IMG/VR virus record: IMGVR_UViG_3300011187_000026
Location: 1 to 36,726 of that record
Origin: a virus
Length of the DNA stretch: 36,726 nucleotides
Reading direction: 5' to 3' (one strand)
Within the stretch, counting starts at the first letter, position 1. Every line of letters starts with the position of its first letter. Below the pieces are notes generated by a model. That model worked only from the letters and a program-made list of their open reading frames with translations, ran no database searches and had not been told where the DNA came from. The translations under genes and the position numbers were made by a program. Positions 1 to 36,726 of this stretch are shown piece after piece.

Positions 1-492
1 AAGAAGAAGGCTTGGGGTGGCAACGAGGAAGAGTGGCCTCGCATCCCTGCCTCCATGACCTGCTTCAAGGACGGCGACAACGACGACCACTTCACCACGC
101 CCCGCGCCGAGTACGCTGGTCACTACATCCTGTCGGCGTCTTCGCCGGGCAACCGCCCGCCGCGCGTCGTGACGAACCGCAAGGGGTCTGATGATCGCTG
201 GATCGACGCGGAGCCGGGCAAGAAGAACGCCCCCTATGCAGGCTGCTGGGTCAACGCTGTGGTCGAGGTCTACGGCCAGAAGAAGGACCCCAAGCGCAAG
301 ATGCCGAACCGCATCAATGCGTCGTTCTCCGTGGTCCAGTTCCTCAAGGATGGCGAAGCGTTCGGTAACTCCGGCGCTGATCCCGATGACATCCTGAACG
401 AGGATGATGTCTCCTACGAAGGCGACATGGGCGACGACTACGAAGAGGGCTATGGCGGCCCCGAAGAGCAGGAAGAAGACGACTTGCTCTAA
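1..492 (+). CDS. T7 gp2.5-like single-stranded DNA-binding protein (DUF2815 family), 5'-truncated
   Basis: The reading frame is open from the first base of the window, so the N-terminus lies outside; the first ATG inside is at 55 but the upstream codons (KKKAWGG...) continue the protein. The visible part has the DUF2815 / gp2.5-like pattern: a YAGCWVNAVVEVYGQ strand, then NRINASFSVVQFLKDGEAFG. It ends in a very acidic tail (EEGYGGPEEQEEDDLL), as phage and bacterial ssDNA-binding proteins do, where the tail recruits replication partners. In family members the protein coats single-stranded DNA during replication and recombination. Its place directly upstream of the polymerase fits a replication operon. 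Identification rests on remembered family patterns, not on a search. Confidence 0.8.
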   Translation, partial: KKKAWGGNEEEWPRIPASMTCFKDGDNDDHFTTPRAEYAGHYILSASSPGNRPPRVVTNRKGSDDRWIDAEPGKKNAPYAGCWVNAVVEVYGQKKDPKRKMPNRINASFSVVQFLKDGEAFGNSGADPDDILNEDDVSYEGDMGDDYEEGYGGPEEQEEDDLL

Positions 493-545
493 GGCCGCCG
501 GGGGTGGGGAAACTCGCCCCCTCCACACACTCATGAGGACCAGAC

Positions 546-830
546 ATGAACAAGAAAATCAGAGATCTCTTAGAACAACTCCAGACTGCTATGGCAGAGC
601 AGGTCGAGGTCCGGGAAGAGGCCCCCCGTCGGACAATCTCGCGAAAATCCAAGAACGTCCAACTAGGCACTATGTTCGATTTTCCGACTTTCGGATGGCA
701 GATGGTGACAGGGTTTGAATGTCTGCATGGGGACGACGAAGGCTGGAATAACGTGCTGGGAAACCTACGGTGGGGAACCCGGTCAGAGAACATGATCGAG
801 GCTTGGGCTAACGGGAGGAGGAGTCGGTGA
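546..830 (+). CDS. Small protein ending in an HNH-endonuclease-like remnant
   Basis: This is a 94-residue ORF with a good Shine-Dalgarno (GAGG at 535-538, 7 nt before the ATG). Its stop overlaps the GTG start of the polymerase gene (GTGA). Residues 1-36 form a charged, probably helical segment. Residues 61-90 match the C-terminal half of phage HNH homing endonucleases: H61, two Asn at 68-69, then NLRWGTRSEN at 73-82. The N-terminal part of the HNH core (the first His and the preceding 'LVALAF.GP'-type strand) is missing. It is best read as a truncated HNH gene fused to unrelated N-terminal sequence, probably without nuclease activity. The position next to polymerase is typical of homing genes that sit beside their target. 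Whether the first 50 residues have an independent function is unknown. Confidence 0.6.
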   Translation: MNKKIRDLLEQLQTAMAEQVEVREEAPRRTISRKSKNVQLGTMFDFPTFGWQMVTGFECLHGDDEGWNNVLGNLRWGTRSENMIEAWANGRRSR

Positions 831-3712
831 AAGACATTCTGAACATAGATTTCGAGACCTTCAGCGAAACGGACCTGACGAAAGTTGGGTCCGATGTCTA
901 TTCTCGCGACCGCAGCACGGAGGTCCTGATGGCCGCTGTGAGCCTGAATGACAGCGAAGAGGAGCAGTGGATACCGGAGGAGGGGCAGGATATGCCCCGG
1001 TGGCTGGATGAGGCCATGGAAAGCCCGGATGTCGAGAAGTGGGCATGGAACGCCCCGTTTGAGATGAATATCAATCGGAACTGCCTCGGTCGGCCTGTAG
1101 ACATCAGGCAGTGGCGCTGTACCATGGCGCTGGCCCAGATGTGCGGATACCCCGGCCAGCTTGAGAAGGCTGGCCCTGCCGTTGGCTTGTCCATGGACAA
1201 GCTGAAGATCGCGGACGGCAAGAAGCTGATGCGCAAGTTCTCGATGCGCAAGAAGAGCCGCAAGAAGGCCAGCATGGGCCAGATGCTCCGAACCTATTGG
1301 TACGAGGACATCGAGTCGTGGGAAGACTACCTCGAATACAACCGAGGCGACGTGCGCGCGGAGAAAGCTATCAGGAAGCTGGTGCTGCCCTATGGCCCGC
1401 CAGAGCATGAGTGGCAGCTATGGGAACTCGACCAGACGATCAACCAGCGCGGCCTGCCGATCAACCTCGACATGGTTCGCAATGCCTCCAGCCTCTACGC
1501 GGAAAGCTACGCCATCGGGTTCCGGCAGATGCAGGAACTCACACACCTGTCGAACCCGATGTCCACGCAGCAGTTGCTCCCGTGGCTCAAGGGCAACGGG
1601 TATCCTTTTGACGACCTGAAGAAGGGCCACGTCAAGCAGGCGCGGTCCTATTTTGACCGGAAGCCCGACCACTGGGACGAGGCCCAGTGGCAGGAGTTCT
1701 GCTGGAACTTCGACCTCCGAGACGTGCTAGATCAGCGCCTCGAACTGTCGCGCTCGTCCATTGCCAAGTTCGACGCCCTGTTGCGCGCGACCGTGCCCTA
1801 CGATGACGGCCAACATGGCCTGCTGAGATACACTCTTCAGTTCGCCGGGGCACAACGGACAGCACGCTGGGCCGGTCGGATTTTCCAGCCTCAGAACTTG
1901 CCCCGCCCTGAAAAGAAGTTCGAGAAAGAGATCGAGATGCACGCGGCGAATGTCGCCACGCTGGACCGCGAGAGCATCGAACTGATCTACCCCAACACGT
2001 TCGATCTGCTGGCCTCGACCATCCGCCCGGCGGCTCAGGCCCCAGAAGGCATGATGTTCATCGACGCTGACCTGAACGCCATCGAGAACCGTGTCCTTGG
2101 CTGGCTCTCACGGTGCGACAAAATCCTCCGCGTCTTCAAAGAGAACCGCGACCCCTACGTCGATTTTGCGACCTACCTTTTCCACCAGACCTACGAGAAG
2201 CTGATCGCGGAGTATTACGCGGGCGACGGCTCCAAGAGGACAATCGCCAAGCCGGGGGTCCTCGGGTGTTTGAAAGGCGAAACCCCAGTCCTGACGCAGC
2301 ACGGCTGGAAGGCTATTGTGGAACTCCGCCACGACGACTGGCTGCATGATGGAGCCAAGTGGGTACGTCACGACGGCGTAGTTTTCAAAGGGTATCAGAA
2401 GGTGCTGTGTGGGTCAGGAATACATGCTACTCCCGATCACAGGTTTTTGGCCTATGAGGGATGGCACGAATGGCAACTGGTATCCCAGCAACAGACGTTG
2501 AAATCGGCTCTCGGTATGGGGAATGGCGTGTTCTCAAAAACAGAGGGTCTTCACGCAGCACCGGAAAGCTATTTCTTTGCTCGTGCCGATGTGGTCGAGA
2601 ACGAGTCATACCAAGATCAAACCTCGTCAGAGGATTATCCACTCGTTGCACCGGATGCGCTTCTTCTGACCGTCGCTCCGACATCGGAAAAAGGGTTGGC
2701 CCAAAACTGTTCGACCTTCTCGCAAATCGTTTCTACGCTGCGAGATCGCGTTGTGAAAACCCAGATAACAGTGCCTACGAATACTACGGCGGGCGTGGAA
2801 TATGTATGCGGTTCGACAGCGCGTTCGAGTGGGTTGCGTACCTTGTGGACTGGCTCAAATCAGATGGATTATTCGAAGTTGATCGGATCGACAACGACGG
2901 TGATTACGTCGAGGGGAATCTACGACTTGCAACCCGATCAGAACAAAACTCAAACCGCAGACACTTGGGACATCTTGAATACGGGGGATTATGCCCGGTT
3001 CGCGGTCCTGACGGACGATGGCTGCCTCGTCGCGCATAATTGTGGGTACATGCTAGGCCCCGGCCAGACCTATGAGGACCGCAGCACAGGCGAGATCGAG
3101 GCTACCGGCCTTCTGGGCTACGCTTGGGGCATGGGCGTCAAGCATTTTACACCCGAAGAGTCCAAGCTGTCCGTCGATACCTTCCGTCGCGAGTTCAAGG
3201 AGGTCAAATCCTACTGGTATGGCATCGAACGCGCGGCCATGAAGTGCATCAAGACAGGGAAGCCGCAAGACTTCGATCAGGTCCGTTTCGACCTCAAGGG
3301 ACCCTACATGCGTATCCGCCTGCCCAGCGGTCGTCACCTCCACTACAAGGACCCGAAGATCGAGTCCAAGCGCGCGCCTTGGGGGGACATGAAGGATACG
3401 ATCACCTACCTCGGCCTGAGCGATAAGAAGCAGTGGGTACGCCAGCAGACGCATCCGGGCAAGCTGACCGAGAACGTGGACCAAGCGATCAGCCGCGACC
3501 TTCTGGCGAACGGCATGATGATCGCACATCACCGGCACAAGCTGGACATCAGGCTCCACGTCCACGACCAGATCATCGCCCTCACGACCGAGGAGAAAGC
3601 AGACCACGATCTCGCGATCCTGCGGGACTGCATGGAGGAGAAGCCCCGGTGGGCGCAAGACCTCCCCCTTGGTTCCGCTGGGTTCAAGACCAAGGTGTTT
3701 AAAAAAGATTAG
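827..3712 (+). CDS. Family A DNA polymerase with 3'-5' exonuclease domain, interrupted by an intein
   Basis: This phage replicative polymerase is encoded as a 961-residue precursor, about 703 residues after removal of the 258-residue intein. The start is GTG at 827, preceded by a strong GGAGGAG at about 813-820. The N-terminal exonuclease shows NIDFETF (Asp8, Glu10), a NAPFE motif II and YNRGDV motif III. The polymerase domain shows motif A with DADLNAIENR (D413, D415), motif B (O-helix) KRTIAKPGVLG|CGYMLG split by the intein, and motif C HVHDQ (H913-D914-Q915). Most family A enzymes have HDE in motif C, so the Gln is noteworthy. Activity requires protein splicing, because the insertion falls in the nucleotide-binding helix. 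The gene lies between the HNH-like ORF and nuclease/helicase genes, which makes a replication operon. Assignment is firm. Confidence 0.95.
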   Translation: MKDILNIDFETFSETDLTKVGSDVYSRDRSTEVLMAAVSLNDSEEEQWIPEEGQDMPRWLDEAMESPDVEKWAWNAPFEMNINRNCLGRPVDIRQWRCTMALAQMCGYPGQLEKAGPAVGLSMDKLKIADGKKLMRKFSMRKKSRKKASMGQMLRTYWYEDIESWEDYLEYNRGDVRAEKAIRKLVLPYGPPEHEWQLWELDQTINQRGLPINLDMVRNASSLYAESYAIGFRQMQELTHLSNPMSTQQLLPWLKGNGYPFDDLKKGHVKQARSYFDRKPDHWDEAQWQEFCWNFDLRDVLDQRLELSRSSIAKFDALLRATVPYDDGQHGLLRYTLQFAGAQRTARWAGRIFQPQNLPRPEKKFEKEIEMHAANVATLDRESIELIYPNTFDLLASTIRPAAQAPEGMMFIDADLNAIENRVLGWLSRCDKILRVFKENRDPYVDFATYLFHQTYEKLIAEYYAGDGSKRTIAKPGVLGCLKGETPVLTQHGWKAIVELRHDDWLHDGAKWVRHDGVVFKGYQKVLCGSGIHATPDHRFLAYEGWHEWQLVSQQQTLKSALGMGNGVFSKTEGLHAAPESYFFARADVVENESYQDQTSSEDYPLVAPDALLLTVAPTSEKGLAQNCSTFSQIVSTLRDRVVKTQITVPTNTTAGVEYVCGSTARSSGLRTLWTGSNQMDYSKLIGSTTTVITSRGIYDLQPDQNKTQTADTWDILNTGDYARFAVLTDDGCLVAHNCGYMLGPGQTYEDRSTGEIEATGLLGYAWGMGVKHFTPEESKLSVDTFRREFKEVKSYWYGIERAAMKCIKTGKPQDFDQVRFDLKGPYMRIRLPSGRHLHYKDPKIESKRAPWGDMKDTITYLGLSDKKQWVRQQTHPGKLTENVDQAISRDLLANGMMIAHHRHKLDIRLHVHDQIIALTTEEKADHDLAILRDCMEEKPRWAQDLPLGSAGFKTKVFKKD
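2456..2460 (+). promoter_or_regulatory. Ribosome-binding site for the nested HNH gene
   Basis: GAGGG at 2456-2460 lies 9 nt before the ATG at 2470. An in-frame ATG at 2461 is directly adjacent to the site and therefore too close, so 2470 is the preferred start. The site lies inside polymerase/intein coding sequence. Confidence 0.6.
2470..3039 (+). CDS. HNH homing endonuclease nested out of frame inside the polymerase intein
   Basis: This 189-residue protein is in the -1 (+2) frame relative to the polymerase. It begins with the usual N-terminal module of phage HNH proteins, IGSRYGEWRVL, followed by a zinc-ribbon-like Cys pattern (C37, C39, C41 and C60, C63). The HNH-type core follows: RSRCENPDNSAYEYYGGRGI (92-111), then DRIDNDGDY (138-146) and NLRLATRSEQNSNRR (150-164). 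These are the conserved elements of free-standing phage homing endonucleases, and the protein looks full length. Its last ~25 residues are the out-of-frame reading of intein blocks F/G and show no family similarity. The TAA stop overlaps the intein's His-Asn codons. Codon use looks normal for a phage gene. The probable role is homing of the intein or its host gene into uninterrupted polymerase alleles; this is inferred and not shown. Confidence 0.82.
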   Translation: MATGIPATDVEIGSRYGEWRVLKNRGSSRSTGKLFLCSCRCGRERVIPRSNLVRGLSTRCTGCASSDRRSDIGKRVGPKLFDLLANRFYAARSRCENPDNSAYEYYGGRGICMRFDSAFEWVAYLVDWLKSDGLFEVDRIDNDGDYVEGNLRLATRSEQNSNRRHLGHLEYGGLCPVRGPDGRWLPRRA

Positions 3713-3720
3713 TGATTACA

Positions 3721-3861
3721 ATGTCTTATAGACCTATCGACATAGACGGCCAGAGGAATAGGCCGCTTCGGAAGCTGGTCAACCTCGGTCTGGCAAAGCC
3801 GTGCATAGGCCCAAGGGGAAGTTGCCTGAAGGTAGAGGGGGTCGAACCAGTCGATGCGTGA
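3721..3861 (+). CDS. Hypothetical 46-residue protein
   Basis: This short ORF (begins MSYRPIDIDGQRNRPLRK, ends VEGVEPVDA) fills the gap between polymerase and the VRR-NUC gene. Its last codons overlap the next start (gATGcgTGA), which is the coupling style used throughout this window. It is basic in the first half. There is no clear Shine-Dalgarno and no recognised domain. The alternative is that it is only a leader through which ribosomes reach the nuclease gene. Support comes from position and overlap alone. Confidence 0.45.
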   Translation: MSYRPIDIDGQRNRPLRKLVNLGLAKPCIGPRGSCLKVEGVEPVDA

Positions 3862-4174
3862 ATCTGCCATCGAGATGCCTGTCGTTTCACGCGCGAAAGC
3901 TGCGGGATACTTCGAGCGCAAGGTGCAGTGGCCGGGCCGCAAGGGTGCGCCGGATCGGGTGTTCTCTCGCGAGGATCGGGGCACAGTCTGGATTGAGTTC
4001 AAGGCTCCCGGCGAGAAGCCTCGACGCTCTCAGGTTCTTGAGCATGAGCGCATGAGAGCCGCAGGCATGGAGGTCCATGTGTGTGATAACATAGAAGACG
4101 CCTTGCGCATCCTTTGGATACTGCCGGGCAGCAACAATGGACCCAGATTAGATGATGGGATGGGGATGATATGA
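3854..4174 (+). CDS. VRR-NUC domain nuclease
   Basis: This 106-residue protein has the compact VRR-NUC fold signature of the PD-(D/E)xK superfamily: KGAPDRVF (catalytic Asp), then a strand with IEFKAPGEKPRRSQ (the E-x-K pair and the conserved Gln), then an HERMRAAGMEVHVCD helix-strand. Family members are small, metal-dependent, structure-specific nucleases often found beside phage helicases. The start at 3854 is supported by an AGAGGGGG tract about 12 nt upstream. The stop overlaps the helicase start (ATGA). Residues after about 90 are an extension that is not part of the domain. The likely role is processing branched DNA during replication or before packaging, together with the adjacent helicase. 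Confidence 0.85.
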   Translation: MRESAIEMPVVSRAKAAGYFERKVQWPGRKGAPDRVFSREDRGTVWIEFKAPGEKPRRSQVLEHERMRAAGMEVHVCDNIEDALRILWILPGSNNGPRLDDGMGMI

Positions 4175-5670
4175 AGCCTGTAGACCCCAAGCACTTGACC
4201 GACATAGAGGCCATAGAGATGATCTATGGGCCTCCCGAGGAGGTTCTGACCTACGCTCACTTCAGGCCGTACCAGAAGTGGATGGCGCAGAAGATGATCG
4301 AGTTGCCGGGGGTCTACATCGGCGCGGAGATGGGGCTGGGGAAGACAGCAGCGGTCCTCTACGCCGTCCAACACCTCCTCAAGAAGGGACTCATCAAGAA
4401 CGTCCTCATCATCGCCCCTCTCCGGGTGGCCGAGGAAACGTGGCCGGAGGAGATCGCCAAGTGGGACTTTGCCCGGCACCTGAAATATCGGGTGGTCACA
4501 GGAGACGAACCTCAGCGCCGGGCTGCTCTCAAGGTTGGTCCTTGCCAGATCACCATCGTCAATCGCGAGAATTTGCTCTGGCTCCTGAAGGGCCTTGGGG
4601 TGAAGCGGTGGAACTTCGACCTGATCGTCTACGATGAAGCGAGCAGGCTGAAGAAAGGCGTCATCCAAACGAATCCGAAACCACGAGAAGATGGTTCGGT
4701 CTCCCTGCCGCGCAGGACCGAACTCGGATGCCTGATGAAGGTCTACGACAAGACGACCAAGATCATCGAACTCTCGGGAACGCCCAGCCCCAATGGCCTG
4801 ATTGACCTCTATGGCCCCATCCTCGCCATCGACCGAGGGGAGCGTCTGGGCAAGTCCATGAACGCCTATAAGCAGCGGTGGTTCCGGGAGATACGGAAGA
4901 CCAATAAGGTCGAGCCTATGCCCGGCTCCGAAGAAGCGATCATGGGCCGGATCAAGGACATCTTCTTCAGCTTGCGCGAGGAAGACTACCTCGACCTGCC
5001 TCCCCTGATTCCGGTGGACCACGAAGTCCACTTGAGCAAGTCCGAGATGGCGGGCTACCGGGAGTTCGAGCGAGAAACCGCGTTCGAGGTGCTGGATCGC
5101 TGGGGGGAGCCAGAGATCATTGAAGCGGTCAACAATGGCGTCCTGACAGGCAAGCTGCTGCAATATGCCAACGGGAGTCTATATCGGGAGGACAAGAGTG
5201 CCTTCAAGGTTCACGACCACAAGCTGGACGTTCTTGAGTCCATCGTAGAAGAAGCTGCGGGTCGGCCAATACTGGTTGCCTATAGCTTCAAATTTGATAA
5301 GGATGCTATCAAGAAGCGTTTTCCTTGGTGTCGGATATTTGGTGAAGGCCGGAACGACATGAGGGACTGGAACGAGGGTAAGATTAAGATGCTGGTGACG
5401 CACCCGTCCAGCGCGGGCCATGGGCTTAATTTCCAGAAGGCGTCGAACATAGCCGTGTGGTATGGGCTTACCTTTTCCTTAGAACTATATAGGCAGTTTA
5501 TAAAGAGACTGCACAGGTCAGGACAAAAGCAAGATCGGGTTTTCCTCCATAGGATTTTAGCCGTGGGGACGGGAGATTACGATGTTCTGGATGTTCTCAA
5601 AGACCGAGGTGCTACTCAAGACCAGATAACAGACGCGGTTAGAATTAGGTTAGAGAAGGCGGCACGATGA
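4171..5670 (+). CDS. SNF2-family (superfamily 2) helicase/translocase
   Basis: This 499-residue ATPase has all main SF2/SNF2 motifs: FRPYQKWM (31-38, Q-like), Walker A GAEMGLGKTA (51-60), Walker B LIVYDEAS (DEAS at 155-158), motif III SGTP (202-205), and motif VI QFIKRLHRSGQ (442-452) with its arginine finger. It has the size of the short phage version that lacks accessory chromatin domains. It starts within the ATGA overlap with the VRR-NUC gene and its own stop overlaps the TerS start, so the three genes are translationally coupled. It probably unwinds or remodels DNA for the family A polymerase. The last ~150 codons are visibly more AT-rich than the rest. Assignment is strong; the exact substrate is unknown. 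Confidence 0.92.
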   Translation: MKPVDPKHLTDIEAIEMIYGPPEEVLTYAHFRPYQKWMAQKMIELPGVYIGAEMGLGKTAAVLYAVQHLLKKGLIKNVLIIAPLRVAEETWPEEIAKWDFARHLKYRVVTGDEPQRRAALKVGPCQITIVNRENLLWLLKGLGVKRWNFDLIVYDEASRLKKGVIQTNPKPREDGSVSLPRRTELGCLMKVYDKTTKIIELSGTPSPNGLIDLYGPILAIDRGERLGKSMNAYKQRWFREIRKTNKVEPMPGSEEAIMGRIKDIFFSLREEDYLDLPPLIPVDHEVHLSKSEMAGYREFERETAFEVLDRWGEPEIIEAVNNGVLTGKLLQYANGSLYREDKSAFKVHDHKLDVLESIVEEAAGRPILVAYSFKFDKDAIKKRFPWCRIFGEGRNDMRDWNEGKIKMLVTHPSSAGHGLNFQKASNIAVWYGLTFSLELYRQFIKRLHRSGQKQDRVFLHRILAVGTGDYDVLDVLKDRGATQDQITDAVRIRLEKAAR

Positions 5671-6353
5671 GCGATATTGATGATCGGATGCAGCAGCACA
5701 CCCAGAAAGGCCAGACCGGGCTTGGCCTCGCAGATAGCGCGCTGCAAGGCGTGTCCGTCAGCTTTCTGGCGCAGGTCTTCCAGCTTGACCCGGCGAAGGT
5801 GAAACGCCTTCTGGTGAACTGCCCGATCAAGCACAGCCAGAAGCGCGGCAAGACCCAGACCCAGCACCTCTACGACCTCGCCACGGCGGCCCAGTATCTT
5901 GTGGAGCCTAAGATCAGCGTCGAGGACGTGCTGAAGCAGATCAAGCGCGAGGACCTTCCCCCGGCTATCAACACGGCGTTCTGGGATGCGCAGTTGAAGC
6001 GGCAGAAGTGGGAGGAGAACGCTGGGCAGCTTTGGAGGACCGAGACGGCCCGGTCGGTCATCGGCGGTATGTTCCAGACGGTCAAGTTCACGATCCAACT
6101 TTGGGGGGACACTATCGAGCGCCAGACCGGGCTTACGGAAGACCAGCGTGAGGTCTTGAACAGCATGACCGACACACTCCAGCAGGAGATGTTCGACTCG
6201 CTCCAAGAGAACGCTCAAACCCACATGACAGGCCCCCAGCTTGCGGAGTTGAACGATATGCTGACGGAAGCCAAGAAGGGTTCCACGGTCCTTTTGAACC
6301 CTGCTCTGAAGGAAGAAGACAGCGATGCTGATGACTACTCCGACCTTATCTGA
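5667..6353 (+). CDS. Terminase small subunit (DUF1441/Nu1-like)
   Basis: This 228-residue protein lies directly before the large terminase and overlaps it by 29 nt. Residues about 25-60 look like a DNA-binding winged/helix-turn-helix segment (SVSFLAQVFQLDPAKVKRLL...), as in DUF1441 small terminases. The middle (about 105-135) is a charged helix and the C-terminus is acidic (EEDSDADDYSDLI). It should recognise the phage packaging site and deliver DNA to TerL. Identification combines position, length and general DUF1441 resemblance. The ATGA overlap with the helicase gene links replication and packaging genes on one transcript. Confidence 0.75.
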   Translation: MSDIDDRMQQHTQKGQTGLGLADSALQGVSVSFLAQVFQLDPAKVKRLLVNCPIKHSQKRGKTQTQHLYDLATAAQYLVEPKISVEDVLKQIKREDLPPAINTAFWDAQLKRQKWEENAGQLWRTETARSVIGGMFQTVKFTIQLWGDTIERQTGLTEDQREVLNSMTDTLQQEMFDSLQENAQTHMTGPQLAELNDMLTEAKKGSTVLLNPALKEEDSDADDYSDLI

Positions 6354-9300
6354 AGTCACCCTAGAGAACCTTATTCTGGAGGCTGCCGAAGCAGTGCGCC
6401 CGGCTAAGAGGATGACCGTCTCCCAGTCCGCCGAGGAATACCGGAAGCTGAACAACCCCGGAGCCTATGTGGGTCCGTGGCTGAACAACACGACCCCCTA
6501 TCTGGTCGAGCCTATGGACGTGCTGCAATCGCAGAGGTTCACGGGCATGGCTTTTGCGGGACCCGCCCAGACCGGCAAGAGTCTAGCCCTCGACACGCCT
6601 ATCGCTACGCCATCAGGGTGGGTAACTATGGGGGGGATCGAGGTAGGGGACGAGGTTTTCGGGGCAGATGGAAAACCAACCCGTGTCTTGGTAGCCAATC
6701 CCGTTCAGCACGACCGACCATGTTACCGTGTCGTCTTCGATGACGGGACAGAGATCGTGGCAGACGGGGAGCATCGCTGGCTTGTAGAGGACGTGAACCG
6801 AGGCAAACCTCGGATAGTGACAACGGAGGAGATGGTCTTCGCTGGCGTTCTCGCAGGTAAACGTGCGCGGTATAGCGTCCGTATCGCGCCCCCCTTGGAG
6901 TTGCCCAAGGAGGAGTTATTTATGGACCCCTACGTCCTTGGGGTTTGGTTAGGGGACGGGTCAGAACTCTATGGCTACGTTTCGTGTGGGCGGGACGACG
7001 AAGAGGCTCTGGTGGCTGAAATCGTTGCACGGGGATACAAGACCACAACCTACAAACCTAGTTCTTTGCACCGCTGCTACGCCCTCGGAGTTCGTGGCCC
7101 CGACGGGGTTTTCATAGACCAGTATTTATCCACGATGGGGCTTGGTGGAGGACTAGGAAAAAGAATCCCAGCAGAATATCTCCGCTCTTCGGAGCCGCAG
7201 CGTAGAGAACTCCTGCGCGGCTTGTGTGACACGGATGGAGGACTTTCGGGCCCCCATAAGCGCGCGGTTCAGTTTACCTCGGTTGACGAAAGCCTAGCAC
7301 GGCAAGTTTCAGAACTTGCTGTGAGCCTTGGTTTCAAAGCCAGACTCAAGTATAAGCCCGGCCTCGGACGAGGGTCTTGGAATGTGTTATTTACGATCTA
7401 CAACGGAGAGGATGCCTTTTCGATTCCGAGGAAACGAAACCTCCCGAGTGCGGAGAAAAACACTCGCCGTGGGGAGACTTCGCGTAGGTTTATCCGGGCG
7501 ATAGACCCGGTAGATTCGGTTCCTGTTCGCTGTATCGGAGTGGCCGCAGACGATCACCTCTTTCTAGCGGGGACCGGGATGGTGGCGACTCACAACACCG
7601 ACATGGCCCTGAACTGGGTGGGGTATTCGGCCAAGTGTGACCCGGCTGACATGATGATCGTCCAGACCTCGCAGACGACCTCGCGTGACTTCAGCATCCG
7701 CCGGATCGACCGTCTGCATCGGCACAGCACAGCCATCGGCGCGATGTTGGCGGCGGGCACCCAGAGCGACAACACCTTCGACAAGCAGTATCGCTCAGGC
7801 ATGATGCTCTCGATGTCGTGGCCCGCGATCAACGAACTCTCCGGTAAGCCGATCCCGCGCCTCTGGCTGACGGACTATGACCGCATGCCCGAGAACATCG
7901 ACGGCGAAGGCGACCCGTTCTCACTGGCCCGGAAGCGTGCCACCACGTTCCGCTCCCACGGCATGTGCGCGGCTGAAAGTTCGCCGGGCTATGTGGTCGA
8001 GAACCCGAAGTGGATCAGGCACAGCAAGCACGAAGCGCCACCCACAAAAGGCATCCTCTCGATCTATAACGATGGGGATCGACGGCTCTGGTATTGGCAG
8101 TGCGTGACCTGTCAGGAGTGGTTCGAGCCTGACTTCGGCCTGCTGCGCTGGCCCGACCTGAAGGACGCCATGGAGTCCGGTGAGCAGGCGACACTGCATT
8201 GCCCCCACTGCGATCAGGAGTATCACCACGATCCGAAAGACGGGCTGCCGGGCAAGCATATTCTGAACCACGGCGGCAAGTGGGTGCCTGACTACTGCAC
8301 CATCGACAAGGACGGCGTGATCCACGGAACCTCGATCCGAAGCACGATTGCCTCCTTCTGGCTCAAGGGGGTCGCTGCGGCCTTTGCGGACTGGAAGACG
8401 CTGGTCAACAACTACATTGTCGCGGAGCGGGACTACGAGAACACCCAGTCCGAGGAGAAGCTGAAGACCACGGTCAACACCGATCAGGGCCACCCCTACA
8501 CCCCCAAGAGCATGTCGAGCGACAGGGTGCCGGAGGTCCTGAAAGGCCGTGCGAAGCCGCTAGCCCAGAAGGAAGTTCCGGTCGGCGTCCGGTTCCTGAT
8601 CGCCACCATCGACGTGCAGAAGAACCGATTTGTCGTGCAGGTTCACGGCATCCACACGAACAAGGACATCTCGGTCATCGACCGCTTTGACATCAGGAAG
8701 TCCAAGCGCATCGACCCCGAGGGCGAGAGGTATTGGGTGAACCCCGGCGCACACCCGGAGGACTGGAAGCTGATCTCGGAGGAAGTCTTGTCCAAGACCT
8801 ACCCGCTGATCGACGCTTCTGGTCGGCGCATGGGCGTGCGGTTCACGGTCTGCGACTCGGGCGGTAAAGCGGGCACGACCTCGAACGCTTATGACTTCTA
8901 CCGCTGGCTCCGGCACGGGGACGACCCTGACGTGGAGACCGAAGATGAGGGCGAGTACGAGTGGCATCAGGCCAACGCGGGCAGGTTCCTGCTCCTGAAG
9001 GGTGCGTCTACGAAGACGGCCCCCAGAGTGTCGATCACCTACCCGGACAGCCAGCGTAAGGACCGCCATGCAGGCGCGCGCGGAGAAATCCCGGTTCTCA
9101 TGCTGAACACCAATCTGCTGAAGGACACGCTGAGCAACATGCTGGACCGGGTGGAGCCGGGCAATGGCGTCTTGTTCCCCGACTGGCTCGATGACAACTT
9201 CTTCATCGAGTTGACCGTGGAGGTGCGCGATCCGGTCAAGGGCTGGCTCAATCCGAAAAACTACCGGAACGAAAGCTGGGACTTGCTGGCGTACTGCTTG

Positions 9301-9480
9301 GCCGCCCAGTTGACGCCCACCATGAACGTAGACCATATTGATTGGAAAGAACCGCCCCGGTGGGCTGAAGAGTGGGACATCAACGATCTGGTATTTGATC
9401 CAGAAATAGAGGATAAGCCCTTCAACGACGATCAAAAGCCGAAGAAATCCCTAAAGGACCTAGCGTCCAGTTTGGCATGA
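6325..9480 (+). CDS. Terminase large subunit (gpA family) interrupted by a LAGLIDADG intein
   Basis: This is the packaging ATPase/nuclease, encoded as a 1051-residue precursor and about 712 residues after loss of the 339-residue intein, normal for gpA-type terminases. The start at 6325 has GGAAG 9 nt upstream; a second ATG at 6331 is possible but worse spaced. Walker A is GPAQTGK (79-85), completed by Thr425 after splicing. LWLTDYDRMPEN looks like the Walker B region. A zinc-finger-like segment (CVTCQEWF...HCPHC) and an RNase H-like nuclease region (ATIDVQKNRFVVQV, CDSGG) follow. Because the intein splits the P-loop, packaging requires splicing. It sits between TerS and gpW in the usual order. 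Confidence 0.95.
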   Translation: MLMTTPTLSEVTLENLILEAAEAVRPAKRMTVSQSAEEYRKLNNPGAYVGPWLNNTTPYLVEPMDVLQSQRFTGMAFAGPAQTGKSLALDTPIATPSGWVTMGGIEVGDEVFGADGKPTRVLVANPVQHDRPCYRVVFDDGTEIVADGEHRWLVEDVNRGKPRIVTTEEMVFAGVLAGKRARYSVRIAPPLELPKEELFMDPYVLGVWLGDGSELYGYVSCGRDDEEALVAEIVARGYKTTTYKPSSLHRCYALGVRGPDGVFIDQYLSTMGLGGGLGKRIPAEYLRSSEPQRRELLRGLCDTDGGLSGPHKRAVQFTSVDESLARQVSELAVSLGFKARLKYKPGLGRGSWNVLFTIYNGEDAFSIPRKRNLPSAEKNTRRGETSRRFIRAIDPVDSVPVRCIGVAADDHLFLAGTGMVATHNTDMALNWVGYSAKCDPADMMIVQTSQTTSRDFSIRRIDRLHRHSTAIGAMLAAGTQSDNTFDKQYRSGMMLSMSWPAINELSGKPIPRLWLTDYDRMPENIDGEGDPFSLARKRATTFRSHGMCAAESSPGYVVENPKWIRHSKHEAPPTKGILSIYNDGDRRLWYWQCVTCQEWFEPDFGLLRWPDLKDAMESGEQATLHCPHCDQEYHHDPKDGLPGKHILNHGGKWVPDYCTIDKDGVIHGTSIRSTIASFWLKGVAAAFADWKTLVNNYIVAERDYENTQSEEKLKTTVNTDQGHPYTPKSMSSDRVPEVLKGRAKPLAQKEVPVGVRFLIATIDVQKNRFVVQVHGIHTNKDISVIDRFDIRKSKRIDPEGERYWVNPGAHPEDWKLISEEVLSKTYPLIDASGRRMGVRFTVCDSGGKAGTTSNAYDFYRWLRHGDDPDVETEDEGEYEWHQANAGRFLLLKGASTKTAPRVSITYPDSQRKDRHAGARGEIPVLMLNTNLLKDTLSNMLDRVEPGNGVLFPDWLDDNFFIELTVEVRDPVKGWLNPKNYRNESWDLLAYCLAAQLTPTMNVDHIDWKEPPRWAEEWDINDLVFDPEIEDKPFNDDQKPKKSLKDLASSLA
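6580..7596 (+). mobile_element. LAGLIDADG intein in the terminase Walker A motif (residues 86-424)
   Basis: The 339-residue insertion begins at Ser86 (block A: SLALDTPIATPSGW) and ends at H423-N424, followed by Thr425 as the +1 residue. Block B contains H150 (ADGEHRW). Two LAGLIDADG-type motifs are present, LGVWLGDG (205-212, Asp211) and LLRGLCDTDGG (296-306, Asp304), so the homing endonuclease domain looks intact. Block F reads CIGVAADDHLFLAGTGMVATHN. Excision restores GPAQTGKT, a canonical P-loop. This insertion site is a common one for inteins in ATPases. Its codon use is more AT-rich than the exteins, consistent with separate acquisition. Confidence 0.94.
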
Positions 9481-9487
9481 GGAAATT

Positions 9488-9721
9488 ATGGTACTGACCG
9501 AGACCGAGATCGAGACCTACACGGGATACCTTACCGAGGCGCGCGGGGCGCTCCATAAGCTGACCATTGGTGGGCAGGCTCGAACCTATGTTGACCAGAA
9601 CGGCGAGCGCGTCGAGTTCACTGCGGGGAACCGAGGAGCGTTGCGCCAGTATATCTGGGAACTCGAAACGAAACTCGGCCTGCGCAAGACCGCTGGCCCA
9701 ATGACAGCGGGGATGTTGTGA
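9488..9721 (+). CDS. Head-tail joining protein, gpW family
   Basis: This 77-residue protein has the gpW pattern: N-terminal TETEIETYTGYLTEARGALHKL helix, a short beta hairpin (ARTYVDQNGERVEFTAG), and a second helix ALRQYIWELETKLGL. In lambda, gpW plugs the portal after DNA packaging and forms the platform for the tail connector. Length (lambda gpW is 68 residues) and position between TerL and portal both fit. Its stop overlaps the portal start (TGATG). Identification is strong for such a small protein. Confidence 0.88.
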   Translation: MVLTETEIETYTGYLTEARGALHKLTIGGQARTYVDQNGERVEFTAGNRGALRQYIWELETKLGLRKTAGPMTAGML

Positions 9722-11400
9722 TGCGAGTTCTCGATCAGGCGGAAGCCGAAGTAGCGAACACCATTGCGGAACTGGTCGGTGGCGAAAGCAAGGACATGGC
9801 GTTCTCCGGGGCCTACGATGGTGCGGCGAAGTTCGACAAGCAGATCAACCTGTGGAACCCGCCCCTGTCTTCGGCAGACTCCGAGATCATCCCGGACAAG
9901 AGTTCGCTGGACGCCCGGTCGCGCGACATGGGCCGTAACGACGCCTACGTTCAGGGTGGTGAGCAAATCCACAAAGACTCCATCGTGGGTCATATGTTTA
10001 CGCTCAATTCCAAGCCGAACATCACCATCTTGGGGTGGACTGACGAGCACGGCGAGGCGTTTCAGGAAGAGGTTGAGGCCAAGTTCCAGACATGGGCTGA
10101 AAGCCCCCACAATTGGGTGGACGCCCGGCGCAAGCACGATCTGACATCCATGATCCGGCTGGCGGTCGGGGTCTATGTCTATGGCGGCGAAGTCCTCGGG
10201 ACGTGCGAGTGGATCAACAGCAAGCGGCGCGAGTTCCGCACGGCCATCCAGTTGATCGACTCCGACCGCCTGCTGACTCCCTACACCGAGATGAACAATC
10301 CGCGCGTCAAAGGCGGCCTCCGTTTTGACGCCTACGGGGGCGCGATCTCGGCCTACATCCGCACGCGGCACCCCGGCGACTACACGATGGGCCTTGTGCC
10401 TGACATGCTCGACTACAAGGAGGTGGGCTTCCAAAAGCCTTGGGGTCGCCAGCAAGTGATCTACATCGCCAACGACAAACGGGTCGATCAGTCACGCGCC
10501 GTGTCAGACATCGTGGCGGGCCTCCGTGAGTTGGCGATCACCCGGAAGTTCCGGGATGTGACACTCCAGAACGCCGTGGTCAACGCGACCTATGCGGCCA
10601 GCATCGAGAGCGAGTTGCCCAGCGAGATCGTCTATCAGCAGATGGGCGCAGGGCAGGGCAACAACTCGGCGGTGACGGACTATGCCTCCAGCTTCCTCGG
10701 CGCGGTGAATGAGTATGTCGGCTCCTCCAAGAACATGCAGATCGACGGCACGAAGATTCCCCACCTGTTCCCCGGCACCAAGTTGCAGATGCGCCCGGCA
10801 GGGACGCCCGGCGGTGTCGGTCAGGACTTCGAGACCTCGCTGCTTCGCTATGTGGCGAAGAGCCTGAACGTGGGCTACGAAGAACTGACGGGCGACTTCA
10901 CGGCGACCAACTATTCCTCGGCGCGCGCGAGCATGGCGATCACGCATCGCTTCATGCAGGCCCGCAAGAAGGAGGTCGCTGATCGACTGGCAAACATCGT
11001 GTTCCGTCTCTGGTTGGAGGAGGCGATCAACCAAGATCAGATCAGTTCCTTCCCTGCTTCGGAAGCCGGGCTGCTCTACACCAACGGCCACCAGAACCTC
11101 ATGTTCGACGCCCTGAGCCGGGCGGACTGGATCGGCGCATCGCGCGGCCAGATTGACGAACTGAAGGAGACACAGGCGGCGGTTCTTCGGATCAAGTATG
11201 GCCTCTCCACACATGAGGACGAATTGTCTCGCCTCGGTAAGGATTGGCGCAAGGTCCACATTCAGCTTGAAAGAGAGCAGAAAGATCGCGATGCTCGGGG
11301 CATTGAGTTGTTCGAGGATAACAGCGTCAACGCAGCGAGCGGAACGACGCGCGAGGCCGATAGCAACGAAAAGGATAGTGCAGATGCCGACGAGGAATAA
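9721..11400 (+). CDS. Portal protein (lambda gpB family)
   Basis: This protein of about 559 residues follows gpW and precedes the S49 protease, the fixed order in lambda-like head modules. Typical features are an N-terminal SSADSEIIPDKSSLDARSRDM segment where interactions with the vertex begin, a central SSKNMQIDGTKIPHLFPGT region, and SLNVGYEELTGDFTATNYSSAR, a hallmark of the lambda portal family. It forms the dodecameric channel for DNA entry and docking of terminase and tail. The ATG at 9721 overlaps the gpW stop. A GTG codon lies just before it at 9718 and would add one residue. The C-terminal ~30 residues are acidic and variable. Confidence 0.93.
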   Translation: MRVLDQAEAEVANTIAELVGGESKDMAFSGAYDGAAKFDKQINLWNPPLSSADSEIIPDKSSLDARSRDMGRNDAYVQGGEQIHKDSIVGHMFTLNSKPNITILGWTDEHGEAFQEEVEAKFQTWAESPHNWVDARRKHDLTSMIRLAVGVYVYGGEVLGTCEWINSKRREFRTAIQLIDSDRLLTPYTEMNNPRVKGGLRFDAYGGAISAYIRTRHPGDYTMGLVPDMLDYKEVGFQKPWGRQQVIYIANDKRVDQSRAVSDIVAGLRELAITRKFRDVTLQNAVVNATYAASIESELPSEIVYQQMGAGQGNNSAVTDYASSFLGAVNEYVGSSKNMQIDGTKIPHLFPGTKLQMRPAGTPGGVGQDFETSLLRYVAKSLNVGYEELTGDFTATNYSSARASMAITHRFMQARKKEVADRLANIVFRLWLEEAINQDQISSFPASEAGLLYTNGHQNLMFDALSRADWIGASRGQIDELKETQAAVLRIKYGLSTHEDELSRLGKDWRKVHIQLEREQKDRDARGIELFEDNSVNAASGTTREADSNEKDSADADEE

Positions 11401-12721
11401 GAGCAACGTTCTGCTCACGAGGATCGTCCAGAACCCGATGCTGATCCAGCCGGAGAGCGAAGAACTGTTCGTCCAGAGCATCACCGAGATGCAGGCGCAC
11501 GATCAGTACGGGGACGCTCTGGAGGTTCACAAAATCCAAGGCGAGGATTTCTGGGACGACGAAGACCACTTCGTGTCCATGCTGCGCCCCTATGATGTCC
11601 AAGGTGGGGTCCTGACGATCCCAGTCAAAGGCGTCCTCATGAACCGCATGAGCATCACCTTCATGGATTATGCCACGGGATACGATTACATCTCTATGGC
11701 CTACGAGCGCGGCATGGACGACGACGAGGTGACAGCGATTGCCTTTGACATCGACAGCCCCGGCGGCGAGGTCGCGGGGAACTTCGAGTTGGTCGAGAGC
11801 ATCGTAGCCCGGCGCGGCGAGAAACAGGTCATCGCATATGCTGGCGACCATGCGTATTCCGCAGCGTACAGCGTCGCCTCTGCTGCCAACGAGATTGTGG
11901 TCACGCGCTCTGGTGGGGTCGGATCGGTCGGCGTCGTTACGGCGCATATGGACATGAGCAAACGTGCGGAGAAGATGGGCGTCAAGGTGACATTCATCTA
12001 TGCCGGGAAGCACAAGGTTGACAGGAACCCCTTTCAGCCATTGCCTGAAGACGTGAAAGACCGTATTCAGAGCAGGATCGACCGTATCTACGGAGAATTT
12101 GTTGGCCTTGTGGCGAGCAACCGGGGTATGGAAGAGTCAGCAGTCCGGGCAACCGAGGCTCTGACATACGATGCGTCTGAAGCCGTAAGTGTTGGTTTTG
12201 CCGACAGGGTGGGCGCGATAACAGAACTGGCCGCGAATGAGGCCGAAACGGAGAAAACAATCATGGCAATTGCACCAAAGAACGCTCCGGCTGCTGGCGA
12301 TCAGAGCGGCCAATTCGATCAGGCAGCGGTTGACGCCGCAGCCAACACAGCCCGCACGGAGGGTGTCACCAGCGAGCGCGACCGCATCAACGCGATCCTC
12401 GCATCGGACGAAGGCAAAGCGCGCCCCAAGGCCGCTATGGCTACGGCCATGAACACCGATATGAGCGTCGAGCAAGCCTCGACCTTCCTCGGTCAGCTTG
12501 CCGTCGAAACGCCCGAGGCTCCCACAGCCACGGCTCCGGCAGCCCCGGCTCCGGCAGCCACAACCCCCGCCCCCACGCCTTTCGCCAGCCAGATGACCGG
12601 CCCGGAAGTAGGCGCGGAAGTCGGTGCTCCCAAGGCCGATGGCCCGGCGACATCTGACGATCTTCTCGGCTCCTACGCTTCCCTCACGGGTCGCGATATG
12701 CGCCCGAAGAAAGCCTCGTAA
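11384..12721 (+). CDS. Head maturation protease, S49/ClpP-like, with C-terminal scaffold region
   Basis: This is a 445-residue protein; the frame is open further upstream inside the portal gene, but the ATG at 11384 gives the normal N-terminus and the usual short overlap. The SppA/S49 signature is clear: DIDSPGGEV (oxyanion region), catalytic Ser159 in HAYSAAY, and the Lys of GKHK (K211). The domain ends near residue 285. It is followed by a scaffold-like part with a helical segment and an Ala/Pro/Thr-rich linker (PAAPAPAATTPAPTP), ending DDLLGSYASLTGRDM. In lambda the equivalent C protease shares its C-terminus with the Nu3 scaffold, and the same appears to apply here. It cleaves portal, scaffold or itself during prohead maturation. 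Confidence 0.92.
   Translation: MPTRNKSNVLLTRIVQNPMLIQPESEELFVQSITEMQAHDQYGDALEVHKIQGEDFWDDEDHFVSMLRPYDVQGGVLTIPVKGVLMNRMSITFMDYATGYDYISMAYERGMDDDEVTAIAFDIDSPGGEVAGNFELVESIVARRGEKQVIAYAGDHAYSAAYSVASAANEIVVTRSGGVGSVGVVTAHMDMSKRAEKMGVKVTFIYAGKHKVDRNPFQPLPEDVKDRIQSRIDRIYGEFVGLVASNRGMEESAVRATEALTYDASEAVSVGFADRVGAITELAANEAETEKTIMAIAPKNAPAAGDQSGQFDQAAVDAAANTARTEGVTSERDRINAILASDEGKARPKAAMATAMNTDMSVEQASTFLGQLAVETPEAPTATAPAAPAPAATTPAPTPFASQMTGPEVGAEVGAPKADGPATSDDLLGSYASLTGRDMRPKKAS
12250..12253 (+). promoter_or_regulatory. Internal ribosome-binding site for the scaffold product
   Basis: GGAG lies 9 nt before an in-frame ATG at 12263 inside the protease gene, exactly where the protease domain ends and the scaffold-like part begins. 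The purine-rich GGAGAAAAC resembles the site before the decoration gene (AGGAGAAAACAC). Confidence 0.6.
12263..12721 (+). CDS. Capsid scaffold protein from an internal in-frame start (Nu3-like)
   Basis: This 152-residue product would be read in the same frame as the protease, starting MAIAPKNAPAAGDQ. It lacks the protease domain and contains a likely helical segment (ERDRINAILASDEG, then DMSVEQASTFLG), a Pro/Ala-rich linker and a basic C-terminal end (GRDMRPKKAS) of the kind that binds coat protein. Lambda makes Nu3 from an internal start in gene C in the same way. The evidence is the well-placed internal Shine-Dalgarno plus the domain boundary; expression is inferred. Confidence 0.6.
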   Translation: MAIAPKNAPAAGDQSGQFDQAAVDAAANTARTEGVTSERDRINAILASDEGKARPKAAMATAMNTDMSVEQASTFLGQLAVETPEAPTATAPAAPAPAATTPAPTPFASQMTGPEVGAEVGAPKADGPATSDDLLGSYASLTGRDMRPKKAS

Positions 12722-12734
12722 GCCGGTTTCCGGC
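12722..12734 (+). terminator. Small hairpin between protease/scaffold and decoration genes
   Basis: A perfect GCCGG-TTT-CCGGC hairpin starts just after the protease stop and has no U-tract. It may be a weak attenuator or RNA-processing/stability element that sets the high level of decoration and capsid messages. It is too short to be called a firm terminator. Confidence 0.3.
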
Positions 12735-12761
12735 ACCACTCAATAGCACAGGAGAAAACAC

Positions 12762-13199
12762 ATGGCTGTTGATAATAAGGTCCCATATTCCGAACCCGGC
12801 ATTGCAGGTTTCGAGAAAGAGTCTTGGGGCAACAAGCAGAACTGGCAGTACGGCGACACGCCTGCGCCGACCACAATGACTATCACAGTCGCAGCTTCCG
12901 GCGCGGATGTCGAAATCGGCTTCCTCGACGTTCTGGCAACCGATGGTGACGCAGCGGTCTACAGTGCCACCCCCAGCGCGGCCACGGCGAACTACATCGC
13001 CGCGACCCCGATCACGGTCACGGACGGCACGTCCGCCGAGGTTCCTGTCTATGTGCAGGGCCACTTCGAGATGGCCGCCCTGACTTGGGATGCCAGCTAC
13101 GACACCGATGCGAAGAAGAAAGCGGCGTTTCAGAGCAGCCTGTCCCCGACCATCTTCGTGTCCAAATCCAAATTCGACTCGGATGCGATCTACCCGTAA
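12762..13199 (+). CDS. Head decoration protein (lambda gpD-like)
   Basis: This 145-residue protein sits between scaffold and major capsid genes, as gpD does in lambda. A strong AGGAGAAAACAC precedes its ATG. It is beta-rich and starts with a flexible N-terminal arm. The later part VPVYVQGHFEMAALTWD matches the region in gpD-like proteins that trimerises on expanded capsids. Family members bind three-fold sites and stabilise the head against internal DNA pressure. There is no signal or membrane segment. Identification comes from position and overall pattern. Confidence 0.87.
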   Translation: MAVDNKVPYSEPGIAGFEKESWGNKQNWQYGDTPAPTTMTITVAASGADVEIGFLDVLATDGDAAVYSATPSAATANYIAATPITVTDGTSAEVPVYVQGHFEMAALTWDASYDTDAKKKAAFQSSLSPTIFVSKSKFDSDAIYP

Positions 13200-13247
13200 G
13201 GTAGGCCGCAACCGTCTTGAAATGACAGGCTGAAAGGAAACCCGCCA

Positions 13248-14306
13248 ATGTCACTCGCTAACAACATCTACGACACATCCACCCTGCTGGGCACGATGCG
13301 TCACATGGAGCCGCCCAGCAACTACTGGCTTGGCTTGGGCTTCCCGTCCACCATCCAGTTCGACACCGAGGAGATCGACTTCTCGAAGCTGCAAGAGAAC
13401 CGCAAGATCGCCCCTCTGGTGGTCCCCACGGCTCAGGGTGTGCCGATCTACAGCGCAGCCGAAGAGCGCGGCTCCGTGAGGCCTGCTTATGTGAAGCCCA
13501 AGGATGCGGTCTCGGCATCGCGCGTCATTCGCCGCGCCGCTGGCTTCGGGGAGTTGAACTCCTCGGTCGCCATGTCGCCGCAGCAGCGTTATCAGGCCAT
13601 CGTGGCTGACATTCTTCGTCAGCACCGGGAAGCCATCGAGCGCCGCTGGGAATGGATGGCCGCCGAGGCGACCCTCTACGGTCAGGTTACTCTGGAAGAC
13701 GACAACTACCCGAAGAAAGTGGTGGACTTCCAGCGCGCTGCCGGTCACTCGGTCACGCTCTCGGGCGGCACCCTCTGGGGCGCATCGGGCGTCTCGATCC
13801 TGTCCAACGTCGAAGCGTGGAAGAAGACCATGCGCCGCGCCAAGCACGGCGGCGTGTCCAACCGTCTGACGGTCGGCACCGACGCTTGGGAGGTCATGCG
13901 TGAGGACACGGAAATCCGTGACCTCATCAAGACCGACTATCGTCCTTCGCAGCAAGGTGGCCTCGATCTGAACTTCGGCGTCATGGAGGGCATGGAGGTC
14001 GAGTATGTCGGCAAGTTGTCAGGCACGACCGATGTCTACGTTTACTCGGACTACTACGAGCAGGCGGATGGCACTGTCACGGACTTCATGTCCCCCAAGG
14101 ACGTGGTTCTGACTTCGCCGTCGATGGCGGGCATCCGCTGCTTCGGCGCGATCCAAGATGTGCAGGCGGGCTTCCAGCCTCTCGCCATCTTCCCGAAGAT
14201 GTGGAATCAGGAAGACCCGAGTGCGACATTCGTCATGTCCCAGTCGGCACCCCTGATGGTTCCGCTGAATCCCAATGCCACGTTCCGTGCGCGCGTCGTA
14301 GCGTAA
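13248..14306 (+). CDS. Major capsid protein (lambda gpE family)
   Basis: This 352-residue protein has the gpE family pattern: PPSNYWLGLGF near the N-terminus, then FDTEEIDFSKLQENRKIAPLV and the helix AIERRWEWMAAEATLYGQV, with a terminal PLMVPLNPNATFRARVV strand. Lambda gpE is 341 residues, so length fits. It builds the HK97-fold icosahedral shell. Codon use is strongly biased to C-ending codons, as expected of the most expressed structural gene. A GAAAGGAAA site precedes the ATG, and a stable hairpin follows the stop. Confidence 0.95.
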   Translation: MSLANNIYDTSTLLGTMRHMEPPSNYWLGLGFPSTIQFDTEEIDFSKLQENRKIAPLVVPTAQGVPIYSAAEERGSVRPAYVKPKDAVSASRVIRRAAGFGELNSSVAMSPQQRYQAIVADILRQHREAIERRWEWMAAEATLYGQVTLEDDNYPKKVVDFQRAAGHSVTLSGGTLWGASGVSILSNVEAWKKTMRRAKHGGVSNRLTVGTDAWEVMREDTEIRDLIKTDYRPSQQGGLDLNFGVMEGMEVEYVGKLSGTTDVYVYSDYYEQADGTVTDFMSPKDVVLTSPSMAGIRCFGAIQDVQAGFQPLAIFPKMWNQEDPSATFVMSQSAPLMVPLNPNATFRARVVA

Positions 14307-14317
14307 GCTGCGATCTC

Positions 14318-14341
14318 AGGGGCAGGCTCCGGCCTGCCTCT
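14318..14341 (+). terminator. Stem-loop after the major capsid gene, likely terminator
   Basis: AGGGGCAGGC-TCCG-GCCTGCCTCT forms a 10-bp stem (one G-U pair) with a tetraloop. It is followed by TTCCTCG, so the U-tract is poor. Its place after the capsid gene suggests partial termination or 3'-end protection that raises capsid relative to tail message. Confidence 0.55.
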
Positions 14342-14372
14342 TCCTCGATCAGCCTATTAAGGGAGAAAACCA

Positions 14373-14735
14373 ATGGCGACGAAAATCTACGATGCGGTCC
14401 ATGAAATCCATCTGACCAAGACACCCGGCAAACCCGGCGACAAGGCCAAGGGCATCGCGCCCACACGCCCTGAAGTCACTACCATCCCCGCTGGCTCCAA
14501 GTTCACCATGGACGACGATGACGACCGCCTTCAGGGCCTCAAGGACGCAGGCGCATGCCTCGTCTCGGACTCGAAGAAAGAGCGCGGCATCGAGAAAGTC
14601 GAGAAGCCCGGCAAGGCCGCCAAGAAAGCGACCCCCGCCAAGGCTGCCAAGAATCCCGACGACAAAGGTGACTCGGGCAAGGCCGCTGACAAAGGCGACG
14701 AAGACAAAGGCGACGACGCCAACAGCATGGTCTGA
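14373..14735 (+). CDS. Hypothetical neck-region protein with Lys/Ala/Asp-rich tail
   Basis: This 120-residue protein lies between major capsid and the head-tail joining gene, the place of gpFI-like proteins in lambda. The first ~60 residues contain TTIPAGSKFTMDDDDDRLQGLKDAGACLV, resembling the small 'pH-barrel-like' head-associated proteins that end in a 'dsGAa' turn. The remainder is low complexity (EKPGKAAKKATPAKAAK, then GDKGDEDKGDD) and probably disordered. It has a good AAGGGAG site upstream. Function is unknown; a role in head completion is suggested by position only. Confidence 0.65.
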   Translation: MATKIYDAVHEIHLTKTPGKPGDKAKGIAPTRPEVTTIPAGSKFTMDDDDDRLQGLKDAGACLVSDSKKERGIEKVEKPGKAAKKATPAKAAKNPDDKGDSGKAADKGDEDKGDDANSMV

Positions 14736-14738
14736 TCC

Positions 14739-15128
14739 ATGTCGTTGGCTGAGATCAAAGCCAGTGCGAGGCAGGCGCTCCATGAGTTCATGGCGCGACC
14801 TGCCTCTTACTATGAGGATGGGACTCTTTCGGGGACCATCACAGCGCGCCGTCACGACGCGCCCAAAGTCGTTGGAGACCTCGCAGGAACCAACCTCTCT
14901 TATGCAGAGGTCCATGAGCGCCCGACGACCATCGTCCTCTGGAAAGCCGAACTCGAAGGCATGTCCGTCACGCGAGGAAACAAGATCATCTTCGAGGCTG
15001 ATGAGGGTTGGTACATCGAGACCGTCAAACCTCGTGACGGCCAGACAGTGACCGTGGAGGTCACACCCCTTTCCCAAGGCTCTATGGCGGGCTTGGCGCT
15101 GCCAGACGGCACGACGATCCCGGTATGA
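14739..15128 (+). CDS. Head-tail joining protein (gpFII-like)
   Basis: This 129-residue protein starts MSLAEIKASARQALHEFM, a helix typical of phage neck proteins, followed by beta strands (YYEDGTLSGTITARRHD, TTIVLWKAELEG, GNKIIFEADEGWYIETVKP). The layout matches the gpFII / head-completion family, small beta-barrel proteins that cap gpW and dock the tail. It is spaced 3 nt after the previous gene and 1 nt before the next. Identification is by fold pattern and gene order; an alternative is a head-tail connector of a different family. Confidence 0.65.
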   Translation: MSLAEIKASARQALHEFMARPASYYEDGTLSGTITARRHDAPKVVGDLAGTNLSYAEVHERPTTIVLWKAELEGMSVTRGNKIIFEADEGWYIETVKPRDGQTVTVEVTPLSQGSMAGLALPDGTTIPV

Positions 15129-15129
15129 C

Positions 15130-15750
15130 ATGGCAAACGAATGGACAGTCTTCGTAGACGGCCTGACGGACTTCGATCTTGGGAACCTGTCTGACGATCA
15201 GCGTAAGAAGATGATGTCGATGGCGATCAACGGGACCGCCCGGAAGTATCGCACCCAAGCGGCCCGAGAAGTTCGGAGCCAAGTCAACCTCCCCGCCCGG
15301 TACGTCTCGGCTTCGAGCAAGGGCATGTATGTGTCCAAGTTCGCCACGCCCGGAGACCTCGAAGGCCAGATCACGGCTCGCGGCAGGCCGACCAGCCTAG
15401 CCCGGTTCGCGGCAGGCTCCCCCAAGGTCGGGAAACCGGGCGTGGTCGTAGAAGTCGCCCCGGGCCGCGCACGCCTCATGAAAAGGGCGTTCGCGATCAA
15501 ACTGCCTCAGGGATCGGCCAGCGTGGAGACCAAGTATAACCTCGGCCTCGCAATACGACTGAGGCCCGGCGAGAGCCTGAGGAACAAGGTGAGTGCCCGG
15601 CGAGTATCCAAGGGCCTCTACCTCCTTTACGGGCCTTCTGTGGATCAGGTTTTCCGAAGCGTGGACGGCACGGGCGTTGCCAATGACCTTGTGCCTGATA
15701 TAGAGAAGGACCTGAGCGCGGAGTTCATCCGACTGATTGGAGTCCTGTAG
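15130..15750 (+). CDS. Minor tail protein Z-like (tail completion)
   Basis: This 206-residue basic protein contains the gpZ signature: MMSMAINGTARKYRTQAAREVRSQVNLPARYVS near the N-terminus, and SARRVSKGLYLLYGPSVDQVF in the C-terminal half. In lambda gpZ is needed for proper tail completion and DNA connector positioning. Length (lambda Z is 192 residues) and place between gpFII- and gpU-like genes both fit. It immediately abuts the next ATG. No membrane or signal segment is seen. Confidence 0.82.
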   Translation: MANEWTVFVDGLTDFDLGNLSDDQRKKMMSMAINGTARKYRTQAAREVRSQVNLPARYVSASSKGMYVSKFATPGDLEGQITARGRPTSLARFAAGSPKVGKPGVVVEVAPGRARLMKRAFAIKLPQGSASVETKYNLGLAIRLRPGESLRNKVSARRVSKGLYLLYGPSVDQVFRSVDGTGVANDLVPDIEKDLSAEFIRLIGVL

Positions 15751-16287
15751 ATGCCTACGTTGACGAAACCCCTCCGACTGGAGATCATGTCGCGACTGTG
15801 CGAGACCCTTCGAGAGATCACCCCGGCCAACGGGTATGTGATGGACTTCTCCGGCGCGGAAGGGTCCAAAGACAACCGGGTCTTCCGAGGCCGCGCGATC
15901 TACGGCGACAGCGACCCTATCCCGATGATCTCGGTACTGGAAAGTCCTATCCCCCTCGATCAGCTTCCAGCCCCGCCAGACTCCGGCTACAGTTCCGGCG
16001 GTTGGGAGTTGATGATTCAAGGCTTCGTGGACGACGACAAGGCAAACCCCACAGACCCGGCGCACGTTGCGCTTGCGGACGTGAAGAAAAGGATTGCTAT
16101 CGAGTCCAAGAAGGTGTCAGCAATGCGCGAGGAGCAAGGGCCTTTCGGTCTCTTGAGCAGCGTCATCAAGATCGGAATCGGGACCGGCGTTGTGCGCCCT
16201 CCCGATGAAGTGTCGGCCAAGGCGTATTTTTGGCTTCTCATTGTCCTCGAACTGGTCGAGGATATAACTGACCCGTATGAGGTCTAA
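15751..16287 (+). CDS. Tail terminator protein (gpU-like)
   Basis: This 178-residue protein begins with a long helix (LRLEIMSRLCETLREITPANGY) followed by an alternating beta core (IPMISVLESPIPLDQLP, GGWELMIQGFVDDDKANPTDPAHVALADVKKRIA). This is the usual shape of tail terminators, which stop tail-tube growth and join tail to head. It stands between the gpZ-like gene and the tail tube gene, the position of gpU in lambda. Sequence similarity to gpU itself is weak, so the name rests on architecture and order. Confidence 0.68.
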   Translation: MPTLTKPLRLEIMSRLCETLREITPANGYVMDFSGAEGSKDNRVFRGRAIYGDSDPIPMISVLESPIPLDQLPAPPDSGYSSGGWELMIQGFVDDDKANPTDPAHVALADVKKRIAIESKKVSAMREEQGPFGLLSSVIKIGIGTGVVRPPDEVSAKAYFWLLIVLELVEDITDPYEV

Positions 16288-16307
16288 ACTGAAGGAAAGG
16301 TCATATC

Positions 16308-17090
16308 ATGGCTAACAACTACACCCTCGGGCGGGGTCAGGTCCACTTCGCGCGCTTCCAGACGGGCACCACGGTCCCGGACGGTTTCTTTTACATCGGC
16401 AACACGCCTGAGTTCTCACTGACCATCGAGTCCGAGACTCTGGATCACTACTCCTCGGACGAGGGCATCCGCGAGAAGGATGACAGCGTTCCGCTGGAGG
16501 TCAACCGCACAGGGTCTATGACCACGGACAACATCAACCCCCGCAACGTGGCGCTGTTCTTCTTTGGTTCCGAGTCCACGCTGACGCAGGCCGCAGTTGC
16601 CTCGGACACCGAGACCCTGACAGGGATCAAGGCAGGCCACAGCTACAAGCTGGGCGCGTCCCCCTCGAACCCTGCTGGCTACATGGGCATTGATGAGAGC
16701 GGATTCGCCGTTGAGGTATCCCCTGCCGGTACGGCTCTGGTTGTGGACGTGGATTACACCATGGACTTCGACAACGGCATCCTGACCTTCCTCGAAGGGT
16801 CTCTGCTTGCTGTCGATGCCGAGGACATCGACGTGACCTACGCCGTTCTGGGCAGCAGCCGCGAGCGCGTCATCTCCGGTTCGGAGCCGGTCGAAGGTGC
16901 CATGATGTATGTCACCAAGAACCCCAAAGGCACCGATGCCGTGTTCTTCATGCCCTATGTGAAGATCACGCCCAACGGTGACTATGCGCTGAAGGGCGAC
17001 GAGTGGCAGCAGATTCCCCTGTCCCTCGAAATCCTGAAGCCGATATCCGGCGAAGCCATCTACCGTGATGGCAAGCCCACACTCTCGTAA
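16308..17090 (+). CDS. Major tail (tube) protein
   Basis: This 260-residue beta-rich protein begins NYTLGRGQVHFARF and contains the tube motif FYIGNTPEFSLTIESETLDHYSSDEG, followed by VNRTGSMTTDNINPRNVALFF. These elements recur in siphophage tube subunits of proteobacterial phages. An Ig-like or extra strand region (VDVDYTMDFDNGILTFLEGS) interrupts the C-terminal half. A GAAGGAAAGG site lies 10-15 nt upstream, consistent with high expression. It assembles in hexameric rings around the tape measure. Order before the G/T chaperone pair supports the call. Confidence 0.88.
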   Translation: MANNYTLGRGQVHFARFQTGTTVPDGFFYIGNTPEFSLTIESETLDHYSSDEGIREKDDSVPLEVNRTGSMTTDNINPRNVALFFFGSESTLTQAAVASDTETLTGIKAGHSYKLGASPSNPAGYMGIDESGFAVEVSPAGTALVVDVDYTMDFDNGILTFLEGSLLAVDAEDIDVTYAVLGSSRERVISGSEPVEGAMMYVTKNPKGTDAVFFMPYVKITPNGDYALKGDEWQQIPLSLEILKPISGEAIYRDGKPTLS

Positions 17091-17105
17091 GAAGGAAGAT
17101 TAGGT

Positions 17106-17576
17106 ATGGGACTGCGCGACATTCAAATCCATCGGACCACTGTGATGTACCGGGAGGAGGCAATCTCCGTCCGGGGCATCTCGGCTTCTGACCTCTTTGC
17201 CGTGGCACAAGACTACGGCCCCAGCATCGCGATCTTGTTCGGCAAATTCTCTTCCGGGGAGATCGACCAGAACATCAAAAAGCACATGGCTATGGTCATG
17301 AGCGAGGCTCCTGATCTGGTCGGGGCCATCATCGCTCTGGCGACGGATGACTACCACCCGGACAGCATCAAGGTCGCAAAGCAGCTACCCGGCAACGTGC
17401 AAATCGAACTGGTAGAGGCCATCTTCAACGAGACGTTCTACAGCGAGGCCGAAGTAAAAAAGCTGACAGAATCCCTGACGCGAATGATAACGGCGGCATC
17501 TGGGGTTCTGAAGGAGATGCCGCAATCGGTTTCCCTGAATGGTACTGGGGAGTCCGACGCCAAGTCAGCCTCTTGA
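17106..17576 (+). CDS. Tail assembly chaperone, gpG-like short product
   Basis: This 156-residue protein lies between tail tube and tape measure genes, the invariant location of the G/GT chaperones of long-tailed phages. It is mostly helical and moderately acidic, and the C-terminus is disordered (NGTGESDAKSAS). It should bind the tape measure protein and hold it soluble for tube assembly. A heptamer A AAA AAG at 17456-17462, in the proper reading phase, allows a fraction of ribosomes to shift to the -1 frame and make the longer fused product. Confidence 0.82.
   Translation: MGLRDIQIHRTTVMYREEAISVRGISASDLFAVAQDYGPSIAILFGKFSSGEIDQNIKKHMAMVMSEAPDLVGAIIALATDDYHPDSIKVAKQLPGNVQIELVEAIFNETFYSEAEVKKLTESLTRMITAASGVLKEMPQSVSLNGTGESDAKSAS
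17456..17462 (+). promoter_or_regulatory. Programmed -1 frameshift slippery heptamer A AAA AAG
   Basis: In the G frame the codons read gtA AAA AAG, so the heptamer is phased exactly as in E. coli dnaX. A Shine-Dalgarno-like GAGG at 17445-17448 lies 7 nt upstream, a known stimulator of such shifts. After the shift the -1 frame is open from 17462 to the stop at 17816-17818. No strong downstream pseudoknot was identified by eye. Confidence 0.85.
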
Positions 17577-17818
17577 TAGGAGCAGGGCATGTCGATGCTT
17601 GGGTGTACCCCCTCGGCATGCTCTCTGACGAATCGGCCATTGTTCAGGAACGGCAGAACAACACCATCGCGACTGAAGCCCAGCTAATACAGTTGGCGGC
17701 AGGCTCGATTATGTCTAAGGATATGCGCAAGCAGTTTTCAAAGACCGTGAAAAGCATTAGTGTTGAAACAGGTCCAAGGGAGGGTCTGTTCTCTGAAGGG
17801 GAAGTAGATGGCGCGTAA
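17462..17818 (+). CDS. Tail assembly chaperone T domain, made as a G-T frameshift fusion
   Basis: The fused product is join(17106..17462, 17462..17818), 237 residues. The T part begins ADRIPDAND and contains GFPEWYWGVRRQVSLLIGAG, then VYPLGMLSDESAIVQERQNN and TEAQLIQLAAGSIMSKDMRKQF. The last two resemble the gpT segment of lambda-like phages. No convincing independent start exists: a TTG at 17573 is the first possible start codon and has no clear Shine-Dalgarno. Translation is therefore most probably by the -1 shift. The T portion in lambda recruits tail tube subunits to the tape-measure complex. The stop overlaps the tape measure ATG. Confidence 0.82.
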   Translation, partial: ADRIPDANDNGGIWGSEGDAAIGFPEWYWGVRRQVSLLIGAGHVDAWVYPLGMLSDESAIVQERQNNTIATEAQLIQLAAGSIMSKDMRKQFSKTVKSISVETGPREGLFSEGEVDGA

Positions 17819-20800
17819 AGATGTCAATCTGGTCATCAAGGCCAAAGACGAAGCAGCATCAGTTCTCGATCAGATTACTAAGGCTCTCGACAACTTCACA
17901 GACGCCTCCAAGGGCGTAGATAGCGGCGCTGAGAAGACTGAATCCTCCCTCGGTCAACTTGGTGCCGCTATCAGTACCCTAAGCAAGAACCTCGGTGGCC
18001 TCGACATCGCGGACAAGCTGGGCAGCGAACTCCGCAAAGCCGAGAAAGAACTGTCCCGCATGGAAGGGGCGTTCGACGCCACCAGCGCGGAAGCTAGGGC
18101 GTTGGAGAAGGACCTCGCACGCGCTGGTGAGTCCTCCACCCGGTTTGCCTCCAAGACGCAAGGCGCGACCGAAGCGTTGGCCCGGCAGAAGACGGCCATC
18201 AAAACCTCCAAGGCTGATCTGGCGTCCATGTCCGACGCCTACAGCAAAGCGGAGGCCGCTCAGGCGAAGTTGACCGCCCGGCAGGCCAAGCTGCCCAGTG
18301 AGATCAATAAGCAATCGGAGGCCCTGAAGAAGGCCGAGGCCCGGTACGCGGCGCTGGCCGATAAGATCGAGCGCGCGGTAGAGCCAAGCAAGACGCTCCA
18401 GAACACCTTCGACTCCAGCGCCCGTTCGGTCCAATCGAACGCGGACAAGTTGAACAAGCTGACGACCGAGTATTCTCAGATCGGCGGCGAGATCAACGCT
18501 GCCGGGTCGGCCATGGCGTTGTTTGGCGGGCAGGCCGAGAAGACCGCATCTACACTGAAGCGTCAGGAGACTGCGCTCTCCAAGATCGGGAGCAACCTCA
18601 CCGAACTGACGGCACAGTCCAAAGCTGCGGCAGGTTCCCAGAAGGACCTCGCGGCCTCGTTCGGAAAGATCAACAACTCCCTCGATAACCAGCAGCAGCG
18701 CATCGACCGCGCCGAGGGTGCTTACGTCGAACTGGCTCAAGCTGCGGGCCAAGCTGACGGTGCTTTGGACGCTCTGTCGAAGCAGTCCCTCGGGAGGCTT
18801 GAGGACGAACTGAAGGGCCAGCGCCGGGCCGCCCTCGAAGCCAAGCGGGAGTACGCTCAGCTATCGGAGGAGGCGACCCAGCTTGCCACCAGCATCCGCA
18901 AGGCCGAGAAGCCGACGCAAGAGATGGTCGCGGCGTTCGACCGGACAGTCATCACGGCACGACAGGCCAAGGCTGAGTATGTGGCGCAACGGGCCGCCCT
19001 TGAACTGATGGGCCGCGCCTATCGGGAAACCGGGACGGACATCGACAGCATCAACGGCACGCAGCAGCGTTTCGTCGCGATCCTCGGCACCACTTCGGCA
19101 GCCCTTCGCAAGAACGCACAGGCCGCCCAGACATCGCAGGCGGCACTCGACCGGGTGAACGCAGCAGGCGCACGCGCAGCCAACGCCATGCAGCGCACAG
19201 GGGCCGCCGCATCGCAAACGGCAGGAGCCATGAACCGAGGCGCACGATCTACGCGCCGGTTCGCAGATGCCTATCAGCAGTTCTACGGGGACACCCGCCG
19301 CAGCTTGGGCTTGCTCCAGCGTATCCGGGGCGAGGTCCTGTCCCTCATCGCGGCCTACGGCGGCCTGTACGGGGTCATCGAAGTCCTTCGGGGCACCGTG
19401 GACGCCTACAACACCCTTGAGGCCGCTCAGGCCCGCCTATCGGTCGCCACGGGCGGAGACTCCGATAGGACTGCGCAGGAACTCGATTTCATCCGACGCA
19501 ACGCGGATCGGCTAGGCATCAGTTTTGGTGTCCTAGCAACGGAATACTCGAAGTTCTCCATCGCAACCAAGGGCACCAACATTGAGGGCGAAGCCACCCG
19601 GAAAATCTTCAAATCCGTAGCCGAAGCCGCTCGGGTAAACCGCTCCTCCACCCAAGAGATGTCGGGCGTGTTTGTAGCCCTGACCCAGATCGTGTCGAAG
19701 GGCGCGGTCCAGATGGAAGAACTGAGACAGCAGCTTGGCGACAGGCTTCCGGGTGCCTTGCAACTCATGGCCGATGGCCTGAATGTCAGCACGTCCGAAC
19801 TCATCAAGATGATGGAGGCCGGAGAGGTCACTGCGGACGCTCTGCTCCCCTTCGCAGCGGAACTCGACAAGCGTTTTGGCCCCGGTCTGGCAGGGGCCCT
19901 GTCTTCGACTAGCGCGGCCATCGGTCGGCTGGGGAACGAGGCATATGAGTCCCTTCTCCGCTTTGGTCAAGCTGGGTTCCTCGACGCTTTCTCCTCCTTT
20001 GTTGACGACCTCACGGAAGTCCTGAAGAGCGGGCAGTTTAGGGACTTTGCGGATCGTATCTCGGTGGCGTTTGCGGCGCTTTTGAATACCCTCGGGTTCC
20101 TCGCCCAGAACTTTGATCTGGTCTTCACGGCGGCGGCGGCGTTCATAAGCCTCCGTCTGGCCCCGATCATAATCTACGTCGCGTCCACCTTGAAGGGGTT
20201 GACGCTGGCAACGACCAAGAGCGCCGCGTCCTTCTCGGTCCTCCAAGCGCGCGCGGCCAGCATGGGCGTGAGCATCACGCGAGCCGGGTACGCGGTAAGG
20301 GTTCTTCAGGGGGCCTTGACGGGGCTTCTGTCAGCGACAGGCATCGGCCTGTTGATCGCAGGCATCGGCGCGGGCATCGCTTACTGGTCCACGCAAGGGT
20401 CTGATGTCACGCAGGTCATGATCGACCACGAGGCTCAGGTCGATAGGGTCAAGAACGCTTACGACGAAGCAGGCTCTTCTGCTAAGGAGTGGGCCAAGTC
20501 GGTAACTGACGCTGACGTGGTTGATTCCCGTAAGAACTTGCGCGATCTGGAAGATGCTCTGAGGGACTCCCTCGCGGCGTTCAAAAAGGCTGAATCCTAT
20601 AAAGGCCAAGGGCTTTTTGTTAGACTCCTAGCAGGGCCGGGAGTTGCCACGGGGCGCGGGGCGAGCAAAGAGTTCATCGACGCCGTTGATGACGTGGTTA
20701 GTAAGGCCGCTTCTGGTGAAATCAAGATGGAAGATTTCGGAGACGCCATCGCCTCCGTTGTCAGGGAGTTCGGTGAGGGGTCAGAAGCCAACAAACGTTA

Positions 20801-22850
20801 TGGCGACGACATCAGCGCAACAGCCAAAGAAGTTGACAATCTGGCGACTGCGATTGCCCGGCAGAAACTCGTTCTGGCGGCAGAAACCGGGACGGTAGAA
20901 GAAATTGCTGCTGCTCTGGAAGAGTTGAACGGAACCTTTGAAGAAGGTGGTGACTCTGCCGAGGATATGGCCGAGAAGGCCGCGCAGCTTGAAGAGGTTT
21001 TGAGGAAGATCGACAGCTTGGTGCCTAGCATCAAGCAGGAACTTGACTATCTTGCGGAGTCCGACGCTCTGGAGAAGATGAAGGAACAGGCTATCGCTCT
21101 CGCGTCTTCGATGGAAGAGGTCGAGGACATCACCCGGCGCACAGCAGCCGCGCAGGCCGCCTTGGATAACAAATACGGGAACTCGGTGGCCGGGATGGCC
21201 TCAGGCAGCACAGGCGTCGAGGCTGCGGCGTCTCTGCTGCGGGAATTTGAAGGCCGAATTGAGACCCCTGCTTGGGATGTCAACGCCTACCGTGCTGGGT
21301 ATGGGTCCGATACTGTCACACTTGCGAATGGCTCGATCAAGAAGATCACGCAGGGCATGCGGGTCTCTGCTGAAGAAGCCACGCTCGACCTCTACCGCCG
21401 GATCGAAACAGAATTTCTCCCAGCCACGCGCGATCAGGTCGGCGGCGCAAGGTTCGATTCCTTCAACCCCCAGCAGCAGGGCGTTCTGACTTCCATCGCG
21501 TATAACTACGGAACCCTCCCTGATCGTATCCTCGACGCTGTGAGAACAGGGACCGACGCAGAAATCTCTGCTGCGATCAGAGGTCTCAGCGGGGATAACG
21601 ATGGGATCAACGAAAGCCGAAGAGGCAAGGAAGCTGCGATCTTCAGCGCGTCCAATCCTGACATGGCGGCGGGCGACCGCGCTCTGGAGCAGGACAAGAA
21701 ACGCCGGGAAGAAGCCGAACGGGCTGCCGAGGCTGCGCAGGACAAGCGCGAAGCGACAGCCGAGACTCTTGCGGATGGCGAGTTCGAGTTGGATCAGCAG
21801 CGCCTCGTCAACGCAGGCAAGGAGCGTCAGGCCGCTATTGAAGCCGCGATCCGGGACGCCAAGGCAGCCGACCCCAACATCACGACTGAAGAGATCGCCC
21901 AGATCAAGGAGCAGACCGGGGCGCTTTTCGACCTGTCGCAGGCGAAGAAAGAGTCCACGTCCGAGAGCGAGAAGGCCAAGGAGGCCGAGAAGGCTGTCAA
22001 CGATCTCCTGTCGCTCCGGGCCTCTCTGGTCGAGCAGGTCGAACTTGCCAAGGCGCAGGGCGACACGGAGCAGGAGGAGAACCTTCGCCTGAAGATCGGG
22101 GAGGTCAACGCCGAACTGATGGCCGCCATCGAGAACGCGAAGGCGATGTGGGCCGCCGTGGGCGGCGCGGAAGCCGAGGCTGCGATTGCCAAGCTGGATG
22201 TGGCTGCTCTGAAGACCAAGAACTTCGCTCAGGCCGCCGGTGACACATACCTCCAATGGGAGCGCGTAGGCGACATGATCGTCAACGGGCTGGCCGGGGC
22301 GTTCGATGAGTTCACGAAGGCTGTAGCGAATGGCGAGGACGCCACCAAGGCCGCCCAGCGAGCGTTCCTCAAGTTTGCCTCTGACTTCCTGATCCAGATC
22401 GCCCAGATGATTATCAAGCAGGCGATCTTCAACGCGCTCAAGTCTGCTTTCGGAGGCACCGGCTTTGGCTCCCTGATTGGCGTGGGCCACACAGGAGGTC
22501 TGGTGGGTGGCTCAAGGGTCGGGTCTGGCAACAGCACACGTCGAGTGTCACCGGCCATGTTCGCCGGGGCCGCGCGGTATCACCAAGGCGGTGTGGTTGG
22601 CCTGAAGCCGGGAGAGGTTCCCATTATCGCTGAGCAAGGCGAGGAGATGCTGACAAGGGACGACCCAAGGCATATGCTGAATGGTGGCGGAAAAGATAAT
22701 GGTGCGGAGACCCAGAAGGCCATGACCATCATCAACACGTTCGACCCGGTTGAAGCAGTCGAACGGGCGCTCGCGACACGACGCGGGGAAGAGGTTCTGG
22801 TCAACGCAGTCCGGGCTAAGCGGACAGAGGTCAAGGCGGCAATCGGATGA
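17808..22850 (+). CDS. Tape measure protein with embedded GH24 lysozyme-like domain
   Basis: This 1680-residue protein is the largest gene in the window and sets tail length. Residues 1 to about 480 are Ala/Lys/Glu-rich coiled coil. About 490-690 hold the conserved tape measure domain (GVIEVLRGTVDAYNTLEAAQARL, then MEELRQQLGDRLPGALQLM). About 750-865 contain hydrophobic stretches (TAAAAFISLRLAPIIIYVAS; GIGLLIAGIGAGIAYW) that may enter the host membrane. About 1138-1280 resemble T4-type lysozymes: LLREFEGRIE with the catalytic Glu, AYRAGYGSDT, and NPQQQGVLTSIAYNYGTLP. A coiled coil and Gly-rich C-terminus follow (RYHQGGVVGLKPGEVPIIAEQGEE). The enzyme domain likely opens peptidoglycan during DNA injection. 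The start overlaps the T stop and has GGGGAAG upstream. Confidence 0.95.
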   Translation: MARKDVNLVIKAKDEAASVLDQITKALDNFTDASKGVDSGAEKTESSLGQLGAAISTLSKNLGGLDIADKLGSELRKAEKELSRMEGAFDATSAEARALEKDLARAGESSTRFASKTQGATEALARQKTAIKTSKADLASMSDAYSKAEAAQAKLTARQAKLPSEINKQSEALKKAEARYAALADKIERAVEPSKTLQNTFDSSARSVQSNADKLNKLTTEYSQIGGEINAAGSAMALFGGQAEKTASTLKRQETALSKIGSNLTELTAQSKAAAGSQKDLAASFGKINNSLDNQQQRIDRAEGAYVELAQAAGQADGALDALSKQSLGRLEDELKGQRRAALEAKREYAQLSEEATQLATSIRKAEKPTQEMVAAFDRTVITARQAKAEYVAQRAALELMGRAYRETGTDIDSINGTQQRFVAILGTTSAALRKNAQAAQTSQAALDRVNAAGARAANAMQRTGAAASQTAGAMNRGARSTRRFADAYQQFYGDTRRSLGLLQRIRGEVLSLIAAYGGLYGVIEVLRGTVDAYNTLEAAQARLSVATGGDSDRTAQELDFIRRNADRLGISFGVLATEYSKFSIATKGTNIEGEATRKIFKSVAEAARVNRSSTQEMSGVFVALTQIVSKGAVQMEELRQQLGDRLPGALQLMADGLNVSTSELIKMMEAGEVTADALLPFAAELDKRFGPGLAGALSSTSAAIGRLGNEAYESLLRFGQAGFLDAFSSFVDDLTEVLKSGQFRDFADRISVAFAALLNTLGFLAQNFDLVFTAAAAFISLRLAPIIIYVASTLKGLTLATTKSAASFSVLQARAASMGVSITRAGYAVRVLQGALTGLLSATGIGLLIAGIGAGIAYWSTQGSDVTQVMIDHEAQVDRVKNAYDEAGSSAKEWAKSVTDADVVDSRKNLRDLEDALRDSLAAFKKAESYKGQGLFVRLLAGPGVATGRGASKEFIDAVDDVVSKAASGEIKMEDFGDAIASVVREFGEGSEANKRYGDDISATAKEVDNLATAIARQKLVLAAETGTVEEIAAALEELNGTFEEGGDSAEDMAEKAAQLEEVLRKIDSLVPSIKQELDYLAESDALEKMKEQAIALASSMEEVEDITRRTAAAQAALDNKYGNSVAGMASGSTGVEAAASLLREFEGRIETPAWDVNAYRAGYGSDTVTLANGSIKKITQGMRVSAEEATLDLYRRIETEFLPATRDQVGGARFDSFNPQQQGVLTSIAYNYGTLPDRILDAVRTGTDAEISAAIRGLSGDNDGINESRRGKEAAIFSASNPDMAAGDRALEQDKKRREEAERAAEAAQDKREATAETLADGEFELDQQRLVNAGKERQAAIEAAIRDAKAADPNITTEEIAQIKEQTGALFDLSQAKKESTSESEKAKEAEKAVNDLLSLRASLVEQVELAKAQGDTEQEENLRLKIGEVNAELMAAIENAKAMWAAVGGAEAEAAIAKLDVAALKTKNFAQAAGDTYLQWERVGDMIVNGLAGAFDEFTKAVANGEDATKAAQRAFLKFASDFLIQIAQMIIKQAIFNALKSAFGGTGFGSLIGVGHTGGLVGGSRVGSGNSTRRVSPAMFAGAARYHQGGVVGLKPGEVPIIAEQGEEMLTRDDPRHMLNGGGKDNGAETQKAMTIINTFDPVEAVERALATRRGEEVLVNAVRAKRTEVKAAIG

Positions 22851-24040
22851 AGATTTTCGACAGGAATACGACAATCGCAGCAACCCGGCCTAACTGGTCG
22901 GGTTCTGTGACTGAGGAGTACGCCTTCAAGACCAGCATCTTCCGGTCCCGGAATGGGTCGGAGAAGCGAGAGTCTATGCGGCAGACTGCGCGCGTGGCGC
23001 TGCAATACCTCACGGCCTTGAAGCGCGAGGGGCTGCAAAGGCATATGTCCGACATGGCGCAAGACCCGACGCGGCTATTCTTGGTCCCTGCGCGCTGGCG
23101 GAGTGCCTTTCTGACCGAAGCAGCCTTGTCAGATCAGGCAGAAATCATCGTCGCCTTGCCCCCGTATTGGATGGTGGCCGGCCAAGACCTCATCTTGACG
23201 GACGGAGCGGCGGAGCAAGCGGTAAAGGTGTCCTCGGTATCGGGGGGAACAATCACCCTTTCAGAAGACCTCACAGCCCCTCTGCCGCAGGGCGCACGGG
23301 TGATGATGGCGTATCAAGCACGCACGACATCCCAATCGTCCTTTCGGGCCCTCACGCCCTCCTTGTGGACGGGCAACGTCCGGTATGAGGTTGACCCCGG
23401 TTCGACCACGCAGGCGTACCCGGAAGTCGTGCTACCGACTTTCGAGGGTCGCGAGTTGTTCTTGACCCGACCTAACTGGGCTTCCGGCCCGCGTCTGGAT
23501 TTCAACGCCCCCTTCGAGTCGGTGGACTCCGGGCGCGGGGTGATCGAAGTTTCCACACCGGAACTGGATCACACGCAGATCAAGAAGATGGGCTACAACG
23601 GCATGGACGCCGAGAAGACGGACGCTCTGGTCTCGTTTTTCCTGAGGCATAAGGGCCAACGGACGGGGTTCTTCATGCCCAGTTGGCAGCGCGACGTGAC
23701 GGCTAAGGAGCCTGCAATTTCGAGTTCTTCTACCCTGTTGATCGAGGGTCCTGATTTCAAAAACGCCTACGAGGGATCGAAGGTCTACAACGTCTTGATT
23801 GCTTTTTTCCCTGATGGATCGTATCAGGTAAATCGCATAGTCGGATACGAACTGGTCGGCTTGGACAGCAGCCTCCTGATGGAGAACGGCTGGGATCAGG
23901 AAGTTTCTGACGACACGAAAATCTCGTTCTGCCATCACTGGCGGTTCTCGACGGACTTGCTGTCGGTGAACTGGATTACCAGCGAAGTGTCGGAGATTGA
24001 GATCGCCGTTCAGACGGTGCAATCGGGAGAGAATGACTGA
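22847..24040 (+). CDS. Distal tail / minor tail protein
   Basis: This 397-residue protein follows the tape measure with an ATGA overlap, so it should be the first tail-tip component (Dit-like in position). It is beta-rich. Sequence landmarks are RPNWSGSVTEEYAFKTSIF, then SFRALTPSLWTGNVRYEVD and GRELFLTRPNWASGPRLDF, and a C-terminal half with VSFFLRHKGQRTGFFMPSWQRDV, a segment that recurs in tip proteins of Rhodobacterales phages. The two 'RPNW' segments suggest an internal duplication or paired strands. The exact family name is uncertain. Confidence 0.7.
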   Translation: MKIFDRNTTIAATRPNWSGSVTEEYAFKTSIFRSRNGSEKRESMRQTARVALQYLTALKREGLQRHMSDMAQDPTRLFLVPARWRSAFLTEAALSDQAEIIVALPPYWMVAGQDLILTDGAAEQAVKVSSVSGGTITLSEDLTAPLPQGARVMMAYQARTTSQSSFRALTPSLWTGNVRYEVDPGSTTQAYPEVVLPTFEGRELFLTRPNWASGPRLDFNAPFESVDSGRGVIEVSTPELDHTQIKKMGYNGMDAEKTDALVSFFLRHKGQRTGFFMPSWQRDVTAKEPAISSSSTLLIEGPDFKNAYEGSKVYNVLIAFFPDGSYQVNRIVGYELVGLDSSLLMENGWDQEVSDDTKISFCHHWRFSTDLLSVNWITSEVSEIEIAVQTVQSGEND

Positions 24041-24915
24041 TGGCTATAAGTGACTACGAAGGCAGCAGGGATCGCGGGCAGCAGGTTGAACTGTACCAGT
24101 TCATCTATGGTGAAGAGGACCAAGAATACCTCTACACGGACGGAGAGACGAACGTCACCTATGACGGCAAGACCTACGCGCCGCTGCCCATCCAACGCGA
24201 CAAGATCACTTCTAAAGGCGGTCTTTCGGGCCGGGAGATAAAGGTCATCGTTCCGAAGTCCTCAGAGATCGCTGACCTGTTCCGCATCTTCCCTCCGGGC
24301 CGGGTCGTCAGCATCATCATTCGCCAAGGCCACATTCCGAACCCTGACGATCCTGTCGAGTTTCTGGACGGATCGAACTTCGCTGTGGTCTGGTCCGGGA
24401 GGGTCCTCGAAGCGTCTCGTAGTGGCGCGGAGTCAACGCTGACGTGCGAGGCCCTTAGCGCAGGGATGCGCAGGCCGGGCCTGAGGCGTCACTACCAATG
24501 GACATGCCCTTTGGCTCTCTACGGGCCTATCTGCAAAGCCCCCAAGGTCGCAATCCCGGTCGAGGTTTCGAGCATCGCGGCCAACAAGATTACGCTCCCC
24601 GAAGGGTGGCTGGTTTCGGAGGAAGTGGGGAACGAGTTCTCCTACACCCCCAAGGATTTCATCGGGGGTCTTTTCGATTGGCAGGGCGAGTTCGGGACGG
24701 AGGCGCGAGGCATCCTCCGGGTCGAAAACGACTTGACGATTGTGATCTCCGGCCCCCCGATAGGATTGGCGGCTGGCGATCAGGCGAACGTATATCTGGG
24801 GTGCGCCCACACGGTAGACTCTTGCCAACTCTTGCACGATAATATCCTCAACTTCGGAGGACACCCTTGGATTCCGTCCACAGGGAACCCGGTAGGCAAG
24901 AACAACCACACATAG
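24040..24915 (+). CDS. Tail-tip protein of the DUF2163/BR0599 type (gpL-like), with four conserved Cys
   Basis: This 291-residue protein has the DUF2163-type N-terminal domain (YTDGETNVTYDGKTYAPLPI, SSEIADLFRIFPPGRVVSI) and C-terminal motif. That C-terminal part contains C156 and C165 (WTCPLALYGPIC), C255 and C262 (GCAHTVDSC), then NFGGHPWIPSTGNP. Relatives include gene-transfer-agent tail proteins and, more remotely, lambda gpL, whose four Cys bind an iron-sulfur cluster. It probably connects the distal tail ring to the central hub. Metal or cluster binding here is inference from Cys spacing. It overlaps its upstream neighbour by one base and precedes a tiny membrane protein. Confidence 0.8.
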   Translation: MAISDYEGSRDRGQQVELYQFIYGEEDQEYLYTDGETNVTYDGKTYAPLPIQRDKITSKGGLSGREIKVIVPKSSEIADLFRIFPPGRVVSIIIRQGHIPNPDDPVEFLDGSNFAVVWSGRVLEASRSGAESTLTCEALSAGMRRPGLRRHYQWTCPLALYGPICKAPKVAIPVEVSSIAANKITLPEGWLVSEEVGNEFSYTPKDFIGGLFDWQGEFGTEARGILRVENDLTIVISGPPIGLAAGDQANVYLGCAHTVDSCQLLHDNILNFGGHPWIPSTGNPVGKNNHT

Positions 24916-24924
24916 GAGCCTGCC

Positions 24925-25170
24925 ATGCCTCTGCCTTCCCTCGCACTACTAGCCATCGGCATCCTGCTCAGCTATGTGGGATACCTGCTCACGCCTAAAC
25001 CTAAGCAGGGGAAGCCCCCGAGTGTAGACGACCTCGAAAACCCGACCGCAGAAGCAGGTCGCCCCATCCCTGTGGTGTTCGGTTCGATCACAGTCCAAAG
25101 CCCCAACAACTTGGGCTACTGGGACAAGCAGATCATCACCAGAGGAGGGGAATCGGGAGGCAAGAAATGA
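24925..25170 (+). CDS. Small membrane-anchored tail assembly protein
   Basis: This 81-residue protein has an N-terminal hydrophobic helix (LALLAIGILLSYVGYLL, about 5-21), a basic linker (TPKPKQGK), and the conserved segment NPTAEAGRPIPVVFGSITVQSPNNLGYWDKQI. That segment is familiar from small proteins located just before gpJ-like genes. The hydrophobic helix could be a membrane anchor or be buried in the tip. An ATGA overlap couples it to the next gene. The exact role is unknown; tail tip assembly is likely from context. Confidence 0.7.
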   Translation: MPLPSLALLAIGILLSYVGYLLTPKPKQGKPPSVDDLENPTAEAGRPIPVVFGSITVQSPNNLGYWDKQIITRGGESGGKK

Positions 25171-25373
25171 CCGACAAGCTGACCATCCAAGACATCAGGC
25201 ACGCCGGGTTCTGCGTTCGAGGCTCTTTAGCCCACGCGAAGCGATTGGGCCTAGACCACAAAGCACTGGTGCGCGAAGGAATACCCTTGGCTGACGTGGA
25301 AAAAATTGACGACGTGAACGTGCAACGGAGCGTGTCCGTGGCGAAGGAGAGGATCGAAAATGGGCGGCGGTAA
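25167..25373 (+). CDS. Conserved small tail-region protein
   Basis: This 68-residue protein, nearly all helical by appearance, contains IQDIRHAGFCVRG, then GLDHKALVREGIPLADVEKI. I recognise this layout from unnamed proteins that sit immediately before host-specificity genes in alphaproteobacterial phages. It overlaps the preceding gene (ATGA) and the next by 14 nt. No membrane segment or enzyme motif is present. Function unknown. Confidence 0.7.
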   Translation: MTDKLTIQDIRHAGFCVRGSLAHAKRLGLDHKALVREGIPLADVEKIDDVNVQRSVSVAKERIENGRR

Positions 25374-28300
25374 AAAGGGTGGTGATTCACCCGAGGTTTT
25401 CGACTTCCTGATGAGCATCGACTATGGTATTTGCTATGGTCCCGTTGACGTTTTCAACCAAGTCTGGGTCAAGGATAAGCCCATCTGGTGTGGTAGCGCG
25501 CGAGACCGGATTGACATCGAAGTATCGCAAGATGACCTCTTCGGGGGCGACACCGGCGAAGGGGGCGTAAATGGGACCGTCGAGGTCTATCCCGGAAAGT
25601 TGGACCAGCGTGCGTCAGCCCAACTCGGGGGTCGGGTAGACCGGACAATCGACACGATGCCCGGATACGCTGGGCTGGCTCATCTGTTTTTCCGGGGCAA
25701 CCTCGGGAACGCAGAGCCGGTCAGGAAGACCCGCAACACCCTCGAATTGATTAGCTACACAGTCTTCCGAAAGGCCCAGAGTCGTGGGTTCAAATGGGGC
25801 ACGAACAACCCTTATCTCGGTGCGATGAAGGCCAGCGTTACGCGCTTGCCCAACGTCATCGACGCGAACAGCGTGATCTACCCGCCTATCATAGACGAGG
25901 AAGGCAATCTTGCGGACGATCCGGCAGGCCCCATCCAGACGCCCGAAGGTCTTATTGACCCCCCGGCGCTGTCTGAAGTTTTCACGGTCTTCGTTCTCGA
26001 TTCCATGCCTACTCGCGATCAGGTTCGGAGGCCGTTCAAGAAGCTGGACTACACCAACATCACGGATGAGGAGTGGCTGGTCGGGGTCTCTAATGGCTGG
26101 GAACCAAGCGTGGTGGTGGAGTATAAAGTCGGCCTGCGCGATGCTTCCGGTGACGACCTGCAAACCCGGCAGCGTGTCCGCATCTACGAACTGGACATCA
26201 ACGACGAAATTGTCGAGACGCACGACTATGAAGACCTCACGGGAGACGGACTCGACCTCGATTTCAAGATGCTCCTCAACTCGCAAACAAGAAGCATCGA
26301 GTTCCTTTCGACGGTATCCCCTCTTGAAGGGACCGTAGCCACCCTCGCACCCGGATCGGTTCGAGACATCTCACTCCGTTTCACAGAAAAGCAGGACAAC
26401 GCGGATACCCGAAGCTGCCCAGTCATCGAAGGTTCTTCGGGCGGCAGTCATCAGGCGTTTGGAGAAGTCTTCGACCTGATTGGGATGGGAATTTCCGCCG
26501 ATGCTATTGATGAAGGTCGTGCGACAGTTCGGACTTCGACCATCGTGACAGCGTATCAGTCCCCACTAGGAGGGGACCAGCCCGATAGCGTCAGCACCAT
26601 CTCCTTCTACTCTGGATTCGGTGCAGACGAGGACGGGAACATAGATTGGGACAATGCCCTTGCCCCGTACCGGGCCAGCGAAGGCATAGGTGCAACTTCT
26701 CTTAGCTACCCGGCCAGTTCCCCGGTTGGTGAGGGTCGCGCCTACGAGGTGTCCGGGGTCTTGACCTTGAAACCCGGCACGCGCTTCGTGTCATGCTACG
26801 CTGTGGCTAATATCGGCTTCCCGGTTCTGTCTGAGGTCACATACAAAGCCATGTCGGCAACAGTGCAGGGGGAGGGCCGCATCGAAGTGGACTCGCATTG
26901 CGCCGTAGATGGGACGCTAGGAACTCTCCCTGACGCCAACCCGGCCCAGATGATCTACGAGTGCCTTACGAACCAAAATTGGGGGAAGTCAGAAGACCCT
27001 TCGATGATCGAAATCGACACGTTCACCTCGGCGGCGACGACCCTGCATGAGGAGTTTTTCGGACTGTCCATGATCTGGGTAAAACAGGATGAGATGGAGA
27101 AATTCGTCCAAGAAATCCTAGACCACATCAATGCTTTCCTGTTCCAAGACCCTGAGACGGGCCTATGGAACCTGAAGCTGCTCCGTGGTGACTATGACGT
27201 TTCCGAAGCCATGCACATTGACGAAAGCAATGCCGACTTGTCTGGGCAGAAGCGCCGCGCATGGGGGGAGACCATCAACGAAGTCGTGGTCAGCTACACG
27301 GACCCTGTGACGGAGAAATCGGCCACAGTCAGCAGCCATAACCTCGGCAACATCGCGATGAACGGAGGCATCATCAGCGAGACGCGCGACTACTACGGCG
27401 TCCGCAATCCGATCATCGCCAAGATCATAGCAGATCGGGACGTGGAAGAGGCCGGGTATCCCGTTTTCACATGCCAAGCCGAAGTTGATCGGACCTTCTG
27501 GAGACTGCGACCGGGGGACGTAGTGACCCTCTCTTGGGCCGACGAAGGGCTGGAGTATGTCGTGATGCGCGTCATGGGGGTGGACTACGGAAGCCCGACA
27601 GACCGGACGATCCTTCTCGACCTGACCGAGGACATCTTCGCTCTAGAACAGACGACATACTCGGGCGGTCAAGACTCCCTCTTGGTTGACGACCAGACCG
27701 AAGCGACCCCCTTGGACCGTCAGATGGTGGTGACAGCCCCGCTGCCCTCCATGGTTCGTTCTGGCATCACTCAGGTAGAGGCCGACGAAAACGAGCCTGT
27801 GGTGGTGGGTATTGTCATGGCGGGTTCCGACCCCCAGCCGATGAACATCCAAGTCCATACGGAGGTCGTCAAGGGCAATGGTGACGAGGTGTTCGAGTCC
27901 ATCACTTCGGTCTCTCCTGTCCTGTATAGTGAGACCGAGACCGAACTGGTCAAAGAGGTGTATTCGAGGCTTCCCGAGGACTTGGTTAGCCTGCTCTTCA
28001 TGGGTCAGGAAGAGGTCGGAGGCATCATGATGCTGGGCACCGAGGAGTCTGGCAGCGAACTGGTTATGCTGGACGACTATTTCGAGGCTGACGAAGAGTG
28101 GTCGGTGATCCGGGGGGTGTGGGATACCGTGCCCGCCCTCTGGCCTGTAGGCAGCGTGGTTTGGGCCTTCCCCCGTGGCTATTCCCGTGTGGACCCCGGC
28201 GAGCGCGTAGCGGGCGAGACGCGGACGTACCGGCTCCTCCCCAAGACCAGCTTCGACCGGCTCGCTTTCAGTGACGCGGACGATCTCGTCGTGACTTTCT

Positions 28301-28737
28301 CGGACAGGCCCTTCGCCCCGTTCCGGCCTGCGAACTGCCAATTGGACGGGAACGGCCCATTCGAGGGTGTGGACTATTCCCGGATCACTACGGACGAAGA
28401 CCCCCCGGCGACGATCACAGCCTCTTGGGTGAACAGGAACCGAGGCACCGAGGACGCCGTTGCGACCTCTTGGGACTCTTCGGAGATGACACCGGAGGTC
28501 GGGCAGACTACAGTCCTCCGCATCTACGATAGGTTCGGGGCCTTCTCTCATGAGATCACAGGACTCACCGGGTCTTCTTATGCGATCCCACTGGCCTCCT
28601 TCAGTCCGGTGGACACAGGGACCATAGAGTTCGTGTCTGATCGGGATGGTCTCCGGTCTCTCTGGGGCGATAGACTGCCCTTCGACTTCAACCAAGGTGG
28701 CTACGGAAACGGCTACGGCTACGGATATGGCGGATAG
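25360..28737 (+). CDS. Central tail hub / host-specificity protein (gpJ-like)
   Basis: This 1125-residue protein begins with a Gly-rich leader (MGGGKKGGDSPEV) and GICYGPVDVFNQVWVKDKPIW, matching the start of gpJ-type hubs. PGYAGLAHLFFRG follows, and later NPAQMIYECLTNQNWG with WVKQDEMEKFVQEILDHINA and GLWNLKLLRGDYDVSEA, the central J motif set. The C-terminal ~350 residues include predicted beta domains. The extreme C-terminus is a Gly/Tyr repeat (GGYGNGYGYGYGG). In lambda J binds the receptor; here separate fibre genes downstream may do this, with the hub as attachment point. The start is preceded by a GGAG-like purine tract. Confidence 0.88.
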   Translation: MGGGKKGGDSPEVFDFLMSIDYGICYGPVDVFNQVWVKDKPIWCGSARDRIDIEVSQDDLFGGDTGEGGVNGTVEVYPGKLDQRASAQLGGRVDRTIDTMPGYAGLAHLFFRGNLGNAEPVRKTRNTLELISYTVFRKAQSRGFKWGTNNPYLGAMKASVTRLPNVIDANSVIYPPIIDEEGNLADDPAGPIQTPEGLIDPPALSEVFTVFVLDSMPTRDQVRRPFKKLDYTNITDEEWLVGVSNGWEPSVVVEYKVGLRDASGDDLQTRQRVRIYELDINDEIVETHDYEDLTGDGLDLDFKMLLNSQTRSIEFLSTVSPLEGTVATLAPGSVRDISLRFTEKQDNADTRSCPVIEGSSGGSHQAFGEVFDLIGMGISADAIDEGRATVRTSTIVTAYQSPLGGDQPDSVSTISFYSGFGADEDGNIDWDNALAPYRASEGIGATSLSYPASSPVGEGRAYEVSGVLTLKPGTRFVSCYAVANIGFPVLSEVTYKAMSATVQGEGRIEVDSHCAVDGTLGTLPDANPAQMIYECLTNQNWGKSEDPSMIEIDTFTSAATTLHEEFFGLSMIWVKQDEMEKFVQEILDHINAFLFQDPETGLWNLKLLRGDYDVSEAMHIDESNADLSGQKRRAWGETINEVVVSYTDPVTEKSATVSSHNLGNIAMNGGIISETRDYYGVRNPIIAKIIADRDVEEAGYPVFTCQAEVDRTFWRLRPGDVVTLSWADEGLEYVVMRVMGVDYGSPTDRTILLDLTEDIFALEQTTYSGGQDSLLVDDQTEATPLDRQMVVTAPLPSMVRSGITQVEADENEPVVVGIVMAGSDPQPMNIQVHTEVVKGNGDEVFESITSVSPVLYSETETELVKEVYSRLPEDLVSLLFMGQEEVGGIMMLGTEESGSELVMLDDYFEADEEWSVIRGVWDTVPALWPVGSVVWAFPRGYSRVDPGERVAGETRTYRLLPKTSFDRLAFSDADDLVVTFSDRPFAPFRPANCQLDGNGPFEGVDYSRITTDEDPPATITASWVNRNRGTEDAVATSWDSSEMTPEVGQTTVLRIYDRFGAFSHEITGLTGSSYAIPLASFSPVDTGTIEFVSDRDGLRSLWGDRLPFDFNQGGYGNGYGYGYGG

Positions 28738-28740
28738 AAA

Positions 28741-29022
28741 ATGAGTTATTGCAAGATTTTCACAACCCAGAAATCGTCCTACACCCTCATCGCAGGTGGT
28801 GTTTCAGGCGCGTTTCTTCAGCTCCAAAGTGGGGGTCCTGTCGTCGTTCGCGTGGCAAGTTCTCTGCCCGATGACACAGACATCGAAGGGGTCTTCTTGA
28901 ACCTTGATGGCTTGGCCGAGATACAACTCTTGGACCTTGAAGCAGGCGATAATGTCTACATCCGCAGCGTCCAAGACGAGGACAATCGGGTCCTTGTTTT
29001 GGCCCCCGGTGAGTCCCCGTGA
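28741..29022 (+). CDS. Hypothetical small tail-fibre-associated protein
   Basis: This 93-residue, probably all-beta protein contains LIAGGVSGAFLQLQSGGPVVVRVAS and a middle strand pair (VFLNLDGLAEIQLLDLEAGDNVYIRSV). It lies 3 nt after the hub gene and shares a GTGA overlap with the next tiny ORF. Similar small proteins in phage structural regions are usually virion decorations or fibre adaptors. I do not recognise a family with confidence. Confidence 0.62.
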   Translation: MSYCKIFTTQKSSYTLIAGGVSGAFLQLQSGGPVVVRVASSLPDDTDIEGVFLNLDGLAEIQLLDLEAGDNVYIRSVQDEDNRVLVLAPGESP

Positions 29023-29144
29023 GGGTTCGTGTAACGCGCGCGAGACGCCGCCGGGTGGTTAGGGTCTCCCTTCTCCATTCTGGGGGTGACGAAGGAGCCG
29101 GTTACGGCTATAATTTTGGTGAGAACTATGGAGGTCAGGTCTGA
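29019..29144 (+). CDS. 41-residue Arg-rich, Gly/Tyr-tailed ORF
   Basis: This tiny ORF starts with GTG in a GTGA overlap with the previous stop and ends in a TGATG overlap with the next start. Both junctions are coupled in the style of the rest of this window. The N-terminus is very basic (RVRVTRARRRRVVRV) and the C-terminus is Gly/Tyr-rich (GAGYGYNFGENYGGQ), echoing the tail of the hub protein. It bridges the only sizeable gap (121 nt) between two structural genes. It may be a real small structural peptide, or a leader needed to reach the next gene. Confidence 0.5.
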   Translation: MRVRVTRARRRRVVRVSLLHSGGDEGAGYGYNFGENYGGQV

Positions 29145-30268
29145 TGGCTGGCGAAAGAACACTTCCGGGCTTGGGTCTTACAGGCTTCTGGGACTTAGGC
29201 GACAACACTTGGAAGGCGGGCATGGATGGGAACCTCCGCCTGCTGTCCGTTGTGGCTCCGGGTCTTGTCGACTCGCGCGAAGGGTCGGCTCCGGGTAGCC
29301 CTGCGGACGGGGACATCGTAATCGCCGCGTCCGATTGGGGCGCGACCGTTACGGCCCAGAGTATTCAGGTCCGGGACTCCGGTTCGTGGGTAGAAATCAT
29401 ACCCGCCGAAGGGTGGAAGTTCTACGATCAGGAAACCAATGAACTCCTGATCTATTCTGGGTCTGTCTGGGATGTCTTCTCTGGTGGGGAAGGCGGCGGG
29501 TCTGCGACTATGGTGCAGAACGATGGTCTGGGCGCTGGCGATCCGGTCGGGGGGCACACTGGCTGGCGCATCCGGTCGATCTCTACGCCATCAACGGATT
29601 ACACGGGAATCCATGAGGTCGAGTTCAACGAGGTGGTTGGCGAAAAGACTACCGGAACGGCAGTGGCTAGTTCGGAATACAGCACGTCTGGCACCTACTC
29701 GGCGCAAGCTGCTTTCGACGGCCTGTCAGGCATCAACGACTATTGGGTCACAGAGTTGGACGAGCATGTGGGCGCTTGGGTAGGGTACATCGAACCCTCG
29801 GCCTATGCGGTCACGTCTGTCGCCTTGACGGCCCCTGACGCTGCTTTCGTGGACTACATGCCCACGGAATTTGCGGTTGACTACAGTGACGACGGGACGA
29901 CATGGACTGAGGTCGCGACGTACACGACAACATGGTCTGCCGATCAGCGCCGGGTCTTCTCGGTTTCGACCACGGTCCCTTCTACATCGTATGACGTGTC
30001 CTCGGTCGATCTTGATGGTCGCACCGTTTGGCTCCCGGAGAATACATCGGCCATCGACGTGGGCGTACCGAGTGGTCTCGTCGCTGACGGCCCTCTGACC
30101 GTGATCCGAAAAGGCACAGGAGCGATCAGCTTTGTCGCAGGAGCCGGGGTCACGATACTCTCCGCTGATGATAAGCTGAGCATCCGCGCCCAGAACGGAT
30201 CGGCCACCCTGATCCCGGACCTCGGGGAGACCGACACCTATTATCTTATCGGGGACCTCGACACATGA
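29144..30268 (+). CDS. Tail fibre / receptor-binding protein: DUF2793-like plus discoidin-like domain
   Basis: This protein has 374 residues. Residues about 1-115 match the DUF2793 pattern of alphaproteobacterial phage fibres: TGFWDLGDNTWKAGMDGNLR, GSPADGDIVIAA, then EGWKFYDQETNELLIYSGSVWD. Residues about 130-280 resemble an F5/8C (discoidin/CBM32-like) galactose-binding sandwich: GIHEVEFNEVVGEK...YSAQAAFDG...YWVT...VGYIEP...FAVDYSDDGTTWTEVA. The C-terminal tip segment (GAISFVAGAGVTILSADD...LSIRAQNGSATLI) recurs in trimeric fibre ends. It probably binds cell-surface glycans. The stop overlaps the following ATG. The discoidin fold is inferred by eye. Confidence 0.8.
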   Translation: MAGERTLPGLGLTGFWDLGDNTWKAGMDGNLRLLSVVAPGLVDSREGSAPGSPADGDIVIAASDWGATVTAQSIQVRDSGSWVEIIPAEGWKFYDQETNELLIYSGSVWDVFSGGEGGGSATMVQNDGLGAGDPVGGHTGWRIRSISTPSTDYTGIHEVEFNEVVGEKTTGTAVASSEYSTSGTYSAQAAFDGLSGINDYWVTELDEHVGAWVGYIEPSAYAVTSVALTAPDAAFVDYMPTEFAVDYSDDGTTWTEVATYTTTWSADQRRVFSVSTTVPSTSYDVSSVDLDGRTVWLPENTSAIDVGVPSGLVADGPLTVIRKGTGAISFVAGAGVTILSADDKLSIRAQNGSATLIPDLGETDTYYLIGDLDT

Positions 30269-31098
30269 TGAACCTTCTCTTGTCCTCGGTATCCGCGTCA
30301 GCTATTTTAGCCGGGACGCCTGCTGCGGGAATAATTGAATCTTGGGTTCTGGACGCCACGAAAGTAACCGCAGGCTACACTCTTTCTAACCTCGATCTGA
30401 CGCTGACCAACACTTCTGGCGGGACGGATTTTAGGAACTGGGTGCCGACCGTGAAGCCTCTGGAACTCGGTAAAATATACTACTGGGAAGTGGCTCTTTT
30501 AACCGATACCGGAGCGGCAACCTACAATGGTTATATGGGCGTCGTGACACAGGATCAAATTGACCTTGCAGGGTCCAGTTATGACGACGGTGCCAACCCT
30601 ATCGACCAAGGCTCCCTAGCCTATCGAGGCAATGGAGATTTGTGGGGGAACACTGGGACTAGCCTAGCGTCAGGTTTACCCACCTACGGGGTGGGTGATG
30701 TGCTGATGTTTGGTTTCAACCCAGACACAGGCGATTTTTGGACTGGGAAAAACGGGGTCTGGGATAGAACGCCGGGAGTCGATGCCGCGCGTGTTCAGTC
30801 CACGGTGGCTGGCGGCGTCTTCTATCCGGTGGTTCAGGGACGTAACACAGGAGACGGCGGAACTCTCCGTACGACCACTTCGGAGTATTCCTATCCTATT
30901 CCCGATGGTCTGGTGGCCCCCGGCGTGAGACCTCCCATACCCATTTCCAGTCTTTTTGGTTCGCGGATTCATGTACTCCATGGAAAATCCAATAAGGGCG
31001 GAACGGTGTCCTTTGCAGATACTAAAATAGTCCACGGCACCCCCCCGGTGGGGGGAGTGGTAAGCCAATACAAAACATTTGTGATCGTAGAAGGATAG
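30265..31098 (+). CDS. SPRY/B30.2-like tail fibre protein
   Basis: This 277-residue protein has tandem ATG codons at 30265 and 30268, overlapping the preceding stop. The hydrophobic first 22 residues (LLLSSVSASAILAGTPAAG) look like a fibre leader rather than a cleaved signal, though that is uncertain. Residues about 25-205 have a SPRY-type pattern: YYWEVALLTD, YNGYMGVVT, GDVLMFGFNPDTGDFWTGKN and FYPVVQG. SPRY domains occur as binding modules on phage fibres. The DNA is more AT-rich with different codon choice than the tail genes upstream, suggesting recent exchange of receptor-binding genes. Confidence 0.7.
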   Translation: MMNLLLSSVSASAILAGTPAAGIIESWVLDATKVTAGYTLSNLDLTLTNTSGGTDFRNWVPTVKPLELGKIYYWEVALLTDTGAATYNGYMGVVTQDQIDLAGSSYDDGANPIDQGSLAYRGNGDLWGNTGTSLASGLPTYGVGDVLMFGFNPDTGDFWTGKNGVWDRTPGVDAARVQSTVAGGVFYPVVQGRNTGDGGTLRTTTSEYSYPIPDGLVAPGVRPPIPISSLFGSRIHVLHGKSNKGGTVSFADTKIVHGTPPVGGVVSQYKTFVIVEG

Positions 31099-31102
31099 AA
31101 AA

Positions 31103-32068
31103 ATGGGAATACTTTTTGTGGGCAGCAGCCCTGACGACCTCGCCGGGATCGCGACTGAAAACATAACTACTGCTGGGCGCGACCCAGACTTCACGCCTGT
31201 CGGCTCAAAAATCACAGGTGACTTCGATGAACAAGGTGGAGGTTTTTCCTTAATCCATGATCCGGGAGTAAGCACGGTCACATGGTATCACTTTTTGTTC
31301 AACACAACGCAAAGCAGTGACTATGCGGGCCAAGCTGACGGGTATTGGTTTCGTATTTTCTCTGGCACAAACCTTGTCGCGCAGCTTGATGTAGAAAACA
31401 GCGTATGGACCCTGAAGGGTTCCACAGAAGTCTCCGCTCCCTTCACGCCGTTCGTTACGGACGCCGACATTACTTATGACGTAAAAGTCGAAGCTGACGG
31501 CGTAAACGTAACTGTTGTGCTTTATCAGAACGGCGTTCTGACCGCATCAATCACATACGCATCGGCAATCTCAGCGCCGACAAGTATGTCCTTCGATCAC
31601 TTCGATCTGGTCTGGGACACCACTCCCCGGAATTATTATTACTCCGAGTGTATCGTTACTGACGGCGAGTCCACGATTGGGTGGCGTCTCAGTACACTTA
31701 ATCCCGCAGCTAACGGTTTCCATCAGGCTTGGGTAGGCGATTATACTGCCCTCTTGAACATTCAGGATGGGGTTGGAATCACCAGTGACACGGTAGACCA
31801 GCGAGAGTCTTGGACACTCACGGCTTACGGAGGTCCTGTTGGTCCTTTTCGCAGCGTAATTAATAAATACCTCGCGAACGTGGGGGATACTGGCCCTCAA
31901 AATGTGGTTCCGTTCTGGCGGATCGGAGGGGTTGACTATGATGTCGCCGCGCTGACAGAGTTAGGGGTCCCCACACTCGTCTTCTCCGACACAAATCCCG
32001 CGACAGGGGAGGCTTGGACGGCCTCGGACTTCACGGGAATTGAACATGGCGTAAAGGGAGCAGTATAA
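31103..32068 (+). CDS. Beta-rich tail fibre / receptor-binding protein
   Basis: This 321-residue protein begins with a segment that could form a concanavalin-like sandwich: FSLIHDPGVSTVTWYHFLF, YWFRIFSGTNLVAQLDV, VTVVLYQNGVLTASITY. A second part, HQAWVGDYTALLNIQDG, then VDQRESWTLTAYGG and NVVPFWRIGGVDYDVAALTELG, recurs as a C-terminal module in phage surface proteins. It shares the AT-rich codon use of the preceding fibre gene. An AGGATAG tract precedes the ATG, and its stop overlaps the endolysin start (TAATG). No catalytic motif was recognised, so binding is the likely role. Confidence 0.65.
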   Translation: MGILFVGSSPDDLAGIATENITTAGRDPDFTPVGSKITGDFDEQGGGFSLIHDPGVSTVTWYHFLFNTTQSSDYAGQADGYWFRIFSGTNLVAQLDVENSVWTLKGSTEVSAPFTPFVTDADITYDVKVEADGVNVTVVLYQNGVLTASITYASAISAPTSMSFDHFDLVWDTTPRNYYYSECIVTDGESTIGWRLSTLNPAANGFHQAWVGDYTALLNIQDGVGITSDTVDQRESWTLTAYGGPVGPFRSVINKYLANVGDTGPQNVVPFWRIGGVDYDVAALTELGVPTLVFSDTNPATGEAWTASDFTGIEHGVKGAV

Positions 32069-33243
32069 TGGGACTAGATAATTTCAAAGGCGCAGCGAAG
32101 CCCCTCGACAAGTGGGACGTTCCACTTCTTGCTCACCGTATCGACGTGACTGAGGACCATCTTCAGGCGTTCCTGAACGTCGAGTCCCGGTCGCGGGGCT
32201 TCGACAAGTATGGCCGACCTGTCATGCTGTTCGAGCCGCATGTCTTCTACCGGAACCTGTCTGGTGCTGAGCGCGACGAAGCCGTAGCTGCCGGTCTGGC
32301 TTACCCGAAGTGGGGCCAGAAAAAGTATCCTGCGGACAGCTACCCCCGGATGCACAAGGCCATGAAGATCAATCTCTCCGCTGCGCTGAAGTCCGCGTCG
32401 TGGGGGTCCACTCAGGTCCTCGGTGAGAACTACGAGATGGTCGGGTACCAGACGCCGGAGCAGATGGTCCTGAAGTTCATGGAGGACGAAGAGGAACATG
32501 TCGAGGCGATGGTCAAGTTCATCCTCGCCAGCGGTATCGCTGACGACCTGAAGGCCGAACGGTGGTCGGTGGTGGCGCGCGTCTACAATGGGCCGGGTTA
32601 CGCCAAGAACAACTACCACACCAAGATGGCGGCAGAGTTCGCCAAGCTGCGCAAGGCCCCGGACGCGGGCTGGTCGCCAGATGTCTCTGGGGAGGAGATC
32701 ATGCACTTGGACTCGAACGAACTGAAGACTGTCCAGAAACGCCTTGGCGACCTTGGGTACAAAGAGGTCGGCTGGGCCGATGGCGCTTGGGGCACCCGGA
32801 CACGGGCTGCGGTCCTCGCCTTCCGGGCTGACAACGGGCTGCCTCTGGTCGCTGGCATCACCAAGGAACTGATGTCCACCCTGATGTTGGCACCTCACCG
32901 GGAGATCGGGCAAGATCGAGCGACGACCACGGCGACCGATCTGCGTAAGGCAGGCTCCCGGACCATCGCGGCTGCCGACAAGACGACCGGCATCGGCGTC
33001 CTGATCGGGGCAGGGGGCGCGCTGGGGGCGGCCTCCAAGGCCATGGAAGCTGTGCAAGGCCAGCTAGACAGCTTGTCTGGTGTCACGGACACCCTGACGG
33101 GCCTCATGTCTACTCTGAGCGGCGTGTCGCCGTACCTGCTTGTGGCGCTAGGCGGCTACGTCCTCTATCAGCAGTTCATCGTGAAGAACGCGCGCGTCGA
33201 GGATCACCGGGACGGCAAGAACCCCTATCCGGGCGGCGAATGA
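32068..33243 (+). CDS. Endolysin: N-acetylmuramidase with peptidoglycan-binding domain and C-terminal membrane segment
   Basis: This protein has 391 residues. Residues about 10-205 match the DUF3380 N-acetylmuramidase domain: LQAFLNVESRSRGFD with catalytic Glu39, RPVMLFEPHVFYR, and SASWGSTQVLGENY. Residues about 213-275 form a PG_binding_1 domain (LKTVQKRLGDLGY, DGAWGTRTRAAVLAF). The C-terminal ~110 residues are an Ala/Gly-rich hydrophobic segment (about 308-328) and a transmembrane helix (YLLVALGGYVLYQQFIV, about 356-372). It cleaves glycan strands at lysis. The membrane-anchored C-terminus is unusual compared with soluble endolysins and may keep it tethered until lysis. Spanin and holin genes follow directly. 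Confidence 0.9.
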   Translation: MGLDNFKGAAKPLDKWDVPLLAHRIDVTEDHLQAFLNVESRSRGFDKYGRPVMLFEPHVFYRNLSGAERDEAVAAGLAYPKWGQKKYPADSYPRMHKAMKINLSAALKSASWGSTQVLGENYEMVGYQTPEQMVLKFMEDEEEHVEAMVKFILASGIADDLKAERWSVVARVYNGPGYAKNNYHTKMAAEFAKLRKAPDAGWSPDVSGEEIMHLDSNELKTVQKRLGDLGYKEVGWADGAWGTRTRAAVLAFRADNGLPLVAGITKELMSTLMLAPHREIGQDRATTTATDLRKAGSRTIAAADKTTGIGVLIGAGGALGAASKAMEAVQGQLDSLSGVTDTLTGLMSTLSGVSPYLLVALGGYVLYQQFIVKNARVEDHRDGKNPYPGGE

Positions 33244-33593
33244 TGCTCTCCGGGCTAATCGGGAGCAAAGTCGTCCAGTGGGCGCTAGGGCCAGCAGGTA
33301 AAATTATCCTGTTGGTCCTAGCGTTTTCTGCATGGACCTTGTATCAGAGGCATGACGCAACCAGAACGTGCGAGGCTGAGGTTTTTCAGGAGCAGTTGAT
33401 CGAGACCCAACGGCAGCTTGTGATCTCCGATAGGATAGCCCAAGAGGCACGCGAAAGAGCAGATGCTACCGAGGCAGAGATCAACGTCCTAGAAGGCCAG
33501 CTAGATGACTTCCAAAACGCAATGCAGAGCCGTCCGGGTAGCAGTTGCCCTATCCCTGATGATCTTCGTGAGCGGTTGCTTCGGATCAAATGA
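33240..33593 (+). CDS. Inner-membrane spanin (Rz-like)
   Basis: This 117-residue protein has one N-terminal membrane helix (about 15-35, WALGPAGKIILLVLAFSAW) and a long periplasmic coiled coil (about 43-98). It ends CPIPDDLRERLLRIK. This is the i-spanin layout. It overlaps the endolysin stop (ATGATG), and the o-spanin gene starts inside it in the +1 frame, the classic Rz/Rz1 arrangement. With its partner it fuses inner and outer membranes at the last step of lysis in Gram-negative hosts. Sequence similarity to lambda Rz is low, as is normal. Confidence 0.85.
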   Translation: MMLSGLIGSKVVQWALGPAGKIILLVLAFSAWTLYQRHDATRTCEAEVFQEQLIETQRQLVISDRIAQEARERADATEAEINVLEGQLDDFQNAMQSRPGSSCPIPDDLRERLLRIK

Positions 33594-33789
33594 GTCCGCC
33601 GCCCCATATCAGGCCCCTCCCCTCGATCCGAGAGACGAGAAGGCTTGCTATGACCCCGGTGTCACGGACGAGGCTTTCGAGTCTCTCGCACAAAATAGAC
33701 TGGCTCTTGCCGAGTGCCGAAAGAAGCACGCCAACGTGGTCGGACAATACAACAGGATCCGAAACGAACTAGGACGCAAGGAGAACTGA
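33505..33789 (+). CDS. Outer-membrane spanin lipoprotein (Rz1-like)
   Basis: This 94-residue protein begins with a lipoprotein signal: a basic N-terminus, hydrophobic VAVALSLMIF, and the lipobox FVSGC with Cys25 as the lipidated residue. A Pro-rich stretch (APYQAPPLDPRDE) and a charged helix follow. It starts within the Rz-like gene in the +1 frame and extends past its end. This is an overlapping rather than fully embedded Rz1 arrangement. Lipidation should place it in the outer membrane facing its partner. Confidence 0.85.
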   Translation: MTSKTQCRAVRVAVALSLMIFVSGCFGSNESAAPYQAPPLDPRDEKACYDPGVTDEAFESLAQNRLALAECRKKHANVVGQYNRIRNELGRKEN

Positions 33790-33790
33790 G

Positions 33791-34069
33791 ATGCTTTGGG
33801 GGCGAGGGGATTCATCGAGACTCGAAAAGCACGAAACGCAGACGCTTTCGGACCTTCGACGTATGGTAGAGACCGGACATATCATCGCACTCACGCCAGA
33901 CCAGAGCGCGGCCATGCTCCGTGCCTTGGTGTGGTATGAGATGTGGGAGTCCACGTTCAAGCTGTTAGCCGGCATCCGCAACATGGGCGTTGTTTTTGGA
34001 GGTCTCCTCGCTATCTGGTGGGCTACCGAGGGGCGCATCATCGACTTCATCGTAGGGGTAGGACAATGA
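33791..34069 (+). CDS. Putative holin
   Basis: This 92-residue protein has a soluble, charged N-terminal half (helical, about 1-50) and a membrane segment (about 57-80, KLLAGIRNMGVVFGGLLAIWW). It is preceded by AGGACGCAAGGAGAACTG, a good Shine-Dalgarno. Its place in the lysis cassette after spanins, small size and membrane helix suggest a holin. Only one clear transmembrane helix is visible, so it could alternatively be a holin partner or antiholin. An ATGA overlap couples it to the next gene. Confidence 0.6.
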   Translation: MLWGRGDSSRLEKHETQTLSDLRRMVETGHIIALTPDQSAAMLRALVWYEMWESTFKLLAGIRNMGVVFGGLLAIWWATEGRIIDFIVGVGQ

Positions 34070-34563
34070 ACAGACTCCGCAGACCATCTTGGTGGGTGTC
34101 ACGTCTGACTGAGGTCCTTGTGGCCCTCGTCCTGCTCTATGTGACCACTTCTCTGATCGAATACCGAAATGCTGTTGCCCGCGCAGATGTCCCCGCGTCC
34201 GAGTGGTTCGAGGTCTCTGAAATCTTCGTCCCGGATCACCGTGTCGGGGACAACCCAGAGATCGTCTACGACCGGGAAATTCGCGTAGGCCATCGCGGTT
34301 TCTGGGTCGTAGAGGTTCAGAAGGTTAGCCCCGGAGACCGGGCGGGCGTGTTCCAAACGGCTTGCACAGGATCGGGCGTGAACGATTACGATCTGGATGA
34401 CGTTCTCGTGGACGACACAGTAAGCTGGTCGTGGTTCCTTGGTCGCCCTTGTCGGGTGGCCGAAGGGACTTACCGCATCCAGTTGACGCGCGACATGATG
34501 ATCCCTGACTGGCCCGTGAAGAAGACCAAGGACTGGTCCAACACCTTCAAGGTATCAGATTGA
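34066..34563 (+). CDS. Membrane-anchored protein of unknown function
   Basis: The frame is open upstream of 34066, but the ATG there overlaps the holin-like stop (ATGA), which gives a 165-residue protein. A basic N-terminus (MNRLRRPSWWVSR) and a hydrophobic helix (LTEVLVALVLLYVTTSLI) predict a signal anchor with the rest in the periplasm. The soluble part is beta-rich with two Cys that could form a disulfide (VFQTACTGSG; GRPCRVAEG). It is the last rightward gene and converges with the leftward operon. It may be a second lysis or exclusion factor. No family is recognised with certainty. Confidence 0.65.
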   Translation: MNRLRRPSWWVSRLTEVLVALVLLYVTTSLIEYRNAVARADVPASEWFEVSEIFVPDHRVGDNPEIVYDREIRVGHRGFWVVEVQKVSPGDRAGVFQTACTGSGVNDYDLDDVLVDDTVSWSWFLGRPCRVAEGTYRIQLTRDMMIPDWPVKKTKDWSNTFKVSD

Positions 34564-35088
34564 TCTGGGAGGGGCCGCGATCCTCACCTGACGGGCCGTC
34601 CTAGATCGTGCTTTCATCCCTGTCTTGCACTGCACACCTGAGTTCCTTGCCTTCACGGGTCGGGCCTCCTGATCCTGATACTTCCCGTCACCGTAGTCGC
34701 CGTTCTCGATCAGTTCGTGGAAGACGATCTGCGCGATGCCTGAGCCTGCCGGGACGCGGAGGAACCGGTACCCATGGTAGATCAGTTCAAGGGTCAGCGT
34801 TCCGCGCCAGCCCGGCTCGATCTTCGTGTTCTGGACGGTCAGCTTCCGGCGTGCCCAAGTGCTTTTGTCAGCTACCTCTCCCAGCAGATTGAGAGGCATG
34901 TCGAACTGCTCCATGGTCGAGGCCAGACGGAACCTGCGACCGGGGAAAAGGATCAAGGTCTGGGCGACACGGATGTCGTACCCGGCCTCGCCAAGGCCGT
35001 AGGAGGTTCCGCCGGGTCCGTTAACCTTGCAAGGGACCATGCTCAAGATAGGCTGGGCGGCCAGCAGACTCTTCCCGTTGACGATCAT
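34555..35088 (-). CDS. dCTP deaminase / dUTPase-superfamily nucleotide enzyme
   Basis: This 177-residue protein has the trimeric dUTPase-superfamily pattern: GEAGYDIRV, DKSTWARRKL (the Ser-x-x-Ala-Arg segment that binds phosphates), and EPGWRGTLTLELI, where the Glu of TLEL corresponds to the deaminating Glu of dCTP deaminases. GSGIAQIVFHEL and GKYQDQ follow. It would make dUMP or dUTP from dCTP, feeding thymidylate synthesis in infected cells. The C-terminal ~30 residues are basic and variable. It is the last gene of the leftward operon. Its stop overlaps the rightward gene's end by 9 nt, leaving no room for a terminator between the convergent operons. Confidence 0.85.
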   Translation of the reverse strand: MIVNGKSLLAAQPILSMVPCKVNGPGGTSYGLGEAGYDIRVAQTLILFPGRRFRLASTMEQFDMPLNLLGEVADKSTWARRKLTVQNTKIEPGWRGTLTLELIYHGYRFLRVPAGSGIAQIVFHELIENGDYGDGKYQDQEARPVKARNSGVQCKTGMKARSRTARQVRIAAPPRSI

Positions 35089-35315
35089 TCTACGCCCTCC
35101 ATAGGCTCTGTTTTAACGCGCCGGAGGTCTTCCCGGACGTGACGGATCACCTCGCAACAGTGATGGCATGTCACTGCGCCCGTTTCAGGCTCGCTGACTA
35201 CGGCGGCCAGATCAGGGAACTCCCCTTCATGGGCCGCGCCACAGAGAGCCAAGTCGTATGATCCTGCGCCGGGTGCGCAGACCGTGCCGTCTTCTCGGAC
35301 CCAGCGTATTGTCAT
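35085..35315 (-). CDS. Small Cys/His-rich hypothetical protein
   Basis: This 76-residue protein has Cys and His in a compact C-terminal pattern (VTCHHCCEVIRHVRE), like the zinc knuckle of small phage proteins with a TCxxC signature, and an earlier LALCGAAHEG that could supply further ligands. It overlaps both neighbours by ATGA. It may bind metal, and interaction with nucleic acid or a host enzyme is possible. Function unknown. Confidence 0.62.
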   Translation of the reverse strand: MTIRWVREDGTVCAPGAGSYDLALCGAAHEGEFPDLAAVVSEPETGAVTCHHCCEVIRHVREDLRRVKTEPMEGVE

Positions 35316-35324
35316 ATCAGGTCC
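35311..35324 (-). promoter_or_regulatory. Conserved stop/start coupling element, copy 1
   Basis: On the minus strand this reads GGACCTGATATGAC and contains the methyltransferase stop and the next start as ATGA. An identical 14-mer lies at the next junction upstream (36048-36061). The GGA forms the core of the ribosome-binding site. Confidence 0.5.
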
Positions 35325-36052
35325 TCGATTCCAGCCAGTTCGTTCAGGTCCGCCGGATCGAACTTGCCGATCTCATTGCCCATCTGGTCCCAGCCGGGCC
35401 GGGTCTCACGGGCGAAGAGTTCGCAGTAGGGGCCGTTGACCAGTGCCTCGATGCGACCATGCACCTCGTCAGGCTTGCGGCTATGCTCGCGCACAGGAGC
35501 GACTAGGAGCCGCCTCACAGCCTTGTTCCGCCTCTTCGGGGCACCAACGGTCGCCAGCAGGCAATCTTCGGGGTTGGCGCGCGTCCAGAAGCCCATGCCC
35601 TTGAACCAAGCGCGGTCTTCGTGGGCCTGCTGCATGCTGACATCGTAATCGTCGTACTTCCGGTTCAGCTTGACCCATGAGAAGGCGCGCGTCTTGTGCC
35701 TGAAACCCCAAGCCTCGATCACCTCCAGAGCCATGGGCAGATGGGTGTCGATCACCCACATGAAGAGGGCGCAGTCCTTCCCGGCGATCTCGCGCACGGG
35801 CATGGCTTTGATCTGGTCGAGGGTCATGCAGTCGTAGTGGTTCTCGGGGCTGCGGTCCTTGCCCTTGTCGGAGCGGGTCAGGAAGGACCACGGCGGGTCT
35901 GCAAGGATCGCCCGGTAGTGGCCGCGCTTCAGGCCCTCCAGAGGGCCGTCCATCATCCGGGGCGCGTGCGGACAGACCTGTTCGTCCTCCATGCTGCCAC
36001 AGGCGTCTGGGCCTACGAGGCCGCAGGACGGGCAGTGGTATTCATCGGTCAT
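35312..36052 (-). CDS. MT-A70-family adenine methyltransferase with N-terminal zinc-binding segment
   Basis: This 246-residue enzyme has the MT-A70 motif YRAILADPPW (D52-P-P-W55), followed by MTLDQIKAMPVREIAGKDCALFMWVID (motif in the S-adenosylmethionine fold), and EVIEAWGFRHKTRAFSWVKL, then HEDRAWFKGMGFWTRANPEDCLLATVG and REHSRKPDEVHGRIEALV. These give a complete catalytic domain for N6-adenine methylation of DNA or RNA. The first ~30 residues contain C7, C10, C18 and C27, suggesting a small zinc site. In phages such enzymes usually protect DNA from host restriction. The recognised sequence cannot be read from the gene. It is coupled to both neighbours by ATGA. Confidence 0.9.
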   Translation of the reverse strand: MTDEYHCPSCGLVGPDACGSMEDEQVCPHAPRMMDGPLEGLKRGHYRAILADPPWSFLTRSDKGKDRSPENHYDCMTLDQIKAMPVREIAGKDCALFMWVIDTHLPMALEVIEAWGFRHKTRAFSWVKLNRKYDDYDVSMQQAHEDRAWFKGMGFWTRANPEDCLLATVGAPKRRNKAVRRLLVAPVREHSRKPDEVHGRIEALVNGPYCELFARETRPGWDQMGNEIGKFDPADLNELAGIEDLI

Positions 36053-36061
36053 ATCAGGTCC
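36048..36061 (-). promoter_or_regulatory. Conserved stop/start coupling element, copy 2
   Basis: On the minus strand this reads GGACCTGATATGAC, identical to the copy at 35311-35324. It contains the stop of the 68-residue gene and the start of the methyltransferase gene. Confidence 0.5.
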
Positions 36062-36255
36062 ATCCCGTCATCTTCGTTTTGATGGCCGCCGGAGAGGGCG
36101 CGCTCAAATGTTTCAGGCAGGTCCGAACCGTAGTAGGTTTGGAACCCGCCTTCGGTCTTCATCGACACCATCCATCGCTCGTCTTTCAGGAATATCGTGA
36201 CTCCTGAGAAACTGCCGTAGGAAATGCTGTCTGCGATCTGCCGGAGGTCAACCAA
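36049..36255 (-). CDS. Hypothetical 68-residue protein
   Basis: This small protein is probably alpha/beta. It starts with TTG at 36255 (overlapping the GapR stop by 8 nt), which is uncertain because no strong Shine-Dalgarno precedes it. It contains FSGVTIFLKDERWMVSMKTE and ends with an acidic tail (HQNEDDGMDLI). The end coincides with the coupling element that starts the methyltransferase. No family is recognised. Its place between GapR and methyltransferase suggests an accessory early function. Confidence 0.55.
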   Translation of the reverse strand: MVDLRQIADSISYGSFSGVTIFLKDERWMVSMKTEGGFQTYYGSDLPETFERALSGGHQNEDDGMDLI

Positions 36256-36559
36256 CGCTCATACCCAAGGCTTCCATATACATCTCAAGGACAGCCCCTT
36301 CTTCTGCGATGTCGTCCGAGTTCCGCTTCCGAAGAGAGATCAGTTTAGCCATGACCTTCGTGTCATATCCGCGCGCTTTTGCCTCCGCGAATACCTCTTT
36401 CTTTTGCTCCGCAAGGTCCTTGGCCTCTGCGATCAGATGCTCGATGCGCTCGATGAACTGACGGAGTTCTGCTGCCGTGACGCGGTAGCTGGCGTCAACG
36501 CCTTTGCCGGGGGAGTCGTCCTCCCCCAGCATGGCGTCGATGTCGGACAAGCCCGCCAT
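36248..36559 (-). CDS. gapR: GapR-like DNA-binding protein (DUF2312)
   Basis: This 103-residue protein carries a full DUF2312 domain: ELRQFIERIEHLIAEAKDLAEQKK, then VFAEAKARGYDTKVMAKLISLR and a C-terminal helix AVLEMYMEALGM. GapR is a nucleoid-associated protein of Alphaproteobacteria that forms a tetrameric clamp on overtwisted, AT-rich DNA and stimulates type II topoisomerases during replication. The Lys/Arg residues of the DNA-binding region are present. About 25 extra residues precede the domain. A phage copy may manage supercoiling of replicating or transcribed phage DNA, or interfere with host GapR. It starts in a TGATG overlap with the truncated gene upstream. Confidence 0.88.
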   Translation of the reverse strand: MAGLSDIDAMLGEDDSPGKGVDASYRVTAAELRQFIERIEHLIAEAKDLAEQKKEVFAEAKARGYDTKVMAKLISLRKRNSDDIAEEGAVLEMYMEALGMSVG

Positions 36560-36726
36560 CAGATCAGGTCTTCTTCTTCTTCAACCTCGTCCTCGGGCGC
36601 GGGAAGAGGATCGGCGTTCTTGATCTCATCGACCGTGAGAACGTCCGTCTCCTTCTTCTTCGCCGTGAACTCGTCGCGCTTGATCTTGACGACCTTCTTC
36701 GTGGCCTTGGGCAGATCGGTATCCGG
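36559..36726 (-). CDS. C-terminal part of an acidic-tailed protein (cut by window end)
   Basis: The last 55 codons of a gene entering from the right end. The visible part is Lys-rich (KATKKVVKIKRDEF, AKKKE), then TVDEIKNADPL, and ends in a very acidic tail (PEDEVEEEEDLI). Its stop overlaps the GapR start. Acidic tails of this type occur in ssDNA-binding and other replication or recombination proteins, but too little is visible for a family call. Confidence 0.6.
   Translation of the reverse strand, partial: PDTDLPKATKKVVKIKRDEFTAKKKETDVLTVDEIKNADPLPAPEDEVEEEEDLI

Follow-up and report, generated by a model that had tools for sequence, protein, structure and literature searches.

Phage inteins that lack an in-frame endonuclease are usually taken as immobile end-stages of the homing cycle. 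The locus described here raises the question of whether such an intein can instead keep its homing nuclease in another reading frame of its own DNA. The window, by which we mean the whole stretch analysed, is the 36,726-base virus record IMGVR_UViG_3300011187_000026. A family A DNA polymerase gene lies on its + strand at 827–3712, with a GTG start and a 961-aa precursor; the product matches phrog_17 (E 4e-91), and its match to Pfam DNA_pol_A (E 5e-8) is slightly under the curated cut-off. Within this gene, the polymerase frame is free of stops through 2267–3040 (+ strand), a 258-aa insert that reads from Cys1 to His257-Asn258 and is followed by Cys+1. The same DNA contains, in the -1 frame, a 189-aa Zn-ribbon/HNH endonuclease gene at 2470–3039 (+ strand), which starts with ATG at 2470 and stops with TAA at 3037–3039; (2470-827) mod 3 = 2 gives the frame relative to the polymerase. 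A sequence-only reading of the window had proposed this layout, and its coordinates for the insert and the nested gene, the -1 frame, the length of 189 residues and a GAGGG located 9 nt before the ATG all hold.

The identity of the insert was examined by profile searches and structure prediction. TIGR01445 intein_Nterm matched the single intein sequence with a sub-threshold E of 0.0038, and a Pfam scan of the intein frames returned no match. However, the intein family profile matched the PDB mini-inteins NEQ068, Mtu RecA and DnaX, and an AlphaFold (AF2) model computed with 25 aligned loci as input resembled the NpuDnaE intein with a Z of 15.5 (2.2 A over 117 residues, with both ends of 1–258 covered); the intein identity is therefore not due to chance. 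The model is of high confidence in the N-terminal splicing domain (residues 1–90 with blocks A and B, 2267–2536, + strand; mean pLDDT 75–95 per 10-residue block) and in the C-terminal splicing domain (residues 224–258 with blocks F and G, 2936–3040, + strand; pLDDT about 92). The linker between them (residues 91–223, 2537–2935, + strand), which shares its DNA with the HNH core, has a pLDDT below 50 and is predicted to be disordered. We thus confirmed the polymerase-frame insert as a canonical intein with a predicted Hint fold, which would be expected to splice. This agrees with the initial description of a splicing-competent-looking intein without an in-frame endonuclease. The insertion could alternatively be a tolerated loop that does not splice, as proposed for the ShiLan domain, which shows that an out-of-frame HNH can reside in an open host frame without splicing (PMC11855218). 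This possibility is close to negligible here, given that Cys1, block B TxxH, blocks F and G, His-Asn and Cys/Ser+1 are all present, that a complete Hint domain is predicted, that the splicing blocks are under selection as described below, and that the insert is placed within the conserved polymerase core. Cys or Ser at position 1 and a terminal His-Asn followed by Cys, Ser or Thr are found in the window and in almost all further loci.

The protein encoded in the -1 frame matched phrog_374, annotated as HNH endonuclease, with an E of 1.1e-29 and phrog_3377 with an E of 2.3e-18, and its identity is therefore not a matter of chance; Pfam HNH gave no match for the single sequence. In an alignment of 25 loci (A6), the zinc ribbon cysteines C39, C41, C60 and C63 (189-aa numbering; 2584–2658, + strand) are invariant, and the HNH-type core RGI ... 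DRIDNDG-Y--GN-R ... N--R (2794–2961, + strand), modelled with a pLDDT of 82–96, is invariant or nearly so. The zinc-ribbon/HNH assignment made at the outset is borne out by the phrog_374 match and these cysteines. The canonical general-base His of the beta-beta-alpha-metal motif is not evident, as DR is present instead of DH; most nested members and the free-standing relative inspected have DRIDNDG...GN...N at this position. In one locus (L002), the D of the DRI motif is replaced by Y. The AlphaFold model of the nuclease is confident at residues 8–165 and disordered exactly where the frame crosses the C-terminal splicing block. Among HNH structures in the PDB, the model comes closest to PacI, a weak match with a Z of 5.4; plain Foldseek of the model found no significant match, and a PDB sequence search with the HNH profile found no HNH match. 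The TAA stop of the nuclease spans the codons for the terminal His-Asn of the intein (G CAT AAT, which is GCA TAA in the nuclease frame); residues obligatory for splicing thus also terminate the nuclease gene in the window family.

We then compared the two frames for stops and for selection. In the window by itself, the polymerase frame would stay open across the 153-codon HNH core with a probability of about 0.02 if the HNH protein and the local codon usage are taken as given. When the HNH proteins of 35 loci were re-coded with local codon usage, 0.8–14 polymerase-frame stops were expected in the core of each locus, versus 0 observed in each. Likewise, the HNH regions of 92 non-redundant loci contain 0 polymerase-frame stops, with an average of 13 (range 3–30) in the third frame, which supports the suggestion of the sequence-only reading that an HNH gene invaded the intein and only stop-free versions survived. 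Substitutions were classed by their effect in both frames, and the resulting dN/dS-like ratio is a counting approximation that reaches saturation where pairs are most diverged. In the HNH core, the ratio for the HNH frame was 0.38 uncorrected and 0.08–0.33 in most corrected pairs, and that in the polymerase frame was 1.00 (bootstrap 0.89–1.09). The splicing blocks of the pooled family showed the reverse pattern, with 0.43 in the intein frame and 1.24 in the HNH frame for blocks A–B, and 0.31 and 1.46, respectively, for blocks F–G. In a second sample, which partly overlaps the first and in which two +1 pairs and two -1 pairs are near-duplicates, the ratios in the HNH and polymerase frames were 0.30 and 0.95 for -1 nestings and 0.38 and 1.22 for +1 nestings.

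The linker DNA is thus approximately neutral in the polymerase frame yet stop-free, and the HNH frame is under purifying selection there, its ratio being about 0.2–0.4 overall, the independent selection on a second frame that is expected of overlapping genes. These reciprocal ratios indicate that selection acts on the nuclease between the splicing blocks and on the splicing domain at the ends, and that the linker is held just to remaining open. Selection on the HNH frame alongside a near-neutral linker had been predicted, and the two partly overlapping samples both displayed it (0.38/1.00 and 0.30/0.95). A chance open reading frame is ruled out by the homology and the selection ratios. It could still be argued that the HNH frame is a relic that is no longer made and is readable only since the polymerase frame must stay open; some members, such as L002, may be decaying, and mini-inteins without HNH exist. 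However, HNH-frame ratios of 0.1–0.4 beside a neutral polymerase frame occur in many lineages, and the constraint on the polymerase frame could not yield such ratios, which leaves the relic explanation very little credibility. Nor was an HNH frame full of stops seen in the relatives. The locus offers a clean natural overlapping-gene system, in which about 150 codons are selected for sequence in one frame and for stop absence in the other, with the roles reversed at both ends.

Translation of the nuclease could begin at a start of its own. The GAGGG Shine-Dalgarno (SD) sequence (2456–2460, + strand) lies within the codons of the intein motif EGW, and its anti-SD duplex has a free energy of -8.2 kcal/mol, versus a 5% background quantile of -7.9. 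SD equivalents (GGAGG or AAGGA) are conserved in L001, L002, L003 and L008. The HNH frame of the window is open from 2458, and it thus also includes an ATG at 2461; this codon lacks a suitably spaced SD, and ATG 2470 is preferred. The start is conserved throughout the window family as ATG or GTG at codon -11 before the zinc ribbon, with GAGGG, GGAGG or AAGGA upstream. A different route to the protein would be programmed -1 (or +1) frameshifting, by which HNH would be made as a fusion to the N-terminal parts of the polymerase and intein rather than from an internal start. Such a route would be compatible with the predominance of the -1 frame among the members and with several loci in which the open HNH frame extends far ahead of the core. 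In the window family, however, stops close the HNH frame shortly before the start, and the frame of L008 becomes open only with the GTG itself, leaving no room for an earlier frameshift. Moreover, SD-start pairs are found in nearly all loci, the +1 nestings would require another type of shift, and the HNH frame is unconstrained in the upstream splicing blocks. We accordingly regard frameshifting as improbable and favor internal initiation. In the other families, the strongest SD mostly falls within the intein motif DGxEWV, at codon -49 or -51. A start at these codons is possible from the sequence, and the HNH start codon is uncertain in these families; the HNH frame is under no selection in that DNA, and such a start is thus unproven. 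An N-terminal extension of HNH acting as a functional protein is unsupported in these families, the HNH frame being neutral there.

The initial description needs correction in one respect, in that the arrangement is not confined to the window. Three viral contigs whose HNH proteins are 75–80% identical to that of the window have the same double reading. Among cultured phages, -1 nestings occur in Salmonella Jerseyvirus S10 and Ent2, Shigella EP23, Pseudomonas MR14, EBPR siphovirus 2 and Vibrio 97.13, and +1 nestings in Shewanella SFCi1, Streptococcus Javan255, Caulobacter RLK and APSE-2. The annotated records of nested-HNH phages show one polymerase gene at the locus. The annotation of the Ent2 polymerase intein says only 'encoding splicing domains'; in SS3e the HNH gene is annotated, but the polymerase frame is broken in that sequence; and in APSE-2 the C-terminal part of the nested HNH ORF is annotated as P46. 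The nested nuclease layout is present in at least 90 distinct relatives and has been overlooked almost entirely by annotation.

A viral scan with the HNH alignment yielded 80 loci, the closest 25 of which (L027–L051) each lie nested in a long open frame that bears intein motifs. In more distant, free-standing HNH relatives, the alternative frames are closed with one spurious exception; L055 has a long open alternative frame, but this is a GC-rich ORF without intein motifs and was rejected as a nested case. A first scan of bacterial genome contigs with the window-family intein gave no match, and a second one with the broader HNH alignment gave eight nested loci. The loci listed from an intein-profile scan, which reported 554 in total, make up 88 together with these eight, and all 88 are nested in -1. 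These surveys were ranked by similarity to a nested query, and only a survey with the N-terminal splicing domain avoided ranking by the linker. Its best 80 of 373 matches, which are biased to the query family, comprise 52 nested in -1, 20 nested in +1, one nested in -1 with a broken polymerase frame, and seven mini-inteins without HNH (135–146 residues where the end was parsed). None of these 80 has an in-frame HNH, which would have spoken against the proposed layout. A sequencing error shifting HNH out of frame was dismissed, as the same phase recurs in dozens of independent genomes. The carrier genes are mostly polymerases, interrupted at several sites, and once an SNF2 helicase (L047). As judged from these sequences, the out-of-frame nuclease is the common state of a phage PolA intein family, in both -1 and +1 frames, rather than a one-off.

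The distribution of the element bears on its mobility. The polymerase of Synechococcus phage S-ESS1, which is 78% identical, has the empty site GVLG|CGYMLG, and the insertion is thus precise in an otherwise intact host protein. The window and L001 carry the intein, including HNH, at exactly the same site; their polymerases (exteins) are only 48% identical in amino acids and 58% in nucleotides, versus 77% nucleotide identity for the intein and 80% amino acid identity for HNH. Such sharing between divergent polymerases is consistent with what homing or recent transfer predicts. The nuclease might instead be active in a role other than intein homing, such as cutting competitor phage genomes elsewhere; intron nucleases reportedly can act in interference between coinfecting phages (Birkholz 2024). 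The occupation of the same site in 48% identical polymerases by a far more similar intein is as homing predicts, and the two functions are compatible; we consider an exclusively non-homing role unlikely and retain homing as the preferred reading.

Loss of the nuclease is illustrated by L314 and L326, which come from the same metagenome, are 99.5–100% identical on both flanks and differ by a 531-bp deletion (177 codons). The deletion takes the HNH core and leaves a 135-residue in-frame intein with a remnant of the HNH start, and the polymerase is spared. This pair indicates that the splicing element persists without the nuclease and that the surviving loss is one preserving the polymerase frame. 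The HNH tree does not recover the nested proteins as monophyletic: 28 form one well-supported set, the window family lies outside it, and SFCi1 falls among free-standing genes. This topology and the two relative frames suggest at least two separate entries of HNH into intein loops, and probably three or more, the exact number depending on a tree whose bootstrap had not settled.

Taken together, we consider it highly probable that the element is a mobile mini-intein and that a separate gene, overlapping it in another frame, encodes the homing endonuclease. The polymerase frame would be translated through to give a precursor, in which the ends of the intein, to judge from their motifs and predicted fold, would form the Hint domain and splice out; the HNH-coding DNA would appear in the precursor as a disordered loop at the usual position of endonuclease insertion. 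The internal SD and start, together with the selection on the frame, point to independent production of the HNH nuclease. The nuclease would then cut the uninterrupted polymerase gene of a coinfecting phage, as the empty site and the sharing of the intein suggest, and repair from the intein-bearing copy would move the whole element. With regard to its origin, a free-standing HNH gene may have entered the loop of an ordinary intein, and, the polymerase being needed, survival would have been restricted to inserts whose length is a multiple of three and whose polymerase frame is free of stops.

More tentatively, and with the balance leaning slightly against it in our estimate, the overlap may itself be a stable, repeatedly evolved design of mobile phage inteins, in which the other frame would protect the nuclease from decay, because nearly any indel that kills the nuclease would also kill the polymerase, and would separate the dose of the nuclease from that of the polymerase. 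If so, inteins with hidden nucleases would have been counted as dead mini-inteins. The end-stage view is wrong for most members of this PolA intein family, which carry a conserved nuclease in another frame. The homing of an intein by an out-of-frame nuclease, the translation of this nuclease inside an open gene and the slowing of nuclease loss by the overlap all become testable, and such tests are practical in that the carriers include common cultured phages.

In known inteins, the endonuclease domain occupies a highly conserved position (PMC6801210), to which the loop used here corresponds, but in frame there. Canonical inteins with LAGLIDADG endonucleases, e.g., PI-SceI, likewise have a Hint domain, endonuclease DNA between blocks B and F, and fixed-site transfer, whereas their endonuclease is a domain of the intein read in its frame and that of the window is a separate protein read in -1. 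The intein of Synechocystis GyrB has an in-frame HNH endonuclease. Mini-inteins (the Mtu RecA splicing domain, DnaX and gp41-1) resemble the window intein in that their splicing domain lacks an in-frame endonuclease, and the polymerase-frame profile or model matches them; the difference is that the present elements have a loop of 130–160 residues, the DNA of which encodes a nuclease in another frame. A homing nuclease that is translated on its own within a splicing element is likewise known from group I introns with HNH genes, such as I-HmuI of SPO1, and fractured genes that combine split inteins with free HEN genes were reportedly described by Dassa in 2009. Unlike in these systems, no RNA splicing is needed here, and the nuclease gene overlaps the coding frame of the intein. 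A related layout is that of phage APSE, where P46, annotated inside the P45 polymerase gene, corresponds to the C-terminal part of the HNH ORF nested in the P45 intein; it is in the +1 frame, and its entry reads just conserved hypothetical protein, with no assignment as the homing nuclease of the intein.

The sequence-only reading had known of no standard description of such an arrangement. This holds for a nuclease out of frame inside an intein, which was not described in the literature searched, a scope outside which lie subscription papers and an Actinobacteriophage-intein preprint that could describe related cases (doi 10.1101/2025.01.02.630785); it needs qualification in view of the close ShiLan domain, the nearest precedent, published in 2025. 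The ShiLan domain is an insertion in a mycobacteriophage DNA methylase that contains an out-of-frame HNH with zinc fingers within an open host frame, and its scattered distribution suggests homing; an insertion in Pacc40 gp60 was described alongside it (Arsenault, Gosselin, Gogarten 2025, PMC11855218). Its authors tested it and concluded that it is neither an intein nor an intron; it has no splicing domain, the methylase is non-essential, and a ribosome-binding site is undetectable (PMC11855218). The window element shares with it the out-of-frame HNH inside an open host frame. Elements of the window type differ in that they have a predicted Hint fold, reside in polymerase and helicase hosts of an essential type, possess an SD in the window family, and have had selection measured in both frames.

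The nested endonuclease gene appears in two near-identical contigs from one metagenome, L314 (from 2501) and L326 (from 2501), as a presence/absence difference: one carries the nested HNH and the other lacks it. The difference between them is a 531-bp deletion whose ends overlap by 4 bases. Two mini-inteins, which have no HNH, seem to have arisen from nested elements by deletion, as their short linkers still read as the HNH N-terminus (L327 and L325; SQALDTGARALP and NRALRTGAASL).

In L002 (4001-4579), YRI replaces the DRI motif of the HNH and the conserved C-terminal W is G, while the related locus L001 is 97% identical otherwise; the L002 nuclease is possibly in early decay. Among the best 80 of 373 loci surveyed by the N-terminal splicing domain, only L307 has a polymerase frame that terminates within the HNH region, a break that may reflect either decay or a sequence error.

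A 94-aa ORF on the plus strand of the window (546-830), immediately 5' of the polymerase gene, matches the C-terminal part of an HNH family other than the nested one (Pfam HNH_3, E 5e-5; phrog_1492, E 7e-9) and is apparently a leftover of a free-standing HNH gene.

The nested-HNH intein is also found, at L047 (3756-4625), inserted at the ALTGT motif of an SNF2-type helicase, a switch of host gene. The inteins of L146 and L150 were parsed at 364 residues, exceeding the others in length, and their nesting is still -1.

The annotation of Synechococcus phage S-ESS1 divides its polymerase (L107, 492-2607) between two CDS that overlap and are read in different frames, which suggests a frameshift or sequence error close to the polymerase 3' end. 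The APSE-2 product P46 (L109, 250-672) carries the label conserved hypothetical; it is the C-terminal portion of an HNH nested in the +1 frame within the intein of the P45 polymerase.
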